Shown: piece by piece, positions 1 to 64,000 of the stretch
Position numbering within the stretch: the stretch's first letter is position 1
Layout of the letters: each line of letters opens with the position of its first letter
Assembly (NCBI GenBank): GCA_947625905.1
Contig: CANQQJ010000014.1
Span: 1-64,000, forward strand
Source of the DNA: an uncultured Clostridia bacterium
GTDB taxonomy: Bacteria > Bacillota > Clostridia > Monoglobales > Monoglobaceae
Direction of reading: 5' to 3'
DNA: 64,000 bases
Translations under genes and position numbers: made by a program
The notes under the pieces: generated by a model
The model's input: only the letters and a program-made list of their open reading frames with translations
What the model was told of the DNA's origin: nothing
Database searches by the model: none

Positions 1-3000
1 TTCGTCGGGCCCGGCGTATACGTCGGCAGCGGTGTCGGGTTGGGTGTTGTCGGCGGCGTCGGCAGCGGCGTCGGGTTGGGTGTTACCGGCGGTGTCGGAT
101 TGGGCGTTGCTGCCGGCGTGAGCGACGGCTTGGGCAGATCCTTGGCGTTTACAAATTCCTCGGATACCGCCTCTCTTGATACTACCGTTCCTATTCCGTT
201 CGAGAGCGTTCCCTTATCGTCGGTCGCGTACTTATACTCGTAGCCCTTATCGTTTTTCGGCTCTTTTATACTGTAGATCGTGCCCTCGGGCAGTCCGCTG
301 ATAACAGCCGACTGATCGTTGGCTATCTTTATCGTGTCGCCGCTCTTGACCTTCGTCAGCTTTCCGCCTATTACGCAGTCGTAGCTGTCGGTCAGCTCCT
401 TAAGCTCTTCTAATTTGTAGTCGCCCAAAGTCAGGTCATCGGGTTTCTGATAGAAGTGTATCTCAAAGCTGAACAATACCTCTTCGGGCTCCTGCTCGAT
501 CGCGTCGCCCGTCACGTGCTTGTAGATTATCAGCGAGCCTTCGTGTTCATTGGGCTCTGTCCGGTTCACAAACCCTATATCTCTGTCCTCGCCGTCTATC
601 GTTCCCTGCGTGGGCGAGCCGACGTCGCTCGAGTACCAGAAATTATCGTCTGTGTTGGGATTGCTTTCAACCACTTCGTACTTTGTTCCGTTGGGCAGTC
701 CGATTATATCGGCCATCATTCCGTGCTTGAGCTTGATCGAGCCCTTGCCGTCGGTGAAGGTTATGCTTTCGGGCATTGTCGAGAAGTCGAACTCGTCTCC
801 GTAGACAGAGCTGTACTTGACATTGTATGTTCCGCTGAGGGGCGCGCCGTCGGGCGCTTTCAGCGTGATGTCAAATGTCCAGTCTCTGCCCGCGTCTGCG
901 GCATCGCCGCTGACGACCGTCTTGCTTATCGACAAATCATTCACTGCCGGCGTGGGCACGGGCGTGGGCGTTGCGTTCGGGTTCGGTGTCTCATCGGGTC
1001 CGGGTGTCTCGTTGGGTCCGGGTGTCTCATTGGGTCCGGGCGTCTCACGAGGCTCATAATCGTTTCTGAAGTGTCCCCATGTGATCCTGCCCTCGTTTAT
1101 GTCGGGAGTGAGGTCAACGTTGGAATAGCTCTTGTAGCCGCCCTCGTTGGCGTCAAATTCTTTAAGCGTGCAGCTTACGCCTACGGGAAGCTCAAAAACT
1201 ATCGACTCTCCCGCCTTGAGCTCAACATAGGCTTTCGCCACGTTCGAGGTCTTGTCGATCGTGAACGGTGTAGATTCGCCCTCAAAGCGTTCGCCGACCG
1301 TGTCGGTCACATTTGTCTTCCAGGTTTCAACGCTTTCGTTTATCCAGTTCTCCCATCCGTCCTCGGGCGCTATGTCGCGCTTACTCGGAACGTTCGCGAG
1401 CGCTGCCGCGTAGTCCTCGATTCTTCCTCCGACGGGAGGCGCTATCTCTATCTCGAACATCCAAGCTCTGTTTTCGTCGCCGGGTTTCGCGGTCTTAACG
1501 TCCTTGGTCACTCCGAGCCAGCCGATATGCTCGGGCGTAGGCGTCGGTTCATCAACAACGGGCGTAGGCGCAGGCTCGGGCGACGGGCTTTCGCTCGGCT
1601 CGGGCGTCACTATCGGCGTGGGCGTCGGCTCGGGCGGCTCCTTTTCGTTCACAAACTCCTCCGATACCGTCTGGCGAAGGACGATTGTGCCCGTTTCATC
1701 GGAAACAGCGCCCTTGTCATCGGTTCTTCCGAGCATCTTAAAGCCTTCGGGCAGCTTCACCTCGGCAACGGTGTAAATCGTGCCTTCGGGTATGCCGTCG
1801 ATGAACGCGGACTGATTATTCTTTATGGTTATTGTGTTGTCGGCCGGGGTGAGCGTGCCGGCTTTGCCGCCTATCGAATAGTCATAGGCGAAATCCGTAA
1901 GCTCGGTCAGATTCTCGGTTGATTGTCTGTCCCACTTGGTATTATCGTCGGGCTTGGCGTAGAAATGTATTTCAAACGTGAATTCCGCCTCATTCTCCGC
2001 CTCGTCATTCTTAACCGACTTGTATATGAGCAGCGAGCCCGTCTCCGAAGTCGTCTTATCGTCATGCTTGCGGTTGACAAAGCCGACCGAGCGGTCTCCG
2101 CCCAGCATTACCGCGTTATCGGGATCGCCTACCACGCTCTTGTAGTAGTTCTCGATTCCTTCTCCGTCCGTTTCCTTAACGATATATTCGGTGCCGTCAT
2201 ACAGTCCGGCAATTGTTATCATTTGTCCGTGCTTCAGCTTAACTGTGCCTGTTCCGTTTTGGTCAAGCTTCAGCACGCCGTCCGCCGCCGGCTCAACGCC
2301 GTCGTAGATCGCGCTTCCCGTGTAACTGTAGCTGTCCTTTACGTATTCGCCCCTGAGCGTTATCTCAAACGTCCAGTCTTTGCCGCCGTCATTTTCAGCG
2401 TCGCCTACCGTCTTGCTTACAGACAGCTTATGCGTTATATCCTCATCGGAAGGCGGCGTGGGAGTCGCGTTCGGGTCGGGCGTGGGCGTGGGTGTCGCGT
2501 TCGGGTCTGTCGTGGGCGCGGGCGTCGGCGTCGCGTCGGGATCCGGTGTCGGACGCGGCGTTACATTCGGCGGAGGAGTTGCTTCTCTGTCGTTTGTAAA
2601 GTCGCCCCAGCTTATTTCGCCGTTCTTTATTCTCGGCACCTTGTCGACCGTGGAACCGGTCACATATCCGTTCTCGTTTCCGCCGTACTCCATAAACGTG
2701 TACGTTGTGCCCGCGGGCAGCTCGATCACAATTGTTTCTCCGGTCTTCAATCTATAGCTTCCGTGAGCTATTCCCGATACCGGATCGACTGTAAACTCAA
2801 CTGCGGTGTTGTACCTGAGCGGATCGTCCGGCGCGCCCGCGTGCTGCGTCACATCGGTAACCGCGCTCGCCGTGAATTTATTATCGGTCAAATCGAAGTA
2901 ATCGGCAAACGACTTGCCGTTCGGCGGCGTGATCTCAATATCGAAGAGCCAGTATTTATCCGTCTCTCCCGCGGCGCCCGTAACAGTCTTGCTCAAGCCG

Positions 3001-6000
3001 AGCCAGCCGACGGTTTTGTTTTCGAATTCCTCGGTAACGACCTGCTTGGAAACGATCGTGCTCTTGCCGTTTGAGATCGCGCCCTTGTCGTCGGTTATCT
3101 CGGTAACGTATCCTTCGCCGTCTGTCTCCTTAACGGTGTATATTGTTCCCGCGGGGATACCGGTAATGTTGATCATTTCATTGTTTTTGAGCTTTACCAT
3201 ATCGCCGCTCTTAAACGTGCCGTTGATCTTGCCGCTGCAGCTGAACGAGTCTGTGAGTTCATAAGCCTCGGGATCCTCCACCGAATCGGGGTCAACGCTG
3301 TACAAGCGGATCTCAAACGTGAACTCTCTGTCCTTGTAATCCGCCTTATCGGGCAGGCCCGTCATTCGCTTGTGTATAACAAGCGAGCCTTCGCCTTCGT
3401 CCGGCTTTGTCTGATTGAGGAACTGCACATTGCGGTCGGCGTTTGTTATCACCGCCTCGCTCGGCGAGCCGATGTCGCTCACATAATACGTGCCCGAATT
3501 TATCTCGACCACCTTATAATGAACGCCCGCCTTTATACCCTGCAGCGTGATCATCTGACCGTGCTTTAAAGTGATCTCCGCCGACTTCTCTCCGTCGGCG
3601 TCGCCGTCGTGATGCTCGAACACAAGCGTGCCGTCGTCCGGCTTTGTAACATTATACGCGTCACTGAGCACATCGCCCGTGTAATCGTATGTATCCGCGG
3701 CGTTTTCACCGCTGAGCGTGATCCTGAACGTCCAGTCTTTGCCGCCGTCATTTTGGGCGTCGCCTACCGTCTTGCTGACCGAAAGCTTGTAGTCCGGTCC
3801 CGGCACAGGAGTCGAAGCCGGCGTGGGAGTCGGCTCTCCTTCCGGAGGCGGCGTCTCGTCTCCTCCGGGCGTCGGCGAAGGCGTCGACGCGGGCGTGGGC
3901 GTGGGATCGGGATTAGGCGTTTCCTCGGGATTTCCCTTTGTGTTTGTGAAATGGCCCCAGCTTATCTGTCCGTCAAAAATTTCCGGCGTAAGGTCAACAT
4001 TCGAGTTTGTCTTATAGCCGTCCTCGTTCGCGCCGTATTCCTTCAGGGTATACGTCGTTCCGGCGGGCAGCATGATAACGATCGTCTCGCCGTGCTTAAG
4101 CGTGACAGTCGCGTGCGCCACAGCCGTTTCGGCCGAAGTGTCTATGGTAAACTCTACCCTCTTGTCGTATTTTTCCTTCGCCATCTGATCGAGCGGCGTT
4201 TCGGTATCGTTGTTTTCGGGCTTCGCGATCGTGCTTGTCGCGTAAGCCGTAAACGTTTTCAGCCTGCCTCCGTTATTTCCGGCGTCGCTCGCGCTTATTT
4301 GGGCGATAGGCTCGGTTTCGCCTCCGCCGCCCGTTTCGGGCTCGGTAAAGGTACAGTTTTCAAAGAAATCCAAATAATCTTCAAACGCGGTGCCGTTCGG
4401 CGGAGTGATTTCTATATCGAATCTCCACTCCTTGTTGACATCCGCTCCGCCTCCCGCGACCGTCTTGCTCACGCCGAGCCAGCCGACCGCTCTGTTGACC
4501 ATGCGGACGTCGCCGTTGTACACGTCAAGCGTGCCCTCCGCCGTGTATGTGCCGCCGGGCATTCTCTTGCCGTTGACATACGGAGCGACAACGTAACTTC
4601 CGTCGCCGTTGATCTCATCCACTCTGTAATCTGCGCCGAGCGGCAGATTCGCTATTACGATACGCTGACCGTGCTTAAGCTTGAACCTGCCTTTGCCGAC
4701 AGTCTTGCCGTCCTCGGTCGACTGCGTGATCGCGAGCTCAAAGTCCTCGGGAGCAACCGCGCCTTCTATTCCTTCGACCGTCTCGCCGTAGCAGTGATAC
4801 GACTCCGCGATCGGGTCCTGCGTCGTTCCGCTTCCCATGTTCGTTCCGTTTTTCGGAATAATCGTTATCTCAAATTCAAATTCCTCATCCGTGTTCGGCA
4901 TTGCCGCGCCCTCGATGACCTTTTCTATCGAAAGTCCGTAGTTGCGCGGCTTCGGCGTGGTCGTCGGTGTCGGAGTTGTCGTTGGTATCGGAGTTGTCGT
5001 CGCCGACGGGGTCGGCGAGCTGTCCGGATTGGGACTTACCGAGGGTTCCGGCGTGCTGTCCGGATTGGGACTTTCCGAGGGCTCCGGCGTGTTGTCCGGA
5101 TTGGGAGTTTCATCGGGTCCCGGCGTGGGCGTGGGCGTCGGTCTGGGAACAATGATCGAGATTCCCGTCGGCTTATTCGTAAACGCCGCCTCCGCCTTCG
5201 CGGTTCCCGCCGCCACATCGGCGTCTGACGGTATAACGCCGTCCGCGCCGGTCATTTCAACAAGCTCATACGCGGACGATTCCTTCTCGGCTACGCTATA
5301 CCGCGCGCCGACCGGCAGACCTTCAATGGTTATCGTCTCGCCGTCCTTCAGATAAACGGTGCCGCTCATGTCTCCCGTCGGCTCTCCGCCGTCGTCCACG
5401 ACCGCGGCAAGCGATAAAATGCCGGTTGACGCGCCGCCGCTGCCGACGTACAAATACGAGCTGTTAAGCGCTCCGTCTTCGGGCGGCGTAAGCGTCACGT
5501 CAAAGCCGAACGACGGGCCGCCCAGCTGCATGCCCGGCATTACCGGCGAGCCGTCTTCGGACGGGTCCGTGCCGATAACGCGCTTTGTGATCGCCAGCTT
5601 ACCCGACTCGGGCGTCTTCTCGGGCGCGCCTATAGTATTATAGAAGGTAGCCGTGCTGACCGCCTTTTCATTCATATCGCCGTACGCCGTGCTGCCGTCA
5701 AGCTCCGTCACCACGTCGTGATATTTGCCGTCGTCGCCAAGCACCGTGCTCGTGGTCGCCGTGCCGCTCCACGAGGTGGTATAGCCTTCATTACCGGTTT
5801 CGACTACAGAATAAGTTGAGTGCTGCGGCAGGCTGAGCAGGCCGAAGGTCTGATCGTGCTTCAGCGTGAACGTGATCGTCGCGGACGAATTAGTGTAGCC
5901 GTCCTCGACCTCTGTTGTTCCGTACTCGACTATATTCTCCGGTTTAACGCCGAAGGCGTCCGCGATATTCGGGTCGTTGAAATACTTGAATGTCTTTATA

Positions 6001-9000
6001 AGCGGACGGCCGTGCTCGCCCTTCGCCTGCTCCAAAACGCCCTGCTCATTAGGCTCTGTCGCGTACGGCAGCATCGAGCCCTCGGGCGAAGTGAGCGAGA
6101 CCGTAAACGTAAAGTCCTTGCCGTATTTATCGTTAAACTCCCGCTTATACTCATCAAGGTCGCCGGTCGGCTCCCATTTCACTTCCTCAACGCTGCCCTC
6201 GGCGTCCGTAACTCTTACGACCTTATTTATCGTCATGCTTACCGGACCGTAATAATTGGTAAAATGCGCGGCCTCGGCCTGAACGGCGTCGCCGTCGGTC
6301 TGTCCGCTTACGCCGTAGCGGTAATTGCTGCCCTTCTCGTCAACCGTGATCACGCTGGATCTGTTGCTTGAGGTTATTTCTCCGGTTTCTCTGTCCTTCT
6401 TATGCATCGTTACCGCGCGGTCTTCGCCCGAGCCGCGCGTTACGCTCTGGATATGCTCAAGACTTGAGAATGCGAATCCCGCCTTCAGATCATCCTCGCT
6501 CAGGACCTCCGTCATTGTGTACGGCACGCTGTCGTCAATACCGTTGAACAGCAGTCCGTAGCCGTCCTTAAGCTCCACATCCGCGGTATACGGGTCGAAT
6601 TGCGCCGGGTGAGGCTTATTCGGGTCGTTCTTCCACTCCTCGGCCTCAAAGTCATACGTAACCGTTCCCGCCTCGGTATCTACACGCTTATAATCTCCGA
6701 CTGTCGTCTCGCCGTTTTCTCCGACCTTATCCATGGGCCAGTTATCCGCCCAATGCGCGCCGGTCTTACCCGGGTCATTCGCGTCGGAGTATCCGAAGAA
6801 CAGCGTGTACGTGCGGAATGTGGGCGTAATCTGGCAGCGGTCGAGAAGGTGGTCGGCGTTAGCGTCGCCGAAATCACCGTCCGGATCGCTCTTTCCCGTC
6901 TGCCATATGGGAATATTAATGTGCTCGCCGTCCTTGTCGCCTCTGATTCCGTCCGGATTTTCGGGCGTGCCCTCAGACGGCAGCCACTCGCCCGACGGTC
7001 CGTCCTCATGGTGACACAACGCGGGATCTGCCCATTTATCGTCACCGCCAAGATCCGTGATAACTCCGTCGGGTACGCCGTCGGGGTCCGCGACCTCATC
7101 GCCCGAGTATACTATAACGTCCTCAAGGGTAAACATCTGTTCACCCTCTCCTTCGCCCTCATCGCTGTTGAGTCTGCTTTCCGTCGCCTCCGCGGCGCCG
7201 TTTTCGTAGCGGCCCGGCTTTACCTGCACCATAAAGGTCGGCACATCGCCGAGATCGCTTACGCCCTGGTTGCTCGTCAGAACCGCGCGGCCTGTTTTGC
7301 CGTTGCTGTCAACGGCGGTCAGGAATCCCTGATCGTCAACGTTTACCTTAACGCTGTCAAGCTGATAATCCCAGTGCGTTTGGCCGTTAACGACATGGCG
7401 TTTTATTACGATCGCGCTGTCGTCGCCCTCTTTGCTGCCGGTTCCGCCGCTGCCTATCTTTACCTTATAATTGAATATCTTCTCGGAGGTATACTGCTTA
7501 TAGTAATCGTCCGCCTCAACCTCCTTGGTGATCGCGAGCATTTTATCCATCGTTGCGAGACGACCCTCGTTGCCGAGGTAGCTGTTTATAACAACGCTGC
7601 CGTCCGCGGCCACCTCTCTGACCATAGGAACGCGGACCGTGGCGGAGCTTTCGGTCTTGTTGGCGCCCGGGCCTTTTTGCACAACGAACTCGTACATATT
7701 ACCGGTTCTCAGCGAGCCGGTCTTTGTGGCGAGAACCCAGTTGTTATGGTCATAATACTCCGTCTCATCCGCCGGGTGTCCGTCTGCGGGCGCGTCGATA
7801 TTCGGCTTTCCGCCCTCATCGGTGCCCATGACAATATCCGCGGTATCGCCGGTCTTAATATTGTACCAGCACAGCAATTCCGACAGTTCCTGGCTATCCG
7901 TGCTAAGACCCGAGCCGAAGTCGCTCGCGTTGCGCGCCACGGCTCTGTGCACGACCTTGCCCTTTCCGTCATCGGCGGGCATATAGGAGTTCAGTATAAG
8001 ATAGCTCCACTCCTGCTGCTTTTTCACATCTAACGGAACGGGAGTCGAAGTCGCCTCGGGTTCTTCGATGGAAGCGGGGGGATCGTAGTTTCCGCTGCCC
8101 ATTCCCGAAATGGTTGTTATATATTCCGTTGTATAATCGGCTGTTTCCAGCTTAAGTCCGTCCGCGCTGTAATCCCACGATTTAAGCTGCGCGTCGGAAT
8201 GCTCTGCGTTGTATTTGTCCAATATGCCCTGTATAACATCGGGTTCGACAGGATCCGGACGCGGCTCTTCGATCGGGTCGGGGACAGTTCCGCCGTTCTT
8301 TTTGAATATTTTCATCAGCGGAACGGCCTGCTGCATAACATAATACCGATTTTCGCTCGACGGCGAGAACGACAATCCCGGGTCGCCGTGCGTAATATCA
8401 TTTGAATCAAGATAGCCGTTGTACGACTGCTCCGAATAGTAATTGGAATAGAAGTACACGTTGTTTTGCGGGTCCTTATGTGTCGTAAGATAGTCGAGGT
8501 CGATCTTCGCGAGGTCGATCGACAATCCGTCCGCGCTCATTGTATCATCCGCCATACCGACCGAATAGAACATTCTGAACGGAGAACTCTCTATATACTG
8601 ATTCGTGTTCGTCGTATAGCTTGAGGCGGAGCCGTCCTGCTCGATCTGTACCGTCGCGATTTGCAGCGGCAGCGCCGCGACGGGAATATTCACGTACAGC
8701 TTCTGGTCATAGCCCACATCGCTTGTGATTCCCGCGTCGGGGTCGTCATAATCGCCGGAGTCCTCCGTCCATATACGAACGTCGCCGAGCTTAAACTGCT
8801 GGTTCGGCACCGACTTTCCGTCCTCATCCTCTTTATAGCCGTAGCTCGGATTGTCTCTTTGCTTATCGCTCGTCGGGTCTGAATAGTCGTTCGCGTCTAT
8901 TCTGTAAAGATTATATTGTATATTCGGATTAATATGCAGTTCATCGTCGCCGAATCTGTCGTTATAATTCTTTGACGGATACTCCGCCGGCAGGAAGCTC

Positions 9001-11690
9001 ATCGCCATAGCCTCGTCGCAGAAGAAGACATATCCCGCGTTCCAGTTCTCCTCCGTCGTGTTGTCCCTGCCGTCGGTCTTGGTGTCTTCACCCGTACAAA
9101 GAATATATCTTTCCGCCGGCGGCGCGTCGCTTGGCGCCTGTGTATCCGGCTTATACCACGCTCCGTGAGCGTCTGCCTTTTTCGCGCCTCCGCTGCCGTC
9201 GGGAACATAGACATCATCCACCGGATTTTGGTCCAATTCATTTTTGTGCGCCGTCGCGAAATCATGCGAATAAACCGCCATTTTCACGACGCCGAGCATG
9301 TTTCCGAAAAGGTACATACCCATATCGTATATGTCGTCGTCCGAAGCGGGAGGATTCGGCTCGCCGTAATCTTCTATGTAATCGTCCTTTGTCTTGATCT
9401 GAAGCGCGCGGTCCTTGACCTCCATATGCTTGCCTATCGGGTCCTCATATGTGATCGAGTCCGAAAGACCGGACGCGTTTTCGCCTGATACCGGCTCAAA
9501 CGCCATCTGGTTGATGTCCTTCGCGATGTCGGCGAATATATCCTCTACCGCACTGTCGGATGAACCGGTGGCCTCCTCTGCACTGCTTGCGTAATAGGCG
9601 TGCTCGGCAGAAACGTAGTTAATATTTTCCTCTACTTCGTCTCTTGTGATCCCGTGGGGGTTTGTCGTTTTATCTATTGTCGCCGTTCCGGCCTTTACCT
9701 GATCTTTGGTGGGAAGCAGAGGGAAGCAGTCGCTTAAATCCTGCGGCTCTTCCATGAGATATCCGTTATCATGGCTCGGACCCATAACTTTTTTAGCGGG
9801 CGCATCTACTATTTTAGAGTTGTTAAGGTTGTCACTTGCGTTAATTTGCCCGTCTGCCATTGCTTTTATTATTCCCTTTACCTCATTCCAGGGAGTATAG
9901 TGTTCTATTTGAGTAACCGGATTGCCCGCCTTCCAGTCATTCCAAGCGTCTAACGCCTGACCGACACTCAAAACCAAATTTGAGCCTATTGTGTACGAAT
10001 TATAAATCGTATCATCATCCTTGAGGTTATTCAAATCAGCCGTTGATTTTATATAGCCTTTTTGCTTAAGCCATTCGTTATTGAAATATTCCGCCGGGTT
10101 CATGCTTGCGGCGTTGCTGCTGATACCCTTTTGGTCAGACTTATTTATTGCAGAATCCTGCGGATTGGTTATTCCCGACAAGTCAATGTCTTCAGGATCC
10201 GGCATATCAAGAGAAATTGTATATACGTTACAATTCCGGTTTCCGTAAGCTTTTTGAGTAGCCGCCTTCATATACGCGGCATTCATAAGAGTCGTTAGCA
10301 GCATATAAGACTGAGTATCCTTATGCTCTTCCGAAGCATCTTTAAGCTCCGCCAAACCAACCGCATCCGGAGCCGTTACACCGGTTATAGTACTTCCGTC
10401 TGACGTTTTTTCTCCCGGGCCGTTTCCATAGCCGATTTGCCTATATTCCTTGCCGCCGTCGTCCGTCTCATAAAGTCTTACCATCATATCCCAAAAATTT
10501 GTTGATTCTGTCGGGTCGCCGGTAAAAGAACGCTTCTTGTCTCCGGGATCGTTTGTATATCCGCGGTTACTCTTTACCGGATTGGAATACGAGCCTTGCA
10601 GTGCGTCTGTCGCGGCGCCGTCGGTCATAACGATAAGCGACGGAATGAAATCGAACTGCTGCAAACCGATATTTATATGTTTGGGAGAATCTAAAAGTAC
10701 CTCGAAACCCTTATTTATACCGGCGTTGATATTCGTTGTGCCGTTGCCGTATACCAGATATTCCTTACCATCCGCGCCATTTACATCCATTCCGAAAGAA
10801 GCAGCATGTCTGTTTTCTTCGTCAATGTAACTTTGATCTACGTATATGTATCCGCTGCCGCTGTTTACATCGTCATTTTCTACTTTTATTTGCACCGGGT
10901 CGTTGGGGATTACGCCGTCATTCTTTTTCCAGCCCGCGTTTAAATACTGATACGGCTCCTTTGAGTCGCCCTTTGCCTCATAATGCTGCATAGGCATAAT
11001 TACGGTAGCCGTATCGTTGGCGTCGGCTTTGCTATCATTCGTGGTTCCGTTACCGAACGCTACAACGCAGACCTCGTTATATTTTCCCGCGCTCATAAGG
11101 GAATCCACCGCGCTGTTGACCGAAGCGACGATTTTTGACATTCGATTTTGGCCCCACTGCGTCTTATCGCCTGTTACGGGCGAGTACATCGAGCCGGAAT
11201 CGTCTATAACAATAACAGTCCTTGTCGGCGGCAGTCCGACAGTAAGCTGGCTCGAGCCGAGCGCGCTGTAAACATGCAAAAAGTCGTCTTTAAATCCGAC
11301 CGTCCAGTTTGCCTTGCCGTAATCCGGCTCGTCCTGCGTCTGAACCTGGCCGGTCTCTTGCATACTCGTGTCGTTCGAGCTCAGATAATTCCAGCCGTCC
11401 GAATCGTCGCTATGCGCCACGACCGTCTTATCCGCCCAAACGCGTCCCGCGAAACGCGAGCCTTGCGCTTCGCTGATCAGATTCTCCTGAAAGTCGTTCA
11501 TCGTGATGTCGTCCGCCTCGCGGTGAACGCCCGGAGTTATTCCCTCGAATACCGCCGCCGGATTCGTGCTCTGCGTTTCCGCCGCGGGCTCCTCTGCCGT
11601 TACGGGAATCCCCGGCATCATCGACATCACAACGCATAAGCTCACAAGCGCCGCGGCAATACGATTTGATTTCCTTAAATGTGATCTCAT
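1..11690 (-). CDS. Giant VWA-domain, repeat-rich secreted surface protein (3' end beyond window)
   Basis: A single open frame of 3896 codons reaches the left edge without a stop in the parts I translated; all the long plus-strand frames here are its antisense shadows. The ATG at 11690 follows GGAG with 11 nt spacing and opens a signal peptide (MRSHLRKSNR, then a hydrophobic stretch). A VWA domain begins near residue 155 with an intact MIDAS motif, DDSGS, at about 163-167 and a TDG motif near 357. After about residue 2250, beta-rich domains starting with LSVSKTV, GSLVIHK or GWLGVSKTV and ending in FTN, FVN or FEN alternate with Pro/Thr linkers (PTPTP). These resemble FctA/Spy0128-type pilin isopeptide domains; that assignment is inference. 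The likely role is a cell-wall adhesin or pilus-tip-like stalk. Any LPXTG anchor would lie outside the window. Confidence 0.9.
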   Translation of the reverse strand, partial: MRSHLRKSNRIAAALVSLCVVMSMMPGIPVTAEEPAAETQSTNPAAVFEGITPGVHREADDITMNDFQENLISEAQGSRFAGRVWADKTVVAHSDDSDGWNYLSSNDTSMQETGQVQTQDEPDYGKANWTVGFKDDFLHVYSALGSSQLTVGLPPTRTVIVIDDSGSMYSPVTGDKTQWGQNRMSKIVASVNSAVDSLMSAGKYNEVCVVAFGNGTTNDSKADANDTATVIMPMQHYEAKGDSKEPYQYLNAGWKKNDGVIPNDPVQIKVENDDVNSGSGYIYVDQSYIDEENRHAASFGMDVNGADGKEYLVYGNGTTNINAGINKGFEVLLDSPKHINIGLQQFDFIPSLIVMTDGAATDALQGSYSNPVKSNRGYTNDPGDKKRSFTGDPTESTNFWDMMVRLYETDDGGKEYRQIGYGNGPGEKTSDGSTITGVTAPDAVGLAELKDASEEHKDTQSYMLLTTLMNAAYMKAATQKAYGNRNCNVYTISLDMPDPEDIDLSGITNPQDSAINKSDQKGISSNAASMNPAEYFNNEWLKQKGYIKSTADLNNLKDDDTIYNSYTIGSNLVLSVGQALDAWNDWKAGNPVTQIEHYTPWNEVKGIIKAMADGQINASDNLNNSKIVDAPAKKVMGPSHDNGYLMEEPQDLSDCFPLLPTKDQVKAGTATIDKTTNPHGITRDEVEENINYVSAEHAYYASSAEEATGSSDSAVEDIFADIAKDINQMAFEPVSGENASGLSDSITYEDPIGKHMEVKDRALQIKTKDDYIEDYGEPNPPASDDDIYDMGMYLFGNMLGVVKMAVYSHDFATAHKNELDQNPVDDVYVPDGSGGAKKADAHGAWYKPDTQAPSDAPPAERYILCTGEDTKTDGRDNTTEENWNAGYVFFCDEAMAMSFLPAEYPSKNYNDRFGDDELHINPNIQYNLYRIDANDYSDPTSDKQRDNPSYGYKEDEDGKSVPNQQFKLGDVRIWTEDSGDYDDPDAGITSDVGYDQKLYVNIPVAALPLQIATVQIEQDGSASSYTTNTNQYIESSPFRMFYSVGMADDTMSADGLSIDLAKIDLDYLTTHKDPQNNVYFYSNYYSEQSYNGYLDSNDITHGDPGLSFSPSSENRYYVMQQAVPLMKIFKKNGGTVPDPIEEPRPDPVEPDVIQGILDKYNAEHSDAQLKSWDYSADGLKLETADYTTEYITTISGMGSGNYDPPASIEEPEATSTPVPLDVKKQQEWSYLILNSYMPADDGKGKVVHRAVARNASDFGSGLSTDSQELSELLCWYNIKTGDTADIVMGTDEGGKPNIDAPADGHPADETEYYDHNNWVLATKTGSLRTGNMYEFVVQKGPGANKTESSATVRVPMVREVAADGSVVINSYLGNEGRLATMDKMLAITKEVEADDYYKQYTSEKIFNYKVKIGSGGTGSKEGDDSAIVIKRHVVNGQTHWDYQLDSVKVNVDDQGFLTAVDSNGKTGRAVLTSNQGVSDLGDVPTFMVQVKPGRYENGAAEATESRLNSDEGEGEGEQMFTLEDVIVYSGDEVADPDGVPDGVITDLGGDDKWADPALCHHEDGPSGEWLPSEGTPENPDGIRGDKDGEHINIPIWQTGKSDPDGDFGDANADHLLDRCQITPTFRTYTLFFGYSDANDPGKTGAHWADNWPMDKVGENGETTVGDYKRVDTEAGTVTYDFEAEEWKNDPNKPHPAQFDPYTADVELKDGYGLLFNGIDDSVPYTMTEVLSEDDLKAGFAFSSLEHIQSVTRGSGEDRAVTMHKKDRETGEITSSNRSSVITVDEKGSNYRYGVSGQTDGDAVQAEAAHFTNYYGPVSMTINKVVRVTDAEGSVEEVKWEPTGDLDEYKREFNDKYGKDFTFTVSLTSPEGSMLPYATEPNEQGVLEQAKGEHGRPLIKTFKYFNDPNIADAFGVKPENIVEYGTTEVEDGYTNSSATITFTLKHDQTFGLLSLPQHSTYSVVETGNEGYTTSWSGTATTSTVLGDDGKYHDVVTELDGSTAYGDMNEKAVSTATFYNTIGAPEKTPESGKLAITKRVIGTDPSEDGSPVMPGMQLGGPSFGFDVTLTPPEDGALNSSYLYVGSGGASTGILSLAAVVDDGGEPTGDMSGTVYLKDGETITIEGLPVGARYSVAEKESSAYELVEMTGADGVIPSDADVAAGTAKAEAAFTNKPTGISIIVPRPTPTPTPGPDETPNPDNTPEPSESPNPDSTPEPSVSPNPDSSPTPSATTTPIPTTTPTPTTTPKPRNYGLSIEKVIEGAAMPNTDEEFEFEITIIPKNGTNMGSGTTQDPIAESYHCYGETVEGIEGAVAPEDFELAITQSTEDGKTVGKGRFKLKHGQRIVIANLPLGADYRVDEINGDGSYVVAPYVNGKRMPGGTYTAEGTLDVYNGDVRMVNRAVGWLGVSKTVAGGGADVNKEWRFDIEITPPNGTAFEDYLDFFENCTFTEPETGGGGETEPIAQISASDAGNNGGRLKTFTAYATSTIAKPENNDTETPLDQMAKEKYDKRVEFTIDTSAETAVAHATVTLKHGETIVIMLPAGTTYTLKEYGANEDGYKTNSNVDLTPEIFDGQISWGHFTNTKGNPEETPNPDPTPTPASTPSPTPGGDETPPPEGEPTPTPASTPVPGPDYKLSVSKTVGDAQNDGGKDWTFRITLSGENAADTYDYTGDVLSDAYNVTKPDDGTLVFEHHDGDADGEKSAEITLKHGQMITLQGIKAGVHYKVVEINSGTYYVSDIGSPSEAVITNADRNVQFLNQTKPDEGEGSLVIHKRMTGLPDKADYKDREFTFEIRLYSVDPDSVEDPEAYELTDSFSCSGKINGTFKSGDMVKLKNNEMINITGIPAGTIYTVKETDGEGYVTEITDDKGAISNGKSTIVSKQVVTEEFENKTVGWLGLSKTVTGAAGETDKYWLFDIEITPPNGKSFADYFDLTDNKFTASAVTDVTQHAGAPDDPLRYNTAVEFTVDPVSGIAHGSYRLKTGETIVIELPAGTTYTFMEYGGNENGYVTGSTVDKVPRIKNGEISWGDFTNDREATPPPNVTPRPTPDPDATPTPAPTTDPNATPTPTPDPNATPTPPSDEDITHKLSVSKTVGDAENDGGKDWTFEITLRGEYVKDSYSYTGSAIYDGVEPAADGVLKLDQNGTGTVKLKHGQMITIAGLYDGTEYIVKETDGEGIENYYKSVVGDPDNAVMLGGDRSVGFVNRKHDDKTTSETGSLLIYKSVKNDEAENEAEFTFEIHFYAKPDDNTKWDRQSTENLTELTDFAYDYSIGGKAGTLTPADNTITIKNNQSAFIDGIPEGTIYTVAEVKLPEGFKMLGRTDDKGAVSDETGTIVLRQTVSEEFVNEKEPPEPTPTPIVTPEPSESPSPEPAPTPVVDEPTPTPEHIGWLGVTKDVKTAKPGDENRAWMFEIEIAPPVGGRIEDYAAALANVPSKRDIAPEDGWENWINESVETWKTNVTDTVGERFEGESTPFTIDKTSNVAKAYVELKAGESIVFELPVGVSCTLKEFDANEGGYKSYSNVDLTPDINEGRITWGHFRNDYEPRETPGPNETPGPNETPGPDETPNPNATPTPVPTPAVNDLSISKTVVSGDAADAGRDWTFDITLKAPDGAPLSGTYNVKYSSVYGDEFDFSTMPESITFTDGKGSIKLKHGMMADIIGLPNGTKYEVVESNPNTDDNFWYSSDVGSPTQGTIDGEDRDIGFVNRTEPNEHEGSLIIYKHVTGDAIEQEPEEVLFSFEIHFYQKPDDLTLGDYKLEELKELTDSYDCVIGGKLTKVKSGDTIKIANDQSAVISGLPEGTIYSIKEPKNDKGYEYKYATDDKGTLSNGIGTVVSREAVSEEFVNAKDLPKPSLTPAATPNPTPPVTPNPTPLPTPPTTPNPTPLPTYTPGPT

Positions 11691-11747
11691 TTTGTCATCA
11701 TCTCCGTTTAACATTTTTTCTAATTCGGCCGAAGCCGTAAAGCGGAT

Positions 11748-11785
11748 CCGTTTAAATATGTGTTCATTTGACGAAATTTAAACGG
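11748..11785. promoter_or_regulatory. Inverted repeat upstream of the giant adhesin gene, possible operator
   Basis: CCGTTTAAAT (11748-11757) and ATTTAAACGG (11776-11785) form a perfect 10-bp inverted repeat with an 18-bp spacer in the adhesin leader or promoter region. A third half-site, CCGTTTAA, overlaps the stretch just upstream of the ribosome binding site (11704-11711). This suggests a dimeric regulator or an RNA hairpin. No strong sigma-A promoter was recognised nearby. Confidence 0.4.
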
Positions 11786-11818
11786 TACCGCGCATCATTA
11801 ACAATTGACTTTGTGCGT

Positions 11819-12120
11819 CGGGGAACCCCCTATAATCTGCCTCCTCCCGGGAGGAGGTGGGAACGTAGGGACTGGGAAATAGTCACTAGGGACTAGGGCC
11901 CCCTCAGCCGGGCTTTGCCCGACAGCATTAATGAAGCTCTTAGTCAAAATTGCAAGCAATTTTGAAAGATAGCTTTGAACCCGCAAGCAAGCTTGCTGAT
12001 TATCCCCAAGGGGCGAGCCTGACGGGCGGCAGGTTGCCGCCCACGGGACGTCGAGGGCGCCGTCCCCTACGACCATAGTGCGCAAAATGCCGTAGGGGCG
12101 GATATCATCCGCCCGCTTTG
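11819..12120. repeat. Mosaic intergenic repeat cluster R1
   Basis: This cluster combines several modules that recur in the window: a CCTCCTCCCGGGAGGAGG palindrome, a heptamer stretch (TAGGGACTGGGAAATAGTCACTAGGGACTAGG is read as 7-nt units, 11866-11898), a CCCCCTCAGCCGGG hairpin arm, the 78-bp insert (11926-12004, reverse orientation to the other copies) and a CCCCTACGACC...GTAGGGG palindrome (12055-12120). No coding potential is supported here. Confidence 0.8.
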
Positions 12121-12124
12121 CCGC

Positions 12125-12325
12125 TTATCCGCTGCGGCAATAATTTTTAGCGCAACAAAAAAGCGCACCAAAATAAGGTGCGCTTCGCATCAGGTTTTCT
12201 GTTGAATTACGGTAAAATATACCCCCCCCCCCGCTTACGAATTTACGTTTGCGGCCGAGGTTACATGTTAATTTTCCACCAATATTGCTTGTTAAATTTG
12301 TAAAGATACTCAATGATTTTTTCAT
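12125..12325 (-). CDS. Small cationic peptide gene containing a G11 homopolymer (frame uncertain)
   Basis: The ATG at 12325 has a strong GGGAGG site 9 nt upstream, a consensus promoter (12394-12422) and an intrinsic terminator (12157-12185), so a transcript of about 230 nt is well supported. The peptide begins MKKSLSIFTNLTSNIGG and continues through CNLGRKRKF to Ser31, where a run of 11 G (12222-12232) encodes Gly residues. With G11 the frame runs through the terminator to a stop at 12125. With G12 it would stop after GGGGYILP (39 aa); with G10 it would stop after 44 aa. The tract may be phase-variable or the count may be a sequencing artefact. I do not recognise a family. The basic, Cys-containing sequence could be a signal, toxin or RiPP-like peptide, but this is speculation. 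Confidence 0.5.
   Translation of the reverse strand: MKKSLSIFTNLTSNIGGKLTCNLGRKRKFVSGGGGIFYRNSTENLMRSAPYFGALFCCAKNYCRSG
12157..12185 (-). terminator. Intrinsic terminator of the G-tract peptide transcript
   Basis: AAGCGCACC (12161-12169) pairs with GGTGCGCTT (12177-12185) over a 7-nt loop. On the minus strand the stem is followed by a run of six T. Confidence 0.8.
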
Positions 12326-12393
12326 GAACAACTGCCTCCCGCCAACTCTCATCGTTCTAAAATCATATCTTTCAAAATGTCTAATCAACGTAA

Positions 12394-12422
12394 AGTATAC
12401 AACAAAACATCTAAAAAGTCAA
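12394..12422 (-). promoter_or_regulatory. Sigma-A promoter of the G-tract peptide gene
   Basis: TTGACT (12422-12417), 17-bp spacer and TATACT (12399-12394) predict a start near 12387, about 60 nt upstream of the ATG. Confidence 0.75.
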
Positions 12423-12444
12423 GGGCATAATGATTTATATATAA

Positions 12445-12480
12445 ATTTTATCCGATTTGTCAAAACAAATCGGATAAAAT
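12445..12480. repeat. Perfect 16-bp-stem palindrome upstream of the peptide promoter
   Basis: Arms 12445-12460 and 12465-12480 are exactly complementary around a CAAA loop. The palindrome sits 22 bp upstream of the -35 box of the peptide promoter and downstream of the hppA terminator. It could be an operator or cruciform, or a bidirectional transcription barrier; no clear T tract follows on either strand. Confidence 0.6.
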
Positions 12481-12511
12481 GTGATATTTTAGTTGAAACA
12501 CACAATTGATT

Positions 12512-12544
12512 AAAAAAGCCCGGACGGAAATGAACCGTCCGGGC
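12512..12544 (-). terminator. hppA terminator
   Basis: GCCCGGACGG (12518-12527) and CCGTCCGGGC (12535-12544) form a 10-bp stem with a 7-nt loop. The minus strand continues as TTTTTTAAT. The stem starts 11 nt after the hppA stop codon. Confidence 0.9.
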
Positions 12545-12555
12545 AAAAATTATTC

Positions 12556-14679
<2,124 letters not shown>

Positions 14680-14750
14680 TGTAAAATCTCCCCCTTGTTT
14701 GTAATGATATAATATGGTTTTATTTTTTCCCTTTTTCCTCAATATAATAT

Positions 14751-14780
14751 ATTATACATAACTACACATAGGTTAGTCAA
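14751..14780 (-). promoter_or_regulatory. hppA promoter
   Basis: TTGACT (14780-14775), 18-bp spacer and TATAAT (14756-14751) lie about 75 bp upstream of the hppA start codon. Confidence 0.75.
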
Positions 14781-14808
14781 GCATTTTTTCGCCTGTAACA
14801 AAATTGTA

Positions 14809-14830
14809 AACCCCGCGGATCCCGCGGGGT
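14809..14830. repeat. GC hairpin left of the toxin-antitoxin cassette
   Basis: ACCCCGCGG-ATC-CCGCGGGGT forms a near-perfect stem. Its arms match those of the hairpin at 15518-15541 on the other side of the cassette. It lies between two divergent promoters. A weak T-rich stretch follows on the minus strand, so a terminator role is uncertain. Confidence 0.6.
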
Positions 14831-14934
14831 GTTAAAGTTTATATTTATCACCGCCTTGGGTTTATTTTACCACAATATATTTAATTTGTAAACAAGAGCG
14901 ATATTATAAAATTATATATTTGTACTTCAAAACC

Positions 14935-14963
14935 TTGACAAATTCTTTACACTGTGTTATTAT
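14935..14963 (+). promoter_or_regulatory. Promoter of the RelB/YoeB-type operon
   Basis: TTGACA (14935-14940), 17-bp spacer and TATTAT (14958-14963) predict a start near 14970, 16 nt before the antitoxin ATG. An antitoxin operator would be expected to overlap this region. Confidence 0.8.
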
Positions 14964-14985
14964 ACAAGTGAAAGGAGCTGATCAC

Positions 14986-15252
14986 ATGGCACAATCTATG
15001 GTTAATTTCCGCATAGACGAGGATTTAAAAAAGTCTATGGAGCAGGTATGCACCGATATGGGAATGAGCCTCACCACGGCATTTACAATTTTTGCAAAAA
15101 CGGTAAGCAGAGAACGCAGAATACCGTTTGAGGTTACGGCGGACCCGTTTTATTCGGCTTCAAATCTGCGTTATCTTGAAAAGCAAATTGCCGATATAGA
15201 ATCCGGAAAAGCAAAATTGAAGGCTCACGATCTGATCGACGCGGAGGATTAA
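14986..15252 (+). CDS. RelB/DinJ-family antitoxin
   Basis: This 88-residue protein starts with a ribbon-helix-helix pattern (SMVNFRIDEDLKKSMEQVC, then MGMSLTTAFTIFAKTV) typical of RelB/DinJ antitoxins. The acidic, helical C-terminal half (EKQIADIESGK) would wrap and block the toxin. The start follows AAAGGAG at good spacing; an upstream in-frame ATG at 14920 is rejected because it precedes the promoter. The gene ends 3 nt before the toxin gene, so translation is probably coupled. The protein should also repress its own promoter together with the toxin, by analogy with the family. Confidence 0.9.
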   Translation: MAQSMVNFRIDEDLKKSMEQVCTDMGMSLTTAFTIFAKTVSRERRIPFEVTADPFYSASNLRYLEKQIADIESGKAKLKAHDLIDAED

Positions 15253-15255
15253 ACG

Positions 15256-15513
15256 ATGAAGCTTTTATGGACAGAAAACGCATGGGAAGATTATTGTTTT
15301 TGGCAAACGCAAGACAAGAAAACATTGAAACGAATAAACCTGCTTATCAAAGATATTCAGCGCGAATTATATTCGGGCATCGGAAAACCCGAGCCTCTCA
15401 AAGGTAATTACAGCGGTTGGTGGAGCCGACGAATCGACGATGAAAACCGAATCGTTTACAAATACAAAGACGAAGCTGTTATAATTGCCGCATGCAAAGG
15501 ACATTACGATTAA
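15256..15513 (+). CDS. yoeB: Txe/YoeB-family mRNA interferase toxin
   Basis: This 85-residue RelE-superfamily endoribonuclease would cleave mRNA at the ribosomal A site when released from its antitoxin. It matches the length and pattern of YoeB closely: GKPEPLKGN, SGWWSRRI and C-terminal CKGHYD. The family's catalytic residues are present at the expected positions (Glu46, Arg65, His83), so the toxin looks active. It is the second gene of a two-gene operon ended by the hairpin at 15518. YoeB is normally paired with YefM; here the partner looks RelB/DinJ-like, a mixed pairing that is common for RelE-superfamily toxins. Confidence 0.94.
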   Translation: MKLLWTENAWEDYCFWQTQDKKTLKRINLLIKDIQRELYSGIGKPEPLKGNYSGWWSRRIDDENRIVYKYKDEAVIIAACKGHYD

Positions 15514-15517
15514 AACA

Positions 15518-15551
15518 AACCCCGCGGAGAACCGCGGGGTTGTTGGTTTTT
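15518..15551. terminator. Bidirectional terminator between the yoeB-like toxin and the prsA-like gene
   Basis: AACCCCGCGG (15518-15527), AGAA loop and CCGCGGGGTT (15532-15541) are followed by TGTTGGTTTTT on the plus strand and by TTTGTTTTAA on the minus strand. The hairpin serves convergent transcripts. Confidence 0.85.
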
Positions 15552-15555
15552 AGAT

Positions 15556-16968
15556 TTATTCGGCTGCGGCCGCTGTTGCGGCGGGTTCATCCTCGCTGCT
15601 CGAATCGGAATCCGAAGCGTACTGCGCTTCCTGCTCCTCCTGGAGCTGCTTGCCGGACTGATATACGCCGTCCATAATGCCTTTTACCGATATCTTGTCA
15701 AGGTTGCCCTTGTTCTGGCTGATCTTGGCCTGAGACTTCCAGTAATTCTGGATCTCATAGAAGCCCGCGATCCTCTTGATAACGTGATAGCCGTAATCTG
15801 TCTTTACGGGATCGGAAACCTGATCGAGAGCCAGCGCGAACGCCGCTTCTTCAAACTCGGGCACCATCTCGCCCTCGCCGAAGGTGTATCCCGCCGAGGT
15901 CTCGCCGGTATCCTGATTGTACTGTTCCATCAGCGAGTCGAAATCCTCTCCCGCCTTGGCCTGCTCGGCGATCGTCTGAGCCAGAGCCGCCGCTGTCGCG
16001 TCGTCATACGCTTCGGGGTCGGGTGTGGCGGCGGGGTCGATGTTCGTGGTGTCATTTACCATGAGCAGGATGTGCTTCACGGAGCCCTTGTCGTCCTGCG
16101 TGTAGTCGCCAAGGTTTACGCCGTCGGGCACAAAGCTGTTAAAGTCTTCCTCGATCTCCGACTGAACTTCCTGGCTCTTCATAACCATTGAGTAGATCCT
16201 GGCGTACTCGTTGACCGAGCTTATGCCCATGCTCTTCGCTCTGAGGTTAAAGCCGTCCTCACCGAACTGCTGAACATAGCCGTCGACCGTTGACTGGATC
16301 TGCTGATCGTCCTGCTCGTCCCATACCGCGTCGCCGCTCAGGATCTCGGACGTCTTCTGTGAAGCGATCATGTCGCTGACGGCCTTGTCATAGGCTTTTT
16401 CCTTGATTATGTCGGAAAGCTTTCTGCCGTCAACATCCTTATCCCAGTCGTAGCCCTCAAGCTCGCCGTCGGCGTTGTCGCCCTCGACCTCGTAATACTG
16501 ATTGGTGGCTTCGGCGTAGATATAATACCCGAGGTCCGCATCCGTCAGCTTCTCGCCGTTTACGGTCGCTATCGTCTTGCCCTCGGCCTTGCCGTACTTG
16601 GGCTGGCCCTGCATGTAGTTCATGATCAGGAAAACAACCAGCGCGGCTACCGCGAGACATCCGACAACAATACCGATAAGCGCGCCAACCGAAAGATTAA
16701 CGCTCTTGCCCGCTTTTTTCTCAACCGTTTTAACGGCCTCGGCTATGTCTTCTTTGGCGTCCTCCGCGATATCCTCAACAGCCTCGCCTATTTCGGCGGC
16801 CTTGTCGGCGGCCTCGTCCTTGATCTCCGAAACAGCCTCGCTCGCGGCCGCGTCGGCCTCGGCGATCTCTTCCTTGATCTCGGAAGCGGCGTCGGCGATC
16901 TTCGCCGTGACGTCGTCCTTCACCTGCTGAACTTTTTCGTTCAGCGCATCGTTTTTTTCGTTGTCCAT
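15556..16968 (-). CDS. Membrane-anchored peptidyl-prolyl isomerase (PrsA/PpiC-like foldase) with long charged N terminus
   Basis: This 470-residue protein likely folds secreted proteins on the outer face of the membrane. Residues about 1-90 are Glu/Ala/Lys-rich helical repeats ([25 protein letters not shown]) predicted as cytoplasmic coiled coil. One transmembrane helix follows (about 95-118), then a SurA/PrsA-like N domain ([18 protein letters not shown]). A PpiC rotamase domain occupies about 295-410 (VKHILLMV, then [13 protein letters not shown]). The C-terminal tail is low-complexity Ser/Glu/Ala. It lacks a lipobox, unlike classical PrsA, and uses a membrane helix instead. The start follows AAGGAGAG. 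It lies 171 nt downstream of mfd, with a possible promoter of its own (TATAAT near 17030). Confidence 0.85.
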
Positions 16969-17139
16969 GTTCTTCTCTCCTTATATTAAACTTTATATTA
17001 TTTTCAAAAAATCAAACCATCTTCTGGCAATTATACTACATATTCGACTGTTTTTCCATAGCTGTAGTAAAAACTTATTGAAATGTTAACAAAAATTTAA
17101 AATTTGTTTACAAATAAAGCAAATTTTAAATAATCTTCG

Positions 17140-20640
<3,501 letters not shown>

Positions 20641-20644
20641 AAAC

Positions 20645-21211
20645 CTACCCGTTGTATTTCTGTATCGCTTCCCGAACGCCCGACTTTATGATCTCCTCGA
20701 CCGCCAGCACCGCGCGCACCGCGGTCTTTGTGAGGACCTCGGTCTCCTCCTTCGAGAATTTGCCCAGCACAAAATTGCAGATCTCCTCGTGGGTCTCGCC
20801 CTTCGCCTCGCCGATGCCGATCTTGACTCTCGGGAAATTGTCGGAGCCGAGGCACAGGATTATGCTCTTAAGCCCGTTGTGGCCCCCGGCGCTGCCCGAA
20901 GCGCGCGTCCTCAGCTTGCCGAGCTCCATTGTCTTGTCATCCGAGATAACTATTATATTTTCGTCCGGAATGTCATAGTAGTCGGCGATGGGCGCCACCG
21001 CCTCACCGCTCAGGTTCATGTAGGTCTCGGGCTTGACCGCAACGATCTTCTCACCGCCCAGGAATCCCGTTCCCACCTTGGCGGAAAAACGGCTCGACTT
21101 GAACTTTATGTCGTTTTTGGCGCAGAACGCGTCTACAACGTCATAGCCGATATTGTGCCTTGTGTTGACATACTTTCTGCCCGGATTGCCCAGGCCGACC
21201 ACCATATACAT
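20645..21211 (-). CDS. pth: Peptidyl-tRNA hydrolase
   Basis: This 188-residue enzyme hydrolyses peptidyl-tRNAs released by abortive translation. The N terminus VVGLGNPGRKY with Asn9 and RHNIG with His19 (catalytic pair), together with ISDD, KPETYMNLSG and GGHNGLKS, are the family signatures. It is the middle gene between glmU (36 nt upstream) and mfd (4 nt downstream). In many Firmicutes prs or ctc genes sit between glmU and pth; both are absent here. Confidence 0.97.
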   Translation of the reverse strand: MYMVVGLGNPGRKYVNTRHNIGYDVVDAFCAKNDIKFKSSRFSAKVGTGFLGGEKIVAVKPETYMNLSGEAVAPIADYYDIPDENIIVISDDKTMELGKLRTRASGSAGGHNGLKSIILCLGSDNFPRVKIGIGEAKGETHEEICNFVLGKFSKEETEVLTKTAVRAVLAVEEIIKSGVREAIQKYNG

Positions 21212-21247
21212 ATTATGCCTGCCTTTTTAAAATAAATTTACAATGTT

Positions 21248-22642
21248 TTACTTATCCTGCTTTTTGCCCTTTTTTGATTTTTTGGACTTTTTTCTGTTGA
21301 CCGTCCACTGTTCCTTTACGACCTGCTTCGAGCGGGCGATGGCCAGCGACTCGGGCGGCACCTCGTCGGTTATGGTCGAGCCCGCGGCGGTGTAGGCGCC
21401 GTGGCGGACGGTTACGGGCGACACCAGATTGGTGTTGCAGCCGATAAAGCAGTCGTCCTCTATTATCGTGCGGTGCTTGTTCTCGCCGTCGTAGTTTACC
21501 ACGACCGTGCCGCAGCCGAAGTTGACGCGCTTGCCAACGTCGGCGTCGCCGATATACGTAAGATGCGCCACCTTGGTACCGTCGTCGATCGTGGAGTTCT
21601 TGACCTCGACAAAATCGCCTATCTTAACGTCCGAGCCGATCTTTGTGCCGGGTCTTATATACGCGAACGGGCCGACGTTTGTGTCCGAGCCGATCTCGCT
21701 GTCTACCGCGACGCTCTTTAATATCGTGGTGTTTGAGCCCACAACGCAGTTTTTAAGCGAGGTGTCGGAGCCGATAACGCAGTTTTCGCCTATGACCGTG
21801 TTTCCCTCAAGCACCGTGCCGGGATAAAGCACTGTGTCTCTGCCCACCTTGACGTTGGCCGTTATCTGGACCTTGTCGGGGTCGATAATGGTAACACCGC
21901 TCAGCATAAGCTCAACGACCTTGCGGCGGTTCAGTATTTTTCCCACCTGCGCCAGCTGCAGCTTGTCGTTGACGCCGAGTATCTGCTCAAGATCGGTCAC
22001 ATACGCGCCGACCTTGTCTCCGTCGCTCAGCATGATCTCCACAACGTCGGTTATGTAATACTCGCCCTGGGCGTTGTTGTTGGTGATGCGCTTGAGCGCC
22101 GCCCTGAGCTTTTGTATGTCAAAAAAGTACATGCCCGAATTTATCTCTTTTATTTCCCGCTCGTCCTCGTCGGCGTCCTTCTGCTCGACTATCTTGACGA
22201 TCTCGCCCTGCTCGCGGACTATCCTGCCGTAGCCGTAGGGGTCGTCGATATACGCGGTTATGACCGTTGCGGCTCTTTTTTTCTTTATATGGTCCTCGCG
22301 CACCCGCTTTAAGGTGTCGGCCTCTATAAGCGGCGCGTCGCCGTAGAGCACCATAACGGTACCATCGATATTTTTGAGCTCCTCTATTCCCTGCATAACG
22401 GCGTGGCCGGTGCCCAGCTGCTCTTTCTGGAGCGCGTATTTAACGCGGTCGCCGAGATACGCTTTCATGTCCTCGGCCTTGTGGCCAATGACCACAATGT
22501 TCTCGTCGCTTCCGGCCTCCTCGGCGGTGTCTACCACCCACTCGACCAGAGCCTTTCCGGCGGCCTGCTGCAGCGGCTTTGCCACGTTCGACTTCATTCT
22601 CTTGCCCTCGCCCGCGGCGAGTATTATGCTGTATAAGCTCAT
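21248..22642 (-). CDS. glmU: Bifunctional UDP-N-acetylglucosamine pyrophosphorylase / glucosamine-1-phosphate acetyltransferase
   Basis: GlmU (464 residues) makes UDP-GlcNAc for peptidoglycan. The N-terminal nucleotidyltransferase has LAAGEGKRMKS, followed by QLGTGHAV and YGDAPL. The C-terminal half is a left-handed beta helix of hexapeptide repeats (VIGENCVIG, TNVGPFAYIRPG) with the acetyltransferase site HLTYIGDADVG and NYDG. The tail is Lys-rich (KKSKKSKKGKK). It starts after GGGGGAATAAGT and has its own promoter at 22684-22712. It heads the glmU-pth-mfd operon. Confidence 0.97.
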   Translation of the reverse strand: MSLYSIILAAGEGKRMKSNVAKPLQQAAGKALVEWVVDTAEEAGSDENIVVIGHKAEDMKAYLGDRVKYALQKEQLGTGHAVMQGIEELKNIDGTVMVLYGDAPLIEADTLKRVREDHIKKKRAATVITAYIDDPYGYGRIVREQGEIVKIVEQKDADEDEREIKEINSGMYFFDIQKLRAALKRITNNNAQGEYYITDVVEIMLSDGDKVGAYVTDLEQILGVNDKLQLAQVGKILNRRKVVELMLSGVTIIDPDKVQITANVKVGRDTVLYPGTVLEGNTVIGENCVIGSDTSLKNCVVGSNTTILKSVAVDSEIGSDTNVGPFAYIRPGTKIGSDVKIGDFVEVKNSTIDDGTKVAHLTYIGDADVGKRVNFGCGTVVVNYDGENKHRTIIEDDCFIGCNTNLVSPVTVRHGAYTAAGSTITDEVPPESLAIARSKQVVKEQWTVNRKKSKKSKKGKKQDK

Positions 22643-22683
22643 ACTTATTCCCCCAAAAAGAATTTATTTATCATAATTAATAT

Positions 22684-22712
22684 ATTATAACACATAAGAA
22701 AAAATTTTACAA
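22684..22712 (-). promoter_or_regulatory. glmU operon promoter
   Basis: TTGTAA (22712-22707), 17-bp spacer and TATAAT (22689-22684) lie about 40 bp upstream of glmU. Confidence 0.75.
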
Positions 22713-22758
22713 TACCGATTTTCCGATTTCGGAATTTTTAAATTTTCGCCGATTTGAT

Positions 22759-22788
22759 GTATTATTCTTCCCGTCTTTGGCAAGACTT
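22759..22788 (+). promoter_or_regulatory. Candidate sporulation (sigma-F/G-like) promoter of the M23 gene
   Basis: GTATT (22759-22763), 15-bp spacer and GGCAAGACTT (22779-22788) resemble the sigma-F pattern (GYATA, then GGNRANANTR), with one mismatch in each box. The predicted start is close upstream of the GAGGTGATAA ribosome site. No sigma-A promoter is evident. This is inference from consensus. Confidence 0.4.
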
Positions 22789-22805
22789 AACATCGAGGTG
22801 ATAAA

Positions 22806-23747
22806 ATGAACAACAAAAACAACAACGGATTTGAAAACGACGACAAAAACAAAAGGGGCGGCAATTACGACCGCAGGCCGATCACCGACCCTCCGAAAGC
22901 GGATGAGCAAGACGTCACGATCTCGGCGAAGAGAAAAGGATTTTACATAATCCTTTTGCTTGGGATTACCGCCATAGGAATTTACGCGCTTTTAAACGCT
23001 CTGGTGCCGAAGCCCGACAACAAACGCATCGAAACGGGTTCAGTTTTCTCGACCCCGGCGCCCTACGCCGCGGCTGTGCCCGCCAACGCGAACGCGCTGC
23101 CCCAAAGCGGCGATTCGGACGAGGACGACGCGCCTATGCCCGCCGCGGTGCCGACGGCCAAACCCGCCGCTGAGACAAACGCCGACAGCGGCCCGGCATC
23201 GGGCCTCGCCCAGCCGCCGGTTTCGGGAAGGATAATCAAGGACTATTCCGGAGACGATCTGGTATACTCCGAGACCATGAACGACTGGCGCGCCCATTGC
23301 GGAGTTGATATAGGCGCCGCGCCCGACACGTTTGTGACCGCGATAAAGGACGGCACGCTGAAAAAAGTGTACGAAGACAGTCTGCTGGGCACCACGGTGG
23401 TGCTGCACCACAACGACGACGGCACCGAAAGCGTTTACTGCAATCTAAAAGAGGTGCCCGACCTGCCAATAGGCTCGGAGGTCAAGACGGGCGGCGTCTT
23501 GGGCAAGATCGGCTTAAGCGCCGTGTCGGAACAAAACGACGAGCCACACCTGCACTTTGAGATCAGGAAGGACGACAAGCCGCTCGACCCGAAGCAGTAT
23601 GTGGCTTTTGAGGAAGTCGATTATGTGTCACCGGAGCCCTCGGCCGCAAGCGGCGTTAACGATTACGAGGACGCGGAGACCGCGGCGGCCTACTCGCCCG
23701 ACCCGTACACCGACGGCGAGGACATCGAGACCATGATAATAGACTGA
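22806..23747 (+). CDS. Membrane-anchored M23 (LytM) peptidase, SpoIIQ-like
   Basis: This 313-residue protein has an Asn/Lys/Asp-rich cytoplasmic start, one transmembrane helix (about 47-67), a Pro/Ala linker and an M23 domain (about 140-260). The zinc-site motifs HCGVD and HLHFE are intact, as in clostridial SpoIIQ and unlike the degenerate B. subtilis protein. SpoIIQ sits in the forespore membrane and links with SpoIIIAH during engulfment. The SpoIIQ assignment rests on domain layout, length and a sigma-F-like promoter; a vegetative cell-wall endopeptidase is the alternative. An acidic tail follows the domain. The gene has its own terminator. Confidence 0.72.
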   Translation: MNNKNNNGFENDDKNKRGGNYDRRPITDPPKADEQDVTISAKRKGFYIILLLGITAIGIYALLNALVPKPDNKRIETGSVFSTPAPYAAAVPANANALPQSGDSDEDDAPMPAAVPTAKPAAETNADSGPASGLAQPPVSGRIIKDYSGDDLVYSETMNDWRAHCGVDIGAAPDTFVTAIKDGTLKKVYEDSLLGTTVVLHHNDDGTESVYCNLKEVPDLPIGSEVKTGGVLGKIGLSAVSEQNDEPHLHFEIRKDDKPLDPKQYVAFEEVDYVSPEPSAASGVNDYEDAETAAAYSPDPYTDGEDIETMIID

Positions 23748-23777
23748 ACCCCGCCGGATATTATCCGCGCGCCGAAA

Positions 23778-23804
23778 CCGCCCCTTTTCGGGGCGGCTTT
23801 GCTT
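23778..23804 (+). terminator. Terminator of the M23 gene
   Basis: CCGCCCC (23778-23784) and GGGGCGG (23790-23796) pair around TTTTC and are followed by CTTTGCTTT. Confidence 0.75.
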
Positions 23805-23935
23805 TATTTATTCTCTTTGCTTAAAAGCTTCGCCTTGCATTCCGAGAGCTTTGCGGTCTTTTTTATAAAAATCAATTTCTTTTATCCGTTTTCTGACCTT
23901 GTCAACATTTAAATTGTTAATATTTGTCATACCGA

Positions 23936-23964
23936 TTGATTTTTGAAAAGCTTTGTAATATAAT
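23936..23964 (+). promoter_or_regulatory. topB promoter
   Basis: TTGATT (23936-23941), 17-bp spacer and TATAAT (23959-23964) lie 35 bp before the topB ATG. Confidence 0.75.
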
Positions 23965-23998
23965 TAAGAAAAATATTATTTGAATTAGGAGAAGAATT

Positions 23999-26167
23999 AT
24001 GTCCAAAATATTGGTGCTCGCTGAAAAGCCGTCGGTCGGCAGAGAGCTGGCGAGAGTTTTGAAATGCGCGAAAAAGGGAGACGGCTGCCTGATCGGCGAC
24101 AAGTATATCGTAACGTGGGCGCTGGGACACTTGGTGGAGCTGTGCGACCCCGAAGCCTATGACGACAAGTACAAGACCTGGAGTATGGAAACGCTGCCTA
24201 TGCTGCCGAAGCCCATGAAGCTGCAGGTGATACGCCAAACGTCGAAGCAGTTCAGCGCGGTGAAAAAGCAGCTCAGGAGCCCCGAGGTAAGCTCGATAAT
24301 AATCGCCACCGACGCGGGCCGGGAGGGCGAGCTTGTGGCGAGGTGGATAATCGCCAAGGCCGGAGTCAAAAAGCCGATAAAGCGGCTGTGGATCTCTTCT
24401 CAGACCGACAAGGCGATACGCGAGGGATTCAGAAACTTAAAGGACGGCAAGGACTATCAGAACCTATACATGGCGGCTCAGGCCCGCGCCGAGGCCGACT
24501 GGCTGGTGGGGCTCAACGTGACCCGCGCGCTGACCTGCAAGTTTAACGCGCAGCTTTCGGCGGGCAGGGTGCAGACGCCCACGCTTGCGCTGCTGGTGCG
24601 CCGCGAAAACGAGATACGCAGATTTGTTCCCAAGGAATATTACACGATAGAGGCCGACCTGGGCGGACTGTTCGTCACATGGACGGGCGAGAACGGCGGC
24701 AGCACGTTCAGCCGCGAAAAGGCCGAAGCGGTGAAAAATGACATCAAGGGAAAGGAATTTCGGCTGACCTCGATGCGCCGCGCCGAAAAGCAGACGGGCG
24801 CGCCCATGCTCTACGACCTGACCGAGCTGCAGCGCGACGCCAACAAGCTCTACGGCTACTCGCCCAAGCAGACCCTCAACATCATGCAGAAGCTCTACGA
24901 GCAGCACAAGGCGCTGACATACCCGAGGACCGACTCGCGGTACCTGACCGACGATATCGTGCCGACCCTCGGCGACCGTCTGCGCGCGGTCTCAAAGGTC
25001 GAGGACGCGGCGGCGGACATACTCAAAAAGAACCTCAAGATCAGCAAGGCCTGCGTCAACAACGGCAAGGTCTCGGACCATCACGCGATAATACCCACCG
25101 AAGAGCGCGTTCCGATGATAAACCTGTCGCAGGAGGAAAAGCGGATATACTCGCTGGTGGTAAAGCGGTTCTTGGCCTGCTTTATGCCGCCCTATAAATA
25201 TATGCAGGTAAGGGCGGAATTCGGGTGCGGCAGCCACAGCTTTAAGGCGGGCGGCCGCGAGGAGGTCTCAAAGGGCTGGAAAGCGGTGTATTCCTCCGAT
25301 TATTCGTTCGACGAGGACGAGGACATGACCGAGATCCGCGTCGAGGAGCGCAAGCAGATACTGCCCAAAATGAAGGAGGGCGACAAATTTATCTGCAAAA
25401 ACGTGTTTATAAAATCCGGAAAGACCCGCCCGCCCGCGAGATACACCGAGGCGACGCTGCTATCCGCTATGGAGAACCCGTCCCGCTTCGTCAGCGACAA
25501 AAACATGAAGGAATATCTGGGCGGAGGCCTGGGCACGCCCGCGACAAGAGCCGACATAATCGAAAAGCTGTATTCCTCGTTCTATGTGGAGAAGCAGGGG
25601 AACAGCATGGCGCCCACCTCGAAGGGCATACAGCTTATAGACCTGGTGCCCGAGGATCTCAAGGAGCCGCTGCTCACCGCCAAATGGGAGATGGAGCTTG
25701 AGCGCATATCAAAGGGCAGGGCCGATAAAAACAAATTTATCTCCGAAATCGAAAAATACGCGTCCGATCTGGTAAAGGCCGTGAAAAACAGCGAAGCGTC
25801 CTATCGTCACGACAACATGACAAAAAAGACCTGCCCCGAGTGCGGAAAGTTTTTGCTTGAGGTCAACGGCAAAAAAGGCAAGATGCTGGTCTGCCAGGAC
25901 AGAGAGTGCGGCTACCGCCGCTCGGTCAGCGTTATCACGAACGCGCGGTGTCCCGAGTGCCACAAAAAAATGGAGCTTCGGGGCGAGGGCGACAAAAAGA
26001 GCTTTTACTGCTCCTGCGGCTACCGCGAGAAATATTCCGCATTTAAAGAGAGAAAAAATCAAGGCGGCGCCTCAAAGCGCGATGTTCAAAATTATCTGCG
26101 GAACCAGAACAAAAAAGAGGAGGCCAACAATCCGTTCGCGGCGGCCTTCGACAAGCTGAATTTGTAA
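23999..26167 (+). CDS. topB: DNA topoisomerase III (type IA)
   Basis: This 722-residue enzyme passes single strands to decatenate and relax DNA. The Toprim domain opens with LAEKPSVGREL and carries the DAGREGEL acidic motif. The central type IA fold contains the active-site tyrosine in TYPRTDSRYL. The C terminus has two zinc-ribbon-like Cys clusters (CPECGKFLLEV...CQDRECGY, then CPECHKK...CSCGY) that aid DNA binding. The start follows TAGGAGAAGAATT. A ComF-family gene begins 20 nt downstream on the same strand. Confidence 0.96.
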   Translation: MSKILVLAEKPSVGRELARVLKCAKKGDGCLIGDKYIVTWALGHLVELCDPEAYDDKYKTWSMETLPMLPKPMKLQVIRQTSKQFSAVKKQLRSPEVSSIIIATDAGREGELVARWIIAKAGVKKPIKRLWISSQTDKAIREGFRNLKDGKDYQNLYMAAQARAEADWLVGLNVTRALTCKFNAQLSAGRVQTPTLALLVRRENEIRRFVPKEYYTIEADLGGLFVTWTGENGGSTFSREKAEAVKNDIKGKEFRLTSMRRAEKQTGAPMLYDLTELQRDANKLYGYSPKQTLNIMQKLYEQHKALTYPRTDSRYLTDDIVPTLGDRLRAVSKVEDAAADILKKNLKISKACVNNGKVSDHHAIIPTEERVPMINLSQEEKRIYSLVVKRFLACFMPPYKYMQVRAEFGCGSHSFKAGGREEVSKGWKAVYSSDYSFDEDEDMTEIRVEERKQILPKMKEGDKFICKNVFIKSGKTRPPARYTEATLLSAMENPSRFVSDKNMKEYLGGGLGTPATRADIIEKLYSSFYVEKQGNSMAPTSKGIQLIDLVPEDLKEPLLTAKWEMELERISKGRADKNKFISEIEKYASDLVKAVKNSEASYRHDNMTKKTCPECGKFLLEVNGKKGKMLVCQDRECGYRRSVSVITNARCPECHKKMELRGEGDKKSFYCSCGYREKYSAFKERKNQGGASKRDVQNYLRNQNKKEEANNPFAAAFDKLNL

Positions 26168-26187
26168 TATAACAGGAATGATTTTTC

Positions 26188-26955
26188 ATGAATTTTCTTG
26201 ATCGGATATTGTTTTATGTTTATCCCGGAGCCTGCGCCTTCTGCGGCGCTCTAATGCCTCACTCGAAAACCGGGGTGTATATCTGCCCCGAGTGCATGGA
26301 AAAAGTGCGGTTCTGCGCCCGCGGAAGCTGCTGCCCGATATGCGGAGCGCCGCTTGACGCGGAGCCCGCGGAGGACGGGCGGCGCGCAGCGCTTTGCCCT
26401 GAGTGTTTTTCCCTGCGGCGCGGCGGCGTAAGGCGGAGCTTTGACAGGATAATCGCCGCCTGCGCCTATGACGAGAACTCAAGCGGCGGCATAATAAAAT
26501 ATAAACGCGGATTGAGCCTCGGCTCCGCCTCGACCTTCGCGGGGATCATTGCCGCGAATATCCGCGGACGCCTGCCCGATATTAAATTCGATTTTGTCGC
26601 GGCGGTCCCGCCCAGACGGGCAAGGATACGCGAGGTCGGCTTCGACCAGTGCGACCTGCTGGCGCGAAAAACCGCCAAAGCACTCGGCGTTCCGTATGTC
26701 AAAGGCGCGCTTAAAAGAGCGCGGGAGGGCAAAAAACAGACCGAGCTCTCGGGCGATGAGCGGCGCGCGAATCTGGCCGGCGCCTTTGAGACGCGGCTCG
26801 GCGCGGACAAGATAAAAGGCAAAACGATATTGGTGATAGACGACGTTAAGACCACGGGCTCGACCATGGAGGAGTGCGCCCGCGCCTTAAAAGACAAAGG
26901 CGCCGCTTATGTCTGCGGCGCCGCGATCGCGGCAGCGGGCCGCGAAGCAAATTAA
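26188..26955 (+). CDS. ComF-family phosphoribosyltransferase-like protein
   Basis: This 255-residue protein has an N-terminal Cys-rich zinc-binding region (CAFCG, CPEC, CCPICG, CPEC) followed by a phosphoribosyltransferase-like domain with the PRPP loop VIDDVKTTGST near the C terminus. ComFC proteins act in natural transformation after DNA uptake, together with the ComFA helicase; no comFA is in this window. The gene follows topB closely and ends 2 bp before the convergent polC stop. A strong GGCGCCGC...GCGGCGCC stem lies inside its last codons and may help block read-through; no T tract is present. Confidence 0.9.
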   Translation: MNFLDRILFYVYPGACAFCGALMPHSKTGVYICPECMEKVRFCARGSCCPICGAPLDAEPAEDGRRAALCPECFSLRRGGVRRSFDRIIAACAYDENSSGGIIKYKRGLSLGSASTFAGIIAANIRGRLPDIKFDFVAAVPPRRARIREVGFDQCDLLARKTAKALGVPYVKGALKRAREGKKQTELSGDERRANLAGAFETRLGADKIKGKTILVIDDVKTTGSTMEECARALKDKGAAYVCGAAIAAAGREAN

Positions 26956-26957
26956 AT

Positions 26958-29900
26958 TTAAAACGATATCTGGGAGCTGTCGGGCAGACTGCCCAGCACT
27001 CCGTTCTCGGCCAGCGTCTCGATGACCGTTTTGGTCACGCCCGAGCGCTGCTTGAGCTCCTCTTTCGACATGAACTCGCCCTCGCGGGCCGCGTCGTAAA
27101 CGGCCTGGGCGGCGGCGGTACCCACACCCTGAAAAGCGTTCAAAGGCGGCAGTATTCTGCCGTTTTTTTCCTTAAATTTAAAAGCGTGGCTCTCGTAGAG
27201 ATCGACCGGAGCGAACTCGATCCCGCGCTCGTACATCTCAAGGCACACCTCAAGGATGGTAAACAAGTTCTTTTCGTTGGCGGTGGCGCTGTTGCCCTTG
27301 ACGCGTATCTTGCGCATCTCGGAGATAACGCCGTCCTTGCCCTTGGCCATTATCGCGGCGTCGAACAAGTCGGCGCGCACGGTGTAGTATGACATATAGA
27401 ACTGTATCGGATAGTGCACTTTAAAATACGCTATGCGCACCGCCATCATTACGTACGCCGCGGCGTGAGCCTTGGGGAACATATACTTGATCTTTTTGCA
27501 GGATTCTATGTACCACGGCGGCACGTCATGCTCGCGCATGGCCTTTTCGTATTCCTCGGGCATACCCTCCTTAGCGGCTCTGCCCTTTCGCACAAACTCC
27601 ATTATCTGAAACGCCATGACAGGCTCCAGACCCTTTTGGATAAGATAAACCATAATATCGTCTCTCAGTCCGATAACCTCGGAAAGGGTGGCGGTTCTGT
27701 TTTTTATCAGATCCTGCGCGTTGTTGAGCCACACGTCGGTGCCGTGGGACAGGCCGGATATGATCAGCAGCTCCACAAAGGTCTTGGGCATCGTGTCGAC
27801 CAGCATGCCGCGCACAAAGTTGGTGCCGAACTCGGGCACGCCGAAGGTTCCGACCTTGCTGTCGATCTGCTCGGGCGTCACTCCAAGCGCCTCGGTGCCG
27901 CTGAAAATGCTCATGGTCTCGGGATCGTCAAAGGGTATTTTAAGCGCGTCAACTCCGGTCAGGTCCTCGAGCATCCTGATGGTCGAGGGATCGTCGTGGC
28001 CCAGTATGTCCAGTTTGAGCAGGTTGTCGTGTATCGAGTGGAAGTCGAAGTGGGTGGTGATTATGTCGGAATCCTTTTTGTCGGCCGGGTGCTGCACCGG
28101 CGTGAAATCGTGGATGTCCATCGTCTTGGGGCAGACGATGATTCCGCCGGGGTGCTGTCCGGTGGTGCGCTTGACGTCGACCATTCCCTTTGATATGCGC
28201 TTGAGCTCCGCCTCGGGCGCGGTGATCTCCTTTTGCTCATAGTATTTCCGAGCCAGCGCTATGGCGGTCTTGTCGGCGATCGTGCCGATCGTGCCCGCTT
28301 TGAAAACATATTCCTCTCCGAACAGCTCGCCCACGTATTTGTGCGCCGTCGCCTGATACTCGCCCGAGAAATTCAAGTCGATATCGGGGACCTTGTCGCC
28401 CTCAAAGCCCAGGAACGTCTCAAACGGTATGTTCAGCCCGTCCTTTTTAAGGGGCGCGCCGCACTTTGGGCAGATCTTGTCGGGCATATCCATGCCCACG
28501 GCGTACTCGCCGTGCTCGTAAAACTCGCTGTATTTGCACTCGGGGCACACGTAGTGCGGACAGAGGGCGTTGACCTCGGTGATGCCCGACAAAAACGCCG
28601 CGAATGACGAGCCCACGCTGCCTCGGCTGCCTACCAGATAGCCCGCGTCGTTGGATTTTTTGACCAGCTTCTGGGCGATTATGTACATTACCGAGTATCC
28701 GTATTTCACTATGCAGTCAAGCTCGCGGTTCATGCGCTTTTCAACGATCTCGGGCAGAACGTCGCCGTATATCTCGTGCGCCTTTTTGTGGCACATATCG
28801 AGAAGGTCCCTCTCGCTGTTGGGTATCTCGGGCGGATACGAGCCGTCGCGCACGGGCTGTATCTCCTCGATGGTATTCGCTATTTCGATGGTGTTGTCGA
28901 TGACTATCTCCTCCGCGCGGTCACCGAGATAACCGAATTCCTCCAGCATCTCGTCGGTGGTGCGCAGATATAGCGGCGCCTGGGTCTCGGCGTCCTCGTA
29001 GCCCTGGGCGCCCTGGAGCACCCTGCGGTACATCTCGTCCTTGGGGTCCATAAAATGCACGTCGCAGGTGGCGACCGTTTTTATTCCCGCGCGGTCGCCC
29101 AGCTCGACGATTTTTTTGTTTATCTCGATAAGTCCGTTTTCGCTGCCGACCTGGCCGTTTCGGAGCATAAACACGTTGTTGCCCAGAGGCTGTATCTCCA
29201 GATAATCGTAAAATTCCGCGATCTCGAGAAGCTCCTCGTCGGGCAGGCCCTTGATTATCGAGCGGTACAGCTCGCCCTGCTCGCAGGCCGAGCCTATCAC
29301 TATACCCTCGTGATATTTATAGAGCAGGCTCTTGGGTATGCCGGGACGGCGGTAGAAGTAGTCGAGGTTTGAGCGGGAGATCAGTATGTAAAGATTCTTG
29401 AGCCCCACGTAGTTCCGCGCGAGCAGAATTATGTGGTACTTTCTCTCTTTGATCCTCGGGTCGTCTTTTTCGATCGTCGGTATGTTTTTTTCAAGCTCCG
29501 CCGCCTCTTTCCAGGCGGTCATCTCCATCATTTTTATAAAGCAGTACGCCGTGGCCGTCGCGTCCGCAACCGCCCTGTGGTGGTTGTCGAGCTTAACGCC
29601 CAGCCGCTCGCACACGAAGTCCAGCTTATGCACTTCCTCATCCGGGAACAGGTCGCGCGACATTTTAAGCGTGTCCATGGTCTTGTTGGGGAAATATATA
29701 TTAAGCTGTCTCGCGGCCGCGTATATAAATCCCATATCGAACTTCGCGTTGTGGGCGACCATGACCGCCTCGCCGCAGAACTCTTTGAACCTCGGCAGAG
29801 CCTCGGCGATAGTCGGCATATCTTTCACCATCTCGTCTGTGATTCCGGTGATCTGCGTTATCTCGGCCGGGATGCTCCGCTCGGGGTTGACAAGCTGCGA

Positions 29901-31220
29901 AAAGCTGTCTGCTATCAGGCCGTCTTTTATCTTAACGGCGCCGATCTCGGTTATCGCCTCATAGTCCGCCTTGAGGCCCGTGGTCTCAAGATCGAACACC
30001 ACATAGGTCCCGCGCTTCATTCGGCGGATCTTGTTCAGCTCTTTCGAAGGGATGTCGTCGATCAGATAGCCCTCCATGCCGTATATCATTTTAAAGCCCT
30101 TGTGGGCCTTGGCCGCCGCGTACGCGTCGGGAAAGCCCTGGACCACGCCGTGATCGGTTATCGCCATCGCGGGGTGCCCCCAGTAGACCGCGCGGTCTAC
30201 CAGATCGCCGATCGAAGTCATCGCGTCCATCGCGCTCATCTTGGTGTGAAGGTGCAGCTCAACGCGCTTTTTGGGATAGTCGTCCGTCCTGACGGGCGGT
30301 TTCTCAAGGAGCTGCGCTGAGCTCACCTTAACGACCCACGAGCGCAGAAATTCGTCGTACTCATAATTTCCCGCCACCTTCAGCAGCGCGCCCTCGCGGA
30401 CCATTTCGGCCAGGGGCTTCATTTTTTCCTCGCCGCCGAAGGCGCTGCAGGTGGTCGCCCACTCGTCGTCGCCGATCGAGAAACGCACGGATATGGTCTT
30501 GCGGCTGCCGCGGGCGTTTTCCCTCGTTTCGCACTCGATGACCTCGCCGCTGATCACGCAGGCACCGGTGTCCTCGTTTAGATTTATAATGGATGTCGGC
30601 TCCTCGTCGATGTGCTTTCCGAATTGCTTCGCCGCGGGCTTCGCGGCCTTTTTTTGCGGCGCGGGCGGCGCGGCGGCGATCTTTTGCGCGATGCTCTGCT
30701 CCAGCTCCTCCTGCCGCTTTATGTACTCGTCTCTGTCGGTGTCCTCGAATTTAAGGCGCACGCTGACCTCGGCGCCCAGGCCGTATGAAACATGGCCGCG
30801 CATAAAGCTGTCATAGCCTATCTTGCGCAGCATCTCCTCGCTGCCCTTAAGGCCGCCGATCGTCAGAACGCCGTCTCTGAGCTCCGCCTCGGCGCCGCCC
30901 AGAAAGGCCCTGCCCGAATCGTGCCCGCTCAAAAAGACCTCGGTCAGGTAGTCGAAATACTCGTCCGAAAAACCAAGTCTCGGATATTTTACAAATATGT
31001 CAAAGTCTTTGAGGCCGTACAGCTTTTTCGCGGTCTCGACAAAGGCGCGGGTGTCGGCCGCGGGCAGAAAATCGTCCGCGTCATTTCCCGAAAGATAGAC
31101 CGCCACCTCTCCCGCGGCGGTGTCCACATTGCAGGACGCGATCGCGAATTTCTCAAGAACGCGCGCGAAGCTCTCGGCCACGCTCACTTTGTCGAATATG
31201 TCAAGAATGTTTGGGTTCAT
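26958..31220 (-). CDS. polC: DNA polymerase III alpha subunit, Gram-positive type
   Basis: PolC (1420 residues, normal length) is the replicative polymerase with built-in proofreading. In order: an N-terminal region, an OB fold (about 210-300), a PHP domain beginning near ELHLHTKMSAMDA, a DEDDh 3'-5' exonuclease inserted in the PHP region (VVFDLETTGL, AHNAKFDMGF), then the polymerase core with a Cys4 zinc site (CPECKYSEF, CPKCG), DIDLNFSGE, and a C-terminal helix-hairpin-helix region. It follows ispG by 18 nt and starts after AAAGGATC. The ispG-polC pairing is common in Clostridia. Confidence 0.97.
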   Translation of the reverse strand: MNPNILDIFDKVSVAESFARVLEKFAIASCNVDTAAGEVAVYLSGNDADDFLPAADTRAFVETAKKLYGLKDFDIFVKYPRLGFSDEYFDYLTEVFLSGHDSGRAFLGGAEAELRDGVLTIGGLKGSEEMLRKIGYDSFMRGHVSYGLGAEVSVRLKFEDTDRDEYIKRQEELEQSIAQKIAAAPPAPQKKAAKPAAKQFGKHIDEEPTSIINLNEDTGACVISGEVIECETRENARGSRKTISVRFSIGDDEWATTCSAFGGEEKMKPLAEMVREGALLKVAGNYEYDEFLRSWVVKVSSAQLLEKPPVRTDDYPKKRVELHLHTKMSAMDAMTSIGDLVDRAVYWGHPAMAITDHGVVQGFPDAYAAAKAHKGFKMIYGMEGYLIDDIPSKELNKIRRMKRGTYVVFDLETTGLKADYEAITEIGAVKIKDGLIADSFSQLVNPERSIPAEITQITGITDEMVKDMPTIAEALPRFKEFCGEAVMVAHNAKFDMGFIYAAARQLNIYFPNKTMDTLKMSRDLFPDEEVHKLDFVCERLGVKLDNHHRAVADATATAYCFIKMMEMTAWKEAAELEKNIPTIEKDDPRIKERKYHIILLARNYVGLKNLYILISRSNLDYFYRRPGIPKSLLYKYHEGIVIGSACEQGELYRSIIKGLPDEELLEIAEFYDYLEIQPLGNNVFMLRNGQVGSENGLIEINKKIVELGDRAGIKTVATCDVHFMDPKDEMYRRVLQGAQGYEDAETQAPLYLRTTDEMLEEFGYLGDRAEEIVIDNTIEIANTIEEIQPVRDGSYPPEIPNSERDLLDMCHKKAHEIYGDVLPEIVEKRMNRELDCIVKYGYSVMYIIAQKLVKKSNDAGYLVGSRGSVGSSFAAFLSGITEVNALCPHYVCPECKYSEFYEHGEYAVGMDMPDKICPKCGAPLKKDGLNIPFETFLGFEGDKVPDIDLNFSGEYQATAHKYVGELFGEEYVFKAGTIGTIADKTAIALARKYYEQKEITAPEAELKRISKGMVDVKRTTGQHPGGIIVCPKTMDIHDFTPVQHPADKKDSDIITTHFDFHSIHDNLLKLDILGHDDPSTIRMLEDLTGVDALKIPFDDPETMSIFSGTEALGVTPEQIDSKVGTFGVPEFGTNFVRGMLVDTMPKTFVELLIISGLSHGTDVWLNNAQDLIKNRTATLSEVIGLRDDIMVYLIQKGLEPVMAFQIMEFVRKGRAAKEGMPEEYEKAMREHDVPPWYIESCKKIKYMFPKAHAAAYVMMAVRIAYFKVHYPIQFYMSYYTVRADLFDAAIMAKGKDGVISEMRKIRVKGNSATANEKNLFTILEVCLEMYERGIEFAPVDLYESHAFKFKEKNGRILPPLNAFQGVGTAAAQAVYDAAREGEFMSKEELKQRSGVTKTVIETLAENGVLGSLPDSSQISF

Positions 31221-31238
31221 TATATATCAGATCCTTTT

Positions 31239-32288
31239 TTAATCGTTGTCCGTCATTTTTTTGATCTCGCTCAGCAGGCAGGGCACGATCTCGTCCTCGC
31301 TGATCTTTTTGATTATCTTTCCGTGTTCGAACAGCACGGCGCAGCCGTCGCCGCCCGCTATGCCGATGTCGGCGTCTGCCGCCTCTCCGGGGCCGTTGAC
31401 CACGCAGCCCATAACCGCGACTTTGAGCTTTTTATTGATCCCGCTCACCGCCTCGTTTATCTTTTCGGCTATGGGTATCAGGTCTATCTTGGTCCTGGCG
31501 CAGGTGGGGCAGGACACGACCTCGACATGATCGCCGCCCATTCCCAGCGAGCGCAGTATCAGCTTGGCCGCCTTGACCTCGCGCAGAGGGTCGTCGGTCA
31601 GCGAGACGCGTATCGTGTCGCCTATGCCGTCAAGCAGCAGCGAGCCGATCCCGACCGCGGATTTGACGATGCCCTGCTCGGTCGTTCCCGCCTCGGTCAC
31701 GCCCAGGTGCAGCGGATACGGGAAGGTCCCGGCCGCCAGCCGATAAGCCGCGACCGTGGTCTTTACGCTCGACGCCTTGAGCGACAGCACAATATCGTCA
31801 AAATCAAATTTGTTCAGGATCCCGACGTGGCGCTTGGCGCTCTCGACCATGGCCCTCGGCAGGTCGCCGCCGCATTTTTCGAGCAGTCCCTTTTCCAGCG
31901 AGCCGCCGTTCACGCCTATCCTGATCGGCACGCCCGCGGCCTTCGCGGCCTTCGCCACCGCCGCGGCATTGCTTTCGCCGCCGATGTTTCCGGGATTTAT
32001 CCTCACCTTGTCTATCCCGCGCTCTATGCACATCAGTGCCAGACGGTAGTCGAAATGTATGTCCGCCACCAGCGGCACGCTCGTGCGGCTTTTGATCGCC
32101 TCGACGGCTTTGGCGCTCTGCTCGTCGGGCACCGAAAAGCGCACGATATCGCAGCCCGCCTCGGCCAGAGCGTTTATCTGAGCGGTCACGCGCTCGATGT
32201 CCGAAGTGGGAACGTTTGTCATTGACTGGATCTTTATCGGCGCTCCGCCTCCGATCTCGGCCGCGCCTATTTTTATTTTTTTGGTCAT
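31239..32288 (-). CDS. ispG: 4-hydroxy-3-methylbut-2-enyl diphosphate synthase (flavodoxin/ferredoxin)
   Basis: IspG (349 residues) carries out the penultimate step of the MEP isoprenoid pathway using a [4Fe-4S] cluster. The TIM-barrel N half (IQSMTNVPTSD, RFSVPDEQSA) and the C-terminal iron-sulfur domain with Cys ligands in SCPTCARTK and MGCVVNGPGEA are present. The ATG at 32288 is preferred to the longer frame because AGGAGAACTCTC precedes it and the protein then begins MTKKIKIG, as in homologues. It has a promoter at 32320-32348 and probably drives polC as well. Confidence 0.96.
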   Translation of the reverse strand: MTKKIKIGAAEIGGGAPIKIQSMTNVPTSDIERVTAQINALAEAGCDIVRFSVPDEQSAKAVEAIKSRTSVPLVADIHFDYRLALMCIERGIDKVRINPGNIGGESNAAAVAKAAKAAGVPIRIGVNGGSLEKGLLEKCGGDLPRAMVESAKRHVGILNKFDFDDIVLSLKASSVKTTVAAYRLAAGTFPYPLHLGVTEAGTTEQGIVKSAVGIGSLLLDGIGDTIRVSLTDDPLREVKAAKLILRSLGMGGDHVEVVSCPTCARTKIDLIPIAEKINEAVSGINKKLKVAVMGCVVNGPGEAADADIGIAGGDGCAVLFEHGKIIKKISEDEIVPCLLSEIKKMTDND

Positions 32289-32319
32289 GAGAGTTCTCCT
32301 GAAAACTTTTGATACGACC

Positions 32320-32348
32320 ATTTTAACATAACGCGGTTTTATATTCAA
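32320..32348 (-). promoter_or_regulatory. ispG-polC promoter
   Basis: TTGAAT (32348-32343), 17-bp spacer and TAAAAT (32325-32320) lie about 30 bp before the ispG start. Confidence 0.7.
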
Positions 32349-32410
32349 GGGCAAATTTTTGAATCGGGCGGCACCGCGCGAATTTTTGCGCGATCAAAAC
32401 GCGGCGGAGC

Positions 32411-32436
32411 AAAAAAATCTCCCGCTGTGCGGGAGA
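32411..32436 (-). terminator. Terminator of the DUF362 gene
   Basis: TCTCCCGC and GCGGGAGA (32418-32436) form a tight stem. The minus strand continues into ATTTTTTTG. It follows the stop codon at 32441 directly. Confidence 0.85.
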
Positions 32437-32440
32437 AAAA

Positions 32441-33583
32441 TTATTTCAAAAACTTGAGCATAAAGCGGTTGAGCGGCGGGCGCTTGATCTTGACCGCGCC
32501 CTTGGGGCACAGCTCCTGGCAGCAGAAGCATTTTATGCACTTTTTTCGGTCGATGTCGGGTTTTCCGCTTTCCATGCTTATCGCCTTGGGCGGGCAGCAT
32601 CGGGCGCACTCGCCGCAGCCCACGCATTTTCCCGCGTCGATCGCGGGGCGCGAGGCCAGCATTTTCACGACCAGCTTGTTAAGGCGCGGCGGCAGCGACA
32701 CGACTTTAAGGAGATTAAAGTCGGTTTGGGGCTTCACAAAATCGCCGAGCCCGAACGAGGCGGGATCATCGCCCGTGACCTCTACGAAGCTTGGGTCAAA
32801 CAGCCCGCGGGCCGCGGCCTCCGAGATCGTGTCAACGTCGCCGAGATCGTAGCCTATCATTTTGCATGCGATATAGTCGAGGGCGTGCAGATTGGCGGCG
32901 GCCATTATAACGCCCGCGTCGCGCCGCTCGCCGTTGGTGGGCCCGTCGCCCTCCATGCCCCACACTCCGTCCATGACCGCCAGCGTCGGCTTCACTGTCT
33001 CGCACAGATCGACCAGCATCGAGCAAAACGCCTTCCGCTCGTCCAGGCGGAAGTGCAGCTCCGCCTTATACGTGCCGGGGACCGTGCCGTACAGATTTTT
33101 GACCGCGCCGCTGTAGCTGGTCATCGAGTGGGTCTTGAGCTTGGGCAGCGAGATTATCACATCGGCGTCAAGCACGGGCTTTATGATCGGCAGCTTTTTA
33201 ACGGTGGCGCCGCCGGGGCACGGGACTTCCTCAAAGGCGGTGTCGTAATTTATGACCGCGTCCGTACCCTCCGCCGCCTCGAGCGCTCCGCAGGCCGAGT
33301 ACACGCTTTTGAGATACGCCGCGTTGTACGGCCCGCCGGGGCTCTCGGCGATCGTCGCTTTGCCGCCGGCGCTCTCGGCCAATTCTATCACCGCGCGCAG
33401 CACCGCCGGGTGGGTGGTGACCGCCGCCTCGGGCTTCCTGCGCGACACATAATTCGGCTTCAGCACCACGCGGCTTCCGGGCTTCACATATTTTTCGATA
33501 CCGCCGATAAGGTCCAGCGATTTTTTCACCGCCGCGTAAGCATCGGCATAATCGGCGCATTTAACGATCGAGACTTTATCCAT
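32441..33583 (-). CDS. DUF362-domain protein with two C-terminal [4Fe-4S] clusters
   Basis: This protein of 380 residues has an N-terminal DUF362 domain (KPNYVSRRKPEAAVTTHP, IISLPKLKTHS, GDGPTNG) and a ferredoxin-type tail with two Cys clusters, CVGCGECARCC and CIKCFCCQELC, fit for two [4Fe-4S] centres. The family is widespread in anaerobes and its substrate is unknown; it is probably a cytoplasmic redox protein. The ATG at 33583 follows GAGGGGAATTATT and gives MDKVSIVKC. An upstream in-frame ATG would precede this site. The gene appears monocistronic. Confidence 0.9.
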   Translation of the reverse strand: MDKVSIVKCADYADAYAAVKKSLDLIGGIEKYVKPGSRVVLKPNYVSRRKPEAAVTTHPAVLRAVIELAESAGGKATIAESPGGPYNAAYLKSVYSACGALEAAEGTDAVINYDTAFEEVPCPGGATVKKLPIIKPVLDADVIISLPKLKTHSMTSYSGAVKNLYGTVPGTYKAELHFRLDERKAFCSMLVDLCETVKPTLAVMDGVWGMEGDGPTNGERRDAGVIMAAANLHALDYIACKMIGYDLGDVDTISEAAARGLFDPSFVEVTGDDPASFGLGDFVKPQTDFNLLKVVSLPPRLNKLVVKMLASRPAIDAGKCVGCGECARCCPPKAISMESGKPDIDRKKCIKCFCCQELCPKGAVKIKRPPLNRFMLKFLK

Positions 33584-33654
33584 AATAATTCCCCTCATAA
33601 TATGTTTGTTGTTATAATTATACACCACCCGCCCCGCAAAAACAAGGGGAAAAA

Positions 33655-33805
33655 TGCCCCTGCGGAACGCCGGGGTCGTCGTCCCCTACGACCGCGGGAA
33701 AATGCCAACGCATTCTGCCAAATCATCTCCGCGTAATCACTATTCGCTAATCACTAATCTCTACGTTCGTAGGGGCGGACGACCTCGGCCGCCCGCCCCT
33801 TTGGA
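33655..33805. repeat. Mosaic intergenic repeat cluster R2
   Basis: It contains a GTCGTCGTCCCCTACGACC arm, a heptamer stretch (AATCACT ATTCGCT AATCACT AATCTCT, 33736-33763) and a CGTAGGGGCGGACGACC...GGCCGCCCG arm. It fills the gap between the DUF362 gene and the LRR gene. Confidence 0.8.
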
Positions 33806-33829
33806 TTTAATTGGGAATTAATTAAATTT

Positions 33830-35449
33830 TCACAAACTCATCTCGGCGCTTTCCGCCAGCGGTTTCATATCCTTTAAATTATTCCAAAGCATAACCTTTA
33901 TGTCAGAACCCGCAAGGTCAACATTGTCAAACGCGACCGTATCCGCCGCGGGCTTCGTCGTCATAAACCGCAGTACTCCGCTTTTGTTGTACGCCGCCAG
34001 AACAACAATACCGCTCATGCCGTTAAGCTCCGAAATATTGATATTCGCCCCGTTTGCCGAGCAGATTGAGATCATGATCTCCGGCTCCCCCGGCATGGGC
34101 GAGTTATAATGTATCGTGGCGTTGAGCAATGAACTGTCTTCTGAATAAGGATATTCGTGATACACAATATTTATTAAATCCCATTCGCTTTTGCTTCCTT
34201 TGTAATAAACATCGGTGAGATTTTCACAGCCCGGAAGTCGTCCAATCTTTTTTACACTTCTTGGAATATACATGCTTTTTAAATTATGACAATAACTTAA
34301 AGTTCCGAACTCTATTTCGGTTATACTGTTTGGGAACGCTATACTTGTAAACGCGCAGCCATAAAAAGCTTCTTCCCCGATGGATTTTACGCTATTTGGA
34401 ATATTTATATTTGTTAATTTGTCGCAATATTTAAAAGCTCCATCATCAATTCTTACAACGCTGTTTGGGATTGAAATACTCTCAAGATTGTAGCAACCCG
34501 CAAACCCTCCTATAGTTTTTGTTCCTTGTCTGATTTGATAACTGCTTGCCAATTCGTCAGGATTTGCTCTTATGAGGTGGTTGTCAATGTATAAAACGCC
34601 GTTTTCCCAATTTTGTTTATTATTATAATAAGCTGTGCCATAAAATCCGGAATCGCACTTCAATACGCTGTCAGGCATATTTATTTTTGAAAGATTTGTG
34701 CATCCAAACACAACGTCATCATTGATATATTTCAGTCCGTTTGGTATTACAAGCTCTTTAAGATTATTACAATTTTCAAAAGCGTAGTCTGCAATACCGA
34801 TAGTTCCGGGATTGACTTCATATTTGCCTTTTACTAAATCAGGTTTTGCTTCTATGAGATATTTTCCGACATATAAAACGCCGTTTGTCCAATTTGATTG
34901 ATTATTATAGTATGCAGTGTTTTCAAAAGCAACTCTTGAAATCTTCGATATTGTGTCCGGCAACGTAATATTTGCCAGCATTTTACAATTTTTAAAAGCG
35001 CCATTGTCTATGTATGTGACCCCGTCTGGGATTTTTATTTCGGTAAGATTTACACAACCACTAAATGCGCTGCCTCCGATACTTCTGACACTGCCGGGTA
35101 TTTTGATTTCGGTTATATTAGGATAATCATAAATTGGGGAATTATAAGACATTTTATCAGAAAATCTACTAAACATTCCATCGGCTATACTTGTAACACC
35201 TTCTTGAATTATTACTTTTTTTATTTTCTCGGCGCTCCAAAGAGGAAACCCGTGACCATCACGAATATCCATTGTATCCCCCTCACCGCTTATCGTCAGC
35301 GTGCCGTCGCTGTCAAGTGTCCATTTCACATTGTCGCCTTGCGCGCCGCAGTCGTCACTGTCTATTATTGTCGCGGCGGTTGCGGGCATAAACGTAATTA
35401 AAGCGCAAACAATTGTCAATACCAATGCTAAACATAAAACTCTTTTCAT
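33830..35449 (-). CDS. Secreted BspA-type leucine-rich-repeat surface protein
   Basis: This 539-residue protein has a signal peptide (MKRVLCLALVLTIVCALITF, cut after ATA), a short conserved segment (WTLDSDGTLTISGEG), then about a dozen BspA/LRR_5 repeats of the pattern AFxxCxNLTxIxIPxSVxxI with gaps encoding WxNGVLYxxxxLI. The tail is a small beta domain. Such proteins are extracellular and bind host or matrix ligands; no LPXTG or cell-wall-binding motif is visible, so it may be released. The ATG at 35449 follows AGGAGG. The leader is long and structured, with a terminator directly before the ribosome site. Its AT content is higher than that of the housekeeping neighbours. Confidence 0.9.
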   Translation of the reverse strand: MKRVLCLALVLTIVCALITFMPATAATIIDSDDCGAQGDNVKWTLDSDGTLTISGEGDTMDIRDGHGFPLWSAEKIKKVIIQEGVTSIADGMFSRFSDKMSYNSPIYDYPNITEIKIPGSVRSIGGSAFSGCVNLTEIKIPDGVTYIDNGAFKNCKMLANITLPDTISKISRVAFENTAYYNNQSNWTNGVLYVGKYLIEAKPDLVKGKYEVNPGTIGIADYAFENCNNLKELVIPNGLKYINDDVVFGCTNLSKINMPDSVLKCDSGFYGTAYYNNKQNWENGVLYIDNHLIRANPDELASSYQIRQGTKTIGGFAGCYNLESISIPNSVVRIDDGAFKYCDKLTNINIPNSVKSIGEEAFYGCAFTSIAFPNSITEIEFGTLSYCHNLKSMYIPRSVKKIGRLPGCENLTDVYYKGSKSEWDLINIVYHEYPYSEDSSLLNATIHYNSPMPGEPEIMISICSANGANINISELNGMSGIVVLAAYNKSGVLRFMTTKPAADTVAFDNVDLAGSDIKVMLWNNLKDMKPLAESAEMSL

Positions 35450-35463
35450 AAAAATGTACCTCC

Positions 35464-35636
35464 TAAAATAAAAAGTGTATGGCCTCAATCGAAACCATAC
35501 ACGAAAAATGTTAGCCCCGATTGTTGTCACACAAGTTTCTAACCTGAAATAATCGGTATATGAAAATAGAGCGTACATTTTTGCCAAACGCAAAAATACA
35601 CCGATTAGTTCAAGTAAAATATTAACTTATGTGACA
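35464..35636 (-). ncRNA. Structured 5' leader with terminator (candidate attenuator/riboswitch) of the LRR gene
   Basis: The transcript from the promoter at 35642-35670 would contain nested pairings: TGTCACATAAG (35636-35626) with CTTGTGTGACA (35535-35525), AATCGGTGTAT (35606-35596) with ATATACCGATT (35561-35551), and an inner ATTTTTGC/GCAAAAAT hairpin. A GTGTATGG...CCATACAC stem (35502-35475) followed by a T-rich stretch lies just upstream of AGGAGG. This order (sensor-like fold, terminator, ribosome site) suggests regulated read-through. It matches no riboswitch class I know. Confidence 0.5.
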
Positions 35637-35641
35637 CACTC

Positions 35642-35670
35642 AGCATATCATATTATTCAAAAAATGTCAA
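35642..35670 (-). promoter_or_regulatory. Promoter of the LRR gene
   Basis: TTGACA (35670-35665), 17-bp spacer and TATGCT (35647-35642) place the start near 35635. Confidence 0.75.
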
Positions 35671-35716
35671 TGAAAATTTAAAAATACAACAAATTCAAGC
35701 CGATTTATTCGCGGCG

Positions 35717-35756
35717 AAAAAAAAAAACAGCAGAGGCATAACCACCGCTATGCCTC
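35717..35756 (-). terminator. Terminator of the YhcG-type operon
   Basis: GAGGCATA (35756-35749) and TATGCCTC (35740-35733) pair on the minus strand and are followed after CTG by a run of eleven T. Confidence 0.85.
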
Positions 35757-35785
35757 CGCCAAAAACTTAAACATCAAATTTTCTT

Positions 35786-36958
35786 TTAAAATAAAATATC
35801 TTCCTCTGTATCCAATAGTTTTTTCAAATCTTCAATATCCGGCAGTGCTTTTCGCAACTCCTCAGACATATCCTTTGACGTCTTATAAGTCGCTACTCCC
35901 ATCGGTTTGGCATAATCCCGGATCACATAGTCCACAAATGACTTGTTCATATCTTTACAAAGAATAATTCCAATAGCAGGATTTTCATGCGCTTTACGTT
36001 CATACCCGTCAAGCACGCTTAAATATCCTTGCAGCTGTCCCAGATATGAGGTTTTAAACTTTCCTCTCTTTAATTCTACAGCGACAAGACAATTTAATTC
36101 CCTATTGAAAAATAAAAGATCTATATATTGATCTTCTCCAAAGGCATCCAGGTGATACTGATTACGAATAAATGCAAAGTCCTTTCCAAAGGTCAGTATG
36201 AAGTTTTTTATATTGTGAATAATAGCGTTTTCCACTACCTTTTCATCAACATCGGCGCTGTCCCTGACATCAAGTTCTTCAACATTAATGTAATCAAGAA
36301 GATATTCGTCTTTGAACACACCTATTGCCTTCAGCGCCTGCTGTCCTGCAGGAAGAGTCTGTACAAAATTGTTCGGAAGAGCTCCCTGATGATGGTAATC
36401 ATCTGCGGCAATGCTTCTCTTCAGTGCCTCTACGGTAAAATGTTCATCCGCGCACCGCCTGACGTAAAAAAGCCGTTCTTCAAAATCTTTAATTTTACCA
36501 AGAATTACTTTGTGATGAGTGAACCCGATGTGCAAAAACGCATCTATCGGAAAATCATGTAAATTTGGAATTTGCAAATTCCAAATCGGTTCAATTTCGT
36601 TTTTTTCTGATTTGGAATTCGTAAGTTCCAAATTATCCGATACATTATTTATAATTTTCTCGGATTGTTCAACTAAATCCAACATTTTCCATTCTTCGTA
36701 AAAAGTACGCATATATCGAAGGTTTCGAGATGTAAATCCTCTAAGTCCGGGTAATTCTTTATCAAGCTGCCGGCTGATGAGATCAATTGCTCCCTTGCCC
36801 CAAAACCCGTTGCGTGAATTTAAAGATATGTACTTGCCAATACCGTAATAGAGCCGCAGCTGTTTCTCGTTCACGGTTCTTGCGGCGTCAAATTGACTTT
36901 GCAATATTGCTGTTTTTATTGCCTCGACTGCTTTATTATAATTCTGTAACTCACTCAT
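35786..36958 (-). CDS. YhcG/DUF1016-type PD-(D/E)XK nuclease-domain protein
   Basis: This 390-residue protein has the DUF1016 N-terminal helical domain (YYGIGKYI, WGKGAIDLIS, LPGLRGFTSRNLRYMR) and a C-terminal PD-(D/E)XK nuclease fold (about 235-370) with Asp in QYIDLLFFN and the Glu/Lys pair in VAVELKRGKF, followed by QLQGYLSVLD. The catalytic set looks complete. YhcG relatives are linked to mobile elements, restriction loci and other DNA-processing contexts. It lies 3 nt after a small acidic protein in a two-gene operon. The AT-rich composition differs from neighbouring housekeeping genes and suggests horizontal transfer. Confidence 0.88.
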   Translation of the reverse strand: MSELQNYNKAVEAIKTAILQSQFDAARTVNEKQLRLYYGIGKYISLNSRNGFWGKGAIDLISRQLDKELPGLRGFTSRNLRYMRTFYEEWKMLDLVEQSEKIINNVSDNLELTNSKSEKNEIEPIWNLQIPNLHDFPIDAFLHIGFTHHKVILGKIKDFEERLFYVRRCADEHFTVEALKRSIAADDYHHQGALPNNFVQTLPAGQQALKAIGVFKDEYLLDYINVEELDVRDSADVDEKVVENAIIHNIKNFILTFGKDFAFIRNQYHLDAFGEDQYIDLLFFNRELNCLVAVELKRGKFKTSYLGQLQGYLSVLDGYERKAHENPAIGIILCKDMNKSFVDYVIRDYAKPMGVATYKTSKDMSEELRKALPDIEDLKKLLDTEEDILF

Positions 36959-36961
36959 ATT

Positions 36962-37177
36962 TTATATCCCTTCAGATACAAATTTCTCTATTTCAACGCC
37001 TTCGTTTTTTTCGGGATCGTCGTCATTCAGATAATCCTCGTAAAGACGCTGGCAAAAGGCGTCGTCCGCTGCGTCTTCCAATGCCATCTGAAAATTTTGC
37101 AGCATGTTCAAAATATAGCCCATCTGCGATTCGGGTATATTTTCGATTATATTGATTGCCGCTTCTTTGTTTGACAT
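36962..37177 (-). CDS. Small acidic helical protein upstream of the YhcG-type nuclease (possible antitoxin or partner)
   Basis: This 71-residue protein (MSNKEAAINIIENIPESQ...) has one amphipathic helical region and an acidic C-terminal half (EDYLNDDDPEKNEGVE). I recognise the general type from small antitoxin-like proteins found beside RelE-family toxins, but no toxin of that kind is present. It starts after GAGGTGATAAT, has a promoter at 37195-37223 and ends 3 nt before the nuclease gene, so the two are co-expressed. An antitoxin or regulatory partner role is inference. Confidence 0.7.
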   Translation of the reverse strand: MSNKEAAINIIENIPESQMGYILNMLQNFQMALEDAADDAFCQRLYEDYLNDDDPEKNEGVEIEKFVSEGI

Positions 37178-37194
37178 ATTATCACCTCGGGTAT

Positions 37195-37223
37195 ATTGTA
37201 TCAGATTTTTTATAAAATATCAA
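37195..37223 (-). promoter_or_regulatory. Promoter of the small acidic protein / YhcG operon
   Basis: TTGATA (37223-37218), 17-bp spacer and TACAAT (37200-37195) lie 18 bp before the ATG. Confidence 0.75.
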
Positions 37224-37227
37224 TACA

Positions 37228-38373
37228 TTATTTCACCAGCAGCCGATAGAGGGTCGGGTCGAAATTAAATTCCTTTATCAGAGCCTTGGCGCGTTTGAGC
37301 GCCACCTCGCGCTTAGCCTTCGGAACGTTCCGCTTGACCGCGCGTATCAGCAGGTTTTTGGGCGAGTGTGAAAAATCCACAAACTCCAGCATCTGCACCT
37401 TGTATCCCATGTACTCAAGCAGCTTGCCGCGTATGGCGTCGGTGGCCAGGGCGGAGAACCGCTCCTTTATAAGGCCGTAGTCAGTGAGGGCCGACAGCTC
37501 ATCGGTTTTTATCCGGCCGTTCAGCTCGTGCTGGCAGCAGGGCACCGAAATAATTCGCTCCGCACCCCACGAGACTGCGTTGTACAGCGCGTAATCGGTG
37601 GCGGTGTCGCAGGCGTGGAGGGTGATAACCATGTCGGGCTTTTGCTCGGGCTCATAGCCGTTTATGTCGCCGACCGAGAAATTCAGGTTCTCGTACCCGT
37701 ACTTTTCGGCGAGGCGGCCGCATTTTTCTATCACGTCCGCCTTGAGGTCGAGTCCCGAAATATTCGCATTGATTCCCTTAACTTGGGTCAAATAGTAATA
37801 CACCACAAATGTCAGGTACGACTTTCCGCAGCCGAAGTCCACAACATTGAGCTCCCTCGGCGGATCATCGCCCAGCATATCGTCTATGATCTCGGCGAAC
37901 CGATTTATCTGGCGGTACTTGTCGTACATGGCGCTTACCACGTGCCCGTCCTTTGTCAGCACTCCCAGATCGACCAGCGGCGGTATCTCCGCTCCGGTGT
38001 CGAGGATATATTTCTTTTTTCGGTTGTTGCCCTCGGCGGGCGCGGCGCTTTGCTCCCTGAGCCGTCTTTTGGAAAGGCCCGCCTTGCCCTTTTTTGATAT
38101 CTTCAGCGTGTAGGCACTGTCCGCGCTCCACGCGTCGAGCTGGCGAAAGCCGTACTCGGTCATGAGCCGCTCCGCCTCGGCCGCTATATCCGCCTTTTCG
38201 ATATTTTTGTGAAAAACCTGCTTTTCGGTAAAGGTCTCGATCTGGTATTTTTCGCGTCCGCCTATGTTTTTGAGCGTTATTGCCGCCTTTTTTATCTCGG
38301 ACGATTTTTTGGCGGGATTGCTGATGACCGCCTTTTTTATCTCGTCGCCGAATATCGCGCCTATATATTCCAT
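37228..38373 (-). CDS. SAM-dependent methyltransferase (Methyltransf_32/METTL25-like)
   Basis: This 381-residue protein has a charged N-terminal region and a class I methyltransferase domain from about 170. The SAM-binding motif is VDFGCGKSYLTFVVYYYL, with GLDLKADVIEKC, LHACDTATDYAL and a Cys pair in SVPCCQHEL. These are typical of the Methyltransf_32 family, whose bacterial substrate is unknown; an RNA or protein substrate is possible. It starts 12 nt after the SDR gene upstream and is the last gene of the aspartate-pathway run. Confidence 0.82.
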   Translation of the reverse strand: MEYIGAIFGDEIKKAVISNPAKKSSEIKKAAITLKNIGGREKYQIETFTEKQVFHKNIEKADIAAEAERLMTEYGFRQLDAWSADSAYTLKISKKGKAGLSKRRLREQSAAPAEGNNRKKKYILDTGAEIPPLVDLGVLTKDGHVVSAMYDKYRQINRFAEIIDDMLGDDPPRELNVVDFGCGKSYLTFVVYYYLTQVKGINANISGLDLKADVIEKCGRLAEKYGYENLNFSVGDINGYEPEQKPDMVITLHACDTATDYALYNAVSWGAERIISVPCCQHELNGRIKTDELSALTDYGLIKERFSALATDAIRGKLLEYMGYKVQMLEFVDFSHSPKNLLIRAVKRNVPKAKREVALKRAKALIKEFNFDPTLYRLLVK

Positions 38374-38385
38374 GTCCGCCTCCCG

Positions 38386-39096
38386 TTATATCACAAATCC
38401 GCCGTTTACGCCCAGCACCTGGCCGGTTATGAATCCGCTCTCGGCTAGGAAATACGCCGCGTCGGCCACATCCTCGGGCGCGCCGAGCCTCATCAGCGGC
38501 GTGTCGTCCGCGAGGGCGCCGAGCGTCTCGCCGCTCAGCTCCGCGTTCATGTCGGTCTCGATAACGCCCGGCGCTATGCAGTTGACGCGTATGCCCGACG
38601 GGCCCAGCTCCTTTGCCAGCGCTTTGGTGAGGCCGATAATCCCCGCCTTTGACGCGGAATACGCCGCCTCACAGGAGGCTCCGACCTGCCCCCACATCGA
38701 CGAGATGTTTATAACGCAGCCGCTCTGCCTCGCTATCATCGGCTTTATCAGACTTTTGGTGACGCGGAACGCGCCCCCGAGGTTCACGTCTATCATTCTC
38801 TGCCACTCGGCCTCGGTCATGTCGGTAAAAAGGCCGATACGCGAGATGCCCGCGTTGTTTATCAAAACGTCGAGCGCGCCGAAGCGCTCTCCGATCTCCT
38901 CGGCCATAGCATCGACCTGAGACGGATCGCCCACGTCGGCTCGCACAGCCATGCCCCCGAGCTCCGCCGCGAGCGCCTTTGCCTCGGCCCCGGATCTGTT
39001 ATAGTTTATTATCACTTTAAAGCCCTCGCCCGCGAAACGGCGCGCGATCGCTGCGCCGATACCGCGGCTCCCGCCGGTTATAAGAACGGTTTTCAC
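38386..39096 (-). CDS. Short-chain dehydrogenase/reductase (FabG-like)
   Basis: This 236-residue NAD(P)-dependent reductase has the TGGSRGIG cofactor motif, NNAG, and a catalytic Ser-Tyr-Lys set in INISS and AAYSASKAG. The C-terminal GVNGGFVI is standard. It could be a FabG-type 3-oxoacyl-ACP reductase or the Firmicutes reductase that modifies EF-P (YmfI); with no fab genes nearby the second is plausible but unproven. It lies between lysC and the methyltransferase gene on the same strand. Confidence 0.88.
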   Translation of the reverse strand: MKTVLITGGSRGIGAAIARRFAGEGFKVIINYNRSGAEAKALAAELGGMAVRADVGDPSQVDAMAEEIGERFGALDVLINNAGISRIGLFTDMTEAEWQRMIDVNLGGAFRVTKSLIKPMIARQSGCVINISSMWGQVGASCEAAYSASKAGIIGLTKALAKELGPSGIRVNCIAPGVIETDMNAELSGETLGALADDTPLMRLGAPEDVADAAYFLAESGFITGQVLGVNGGFVI

Positions 39097-39153
39097 GCGG
39101 ATGACCCCCTTTTCAAAACAGCCGCGGCATTAAAATTCCGCGGCTGATATTTT

Positions 39154-40359
39154 CTAATTGATGAATTTGTCGTGCACCACTCTGACGGCCTCTTCGGCTT
39201 TGTCGAGCTTTATCAGGACCGACACCTTGATCTCCGAGGTGGCGATCATGTGGATGTTTATGTTGTTCTCAAACAGCGCCTCGAACATTTTCGCCGCGAC
39301 GCCCGGATTGTTCGCCATGCCCGCGCCCACGATCGAGACCTTTGAAAGGTCGTCTCTGTGGTCAAGCTTCTCGTATTTGAGCGTGCCTTTGAGCTCCTCG
39401 AGTATCTCGATGGTTCTGGGCTCGTTGTCTCTGGAGACGGTGAAGGCGATATCCTTTGTGCCTTCTCTGCCGACCGACTGCAAAATCATGTCCACATTTA
39501 TATGCTCGCTGGCGAGCTCCGAGAATATCCTGAACGCCACGCCGGGTGTGTGCGGAAGTCCGATCACGCCTATTCTCGCCACGTCGTTATCGCGGGTCAC
39601 GCCTCTTATCAACATTCTTTCCATATCTATTACCTCCTTAACCATTGTGCCCGGAACTTTCTCAAAGCTGGACCTTACCTCAAGCTTCACGTTGTATTTT
39701 TTCGCCAGCTCAACGCTTCTGTTGTGCAGAACGTTGGCGCCCAGACTTGCCAGCTCAAGCATCTCGTCGTATGTTATCTCGTCGAGCTTTTTCGCGTTTT
39801 CGCAGATCCTCGGGTCGGCTGTGTAAACGCCGTCCACATCGGTGTATATCTCGCATTTGTCGGCGTGGAGCGCCGCCGCGATCGCCACCGCCGAGGTGTC
39901 GCTTCCGCCGCGGCCCAGAGTTGTTATGTCGTCGTATTTGTTAATACCCTGGAACCCCGCCACGACCGCGATGCGCTTTTTGTCGATCGCTCTGCGTATG
40001 CGCTCGGTGTCTATCTTTTTTATGCGGGCGGCACCCGAAACGCTGTTGGTGTTAAAGCCCGCCTGCCAGCCGGTGAGCGATATCACCGGGCAGCCTATTT
40101 TTTCTATCGCCATCGCGAGGAGCGCTATCGAGATCTGCTCGCCGCTCGCGAGCAGCATATCCAGCTCGCGCTTTGAGGCGCTTGGGTTGATCTCGTTCGC
40201 CTTTTCTATCAGCTCGTCGGTTGTGTCGCCCTGCGCGGAAACGACCACGACCACCTGGTTCCCCGCCTTATATGTCTCGGTCACGCGCTCCGCCACGTTC
40301 ATGACCTTTGCGGCGTCCGCCACGGAGCTGCCTCCGAACTTCTGTACTATAAGTGCCAA
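39154..40359 (-). CDS. lysC: Aspartate kinase
   Basis: This 401-residue enzyme phosphorylates aspartate as the first step to lysine, threonine and methionine. KFGGSSV, SAQGDTTDEL and TTLGRGGSDTSAVA form the kinase core. Two ACT domains in the C-terminal third (GVAFRIFSELA, VSIVGAGMANNPGVAA) give feedback control by end products. It follows thrB with a 65-nt gap that shows no lysine riboswitch. Together with hom and thrB it supplies the homoserine/threonine branch. Confidence 0.95.
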   Translation of the reverse strand: MALIVQKFGGSSVADAAKVMNVAERVTETYKAGNQVVVVVSAQGDTTDELIEKANEINPSASKRELDMLLASGEQISIALLAMAIEKIGCPVISLTGWQAGFNTNSVSGAARIKKIDTERIRRAIDKKRIAVVAGFQGINKYDDITTLGRGGSDTSAVAIAAALHADKCEIYTDVDGVYTADPRICENAKKLDEITYDEMLELASLGANVLHNRSVELAKKYNVKLEVRSSFEKVPGTMVKEVIDMERMLIRGVTRDNDVARIGVIGLPHTPGVAFRIFSELASEHINVDMILQSVGREGTKDIAFTVSRDNEPRTIEILEELKGTLKYEKLDHRDDLSKVSIVGAGMANNPGVAAKMFEALFENNINIHMIATSEIKVSVLIKLDKAEEAVRVVHDKFIN

Positions 40360-40424
40360 AAAAATCCCTCCTGAATTGCCTTTTGAAACTTTATGTTTAT
40401 CGGTATATCCGTTTATTTATTCTG

Positions 40425-41330
40425 TTAATTCTCTATAGCGCAGGCTCCGATGTTGTCGGGCCTGAGCTCGTAGAGCTTCCAGTCCTTCATCTTGCTGAGC
40501 AGTATGCCGCTGATCTCGCAGGCGAATTTTTTGTCCGAGCCGTCGACTATCGCGATGATCGTTGGACCCGCCCCGCTCAGATAAACGCCCAGCGCCCCCT
40601 TTTGGTAGCACAGCCGAAACAGGCTGTCCATGTTGGGTATCAGGCGCTTTCTGTAGTTCTGGTGGAGCTTGTCTCCCACCGCGGTCCTGATGTTCTCGTA
40701 CTTGCCGGTGATAAGGCTCGCCGCCAGCAGCGCGCTGTGTCCCGCGTTGTAGACCGCGTCGTTGTGAGGCACCGATTTGGGCAGCACCTCGCGCGATTTT
40801 TTTGTCTGCAAATAAAAATCCGGAACAAGCGCCGCGAAGCGCAGCTCATCCGGGTCGAGCTCTGTTTTAACGTAGCGGACCATGTGCCTCGTCATAACGT
40901 TGACCGTGAATCCGCCGACCAGCGCCGGGGTCACATTGTCGGGGTGGCCCTCTATTTCCGCCGCGAGTCTGAGCATTTCATCCGTAGACAGCTTGTCGCC
41001 GCACAGCTTGTTCGCCGCGACCACGCCGCCGACAATGCCCGCGCTGCTGCTTCCGAGGCCGCGGGTTATCATGATATTGTTCTCAAGCGTGAGTTTAAGC
41101 CCCGGGCACTTGTGGCCCGTGAGGTCAAACACGCGCTTCATTGATCTGTATATAAGATTTTCCTCGTCGGTCGGGAGAAATTTCGCGGTGTCGTCGATTA
41201 TGTCTATCTCGAGCTTTCCGCTGTCGTTTTCCTCCGCGGTGACGTAGTTGTAAAGGCTCAGCGCTATGCCCATGCTGTCAAAGCCCGCGCCCATGTTTGC
41301 CGAAGTGGCCGGGATCCTGATCTTAACCAT
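40425..41330 (-). CDS. thrB: Homoserine kinase
   Basis: This GHMP-family kinase (301 residues) converts homoserine to O-phosphohomoserine. It shows IPATSANMGAGFDSMG at the start, the ATP loop RGLGSSSAGIVGG and the C-terminal YLSGAGPTIIAI. The start is 1 nt after the hom stop (TAGG-ATG), so translation is coupled. Threonine synthase (thrC) is not in the window. Confidence 0.96.
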   Translation of the reverse strand: MVKIRIPATSANMGAGFDSMGIALSLYNYVTAEENDSGKLEIDIIDDTAKFLPTDEENLIYRSMKRVFDLTGHKCPGLKLTLENNIMITRGLGSSSAGIVGGVVAANKLCGDKLSTDEMLRLAAEIEGHPDNVTPALVGGFTVNVMTRHMVRYVKTELDPDELRFAALVPDFYLQTKKSREVLPKSVPHNDAVYNAGHSALLAASLITGKYENIRTAVGDKLHQNYRKRLIPNMDSLFRLCYQKGALGVYLSGAGPTIIAIVDGSDKKFACEISGILLSKMKDWKLYELRPDNIGACAIEN

Positions 41331-41331
41331 C

Positions 41332-42552
41332 CTACTGCTCCAAAAGTCTTATCTTCGCCAATACATTATACGCGCCAATGCCGTTTTCGTCCTCAAGCAT
41401 TTTCTCGAGGCCGTTTTCCGAGACTTCGGGAGTTACGACCGCGAACTCGTCTTCATAGCCCTCGCCGAGGGTGTATACCTCGTAGCCCTTTAAGTCAAAA
41501 TCATCGGCGCTGCCGCCGCTGAGCCTCAGATAGAAGCGCGCGGTCAGGTTTTTGGAATCAAGCAGGTATCCGTCTCTGCCCTGCTCCCAGCTCAGAGCAG
41601 CCATCTCGCCCTTGTGCTTCACGATGTCTACCACATCCGAGAGCACCGCGCTGGCCGTGGGGAGCGCTCCCGCGCCGCGGCCGTAGAACATAACGTCGCC
41701 CAGACCGTCGCCGCGCACCATTATGCCGTTGAACACGTCGTCTATGCCCGCCAGAGGATGGTCGCCGGGCAGGATAGCGGGGCAGACCATGGCGTACACG
41801 CCGCCCTCGGCTCTGCTCGTGATGCCCAGAAGCTTAACCACCGCGCCGAACTTGGCCGCGTACTTCACGTCCTCAAGCGTTATCCGGGTTATGCCCTCGC
41901 AGGGAATCTCGTCGCTGTCAACATATGTTCCGAACGCCAGCGACGCCAATATCGCGATCTTGCGGCAGGTGTCGTGGCCCTCGATATCGGCCGTGGGGTC
42001 CTTTTCGGCGTAGCCCTTTTCCTGGGCGCCCTTTAAGGCGTCCTCAAAAGTTGCGCCCTCTTTTATCATCTGTGTTAAGATATAGTTCGTTGTTCCGTTT
42101 AAAATTCCGTATATATCGGTAAGCTCGTTGGCCGCAAGGCTGGTGTAGAGCGGTCTTATTATCGGGATGCCGCCGCCCACGCTGGCCTCGAACAGATAGC
42201 TCGCGCCGTTCTCCTTGGCCACCTTCAGAAGCTCGGTGCCGTGCTTCGCCACCAGCTCCTTGTTGGAGGTGACGACGCTCTTGCCGCTCATGAGCAGCTT
42301 TTTGGTGAACTCATATGCGGGCTTTGTTCCGCCCATGACCTCGACCACAACGCCGATCTCGTTATCGTTTAATATATCCTCAAAATCCTTGGTGAAGCAC
42401 TTGTATCGGCTGTCGGGAAAATCTCTGAGGTCGAGGATCCTCGCCACCTCTATTTCCTCGCCGCATCTGCGTTTGATCGACTCGGCGTTTGTGGCGATAA
42501 GCTCGCCGACTCCGCCTCCGACGACGCCGAATCCCATAATTCCTATCTTCAT
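41332..42552 (-). CDS. hom: Homoserine dehydrogenase
   Basis: This 406-residue enzyme reduces aspartate semialdehyde to homoserine. It has the Rossmann motif GFGVVGGGV, SNKELVAKHG, the catalytic-domain signature GGGIPIIRPL and LNGTTNYILTQM, and DIEGHDTCRKIAIL. The C-terminal part after about residue 340 may be a shortened ACT-like regulatory segment. It sits between the DUF1015 gene and thrB. Confidence 0.96.
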   Translation of the reverse strand: MKIGIMGFGVVGGGVGELIATNAESIKRRCGEEIEVARILDLRDFPDSRYKCFTKDFEDILNDNEIGVVVEVMGGTKPAYEFTKKLLMSGKSVVTSNKELVAKHGTELLKVAKENGASYLFEASVGGGIPIIRPLYTSLAANELTDIYGILNGTTNYILTQMIKEGATFEDALKGAQEKGYAEKDPTADIEGHDTCRKIAILASLAFGTYVDSDEIPCEGITRITLEDVKYAAKFGAVVKLLGITSRAEGGVYAMVCPAILPGDHPLAGIDDVFNGIMVRGDGLGDVMFYGRGAGALPTASAVLSDVVDIVKHKGEMAALSWEQGRDGYLLDSKNLTARFYLRLSGGSADDFDLKGYEVYTLGEGYEDEFAVVTPEVSENGLEKMLEDENGIGAYNVLAKIRLLEQ

Positions 42553-42576
42553 TTGGTTATCCTCCGATTCATCAAA

Positions 42577-43908
42577 TTATTGCTGCGGGTCAAATTTATA
42601 CATCACTATTCCTGTAACGAGCTTGGGCCAGAAAAACGTGGATTTCCGCGGCATCTTCTCGTTCGCCAGCGATATGTCCTTTATCTCCGAGATCGCGGGC
42701 GGATTCATCAAAAACGAGCACTGGAACTCTCCGCTCTTTACCCGCTCTATAGCCTCGGCAGCTTCCTTGGTGTAATATATCTTTTCGCGGTCCGACTCGC
42801 GGTTCTCGTCAACATCGAAAAACTTCTCAAGTATCAGCTTATGGAGTATCGTCACGTCAAGGTGCTTATACGCCTCGCTTTTTCCCTCGATCAGGTCGTC
42901 CATAACGCTCGGGTCCTTGATGTCGAGCGTGTAGTAATAATCCTGCCCGGTGTAGAACGCGAGACGCTTCTCGTCGATCGTGTTTTCAAGCTTTGTCGAT
43001 ATGATCTCGGCGTAGTCGCCCTCGGTAATGTAAATTTTCGACGCGCTGAAATCATCGGTCAGCACGCTTATTATCATCTGCTCCGAATAGTTTTTCACGT
43101 CTTTTATAAGACGGTGGGTGGGGAACAGGAAAAGTCCGCTGTCGTCCATCGAGGCGAGCATCATCATCGTGTAGTCATAGGGCTGCGAACCGGCCTCGGT
43201 GCCGTCCTTTTGACGCTGCTCCCGCCTGTAGCTTAGCGCGGTCTCGTATCTGTGATGTCCGTCGGCTATGAACAGCTGCTTGTTCTCAAATTTCTTTGAA
43301 AGAACATTCAGCGTCGCCGGGTCTTTTATTATCCAGACATTCTGAATAACGTGCTCCGGAGTGGTAAAGGTTATGTCGGGGTCGCCGTCCGAGCACTCCG
43401 AGATTATGTCCGCGATCGCCTGATCGGGGTCCATATACAGCGAGTATATCGGGCTTGTGGCGGTGCGGATCTTTTCGATAAGGCCCATCCTGTCGCGCTT
43501 GGTCTGGTTCGCCGTCTCGGAATGGGGCATGATTATCTTTTTCGAGAACTCCTCAAGCTGCACGAGCGAGATTATGCCCTTGAGCGAATGCGACGGAGAC
43601 TCGTCGTTTCCCAGGCGGAACATCTGCTCGTAGATGTAAAACGCCGGAGCGTCCTCATACACCAGTATCTGCTCTTCTATCCATTTTTTCAGATAAGCGG
43701 CGCTGCGGGTGTACTTGTTGTTGTTCTCGTCATCGCTGTCAAAATCCATGCCGTAATCCAGGCGGATCACGTTGTACTCATCCTTGTTGTAAAGCTCCTG
43801 CTGCTGCTCGGGGGTTATTATGTCATAAGGCGGAGAGGTCACCGCGTCAAGATCGCGGAACCGCTCGGCGTTATATCTGAGTCCTTTAAAAGGAATAACT
43901 TTTGCCAT
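42577..43908 (-). CDS. DUF1015 family protein
   Basis: This 443-residue cytoplasmic protein begins MAKVIPFKGLRYN and has the DUF1015 signatures VTSPPYDIITPEQQ, IRLDYGMD, DGHHRYETAL and the C-terminal FLMNPPAI. The family's function is not established. It is frequently encoded beside serine or aspartate-family amino-acid genes in Clostridia, as here upstream of hom. The ATG at 43908 follows AAAGGACGATAAAT; an upstream in-frame ATG lacks a ribosome site. Confidence 0.9.
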   Translation of the reverse strand: MAKVIPFKGLRYNAERFRDLDAVTSPPYDIITPEQQQELYNKDEYNVIRLDYGMDFDSDDENNNKYTRSAAYLKKWIEEQILVYEDAPAFYIYEQMFRLGNDESPSHSLKGIISLVQLEEFSKKIIMPHSETANQTKRDRMGLIEKIRTATSPIYSLYMDPDQAIADIISECSDGDPDITFTTPEHVIQNVWIIKDPATLNVLSKKFENKQLFIADGHHRYETALSYRREQRQKDGTEAGSQPYDYTMMMLASMDDSGLFLFPTHRLIKDVKNYSEQMIISVLTDDFSASKIYITEGDYAEIISTKLENTIDEKRLAFYTGQDYYYTLDIKDPSVMDDLIEGKSEAYKHLDVTILHKLILEKFFDVDENRESDREKIYYTKEAAEAIERVKSGEFQCSFLMNPPAISEIKDISLANEKMPRKSTFFWPKLVTGIVMYKFDPQQ

Positions 43909-44136
43909 ATTTATCGTCCTTTCGGAATTACCGCGCGGGCGCGCCCGATAATTCAATACTTACCGTCAATTTTCAGATAAAATATCAATTTACATGATAC
44001 AACATATTCGGCTTTGCGTCAAGCCGAATTTTGAAAGATTGATGTAAATATTTTCCCCGTTTTTTTCGGATTTTTTATGTTTAATTTACAAATACTATTA
44101 TTGAAAACCAAATACGCACAAGGAAAGGAGATAAAA

Positions 44137-44253
44137 ATGGGAAATTTCAGCACGGGCCTTCTGCTCGGTGCCTTTCTCGGCATCGCGCTGGCGATGACCG
44201 ACAAAAAGGACGTCAAAAAAGCCAAAAAAATGATGCGCGGAATGCGCGCGTAA
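44137..44253 (+). CDS. 38-residue small membrane protein
   Basis: The ATG follows a strong AAAGGAGATAAAA site. The peptide is MGNFSTGLLLGAFLGIALAM plus a basic tail (DKKDVKKAKKMMRGMRA). It has one glycine-zipper-like hydrophobic helix and a cationic amphipathic tail, similar in layout to the N-terminal part of YtxH-type proteins. It stands alone between DUF1015 and rlmH on the opposite strand. Its function is unknown; I accept it as a gene because of the ribosome site and composition. Confidence 0.65.
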   Translation: MGNFSTGLLLGAFLGIALAMTDKKDVKKAKKMMRGMRA

Positions 44254-44275
44254 ACGCGGCGCGTCAGGAACGGGT

Positions 44276-44443
44276 AACCCCTATTCCGAGCGGCAAACCG
44301 CCGCTCGGGCGGGACGCCGGGGTCGTCGTCCCCTACGACCATAATATGCAAAATGCCGTAAGGGCGGACGACCCCGGCCGCCCGTTTTTGCCTCATCCCG
44401 CGAAATAGCGGCAAATCCTGTAGGGGCGGATATTATCCGCCCG
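44276..44443. repeat. Mosaic intergenic repeat cluster R3
   Basis: It contains a CGAGCGGCAAACCGCCGCTCG hairpin, a GTCGTCGTCCCCTACGACC arm, AATGCCGTAAGGGCGGACGACC, and a TGTAGGGGCGGATATTATCCGCCCG arm. It separates the 38-residue peptide gene from rlmH. Confidence 0.8.
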
Positions 44444-44483
44444 CTCTATACCTGTTTGATATGCGTGCAAATACACGCGTAAA

Positions 44484-44966
44484 CTATTTATGATATGTGA
44501 TTCCTTTTGATATGGTGAACGCTCGGTAAATCTGCTCGAGCAGTATCACGCGCATCAATTGATGGGGAAACGTCATTTTCGAAAAGCCGAGCCGCAGGTC
44601 GGACCGGCTTTTTATATCCTCCGAAAGCCCCAGTGAGCCGCCGATTATAAACGCGACGCTCGACGCGCCGCCCAGCGCCAGATCGTCGAGCTTCTCGGCG
44701 AATTTCTCGGAAGTCGTCTGGGCGCCCTCAACGCAGAGCGAAACCACATACGCGCCCTTGGGTATTTTGCTCATTATGCGCCCGCCCTCTTTTTTGAGGA
44801 CGGCGTCTTTTTCTTTGTCCGATCCGCCGTCCGGTGTGGGCTCGTCCTTGACCTCGATGATTTTTAAAGCGCAGAAGCGCCCGAGGCGCTTTTGATACTC
44901 CTCGGCCGCTTCTCTTAAAAATTTTTCTTTTATTTTCCCAACGGAAATCACTGTTATATTAAGCAT
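44484..44966 (-). CDS. rlmH: 23S rRNA (pseudouridine-1915-N3)-methyltransferase
   Basis: This 160-residue SPOUT-class enzyme methylates pseudouridine 1915 in helix 69 of 23S rRNA. Diagnostic parts are [13 protein letters not shown] at the start, [13 protein letters not shown] (knotted SAM site) and the C-terminal [19 protein letters not shown]. Its first 8 nt overlap the end of ftsH in another frame, so translation is probably coupled to ftsH. Confidence 0.96.
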
Positions 44967-46878
44967 CTTCTTTGGGCTTCGCCTTTATCTCTGTCTCCGG
45001 TTTCGCGTCCGCTTCGGCTCTGTCGATATCCTCGATGACCTCGATCGCCGCGTCCGCGGCCTCGGTGTCGCCGCTCGCAAACAGGGCGTCGAACTCGTCG
45101 CCCTCGATCTTTTCTTTCTCAAGAAGCAGCTCGGCGACTCTTGTAAGCTTATCCATATGCTCGGACAGAATCGTTTTGCAGCGGTCGTAGCACTCGGTGA
45201 TTATGCGGTGTATCTCGCGGTCGATCAGCGCGGCCGTCTCCTGGCTGTAGTCGGCGGTATGGCCCGCCTCGAGACCCAGGAACACCTCTCCGCTCTGCTC
45301 GCCGAACGTCCTGGCGCCCAGCGCCTCGCTCATGCCGTACTTTGTGACCATTGATTTGGCGATCTTGGTTGCGCGCTCAAGGTCGTTGGAAGCGCCCGTG
45401 CTTATGTCGTCAAGAGCCAGGCTCTCGGCGACTCTGCCGCCAAGCAGCACGACGATCTCCTCAACCATCTCGGTGCGGCTGTTGTAGCTGGTATCCTCCT
45501 TGGGCAGCGAAAGCGTGTATCCGCCGGCTCTGCCGCGGGGGATTATCGAAACCTGATGCACCCTATCCTGAGTGGGCAGCATCTTGGAAACCACCGCGTG
45601 GCCCGCCTCGTGGAAGGCGGTGAGCTTTTTCTCTTTTTCGGTGACCTTTTTGGACTTCTTTTCGGGTCCCGCAACGACCTTCATTATCGACTCCTCAAGG
45701 TCGATCATGTTTATCATCTTTTTGTTGGCTCTGGCCGCGGCGAGCGCCGCCTCATTGACTAAGTTTTCAAGGTCGGCTCCGGTGAAGCCTATCGTGGTCT
45801 TGGCCAGCACGTCGAGCTTAACATCGGGCGCCAGAGGCTTGTTTTTTGTGTGCACCTTAAGTATAGCCTCGCGGCCGATAACGTCGGGCACATCGACCAG
45901 CACCTGGCGGTCAAATCTGCCGGGACGCAGCAGCGCGGGGTCTAAGATATCGGGGCGGTTGGTGGCCGCGATAATTATAACGCCCGCGTTCTCGCCGAAG
46001 CCGTCCATCTCGACCAGCAGCTGGTTCAGCGTCTGCTCGCGCTCGTCGTGACCGCCGCCCAAGCCCGCGCCTCTGTGGCGGCCGACCGCGTCGATCTCGT
46101 CTATGAATATGATGCAGGGCGCGTTCTTTTTGGCGTTGTCGAACAGGTCGCGCACGCGGGAAGCACCCACGCCCACGAACATCTCGACAAAATCGGAGCC
46201 CGATATCGAGAAAAACGGAACTCCCGCCTCGCCCGCGACCGCCTTGGCCAGCAGCGTCTTGCCTGTGCCCGGAGGGCCCACAAGCAGCACGCCCTTGGGG
46301 ATCCTGGCGCCCAGACGGCGGAACCTGTCAGGCGTTTTGAGAAACTGGACGATCTCTTCAAGCTCGGCCTTTTCCTCCTCCTCGCCGGCGACGTCCTCAA
46401 ACGTCTTTTTGTTGCCGCTCTCGTTTGTCATTCTGGCTTTGCTCTTGCCGAAGTTCATCATTCCGCGGCCGCCGCCTCCCGACTGCTGCATGAACATGAA
46501 CCAGAACACGCCGAACAGTATGAGTATGCCCAGCGTGGGCAGCCATGTCAGCCACCAGGGCGGCTCGGCGGGTATCGGGGTTTCGATCTTTAATGAGCCG
46601 TCTTTTATCTGCGCCTCCATCTCGTCGCCCACATCGGCGCGTAGCACCGCGTAGCCGGGGACCTCCACCTGCTGCTCGGAATCGCTGTTTTTATATTTAA
46701 CGGTAGCGATATCGCTGACTATGCTGATCTCGCTGACCTCGTGGTTCTGAATGCTTCTGACCAGGTCGGAATATATCCCGTTTTCCTGCTCGGGCGTGAC
46801 GCGCGTCATCGCGAACACCAGCAGTATGATAGCGGTCAGGACCACATAAAAGCCCAATCCTTTAAAATATTTCTTCAC
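44959..46878 (-). CDS. ftsH: ATP-dependent zinc metalloprotease FtsH
   Basis: This 639-residue membrane AAA protease degrades misfolded membrane and regulatory proteins. Two transmembrane helices (about 8-26 and 115-134) flank an extracytoplasmic segment. The AAA domain has [10 protein letters not shown] and [11 protein letters not shown], and the protease domain has HEAGHAV with a zinc-ligand Asp further on. The tail is acidic. I choose a GTG start at 46878 because AGGAGG lies 8 nt upstream; the longer ATG frame at 46920 includes the ribosome site itself. The gene has its own promoter at 46944-46972 and is followed by rlmH. Confidence 0.96.
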
Positions 46879-46943
46879 TCTGTCGCCTCCTGTATAACAA
46901 CATCGTGTATTATATGCCAAAGCGCAATAATATACAATTAAAG

Positions 46944-46972
46944 ATTATACCATAGTAATGACAAAAATACAA
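46944..46972 (-). promoter_or_regulatory. ftsH promoter
   Basis: TTGTAT (46972-46967), 17-bp spacer and TATAAT (46949-46944) lie about 65 bp before the GTG start. Confidence 0.75.
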
Positions 46973-47000
46973 CCTTAATATGAAGATTTTAACAAAAATT

Positions 47001-48290
47001 TCAAAAATTGCCGTAAAAACACAGCAGCATGTCGCTTTCGCCCGCCGCGTTTCTCGGCGGCGTTATGGCGCCGCCAAGCTCAATATCAGCCGCGCGGCGC
47101 GAGTCGTCGGACGGGTCGAGCCACTCTATCCGCTTCGGCTCAAACCCGAGCGCCTCGGCACGGAGCTTAAACGGCCGCCCGCTGAAGTTATAGACAAACG
47201 CGAAATCCGCGCCCGAAAACGCCGTTATCCTGTCATATTTTTCAAAACCCTCGTTTGGGACCAAATTATCATTGTGCGCGCCGGACGCGAAATCGACCGA
47301 TGTCATCAGCTCATACAGATATTTCATCTGAGCGCCGCCGGGCAGGTTTATCCCGTCCGTCCAGTATTCGCGCGCGTCGTAAGACGGCGCTTTGTCGCTC
47401 GGCGAGTAGAACTGCATTACCGAGTTCGCGCCGTAGGTGTGGCCGCAGGCGCCCTCAAACACGGACTGGTAAGCGTACCGCCTGACATCCCGCGCCCGCC
47501 AGAAGGGCTGAGTATAATCGTGCAGCCCCTGGTGTATGCCCTCGTAGGACGGTTCGCCGTCCAGCACGGGCCTCGGCCGTTTTGCGTCAAGACATTTGCG
47601 CACGTATCTCCAGTTGTCCTCGCCGAAAAACCCCTCGCTCTCCTTGTTGTCATCCCACGCGCCGAGGTTGTGCTGGTCGTACCGCCTGTGCCCCGACTGG
47701 AACATGTCAAAGTCCAGCAGGTCGGTTTCTCCGAACCGATCCGCCGAGCAGGTCCTGCCGAACGGGTGGAAGGTTATGAGCTTTTCGGGGCAGCGGCCCC
47801 TCAGCGTCTCCGCCATGATCTTCCATATTTCAAACTTGGCGCCGCCGCGGATGTCTCCGCCCAGCACCCAGACTGTGTTATCGCGCCGCTTGAACCTCTC
47901 GGCCAGGAACTCCGCGTAGCCGCGCGCGTTATTCTCGGTCAGGAACCCTTTTTTGACCATGGAGCCCCAGACCGGCAGCCACGCCGTGTACAGGCCGAAG
48001 CTTTCCGCCAGCTCGGTCACCGCCTCGGCCTTTTTCCAATAGCTTTCGGCCCTCTCGGGGCGGTCAAAGTCTATCTCCGCGCCGGGGCGCCCGAAGTTCT
48101 CGTCGTGGGCCAGCACGGCCTGTATCACGTTGAACCGCCGCTCGGCGCGGTTTTTGAAATATTTTTCGATCTCGCCGAGGCTCAGCTTTTGGAGCAGCAG
48201 CCAGGCGGTGTCGCCCAGCCAGAAGAACGGCTTTGTTTTTCCGTCCTTTTGCTCCCACAGATAATTTGAATTTTGCAAAACTTTAAGCAT
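47001..48290 (-). CDS. GH140-like (DUF4038, apiosidase-type) glycoside hydrolase
   Basis: This 429-residue protein has the DUF4038 TIM-barrel signature: KPFFWLGDTAWLLL near the start, NVIQAVL, VWVLGGD, LITFHPFGR, DGEPSYEGI and a HTYGANSVMQFY segment, then a small C-terminal beta domain. Characterised relatives release apiose side chains from pectin. No signal peptide is visible, so it likely acts in the cytoplasm on imported oligosaccharides. I start at the ATG (48290) after GGTGA rather than the GTG 9 nt upstream. It lies between ldh and ftsH with no transporter nearby. Confidence 0.85.
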   Translation of the reverse strand: MLKVLQNSNYLWEQKDGKTKPFFWLGDTAWLLLQKLSLGEIEKYFKNRAERRFNVIQAVLAHDENFGRPGAEIDFDRPERAESYWKKAEAVTELAESFGLYTAWLPVWGSMVKKGFLTENNARGYAEFLAERFKRRDNTVWVLGGDIRGGAKFEIWKIMAETLRGRCPEKLITFHPFGRTCSADRFGETDLLDFDMFQSGHRRYDQHNLGAWDDNKESEGFFGEDNWRYVRKCLDAKRPRPVLDGEPSYEGIHQGLHDYTQPFWRARDVRRYAYQSVFEGACGHTYGANSVMQFYSPSDKAPSYDAREYWTDGINLPGGAQMKYLYELMTSVDFASGAHNDNLVPNEGFEKYDRITAFSGADFAFVYNFSGRPFKLRAEALGFEPKRIEWLDPSDDSRRAADIELGGAITPPRNAAGESDMLLCFYGNF

Positions 48291-48345
48291 AAATATCACC
48301 GCGGCTATTTTACCACATTTCGCCGCCCGCGTCTATGCTTTATTC

Positions 48346-49374
48346 TCAAATTTTCTCTTTTTCGATAACCGCCTTTACCGCGGCAGCCGACTTGAGCAGC
48401 TTGGCGCACTCGCTCTCGCTGACGCTTATCGCGACCTTGCCCTCGATCCCGTCCCTGCCGACTATCGCGGGAATGCCGAGAGCCGCGCCCTCTATGCCGT
48501 ACTCCCCGCGCATGATCGACGACACCGGAAGTATCGACTTTTCGTCCCTGACTATCGCCTCGCATATGCGCTTGACCGCCATGGCTATGCCGTAGTACGT
48601 GGCCTTCTTTTTTGAGATTATCTCATAGGCCATGTTTTTAACCTCCTCGGCTATCCGCAGCATTTCCTCCTCGTGACCGTAGTCGCCCCGCGTCTCGCAG
48701 AACGTGTTAAGCGGGATCCCCGCCACGTTGGCGCTGTGCCAGGCGGCGATCTCGCTGTCGCCGTGCTCTCCGATTATGAAGGCGTGGACGCTGCGGCTGT
48801 CGACGCCCAAAAGCTCGCCCAGCCGCTGTCTGAGGCGGGCGGTGTCGAGCACGGTCCCCGAGCCGATAACGCGGTTTTCGGGCAAATTTGAGAGCTTCGC
48901 CGCGGCGTAGGTCAGCACGTCCACCGGATTCGCCACCACAAGCAGCGTGCCGCCGAATCCGCATTCGTTTATCTTGGGAATGATTGATTTAAAAATATCA
49001 ATGTTTTTATGAGCCAGATCGAGCCTCGTCTCGCCCGGCTTCTGGTTCGCGCCCGCCGCCAGTATTACGACCGCCGCGCCGCCTATATCCGAATAGCCGC
49101 CGGCGCGGATCTTCACGGGGCGGCTCAGGGGCACGCCGTGGCTGATGTCGAGAGCCTCGCCCTCGGCGCGCGCCCCGTCGGAGTCTATCAGCACAAGCTC
49201 CGAAAACAAGCCGCTCTGCATAAGCGAAAAAGCCGAGACCGAGCCCACAAAGCCGCAGCCGATGACCGCGGCCTTGCGCGGATCGACGTCCGCGGGACAC
49301 GCGGGCTCCGAAATATTGAGCTCGATATTGTTTTTGAAAAATTCTTTTGAGTTTTCTAAGTCCGAAACTTTCAT
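48346..49374 (-). CDS. ldh: L-lactate dehydrogenase
   Basis: This 342-residue NAD-dependent enzyme reduces pyruvate to lactate in fermentation. It has the Rossmann motif VIGCGFVGSVSA, the substrate-site NPVDVLTY, and the active-site HGDSE with His. An N-terminal extension of about 30 residues precedes the usual start; a shorter start is possible because the GGCGG site lies 13 nt from the ATG. Some divergence (AGANQKPGETR) is still within the LDH/MDH family, and LDH is favoured by GSGTVLDTARLR. Confidence 0.92.
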   Translation of the reverse strand: MKVSDLENSKEFFKNNIELNISEPACPADVDPRKAAVIGCGFVGSVSAFSLMQSGLFSELVLIDSDGARAEGEALDISHGVPLSRPVKIRAGGYSDIGGAAVVILAAGANQKPGETRLDLAHKNIDIFKSIIPKINECGFGGTLLVVANPVDVLTYAAAKLSNLPENRVIGSGTVLDTARLRQRLGELLGVDSRSVHAFIIGEHGDSEIAAWHSANVAGIPLNTFCETRGDYGHEEEMLRIAEEVKNMAYEIISKKKATYYGIAMAVKRICEAIVRDEKSILPVSSIMRGEYGIEGAALGIPAIVGRDGIEGKVAISVSESECAKLLKSAAAVKAVIEKEKI

Positions 49375-49428
49375 ATTAAATATTACCGCCTTAACAGTTT
49401 TGGACTTAGTTTTCGCAAATATAATATT

Positions 49429-50781
49429 TTAATTCAATTTTTTGTAGACGGTGAAGTACATGGTGGTGAACGCCGCGGCGCCGCCGACAAGGTTTGAGAT
49501 CGGTTCAGCCCAGAACACGCCGTTTATCGGAGGCTGCCACACGAGCGGCAGCAGCATGGTGAGCGGCACCACTATAACTATCTTGCGGAACAGCGAAAAG
49601 AAGACCGCCTGCTTGGGCTTGTCGAGCGCGGTGAACACCGACTGCCCGCAGAACTGCAGCGCCATAAAGCAGAATCCGAAAAAGTAAATGTGCATCGACT
49701 TGACGCCCGCGTCCAGAAGCTCGGGGCTGTTGGTGAATATCCCCACGAAAAAGCGCGGGAACAGCGCCGCCGCCAGCCACGCCAAAAGGGTGTAGATTAT
49801 CGTGATCGACGACATGTATTTTATGCCCTTTTTGACCCTGTGATGAAGGTTCGCGCCGTAGTTAAAGCCCAGCACGGGCTGAGTGCCGTGGGTGAATCCC
49901 ATGACCGGCAGCGTCAGGATATCCCGCACCGAGATCAGTATCGTCATTATGCCTATGTACGTGTCGCCGCCGTATTTGCCCAGCGTCTTGTTGCAGACCG
50001 ACTGCACCGCCGCGTTGGTGGCCGACATCGTGAAGGTGGCAAGGCCCAGCGAGAGTATCTTTCCCGCGCGGCGCGGCGATATGTGCCGCATGCGGCTGAG
50101 CTTTATCTTGTAGACCGCGCGGCCGCTCAGCAAGAACCCGGTCGTCCAAAGCGCCGAGACCGCCTGCGACAGCACCGTGGCGATCGCCGCTCCGGTGACG
50201 CCCATATGCAGCGCGAAAATAAATATCGGGTCGAGAATTATATTCAGTCCCGCGCCCAGCGCGATGGTTATCATGCCTATCTTGCCGAAGCCCTGCGCGT
50301 TTATTATGCTGTTTAGGCCCAGCGCCACGACCGTGAAAACCGCGCCCGAGATATACACCGTGGTGTAGGCCGAAGCGTAGGGCATGGTGCTGTCGCCCGC
50401 GCCCAGCATGCGCAGGATGGGATATTTAAAGATCAGCGTCAGCGCCGTTATCAGCGCCGCCGCGATAAGCAGCATCGAAAACGCGGCGCCCAGCAGCTTT
50501 TCGGCCTCCTCGTCGTCGCCGCGGCCGCGCTTTATCGAGATCAGAGGCGCGGCGCCTCCGCCGATAAGATTGGCAAACGCCATCACCAGCGTCACTATCG
50601 GCAGGCATATGCCCACGCCGGTGAGAGCGCCCGCCGCGTCGGGGCCGTCGATCCTGCCGATAAACACACGGTCGACCACGTTGTAGAGCATGGTTATAAG
50701 CTGTGCCACGGTCATTGGCACAGCCAGCCTGAGCATATGCTTTAATATACTTCCTCGGGAAAAGTCGTTGACCCGCTCCAT
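49429..50781 (-). CDS. MATE-family multidrug/sodium antiporter
   Basis: This 450-residue protein has 12 predicted hydrophobic helices in two similar halves and the MATE pattern near the start (GSILKHMLRLAVPMTVAQL, DRVFIGR). The internal FGFCFMALQFCGQSVFTAL segment is typical of the MepA-like subgroup. It exports cationic drugs or metabolites in exchange for Na+ or H+; the substrate is unknown. The start follows GGAGGACCGGTAAG. It ends 54 nt before the ldh start. Confidence 0.93.
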   Translation of the reverse strand: MERVNDFSRGSILKHMLRLAVPMTVAQLITMLYNVVDRVFIGRIDGPDAAGALTGVGICLPIVTLVMAFANLIGGGAAPLISIKRGRGDDEEAEKLLGAAFSMLLIAAALITALTLIFKYPILRMLGAGDSTMPYASAYTTVYISGAVFTVVALGLNSIINAQGFGKIGMITIALGAGLNIILDPIFIFALHMGVTGAAIATVLSQAVSALWTTGFLLSGRAVYKIKLSRMRHISPRRAGKILSLGLATFTMSATNAAVQSVCNKTLGKYGGDTYIGIMTILISVRDILTLPVMGFTHGTQPVLGFNYGANLHHRVKKGIKYMSSITIIYTLLAWLAAALFPRFFVGIFTNSPELLDAGVKSMHIYFFGFCFMALQFCGQSVFTALDKPKQAVFFSLFRKIVIVVPLTMLLPLVWQPPINGVFWAEPISNLVGGAAAFTTMYFTVYKKLN

Positions 50782-50878
50782 CTTACCGGTCCTCCGTTAT
50801 GTCTTGCGGCCTTTGTTCGGCGCTTACTAAACGGGACGCCCAACGGCGCCCCGTGCGTTATTCTTATAAAGATCAAGC

Positions 50879-51601
50879 TTAAATATCGTTGAATCTCTGC
50901 TCCAGCTTGGGATAAACCTTTTCCTCGACATAGATGTACCAATCGAGCAGTTTTTTTGTCTCGTTGTAATACTTTTCAACGTCCTCGTCGATATAATAAT
51001 CGCTGTTCTGCGCCTTGTGGTTCCTGATGTTTGCGATCTCCTGGTTTATCTTGATAAGCTGCAGACGCACGCTGTTGTACTCGTCCCAGACCGACGCGAT
51101 CTGCGGATAGGTAAATCCGCTTAAGCACTCGCCTATTTTCTTTCTCAAAAGTACGGACAGGAAATCCGCCGTGTCAAAAAACGCCTTGCACTCGTTGCCG
51201 AGAGCCGACCTCAGATTGTCTATCATGTATTTCTCGTTGAATGTGCCGCTGCCCGTTCTCGCCATATAATCGTTGGCGCACACGTGAATGATATTCTCGT
51301 ACGCGTTTTTGAGGCTGTTGATCGGCAGGAAAAACGTCTTGAGCTCGGAGCCGTATTCCTCGGCGAGAATATACAGCTCTTTTGTTTTCAGGTGCACATA
51401 GAAAATACGCTCCCAATACTCGTCGGCTGTCATGTTGCCCTTTCTGTAGGAGTTGATGCTCTCAAACATCGCCCTGTTCGCCGATTCCGCGGTGTCGGGC
51501 TCGCGGCTGTCCCCGCGGCGTCCGCGGCCGCCCGCCGCGCGGCCGGTATCCTCGGCGGATATGATCTTTGTCTGATCGTTTTCGGAATTGTTTTTGCTCA
51601 T
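50879..51601 (-). CDS. Unknown cytoplasmic protein, last gene of a three-gene membrane operon
   Basis: This 240-residue protein has a disordered charged N terminus (about 1-40, with GRAAGGRGRRGDSRE) and an all-helical remainder (SYRKGNMTADEYWERI, ECKAFFDTADFLSVLLRKKI, LEQRFNDI). It has no membrane segment or known motif. Its start lies 2 nt after the stop of the 101-residue gene, so it is translated as part of that operon. I do not recognise the family. Confidence 0.75.
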   Translation of the reverse strand: MSKNNSENDQTKIISAEDTGRAAGGRGRRGDSREPDTAESANRAMFESINSYRKGNMTADEYWERIFYVHLKTKELYILAEEYGSELKTFFLPINSLKNAYENIIHVCANDYMARTGSGTFNEKYMIDNLRSALGNECKAFFDTADFLSVLLRKKIGECLSGFTYPQIASVWDEYNSVRLQLIKINQEIANIRNHKAQNSDYYIDEDVEKYYNETKKLLDWYIYVEEKVYPKLEQRFNDI

Positions 51602-51603
51602 TC

Positions 51604-51909
51604 TCAGTTCCTGCCCTTCAATATTTTTTGCGGCGCGTACTTTTTCCGCATCGACTCGATATTGTCGTCGGAATAAAAGCAGCCCATGGCGATCCTCGCG
51701 TCCGATGTGGCCGAGGAATAAAAATCCTCGTACTTGTAAACCGTCTTTTTTGTTATATTATCAGCGGCTATCGGAAAATCGACGTCCATCAATGTGGCGG
51801 AGCCTCTCGCCTCGGTTATCTTGTAGGCGGAGTAGAGCATCCCGAACAAAATGCAGCCTCCGATAATAATGCCCGCTATCCAAATCAGCGTAAAAGCCGT
51901 GTCCATCAT
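51604..51909 (-). CDS. Small single-pass membrane protein of unknown function
   Basis: This 101-residue protein has an N-terminal transmembrane helix (TLIWIAGIIIGGCILFGMLY) and a soluble tail (DVDFPIAADNITKKTVYKY). Its first codon overlaps the previous gene's stop (ATGA). It is the second gene of three; no known family. Confidence 0.75.
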   Translation of the reverse strand: MMDTAFTLIWIAGIIIGGCILFGMLYSAYKITEARGSATLMDVDFPIAADNITKKTVYKYEDFYSSATSDARIAMGCFYSDDNIESMRKKYAPQKILKGRN

Positions 51910-52382
51910 TTCTTCCCGCCTTCTCTGACATTGATATTGACCGTTATAAACATAACAAGCGCCAAAACGATCGAAACGATCAGAAACTCGGTGTTCATTT
52001 TATATACGGTCTGTCCGAAGACCACGGGATCGCCCTCAAGCATCAAATATCCCATAATGGCCAGAAACACAGCGACGACCTCCAAAAACGCCAGCAAATA
52101 CACAAGCATAGTGCTGCGTTTTCCCATGAGCACCGCCATGCCGACAGCGATTATCGCGGTCGCGGCGACAAGGTACAAAACATCGTTGTCGCTGAACACC
52201 ATGATCCAGTAGCCGATGTCGACGGAGGTCGCGGCCTTTGTGAAAAACGGCCGCAGCATCAGCGGAAAAAACGAAAAAATCAGACACAAAAGCCATACTG
52301 TGAACATCTTAAAAAACTGCCGGAAGTCAAACAGCACCCTTCCTCCGACTTTTTTGTTTGCTATTTCACGGTAATCCGCCAC
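51906..52382 (-). CDS. Four-helix membrane protein of unknown function
   Basis: This 158-residue protein has four hydrophobic helices (about 28-47, 65-85, 90-110 and 130-152) and short loops. It begins MADYREIANKKVGGR and ends VREGGKK. It is the first gene of the operon with a promoter at 52452-52480. It could be a membrane partner for the two following proteins. I do not recognise it. Confidence 0.75.
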   Translation of the reverse strand: MADYREIANKKVGGRVLFDFRQFFKMFTVWLLCLIFSFFPLMLRPFFTKAATSVDIGYWIMVFSDNDVLYLVAATAIIAVGMAVLMGKRSTMLVYLLAFLEVVAVFLAIMGYLMLEGDPVVFGQTVYKMNTEFLIVSIVLALVMFITVNINVREGGKK

Positions 52383-52451
52383 TTAAACCCCTCCCCGCGC
52401 GGCCGCATCCTGAACGGTCGATTCGGTTTGTTAATATTTCTACTATATAAT

Positions 52452-52480
52452 AAATTAACACAAATAAAAGGTGTTGTCAA
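52452..52480 (-). promoter_or_regulatory. Promoter of the three-gene unknown operon
   Basis: TTGACA (52480-52475), 17-bp spacer and TAATTT (52457-52452), the latter preceded by TGT as in an extended -10. Confidence 0.6.
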
Positions 52481-52510
52481 GAGATTAGCATAAATTATAT
52501 ATTTCCGATT

Positions 52511-52655
52511 TTGCCTTCCCCTTGAGGGGAATGCGGGCTGCGGCCGGAGCCGCGAAGCGGGTTCGAGGCACTAACGTATTCCGATTGCACAAATAAACGA
52601 GGCCACAAATCATTAACGTGAGAGGACATGGCCGAAGGCACTCGGATGAGGTGTT
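52511..52655. repeat. Mosaic intergenic repeat cluster R4 carrying the 98-bp insert
   Basis: CCTTCCCCTTGAGGGGA (52514-52530) and GCCGAAGGCACTCGGATGAGGTG (52631-52653) are the two halves of a module that is continuous at 58347-58393. About 98 bp (52533-52630) split the halves here and recur at 59041-59138. Confidence 0.8.
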
Positions 52656-52682
52656 CAGCATGATAAACCGAACTTTTTCGCA

Positions 52683-52708
52683 AAATAAAGAGCCGGCAGT
52701 GCCGGCTC
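52683..52708 (-). terminator. Terminator of the response-regulator gene
   Basis: GAGCCGGC (52690-52697) and GCCGGCTC (52701-52708) pair; the minus strand then reads TTTATTTTG. The stem lies 6 nt after the stop codon, so no partner kinase gene follows. Confidence 0.85.
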
Positions 52709-52713
52709 GTAAT

Positions 52714-53406
52714 TTATATCGCGAAGTAGTATCCCACGCCTCTTTTTGTCATAATATGCTTGGGCTGAGACGGGTCGTCCTCTATCTTTTCTCTCACGCG
52801 GCGGACAGTGACGTCGACCGTACGCACATCGCCGTAATACTCATAGTCCCAAACGTACTCGAGAAGGCTCTTGCGCGAGTAGATCTTGTTGGGCTGCGCC
52901 GACAGGAACTTGATAAGCTCGAACTCCCTCACGGTCAGGTCGATCAGCTTGCCGTCCTTGTAGAGCTCGTATCTGTTGCAGTCAAGCGTGAAGTTTCCGA
53001 TCTCGACTATGTCGGACTCGACCTCCTCCTGCTGCGGAACGATGTCGCTGCGCCGCATGTTCGCCTTTACCCTCGCCAGAAGCTCGCGCACGCTGAAGGG
53101 TTTGGTTATGTAGTCGTCGGCTCCCAGCTCAAGACCCAGGACCTTGTCGACCTCCTCCTCGCGGGCTGTTATCATGAGAATCGGAACGTCGGACTTGTCG
53201 CGTATTTTGCGGCAAACCGAGAATCCGTCCAAATTCGGCAGCATAACGTCGAGCAGTATCAGATCGGGTTTTTCGATCTCGGCCTTTTTGACCGCCTCCT
53301 CGCCGTCATATGCCTCGCAAACGGTGTACCCCTCGTTCCTCAGATTAAGGGTCAAAATCTCAACGATGCTTTTTTCATCGTCAACAATCATTACTTTTTT
53401 TCCCAT
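52714..53406 (-). CDS. OmpR-family response regulator (WalR/PhoP-like), orphan
   Basis: This 230-residue regulator has a receiver domain with the acidic pocket DDE, phospho-acceptor Asp in LLDVMLPNLDG, and Lys in TKPFS. The C-terminal winged helix (about 130-228) has LTVREFELIKFL and ends RGVGYYFAI, close to WalR/YycF. WalR controls cell-wall hydrolases and is usually essential and followed by the walK kinase gene. Here a terminator follows directly, and no kinase lies in the window. The start follows GGGGGTG. A TGTAAC-N5-TGTAAC direct repeat about 95 bp upstream may be its own binding site. Confidence 0.9.
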   Translation of the reverse strand: MGKKVMIVDDEKSIVEILTLNLRNEGYTVCEAYDGEEAVKKAEIEKPDLILLDVMLPNLDGFSVCRKIRDKSDVPILMITAREEEVDKVLGLELGADDYITKPFSVRELLARVKANMRRSDIVPQQEEVESDIVEIGNFTLDCNRYELYKDGKLIDLTVREFELIKFLSAQPNKIYSRKSLLEYVWDYEYYGDVRTVDVTVRRVREKIEDDPSQPKHIMTKRGVGYYFAI

Positions 53407-53498
53407 ATTGGTATCGCACCCCCAAGTTATTTCAATAAAAACGTAAAATCAAATTAATTTGCTGAAACTTCGTTTTTTGGGCAATTTATTGCTAAAAA

Positions 53499-53515
53499 GT
53501 TACATCGAAGTTACA
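53499..53515 (-). promoter_or_regulatory. Direct-repeat box (WalR/PhoP-like) upstream of the response regulator
   Basis: On the minus strand TGTAAC-TTCGA-TGTAAC (53515-53499) fits the WalR consensus TGTWAH-N5-TGTWAH exactly. It lies about 95 bp upstream of the regulator's ATG, downstream of a TATAAA/TATATT-rich candidate -10 region. Autoregulation is inference. Confidence 0.55.
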
Positions 53516-53599
53516 CATAATATAATTTTATACTACTTCATTTAAAAAATCAAGGCTTTTATTAAATTATTTTTAAAGAAATTTTACAATAAAAAAACA

Positions 53600-54010
53600 A
53601 GGGGGCGTAGAGGGCGCCCCTATACCGGCCTCCTCCCGGGAGGAGGCGGCTGCGGCTTGCCGCAGACGGAGGTGGGAACGTAGTGATTAGTGATTAGTAA
53701 ATAGTGATTAGGATCCCCCCTCAGTCGGGCGTTGCCCGACAGCTCCCCCGAGGGGGCGCCTTGCGGGACGCCGGAGTCGTCGTCAAAAGGCTTCCCCTTG
53801 AGGGGAAGCTGTCAGGCGCAGCCTGACTGATGAGGTGTAATAGAATGTTTCAAGAATCATTAAGCGGATTATACGCTTGCGCTAACACCTCATCCGACTT
53901 TTTGCCCATGCGGGCAAAAACCCACCTTCCCCTTGAGGGGAAGGCAAAAGGGGGCGGACGACCTCGGCCGCCCGCCCCTAATACCTAGTTCCTATTTCCT
54001 AGTCCCTACG
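53600..54010. repeat. Mosaic intergenic repeat cluster R5
   Basis: This is the longest cluster. It includes a CCTCCTCCCGGGAGGAGG palindrome, heptamer repeats (GTGATTA GTGATTA GTAAATA GTGATTA, 53686-53713), CTCAGTCGGGCGTTGCCCGA, two opposed CCTTCCCCTTGAGGGGAAG modules (53791-53837 and 53887-53943), a CGGACGACCTCGGCCGCCCG arm, and a second heptamer stretch ending at 54010 against the amt stop codon. I see no gene in it. Confidence 0.85.
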
Positions 54011-55756
54011 TTAGCAATTCTCTCCGTCCTCGGTCATCGCGTCGTAGCCGCTCTCGCCGGTGCGGATCTTGACCACGTTGTCAACGCCGTAAACGAATAT
54101 CTTTCCGTCGCCGATATGGCCCGTGTAAAGCGCCTTGCTGGCGGCCTTGATAACGTCGTTTACCGGAACTCTGCAAACAACGATCTCGACCTTTATCTTA
54201 GGCAGCAGCGTAGCCTCGACCGCGACTCCGCGATAGAACTCGCTCTTGCCCTTCTGCATGCCGCAGCCCAGAACGTGCGACACGGTCATGCCCGTAACGC
54301 CGATGTTGTTGAGCTCGCGCTTTAAGGACTCGAACTTCGACTCCTTGCATACGACCGTCACCTTGGTTATCGGATGTCCGTCGCTGTCGGTGGTCTTGCC
54401 TGCCGCCGGCGTCGGAACGTTGATAACCGGAACCGTCAGCGGAGTGGGAGCCGCGGCTGCCTCGGTCTCCTCGACCGCGCCCTCGGCGATAGCCACTCTT
54501 GAAGGCATGAAGTCCGCGTACGCCGAAGACATGCCGTGCTCGTGAACGTCCAGACCCTCGATCTCCTCCTCGGCCGAAACTCTGAGGCCGATCGTCTTTT
54601 TGATTATCATAAACGCGATAAACATTGTCACCGCGGTCCAGCCGCAGATCGTGATTATTCCCAGAAGCTGCAGTCCCAGCTGCGAGAAGCCGCCGCCGTG
54701 GAACAGGCCGTTGACCTCGCAGGCGGGAACGCTCGTTGAGGCGAACAGACCAACCGCGATCGTGCCCCAAATGCCGTTTAAGAAGTGGACGGCCACAGCG
54801 CCGACGGGGTCGTCGATATGCAGAACGTTATCGAGGAGCCATACGCCGAATACGACCAGCAGTCCGGCAACGGCGCCGACGATTATGGAGCCCCAGCCGT
54901 CGATCATGTCGCAGCCCGCGGTTATCGCCACAAGACCCGCCAGAGACGCGTTCAGACACATCGAAACATCGGGCTTGCCGTACTTGAGCCATGTGAATAT
55001 CATGCAGACTACCGTCGCGACCGCGGGAGCGATCGTCGTTGTCATGAATATCGACGCCAGCTGATCGCCCGATGTGGCGGCCGCGCCGTTGAATCCGTAC
55101 CATCCAAACCAAAGAATGAAGCAGCCCAGAGCGCCGATAACAATATTATGACCCGGGAAGGCGTGGACCTTGGTGCTGCCGTCCTTATCCTTGGTGAACT
55201 TGCCTATGCGTGCGCCCAGCAGAGCCGCGCCGATAAGTGCCGACAGACCGCCGACCATATGTATGGCCGCCGAGCCCGCGAAATCGTGGAAGCCGAGCTG
55301 AGCCAGCCAGCCGCCGCCCCATACCCAGTGGGCCTCTATCGGATAAACGACCAGCGATATGACCGCCGAATATACGCAGTATGACGAGAACTTTGTTCTC
55401 TCGGCCATAGCGCCCGAAACGATCGTCGCCGCCGTGGCGCAGAACACTAAGTTAAACACGAAGTTCGACCAGTCAACGTTTGCATAGTCGGTGATTATGC
55501 CGAGAGTCGGCATGCCCATGAATCCGCCGAGCGTGTCCTCGCCCAGCATCAGACCGAAACCGAGTATGATGAACATTACGGTGCCTATGCAGAAGTCCAT
55601 CAGGTTTTTCATAATAATGTTACCGGAGTTCTTGGCTCTTGTGAAGCCGGCCTCCACCATGGCGAAGCCCGCCTGCATAAAGAACACCAGCGCCGCGCCT
55701 ATCAGAAACCATATTCCGAACATCTCGGAAGTTGCCAATTCAATAATGTTGTCCAT
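54011..55756 (-). CDS. amt: Ammonium transporter fused to a C-terminal PII (GlnK-like) domain
   Basis: This 581-residue protein has an Amt channel of 11 or so helices (to about residue 405: AGFAMVEAGFTRAKNSGNI, HMVGGLSALIGA, WFGWYGFNGA), a Pro/Ala linker, and a PII domain from about 464 (KVTVVCKESKFESLKREL, LGCGMQKGKSEFYRG, IGDGKIFVY). Amt conducts ammonium and PII blocks it under nitrogen excess; here both are on one chain, three per trimer. The T loop lacks the uridylylated Tyr51 of classical GlnK (VAV replaces AEY), so control is probably by ATP/ADP/2-oxoglutarate alone. It follows glnN, with a terminator-like hairpin between. The start follows AAGGAGGAATAAGTT. Confidence 0.93.
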   Translation of the reverse strand: MDNIIELATSEMFGIWFLIGAALVFFMQAGFAMVEAGFTRAKNSGNIIMKNLMDFCIGTVMFIILGFGLMLGEDTLGGFMGMPTLGIITDYANVDWSNFVFNLVFCATAATIVSGAMAERTKFSSYCVYSAVISLVVYPIEAHWVWGGGWLAQLGFHDFAGSAAIHMVGGLSALIGAALLGARIGKFTKDKDGSTKVHAFPGHNIVIGALGCFILWFGWYGFNGAAATSGDQLASIFMTTTIAPAVATVVCMIFTWLKYGKPDVSMCLNASLAGLVAITAGCDMIDGWGSIIVGAVAGLLVVFGVWLLDNVLHIDDPVGAVAVHFLNGIWGTIAVGLFASTSVPACEVNGLFHGGGFSQLGLQLLGIITICGWTAVTMFIAFMIIKKTIGLRVSAEEEIEGLDVHEHGMSSAYADFMPSRVAIAEGAVEETEAAAAPTPLTVPVINVPTPAAGKTTDSDGHPITKVTVVCKESKFESLKRELNNIGVTGMTVSHVLGCGMQKGKSEFYRGVAVEATLLPKIKVEIVVCRVPVNDVIKAASKALYTGHIGDGKIFVYGVDNVVKIRTGESGYDAMTEDGENC

Positions 55757-55790
55757 AACTTATTCCTCCTTAAATACCTTTAAAAAATAA

Positions 55791-55827
55791 ATAAAAAGAA
55801 GGGGCCCGAAAAACTTTCAGACCCCTT
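55791..55827 (-). terminator. Terminator-like hairpin between glnN and amt
   Basis: AAGGGG (55827-55822) and CCCCTT (55804-55799) close a stem with an imperfect interior on the minus strand, followed by CTTTTTATTTATTTT. It probably lowers or ends transcription from glnN; no clear separate amt promoter was found. Confidence 0.65.
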
Positions 55828-55890
55828 TGTCTTTTTGCGATATAATTTTGTTTGGTAATATATATTATGTTTTGTAAATTGTTTTTGTGA

Positions 55891-57984
<2,094 letters not shown>

Positions 57985-58032
57985 TTACAAAACATCCTTT
58001 CTGAATAGATATATGTTAATTATATTGCTTTT

Positions 58033-58073
58033 AAAATCAAAACAGGCGCCGCGAGAGAAATCTCACAGCGCCT
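58033..58073 (-). promoter_or_regulatory. Leader hairpin with T-rich tail upstream of glnN
   Basis: On the minus strand AGGCGC (58073-58068) pairs with GCGCCT (58049-58044) around an internal GAGA/TCTC stem and is followed by GTTTTGATTTT. Placed about 12 nt into the glnN transcript, it resembles a terminator, so transcription into glnN may be attenuated. Confidence 0.55.
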
Positions 58074-58091
58074 TTGCTGACCTTACTGTGA

Positions 58092-58120
58092 ATTATACTC
58101 CCATATTTTTGTTTTGTCAA
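58092..58120 (-). promoter_or_regulatory. glnN promoter
   Basis: TTGACA (58120-58115), 17-bp spacer and TATAAT (58097-58092) are a perfect sigma-A consensus; the start is predicted near 58085, about 100 nt before the ATG. Confidence 0.85.
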
Positions 58121-58202
58121 CAAATTTAAGCCCCCGCCTGTCAATTTTATAAGACATGCCGAAACCGACAAATTTTTAACAATTTATTTTGTTAAAGTTG
58201 AC

Positions 58203-58560
58203 ATAGGAACATAGGGACTAGAGAATAGGATCTAGGGACTAGGACGGGCGGCCGAGGTCGTCCGCCCCTACGACATTTTGTACACTTTAGCCGTAGGGGA
58301 CGGCGCCCTCGACGTCCCGCGGGCGGATAATATCCGCCCCTCTTGCCTTCCCCTTGAGGGGAAGGTGGGTGCCGAAGGCACTCGGATGAGGTGTCCCTAG
58401 TTCCTATCCCCTGGCCCCTGCGTTCCCACCTCCGTCAGGCTGCGCCTGCCACCTCCTCCCGGGAGGAGGCATTAATCAGGCGCCCCCTTGGGGGAGCTGC
58501 CGCCAACGGCGGCTGAGGGGGGGTCTAATCCCTATTCGCTAATCGCTATTCACTACCTCG
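58203..58560. repeat. Mosaic intergenic repeat cluster R6
   Basis: Heptamer stretch (58206-58242), GGCCGAGGTCGTCCGCCCCTACGAC...CGTAGGGGACGGCGCCCTCGACG palindrome with GGCGGATAATATCCGCC, the uninterrupted CCTTCCCCTTGAGGGGAAGGTGGG...GATGAGGTG module (58347-58393), more heptamers, a CCTCCTCCCGGGAGGAGG palindrome, and CCCCCTTGGGGGAGCTGCCG...CGGCTGAGGGGG. The final heptamers (CCCTATT CGCTAAT CGCTATT CACTACC) encode the last residues and stop of rqcP. Confidence 0.85.
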
Positions 58561-58787
58561 TACAACCCCGCGGCCTCGTCCTTGCGCACGTTGTCCCTGA
58601 CCGACAGCACGCGTATTTTAAGCGGCTTTTCGCCGAACATGATCTGTATCTCGTCGCCCTCCTTGACGTCGTAAGACGCCTTGACGACCCTGCCGCCGAC
58701 CGACACGCGCCCGCCGTCGCAGGCCTCATTGGCCACCGTCCGCCGCTTTATGATCCGCGACACCTTCAAAAATTTATCAAGTCTCAT
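58539..58787 (-). CDS. rqcP: RqcP-type S4-domain RNA-binding protein (YabO/Hsp15 family)
   Basis: This 82-residue protein is almost entirely an S4 domain: MRLDKFLKVSRIIKRRTVANEAC, GGRVSVGGRVVK, VKEGDEIQI. RqcP binds the stalled 50S-peptidyl-tRNA complex and works with RqcH to add alanine tails in ribosome quality control. In Firmicutes it is usually next to mazG and yabM; both are nearby but separated by an inserted gene and repeats. The final residues VVNSD and the stop lie within a repeat cluster, so the tail is probably not ancestral. Confidence 0.92.
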   Translation of the reverse strand: MRLDKFLKVSRIIKRRTVANEACDGGRVSVGGRVVKASYDVKEGDEIQIMFGEKPLKIRVLSVRDNVRKDEAAGLYEVVNSD

Positions 58788-58821
58788 TTTTTCTCCTTTT
58801 GTATTTCACACAAATATATTT

Positions 58822-59165
58822 CCGCCCCTACGGCATATTGCATACCACGATTGTAGTGGTCGGCGCCCTCGACATCCCGCGGGCGGATAATATCCGCCCC
58901 TACAAGCACCATCCACACCGTAGGGGACGACGACCCCGGCGTCCCGGCTCCCCCTCGGGGATAATCAGCAAGCTTGCTTGCGGGTTCAAAGCTATCTTTC
59001 AAAATTGCTTGCAATTTTGACCAAGAGCTTCATTAATGCTGCCTGCGGCCGGAGCCGCGTTAGCGGGTTCGTGGCACTAAAGCATTTCGTTTTATCGGAT
59101 AAACGTGGCCACAAATCTTTAACGTGAGCGGACATGAGCCGTAAGGCGGCTGAGGGGGGATATCT
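58822..59165. repeat. Mosaic intergenic repeat cluster R7 with both nested inserts
   Basis: It contains CCCCTACGGC, GGCGGATAATATCCGCC and CGTAGGGGACGACGACC arms (58826-58948), the 78-bp insert (58961-59038) and, directly abutting, the 98-bp insert (59041-59138), followed by GGCGGCTGAGGGGG. It separates rqcP from the methyltransferase gene; no gene is seen in it. Confidence 0.85.
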
Positions 59166-59206
59166 CATTGCCTCTACGCTCCGAACATCCCTGTTTTATT
59201 TCAACT

Positions 59207-59974
59207 CTACTTTTCTGCAATAAAGAAAAATCTGCGGAATTTAAATATATACTCTCCGTTTTCCTGCTTTTCATAAACCTCGGCGGCACGTTCGGTTATT
59301 TCCGCTTCAAGTTTTTTCGCGTTTTCGGCATCCAAAGTATTAAGATACGGACGCAGATTTGTTCCTTTTATCCATTCGACCATCGCCTCCACGGAGGGCA
59401 TACGATGATAATACACTGTTTCCCATATGTCAAAGTCATTCGCGCATGAGGCGAGTATGTTAAAATATTCCTCCGGCGGCAAAGTGGCGATGGTTCTGAT
59501 CTCCTTGCCGGCAAAACCCCAACGCGGCTCGGACAGAACATCGTTTTCAACCACAAACAAAGGCTCTTTATAATTCATCGGTATTTGAACGGCCAGCACG
59601 CCCCCGTCGTTCAGTTTTTCAAGCAGCGCGGGGATCAGCGTCTTGTGGCCGGGCACCCATTGAAGGCAGGCGTTGGAGAATATGACATCATAGCTTTTGA
59701 GGTTTTCAAGATCCGCCGCAATATCACACAATCCGAATTCTATATCCGCGCATGACGCTCTCGCTTTTTCTATCATCTCCGGCGAGCTGTCTATTCCGAC
59801 GATACGCGCTTCGGGAAATGTTTTTTTAAGCACGGACGTGCTGTTTCCCGGGCCGCAGCCGATGTCAAGAACGGTGCGCGGGTCTTTATCGGCAATTCTT
59901 TTTGCCAAATCAACGGCGGGCTGTGTGCGCTGCCGTTTAAATTTTAAGTATTGGTCCGAGCTCCATTCTGTCAT
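59207..59974 (-). CDS. tam: Trans-aconitate 2-methyltransferase-like SAM-dependent methyltransferase
   Basis: This 255-residue class I methyltransferase has VLDIGCGPGNST (SAM loop), GIDSSPEMIEKA and SNACLQWVPGH, and the C-terminal EAMVEWIKGTNLRPYL segment typical of Tam, which methylates trans-aconitate formed from cis-aconitate. The start follows GGCGGGAG. It sits between mosaic repeats R7 and R8 inside the mazG-rqcP interval and appears more AT-rich than its neighbours, which suggests an acquired gene. Confidence 0.88.
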   Translation of the reverse strand: MTEWSSDQYLKFKRQRTQPAVDLAKRIADKDPRTVLDIGCGPGNSTSVLKKTFPEARIVGIDSSPEMIEKARASCADIEFGLCDIAADLENLKSYDVIFSNACLQWVPGHKTLIPALLEKLNDGGVLAVQIPMNYKEPLFVVENDVLSEPRWGFAGKEIRTIATLPPEEYFNILASCANDFDIWETVYYHRMPSVEAMVEWIKGTNLRPYLNTLDAENAKKLEAEITERAAEVYEKQENGEYIFKFRRFFFIAEK

Positions 59975-60046
59975 GCAAACTCCCGCCTTTCTGTTTCCCC
60001 ATTTTATAAGCGTTGTTCGTGTACTCCCTCAGCGCCGGCTCGCCCA

Positions 60047-60260
60047 TTGTGCCTTCCCCTTGAGGGATAATCAGCAAGCTTGCTTGCGGGTTCAAAGCTA
60101 TCTTTCAAAATCGCTTGCGATTTTGACCAAGAGCTTCCTTAATGGTGGGTTTTTGCCCGAACGGGCAAAAAGTCGGATGAGGTGTTTTCTAGTTTCTAGT
60201 CCCTACGTTGACACCTCATCAGTCAGGCTGCGCCTGACAGCTTCCCCTCAAGGGGAAGCC
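60047..60260. repeat. Mosaic intergenic repeat cluster R8
   Basis: CCTTCCCCTTGAGGG is split by the 78-bp insert (60067-60144) from GTGGGTTTTTGCCCGAACGGGCAAAAAGTCGGATGAGGTG (continuing in two parts). A short heptamer stretch (60187-60207) and an opposed CACCTCATCAGTCAGGCTGCGCCTGACAGCTTCCCC arm follow in pieces up to 60259, just before the mazG stop codon. Confidence 0.85.
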
Positions 60261-60264
60261 TATC

Positions 60265-60918
60265 TTATTCCTTCTCAAACCTCTCAAACTCATCAATAAA
60301 TCTATTCGTGTATTCCCGAAGCGCCAGCTCGGGGTCGGCGCCGGCTTTGCGGGCGCGGCGCACAAGCTCAAACAGCGCCGCTCCGAAATCGTCCCCGTCG
60401 GTCTCGCCGAGCTCGGGCGAATATCCCGCTTTTTCGGCCTTTTTCTGTATTTTCTCGGCGCGCATAAGCGCGGGCAGATATTCGGACACGCCCCGAAGCT
60501 CGTCCGCTATGCTTTGCTGGTGCCTATCGCCGCGCTTTATCGCGTCCCAGTTTTTCAGCACCTCGCCGCTGCCCGACACGCTGACGTCGCCGAACACGTG
60601 CGGATGGCGGTGGATCAGCTTGCGGCATATCGCGTCGGTCACGTCGTCTATGTCATACTCGCCCGCCTCTTTGCCGATCACCGCGTGGAACACCACCTGC
60701 AGCATCAGGTCGCCGCTCTCGTCGGCCATCTTTTCGGGCCTTCCGCCGTCGATCGCCTCGATCAGCTCGTAGCCCTCCTCGATCAGATTGCGCTTTATGC
60801 TCTCGTGGGTCTGCTCGCGGTCCCAGGGGCAGCCCCCGGGCGCCCGCAGCAGCTCGGTCACGCGGACCAGATCGTTAAAATCATATTTCTCGTTCTCGTT
60901 TTTGAAATTAAAATCCAT
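60265..60918 (-). CDS. mazG: Nucleoside triphosphate pyrophosphohydrolase MazG
   Basis: This 217-residue protein hydrolyses non-canonical and canonical NTPs to NMP and PPi. One full MazG domain is seen: LRAPGGCPWDREQTHESIKRNLIEEGYEL, the metal-binding EExxE/ExxD pattern (DESGDLMLQVVFHA), and KLIHRHPHVFGD. A partial second helical region ends ALREYTNRFIDEFERFEKE. It is preceded by the YabM-like flippase gene (13 nt), as in the classical yabM-yabN-yabO order. The repeat cluster R8 abuts its stop codon. Confidence 0.95.
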   Translation of the reverse strand: MDFNFKNENEKYDFNDLVRVTELLRAPGGCPWDREQTHESIKRNLIEEGYELIEAIDGGRPEKMADESGDLMLQVVFHAVIGKEAGEYDIDDVTDAICRKLIHRHPHVFGDVSVSGSGEVLKNWDAIKRGDRHQQSIADELRGVSEYLPALMRAEKIQKKAEKAGYSPELGETDGDDFGAALFELVRRARKAGADPELALREYTNRFIDEFERFEKE

Positions 60919-60931
60919 AGTTTGTCTCCTT

Positions 60932-62689
60932 CTATTTTATCAGCTTGAGCCGCTCCAAGATACCCGCGATTTTCTCGCCCTTGGGCAGGTTCAGCAGGTC
61001 CTCGCGCTTGACGGCGCGGACAACGAATATCATGACAAGATAAACCACGCCGCAGACCGCTATCTCAAACAGCGTCATTATTCTCGACGAGGGCAGAGCG
61101 CCCGCGATAAAGAATCCGACAACTCCCATGACCAAAGCGGCGGCAAGCGGTTTTACTATCGTGTCGATCGGCCTAAATTTCATGTCCGACAGCCGCACTA
61201 TCTGCACCGTGTTAATGACCGCGATTATCAGATAGCACAGGAACGTGCCGACGGGTGCGCCCTCGATGCCCAGCACGGGTATCATGAGGTAGTTGAATAT
61301 CACCTTGGCGGCTCCGCCGATCAGCATATTGATTACCGGATAATAGACCTTGCCGTAGGCCTGGAGCATGGCGTTTGTGACCTGCACCACCGAGACCGGA
61401 ATTATCGCGATCGACAATATCGCCAGAACATTCGCCGCGTTGTCGGTGCCGAAAAGCAGGTTCAGCACTCCGCCCGACAGCGCCGACATGCCTATGGCGC
61501 AGGGCGCGCCGAACAGCAGCGCCAGACGGATCGCGCTCTCGGTTATGCTTCTCGCCCGGATCTTATCGCCCTTTGCCAGCGAACCCGAGATCGCAGGCAC
61601 CACGCTGGTTCCCAGCGCCACGACCAGGGTCAGCGGCAGGTTGAACATAGTCAGCGCCTTGCCGGTATACATTCCGTAAAGCGACGTGGCCTTCTGGACG
61701 TTGATCTGAGCGGCGTCCCAGCCCTCCTGGGCCACCTTCTGCATAAACTCGGAGCTGCCCTCGAACATAAACGCGTAGCGGTCAAACACGGACGGATTTA
61801 CCACAAGCCTGCGGCTTATGGTCGACATATCTATAAGCGTCGTGAGGCTTGAGACCGACGCGCCTATGGTTATGGGTATCGCGATAAGCACCAGCTCTTT
61901 GAGTATCGTCTTTTTGGGTCTCAGCTTTTGCGCCGCCGCCACGGACGGGGCGATCTTTTCGCCGCGCCGCTTGGCCGCCACCGCGAAAAATATGTAGATG
62001 CATATAAGCAGCGCAGCCGACATAAAGGTTCCGGCGGTCACGCCCAGTATAGCGCCCGCCGACGCATAGACCGTTCTAAGGTGCGCCGACTGGATGACCC
62101 GTCCGGCCATGTCCACAAGGTTCGGCATATCGGTGTTGACCGTCATGTTCATAAAGAAGCCAGCGGCCAGAAGGCCGATAACCAGCTTTCCGGTGGACTC
62201 GATAACCTCGGAGAACGCGGTGGGATACATATTCTGCCTGCCCTGAAAATATCCGCGCAGCGCCGACGCCATCGACACAAAGAAGATGGCGGGCGAGATC
62301 GCCTTGATGCCCAGCTCGGCGTCGGGCATGCCGACCGCCCTCGCGAACGGCCCCGCGAACGTGAACAATATAACGCTGCCGACTATTCCGATAACGAACA
62401 GCAGCGAAAACGCGGTCTGGAAAACGCGTTTCGCGTCGCGCTCGTCCTCGCGTGCCAGGCTCTCGGAGACCATTTTTGATATCGCCACCGGGAAGCCCGC
62501 GGTCGCCACGATAAACATAAAGGTATAGATCTGATAGCCGCCGTTAAACAAGCCCATGCCGTCGTCGTTTATCAGATTGGTCATGGGTATCTTGAAGAAG
62601 GCGCCTATGATCTTGACTATTAAACTCGCTATGCCCAGGATCAGCGCGCCCTTTACAAAGCCGCCGCCCGCGCTTTTTTTCTTGCTCAA
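60932..62689 (-). CDS. YabM/SpoVB-like polysaccharide (lipid-linked oligosaccharide) flippase
   Basis: This 585-residue MOP-superfamily exporter has about 14 hydrophobic helices and family segments FVKGALILGIASLIVKIIGAFFKIP, FPVAISKMVSE and AFSEVIESTGKL. SpoVB-type proteins move lipid-linked precursors across the membrane for cortex or wall synthesis; the neighbours mazG and rqcP match the yabM location rather than spoVB. A TTG start is used at 62689, with AAGGAG at good spacing. The promoter is at 62727-62755. Confidence 0.88.
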   Translation of the reverse strand: MSKKKSAGGGFVKGALILGIASLIVKIIGAFFKIPMTNLINDDGMGLFNGGYQIYTFMFIVATAGFPVAISKMVSESLAREDERDAKRVFQTAFSLLFVIGIVGSVILFTFAGPFARAVGMPDAELGIKAISPAIFFVSMASALRGYFQGRQNMYPTAFSEVIESTGKLVIGLLAAGFFMNMTVNTDMPNLVDMAGRVIQSAHLRTVYASAGAILGVTAGTFMSAALLICIYIFFAVAAKRRGEKIAPSVAAAQKLRPKKTILKELVLIAIPITIGASVSSLTTLIDMSTISRRLVVNPSVFDRYAFMFEGSSEFMQKVAQEGWDAAQINVQKATSLYGMYTGKALTMFNLPLTLVVALGTSVVPAISGSLAKGDKIRARSITESAIRLALLFGAPCAIGMSALSGGVLNLLFGTDNAANVLAILSIAIIPVSVVQVTNAMLQAYGKVYYPVINMLIGGAAKVIFNYLMIPVLGIEGAPVGTFLCYLIIAVINTVQIVRLSDMKFRPIDTIVKPLAAALVMGVVGFFIAGALPSSRIMTLFEIAVCGVVYLVMIFVVRAVKREDLLNLPKGEKIAGILERLKLIK

Positions 62690-62726
62690 ATATTTCAGCT
62701 CCTTGTGTGATTTATGTTATTTTACT

Positions 62727-62755
62727 ATTATATTACAACGCGCCGCAAATTACAA
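62727..62755 (-). promoter_or_regulatory. Promoter of the YabM-like flippase / mazG operon
   Basis: TTGTAA (62755-62750), 17-bp spacer and TATAAT (62732-62727) lie about 40 bp before the TTG start. Confidence 0.75.
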
Positions 62756-62814
62756 TATCTATTTTGAATTTTAAGCGGTTTGAAAATAATTTTGACGGTC
62801 GTCGCAAAAAGCGC

Positions 62815-62843
62815 TTGACAAAAACGAAATAATAATATATAAT
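62815..62843 (+). promoter_or_regulatory. Perfect sigma-A promoter of the convergent small RNA
   Basis: TTGACA (62815-62820), 17-bp spacer and TATAAT (62838-62843), an exact consensus; the start is predicted near 62850. No open frame with a ribosome site follows. Confidence 0.85.
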
Positions 62844-62849
62844 AAACAT

Positions 62850-62950
62850 ACAAAAGAGAAACGGCAGAGCGTAAAAACGGTCAGCTGCTTCGGTAAGGTT
62901 AAAATCAACCGATCCTCGGCTGCTAAACTTCGGATCGGTTGTATTTTTTT
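62850..62950 (+). ncRNA. Small RNA convergent with a membrane-peptide gene (candidate type I antitoxin)
   Basis: The transcript predicted from the promoter at 62815 is about 100 nt and ends at an intrinsic terminator (stem 62906-62915 with 62932-62941, T7 tract 62944-62950). Its 3' half is complementary to the 3' untranslated region of the 28-residue peptide mRNA on the minus strand, and the two share the terminator stem. It carries no plausible coding frame. The layout matches convergent type I toxin-antitoxin loci; the pairing role is inference. Confidence 0.6.
62906..62950. terminator. Shared hairpin terminator of the small RNA and the peptide mRNA
   Basis: CAACCGATCC and GGATCGGTTG form a 10-bp stem with a 16-nt loop. 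The plus strand continues TATTTTTTT (strong). The minus strand continues ATTTTAA (weak). Confidence 0.8.
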
Positions 62951-63035
62951 ATTGCACAGGCTGTGCAAAAATCGCAAATAATACGATTATTACAAGCAGT
63001 GCAATGAAAATTTTGAAAGTAAAAGCTTTCATCAT
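62949..63035 (-). CDS. 28-residue hydrophobic peptide (candidate type I toxin)
   Basis: The ATG at 63035 follows AAGGCGGTGATGCG. The peptide starts MMKAFTFKIFIALLVIIVLF and ends AIFAQPVQ: a short basic N terminus, one strongly hydrophobic helix (about 9-24) and a short polar tail, as in membrane-acting type I toxins. A promoter (63208-63236) gives a leader of about 165 nt with a GCGGT-UAAU-ACCGC hairpin at its 5' end and a CTCAAA...TTTGAG hairpin (63059-63076) just before the ribosome site. The stop codon overlaps the terminator tract of the convergent small RNA. It does not clearly match TxpA/BsrG or Fst. Toxicity is not shown. Confidence 0.65.
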   Translation of the reverse strand: MMKAFTFKIFIALLVIIVLFAIFAQPVQ

Positions 63036-63207
63036 CGCATCACCGCCTTTCTGTCGGTCTCAAACACAAATTTGAGTGCTCGGAAAGGAATGAAGCAACC
63101 AACCGTCCTTACGTTTTGGCTCTGCCTTTTACAATCATGCGTTTTATTCGCACAATCGTGTTTCTCCGCGCGGAGTATCCGCACTTGCGGTATTAACCGC
63201 CATAAAT

Positions 63208-63236
63208 ATTATATCACCCTACAACAACTTTTGCAA
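63208..63236 (-). promoter_or_regulatory. Promoter of the 28-residue peptide mRNA
   Basis: TTGCAA (63236-63231), 17-bp spacer and TATAAT (63213-63208); start near 63201. Confidence 0.75.
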
Positions 63237-63269
63237 ATTAAGATAGTGTTACAAATTGTTCATAGCGCC

Positions 63270-63420
63270 ATAAAAAACCGCCTTGATTTCTCAAAGCGGT
63301 ATAAAATATTACTGTTTGGCAGGCGTCCCATTCTCCTGCATCTCTCAGGGTTTTCACCCTTGTCATACCATCGGCGTGTGGACCGGACGTAATCCTCCAC
63401 CTCAAACAGCAACGTTATTA
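63270..63420 (-). ncRNA. Structured small RNA downstream of the PBECR2-like gene
   Basis: A transcript of about 150 nt is predicted from TTTACA-17-TAATAT (63456-63428, extended -10) or a second TATAAT (63422-63417) to a terminator (63300-63272: ACCGCTTTGA-GAAA-TCAAGGCGGT, then T6). The fold is closed by CTGTTTG/CAAACAG (63409-63403 with 63318-63312) and holds three helices: GTGGA/TCCAC with inner GGA/TCC, AGGGT-GAAA-ACCCT with a GNRA loop, and GCAGG/CCTGC. There is no open frame. I could not match it to SRP RNA, 6S RNA, T-box or a known riboswitch. It could be a free small RNA, a riboswitch for the downstream peptide mRNA, or an RNA antitoxin. Confidence 0.6.
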
Positions 63421-63439
63421 TATTGTTATATTAACACAT

Positions 63440-63817
63440 TTATTCCGATTTGTAAAGGACTTTTTTATTCTTTTTGAGTCTGTTCCACTCTTTTTCGTCA
63501 ATTTTCATAAATGTTATAATAGAATTTTTATATGTTTTATCATCACTCGGTGTAACCAATCGAATTATAGTTTTAAATTTTTCGTCAATCTCAAGTACAT
63601 GCTTTATAACAAGCGCTGTTTTAACTCGATTACCCGAAAAAATATAATCTGGTCTCTCTACAATTTCTTGCAAGTAAGCACCATAATTTATAAAATGTCC
63701 GGGATGGTTTTCTTCTATATGCGCGATGCGCTCGTCTGTGATAATAACATCATCGGTGATTATATCCTCTGTAATACATTTATATATTTCCTTGTTGATT
63801 TTTCCCACAAAGTTCAT
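63440..63817 (-). CDS. PBECR2-like (Barnase-EndoU-ColicinE5/D-RelE fold) nuclease, free-standing
   Basis: This 125-residue protein has the PBECR2 pattern: IITDERIAHIEENHPGHF with the conserved His, LQEIVERPDYIF, RVKTALVIKHV and KNSIITFMKI near the end. Such domains are usually RNase tips of phage or polymorphic toxins; here it is free-standing. It starts at an ATG after a weak GGCGGGA site, with a promoter at 63853-63880. The region is AT-rich and accessory-looking. A structured RNA gene begins at its stop codon. No protein antitoxin or immunity gene is adjacent within the window. Confidence 0.75.
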   Translation of the reverse strand: MNFVGKINKEIYKCITEDIITDDVIITDERIAHIEENHPGHFINYGAYLQEIVERPDYIFSGNRVKTALVIKHVLEIDEKFKTIIRLVTPSDDKTYKNSIITFMKIDEKEWNRLKKNKKVLYKSE

Positions 63818-63852
63818 GCTGTTTCCCGCCGTTTCAATCTTTTTCTCTTAAT

Positions 63853-63880
63853 ATTATATCACTCCAAACGATTTTGTCAA
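63853..63880 (-). promoter_or_regulatory. Promoter of the PBECR2-like gene
   Basis: TTGACA (63880-63875), 16-bp spacer and TATAAT (63858-63853); the start is near 63846, 29 nt before the ATG. Confidence 0.75.
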
Positions 63881-63940
63881 TATTACGCCGCTTTGATTTT
63901 GTTTCTGAGAATTTTGTCGAAAAAAGAGGAAAAGTTTTTA

Positions 63941-63969
63941 TTTACATAATGCCGCGTCTGTGATATAAT
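63941..63969 (+). promoter_or_regulatory. Plus-strand promoter reading out of the window
   Basis: TTTACA (63941-63946), 17-bp spacer and TATAAT (63964-63969). Its gene lies beyond position 64000. Confidence 0.7.
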
Positions 63970-64000
63970 CAAACTTGCCAAACTATTATATTATTTATCA

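Follow-up and report, generated by a model that had tools for sequence, protein, structure and literature searches.

Does a 28-codon frame facing a small-RNA gene in a 64-kb window (the whole stretch of DNA analyzed here) encode the toxin of a type I toxin-antitoxin system, and how would its mRNA be kept inert? An earlier note on this DNA had suggested such a system, and the features on which it relied were located as listed in Table 1. The plus-strand TTGACA-17-TATAAT promoter carries 12 of 12 consensus bases, and the minus-strand TTGCAA-17-TATAAT carries 10 of 12, with a TG before the -10 box. The claimed small-RNA gene of ~100 nt ending in a terminator lies where it had been placed, and the predicted plus-strand RNA of ~101 nt (-30.9 kcal/mol) folds better than shuffled sequences (z -3.6). 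Likewise confirmed is the hydrophobic frame, with product MMKAFTFKIFIALLVIIVLFAIFAQPVQ and a stop codon that overlaps the small-RNA T tract; the minus-strand RNA, which had been described as having a hairpin-rich leader, also folds better than its shuffles (z -7.1). One claim required correction: a hairpin is indeed common to both RNAs, making their 3' ends complementary, but it is followed by a good T run in one direction only. The convergent type I layout is supported by the 3' complementarity, the small-RNA promoter and the conserved peptide described below, and, judged from these sequence features, the locus is very probably a convergent type I toxin-antitoxin system.

Table 1 Features of the putative toxin-antitoxin locus (positions in the 64-kb window)
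Feature	Position	Strand	Remark
Small-RNA promoter, TTGACA-17-TATAAT	62815..62843	+	exact consensus
Small RNA, putative antitoxin, ~101 nt	62850..62950	+	start deduced from promoter
Small-RNA 5' hairpin domain, GAGAAACGGCAGAGCGTAAAAACGGTCAGCTGCTTC	62856..62891	+	copy of toxin leader, same sense
Shared hairpin	62905..62941	both	small-RNA terminator; reverse complement lies in toxin-mRNA 3' UTR
CTAA in the shared-hairpin loop of the antitoxin	62923-62926		YUNR-like
T tract at small-RNA end	62944..62950	+	overlaps toxin stop codon 62951-62949
ORF of single-span hydrophobic peptide, putative toxin	62949..63035	-	28 codons; 27 from second ATG
Ribosome binding site, AAAGGCGG	63043..63050	-	family consensus AAAGGAGTGATG
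RBS-hiding hairpin, GCTTCATTCCTTTC ... GAAAGGCGGTGATGC	63037..63096	-	helix 6 of leader structure
Leader copy of the domain common with the small RNA, GGCAGAGCCAAAACGTAAGGACGGTTGGTTGCTTC	63092..63126	-	
Leader hairpin separating the two halves of the shared domain	63132..63158	-	helix 3
Leader GGAGAAAC, first half of the shared domain	63160..63167	-	
Two hairpins at 5' terminus of toxin-mRNA leader	63168..63200	-	helices 1 and 2
Toxin-mRNA promoter, TTGCAA-17-TATAAT	63208..63236	-	mRNA start deduced to lie near 63201

Just upstream of the toxin promoter, a skipping-rope RNA (RF02924, 46.5 bits) is found at window positions 63311-63410 on the minus strand, with an intrinsic terminator at 63300-63277; it also adjoins the small RNA in related species (L089, L094, L103). 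Upstream of this RNA, a 125-residue protein encoded at 63440-63817 (minus strand) matches PBECR2 (PF18810, E 2.5e-12), a phage-associated nuclease family.

The peptide is short and hydrophobic, has one membrane span and is conserved as a protein. It recurs in its own genome with seven matches (eight by profile search) and occurs in 8 of 11 genomes of the same genus; peptide and profile searches also reached a second genus of the same family, and a shorter form is present at seven places in one genome from another family of the order. On the conserved-frame check, named beforehand as a refuting test, 47 distinct copies have an intact frame under purifying selection, with a median omega of 0.39 and codon-position 1/2/3 entropies of 0.79/0.48/0.98 supporting this selection; pooled pN/pS across the 47 frames is 0.53 in the peptide frame versus 0.65 and 0.94 in two other frames. 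Ribosome site, leader structure and convergent small RNA are all kept along with the frame. The commonest residues of the family read MK-x3-FK-x3-ALLVIIVLFAIFA-xx-VQ, and a divergent subfamily (for example MKHWALKAAVMLFVIVIILIAFAPVVQ), missed by peptide search, was reached via the core of the small RNA. The claim that the peptide falls outside known toxin families holds, as no useful Pfam or NCBIfam match was obtained; neither the Fst_toxin (PF13955) nor the Hol_Tox profile (PF16935) matches it, and both families are absent from its own genome. Gram-positive type I toxins usually carry a lysine-rich tail; this peptide has no lysine-rich or charged tail. The peptide is a putative toxin that the small RNA would neutralize.

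Around 65 distinct copies of the small-RNA gene were identified in Monoglobus-like and other Clostridia. The 25-nt core occurs seven times in its own genome, always within the family, compared with zero occurrences in a backwards control. A 23-nt piece used alone retrieved 59 records, comprising named Monoglobus sp., rabbit-gut Clostridia MAGs with 'Lapin' in their isolate names and one Saccharibacillus; the window's named relatives are metagenome-assembled, mostly from rabbit gut. The Saccharibacillus hit (L055) was discarded as a chance match lacking promoter and peptide. Most loci found via the small-RNA core alone carry a convergent peptide. Model R1 matches the window at 62852-62949 with a rough E-value of 2e-19, the window copy being itself part of the model, and the small RNA has no Rfam match at gathering score. 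In an alignment of 64 copies, a near-invariant 5' domain is joined to the terminator hairpin by a linker that varies. The 5' hairpin is 99.6% paired, with changes that are one-sided only (G-C/G-U), and two pairs of the terminator show true double changes. The one-sided variants would produce A-C mismatches on the opposite strand, and selection therefore appears to act on the small-RNA strand. In one case, judged by eye, both arms of the closing stem have apparently changed in concert (GAA:UUC to GGA:UCC), namely in L164, a diverged copy from another family.

The two promoters differ consistently in strength. That of the antitoxin is exactly TTGACA/TATAAT (12/12) in 38 of 38 copies scored; the toxin promoter, at a mean of 9.7 of 12, is the weaker one in every copy of this set. 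The small-RNA terminator was not reported by an automatic terminator scan because its loop exceeds 8 nt. Next to the shared hairpin, the T run contains on average 7.1 T in 9 nt in the small-RNA direction versus 4.0 in the mRNA direction (37 copies), so that the toxin mRNA may plausibly read through. A toxin-strand hairpin, CGG..CCGUUUUU, was considered as terminator of the toxin gene and is not well supported, since common small-RNA variants yield A-C mismatches there and G-U pairs on the small-RNA strand.

For the toxin-mRNA leader, a structure of 45 pairs was derived from 38 leaders, 95% paired in this same alignment and hence biased towards the structure; the 22 pairs changed on both sides are stronger evidence than the paired percentage. 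None of 500 shuffles performed as well, and sliding the partners abolishes pairing. Helix 6, which hides the ribosome site, is 96.5% paired with five pairs changed on both sides, and both sides have changed in 8 of the 9 pairs of helix 3. In some copies, an inserted repeat has cost the leader its ribosome-site hairpin. Several loci from different species (L022, L027, L031, L032, L036, L045, L048, L098) have similar repeats, TAGCGAATAGGGCTCCCGCAAAGCG...AATCGC...GCGATTTTTTTGATAAGCGGCGC, in place of the SD-hiding hairpin, inserted at roughly corresponding leader positions. Such insert-like repeats, together with the many copies at different places, would suit a locus that is a repeat or mobile palindrome with an accidental ORF; this explanation is hardly credible given the codon-level selection, the hidden ribosome site with its leader covariation and a synteny common to several species, and the codon and structure tests in substance refute it. 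Nor did viral contigs, phages and plasmids, when searched, contain any match to the family.

Beyond what the earlier note had described, the small RNA contains a copy of the toxin leader: over its first 40–45 nt, it is similar to the leader in same-sense orientation. The mean same-sense z is 5.0 across 38 loci, a test from which promoters were excluded, 5.7 across 9 loci with other peptides and 6.4 across 6 loci of a divergent genome, with antisense control values of 0.3, 0.1 and -0.3 in the same three sets. Several lineages have a copy that scores far higher against its own leader than against leaders of other lineages (e.g. 15.9 versus at most 9.6, or 19.0 versus at most 12.0), and the likeness therefore looks maintained rather than just inherited; between closely related lineages, the difference between own and foreign leaders is small or absent. 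A par-like complementarity of the small-RNA 5' domain to the leader was rejected, with an antisense z of 0.3 and equal duplex energies for own and foreign partners. The leader motif CGGUUR is complementary to the hairpin arm YAACCG in most loci. Locus-specific pairing of these motifs was rejected by permutation (p 0.26 and 0.54), and only a family-level match is therefore claimed. In the open-access literature, no description of the small-RNA family or of the leader copy was found; for bsrG/SR4, the leader copy may already be known.

The bsrG/SR4 pair, taken from phage SPBc2 and located by an exact match to the BsrG sequence, served as a control. Within SR4, the bsrG leader is found again as a same-sense copy (z up to 8, as the best value of a sliding scan against mononucleotide shuffles), and in an in silico fold of a 297-nt bsrG mRNA model the 5' end pairs with the 3' end. 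The window locus shares with this B. subtilis SPbeta system the convergent genes, the 3' complementarity, a small membrane peptide (here a putative toxin), the same-sense leader copy in the antitoxin and an in silico 5'-3' fold of the mRNA, which here forms only with read-through. Unlike bsrG, a member of the TxpA/BsrG kind, its peptide has no Hol_Tox match. SR4, at 180 nt, is longer than the window small RNA and overlaps bsrG far more; bsrG has a separate terminator beyond the leader copy, whereas the window locus has a single shared hairpin and, unlike SR4, an antitoxin whose 5' end consists of the leader copy.

Similarly, Fst/par of pAD1 has convergent promoters, one shared hairpin at the 3' side, a hidden ribosome site and a 5' helix in the toxin RNA (PMC7472228). 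In par, DNA direct repeats (DRa/DRb) make the 5' parts of the RNAs complementary (PMC7472228), whereas those of the window locus are alike in the same sense (z 5.0; antisense z 0.3). The peptide differs from Fst in lacking an Fst_toxin match, a PXXXG motif and a charged tail; the bidirectional terminator of par has a possible counterpart in the shared hairpin of the window, whose T run is good on one strand only. With aapA/IsoA of Helicobacter and with hok/Sok, the locus has in common SD-hiding hairpins, a possible 5'-3' long-distance interaction and a multi-copy occurrence (PMC6733600); it deviates in the 3' position of its antitoxin, in its peptide and in a long-distance interaction that would require putative read-through. 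Convergent overlapping genes for small membrane peptides in many copies are also typical of Clostridioides difficile type I loci such as CD2517.1-RCd8 (PMC6563280). By their descriptions, the toxins of these loci are set apart from the window peptide by lysine-rich C termini, with several being 47–53 residues long and several residing in prophages (PMC6563280). The window locus thus resembles bsrG/SR4, par and aapA in parts and fails the Fst and Hol_Tox profiles and the par complementarity; for these reasons, and with the family undescribed in the open literature searched, it is filed, on sequence grounds, as a new variant among convergent type I toxin-antitoxin systems.

How would such a system operate? 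The minus-strand mRNA would encode a membrane peptide of 27–28 residues, its nascent leader hiding the ribosome site, and the stronger plus-strand promoter would produce the ~100-nt small RNA. Both RNAs would meet at the shared hairpin: the terminator hairpin of the small RNA, with its YUNR-like CTAA in the loop, is the reverse complement of the hairpin in the mRNA 3' UTR, which would permit loop-to-loop contact followed by zipping. In bsrG/SR4, contact begins at a YUNR loop (PMC7430163), and, by analogy to that pair and to txpA/RatA, the paired RNAs would lead to decay or silencing of the toxin mRNA. The leader copy adds a further element. A model of the window mRNA extended to 62872 or 62850 adopts a 5'-3' fold, whereas 5'-3' pairing of the shared domain is impossible if the model ends at the shared hairpin. 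We tentatively propose, as the likeliest explanation of the leader copy and yet slightly short of probable, that a read-through mRNA would carry the complement of its own leader at the 3' end, close 5' to 3' and stay inert until it is trimmed or the small RNA captures it.

The main rival to this proposal, which we rate as somewhat unlikely, keeps the type I pair and dispenses with 5'-3' pairing: the shared domain would bind a common host factor (a protein, RNase, ribosome or ligand), for which small RNA and toxin mRNA compete. It would account for a domain core that is near-invariant, more so than the peptide, for the recurrence of CGGUURGCC across toxin families, for a leader pairing with the hairpin arm that is not locus-specific and for orphan small RNAs conserved without a toxin. 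However, the leader and the small RNA diverge together from lineage to lineage, in some strongly, which a fixed factor does not require, and for bsrG the 5'-3' fold is seen in a model of a characterized transcript. A further version, which we consider improbable, regards the antitoxin as a toxin mRNA without its frame, reduced to leader domain and hairpin, that silences toxin mRNAs, including those of other loci, by acting as a decoy for the binding partner, of whatever kind, of the common leader domain. If this were true, one antitoxin design would serve many unrelated toxins, and orphan antitoxins would guard the cell in trans.

Small RNAs without a toxin do exist. At the site syntenic to that of the window, beside the skipping-rope RNA, three related species have lost the toxin promoter, the leader and most of the ORF and have kept the small RNA with its promoter; the junction is common to all three and spares the final codons of the ORF. 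This toxin-less small RNA is variable at 4 of 98 positions, compared with 62 of 478 in its flanks (p 0.009). A second one (L062, L067, L108) is identical in three species, with 0 of 101 variable positions versus 46 of 754 (p 0.004); it adjoins a transporter-like gene. Loss of the toxin with retention of the small RNA fits the usual toxin-antitoxin asymmetry, and the conservation of toxin-less small RNAs suggests some function in trans. In another locus (L170 / L131, contig C5 of G013), a small RNA of the family type adjoins a different convergent pair, with the peptide MDLNIIFILLVLIAILEIIKNIKK.

Related small RNAs reach well beyond this family of peptides. Model R2, built from ten small RNAs of related loci, matches in 94 of 391 Clostridia genomes and 56 of 222 genera (E up to 1e-3), and in 18 of 398 genomes across the phylum (E up to 1e-4), the E-values being rough in both cases. 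Upon reading 66 of these loci, a convergent hydrophobic ORF with ribosome site was present in 49; applied to controls, the same rule found one in 20 of 260 random and 1 of 36 mirror pieces. The leader copy recurs in these 49 loci with a mean same-sense z of 5.0 (36 above 3) and an antisense z of -0.1 (none above 3), although a few of the small RNAs extend into the -10 box, an inclusion that can raise single z values; CGGTT is found in 42 of the 49 leaders. None of 18 loci compared with Rfam had an RNA match at the small-RNA position. Two peptides beside related small RNAs exceed the Pfam cut-off of Hol_Tox (E 1.4e-7 and 2.7e-9). This family of putative holin-like toxins comprises known type I toxins, TxpA and BsrG usually being placed in it. 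Others are short peptides such as MEYVYIIIFMIVFITLIESIKK or MGNEYIIYFMIVLLLLVITIKK, most of them with no useful Pfam match. In one genome (G009, contig C1, 2362166-2363737), five related small-RNA genes are clustered within 1.6 kb, one of them adjoining MEYVYIIIFMIVFITLIESIKK and another MDYMYIIIFMIVFTCMIESIKK.

This diversity also bears on whether the peptide is a toxin at all. The missing charged tail and the many intact copies per genome would agree with a small membrane regulator or signal whose level is set by the small RNA. Yet three species have lost the toxin and kept the small RNA at one site, related small RNAs adjoin Hol_Tox peptides, and peptides vary widely by lineage while the RNA design stays constant, a pattern more in keeping with toxins than with a specific regulator; a non-toxin role is accordingly quite improbable in our estimate.

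Type I antitoxins share little sequence and are hard to find, whereas here one RNA design is directly searchable, and it reaches dozens of clostridial genera and toxins of several families. The leader copy provides a concrete, testable prediction on how the toxin mRNA may stay inert, and with the orphan antitoxins, protection in trans by such RNAs can be put to the test.
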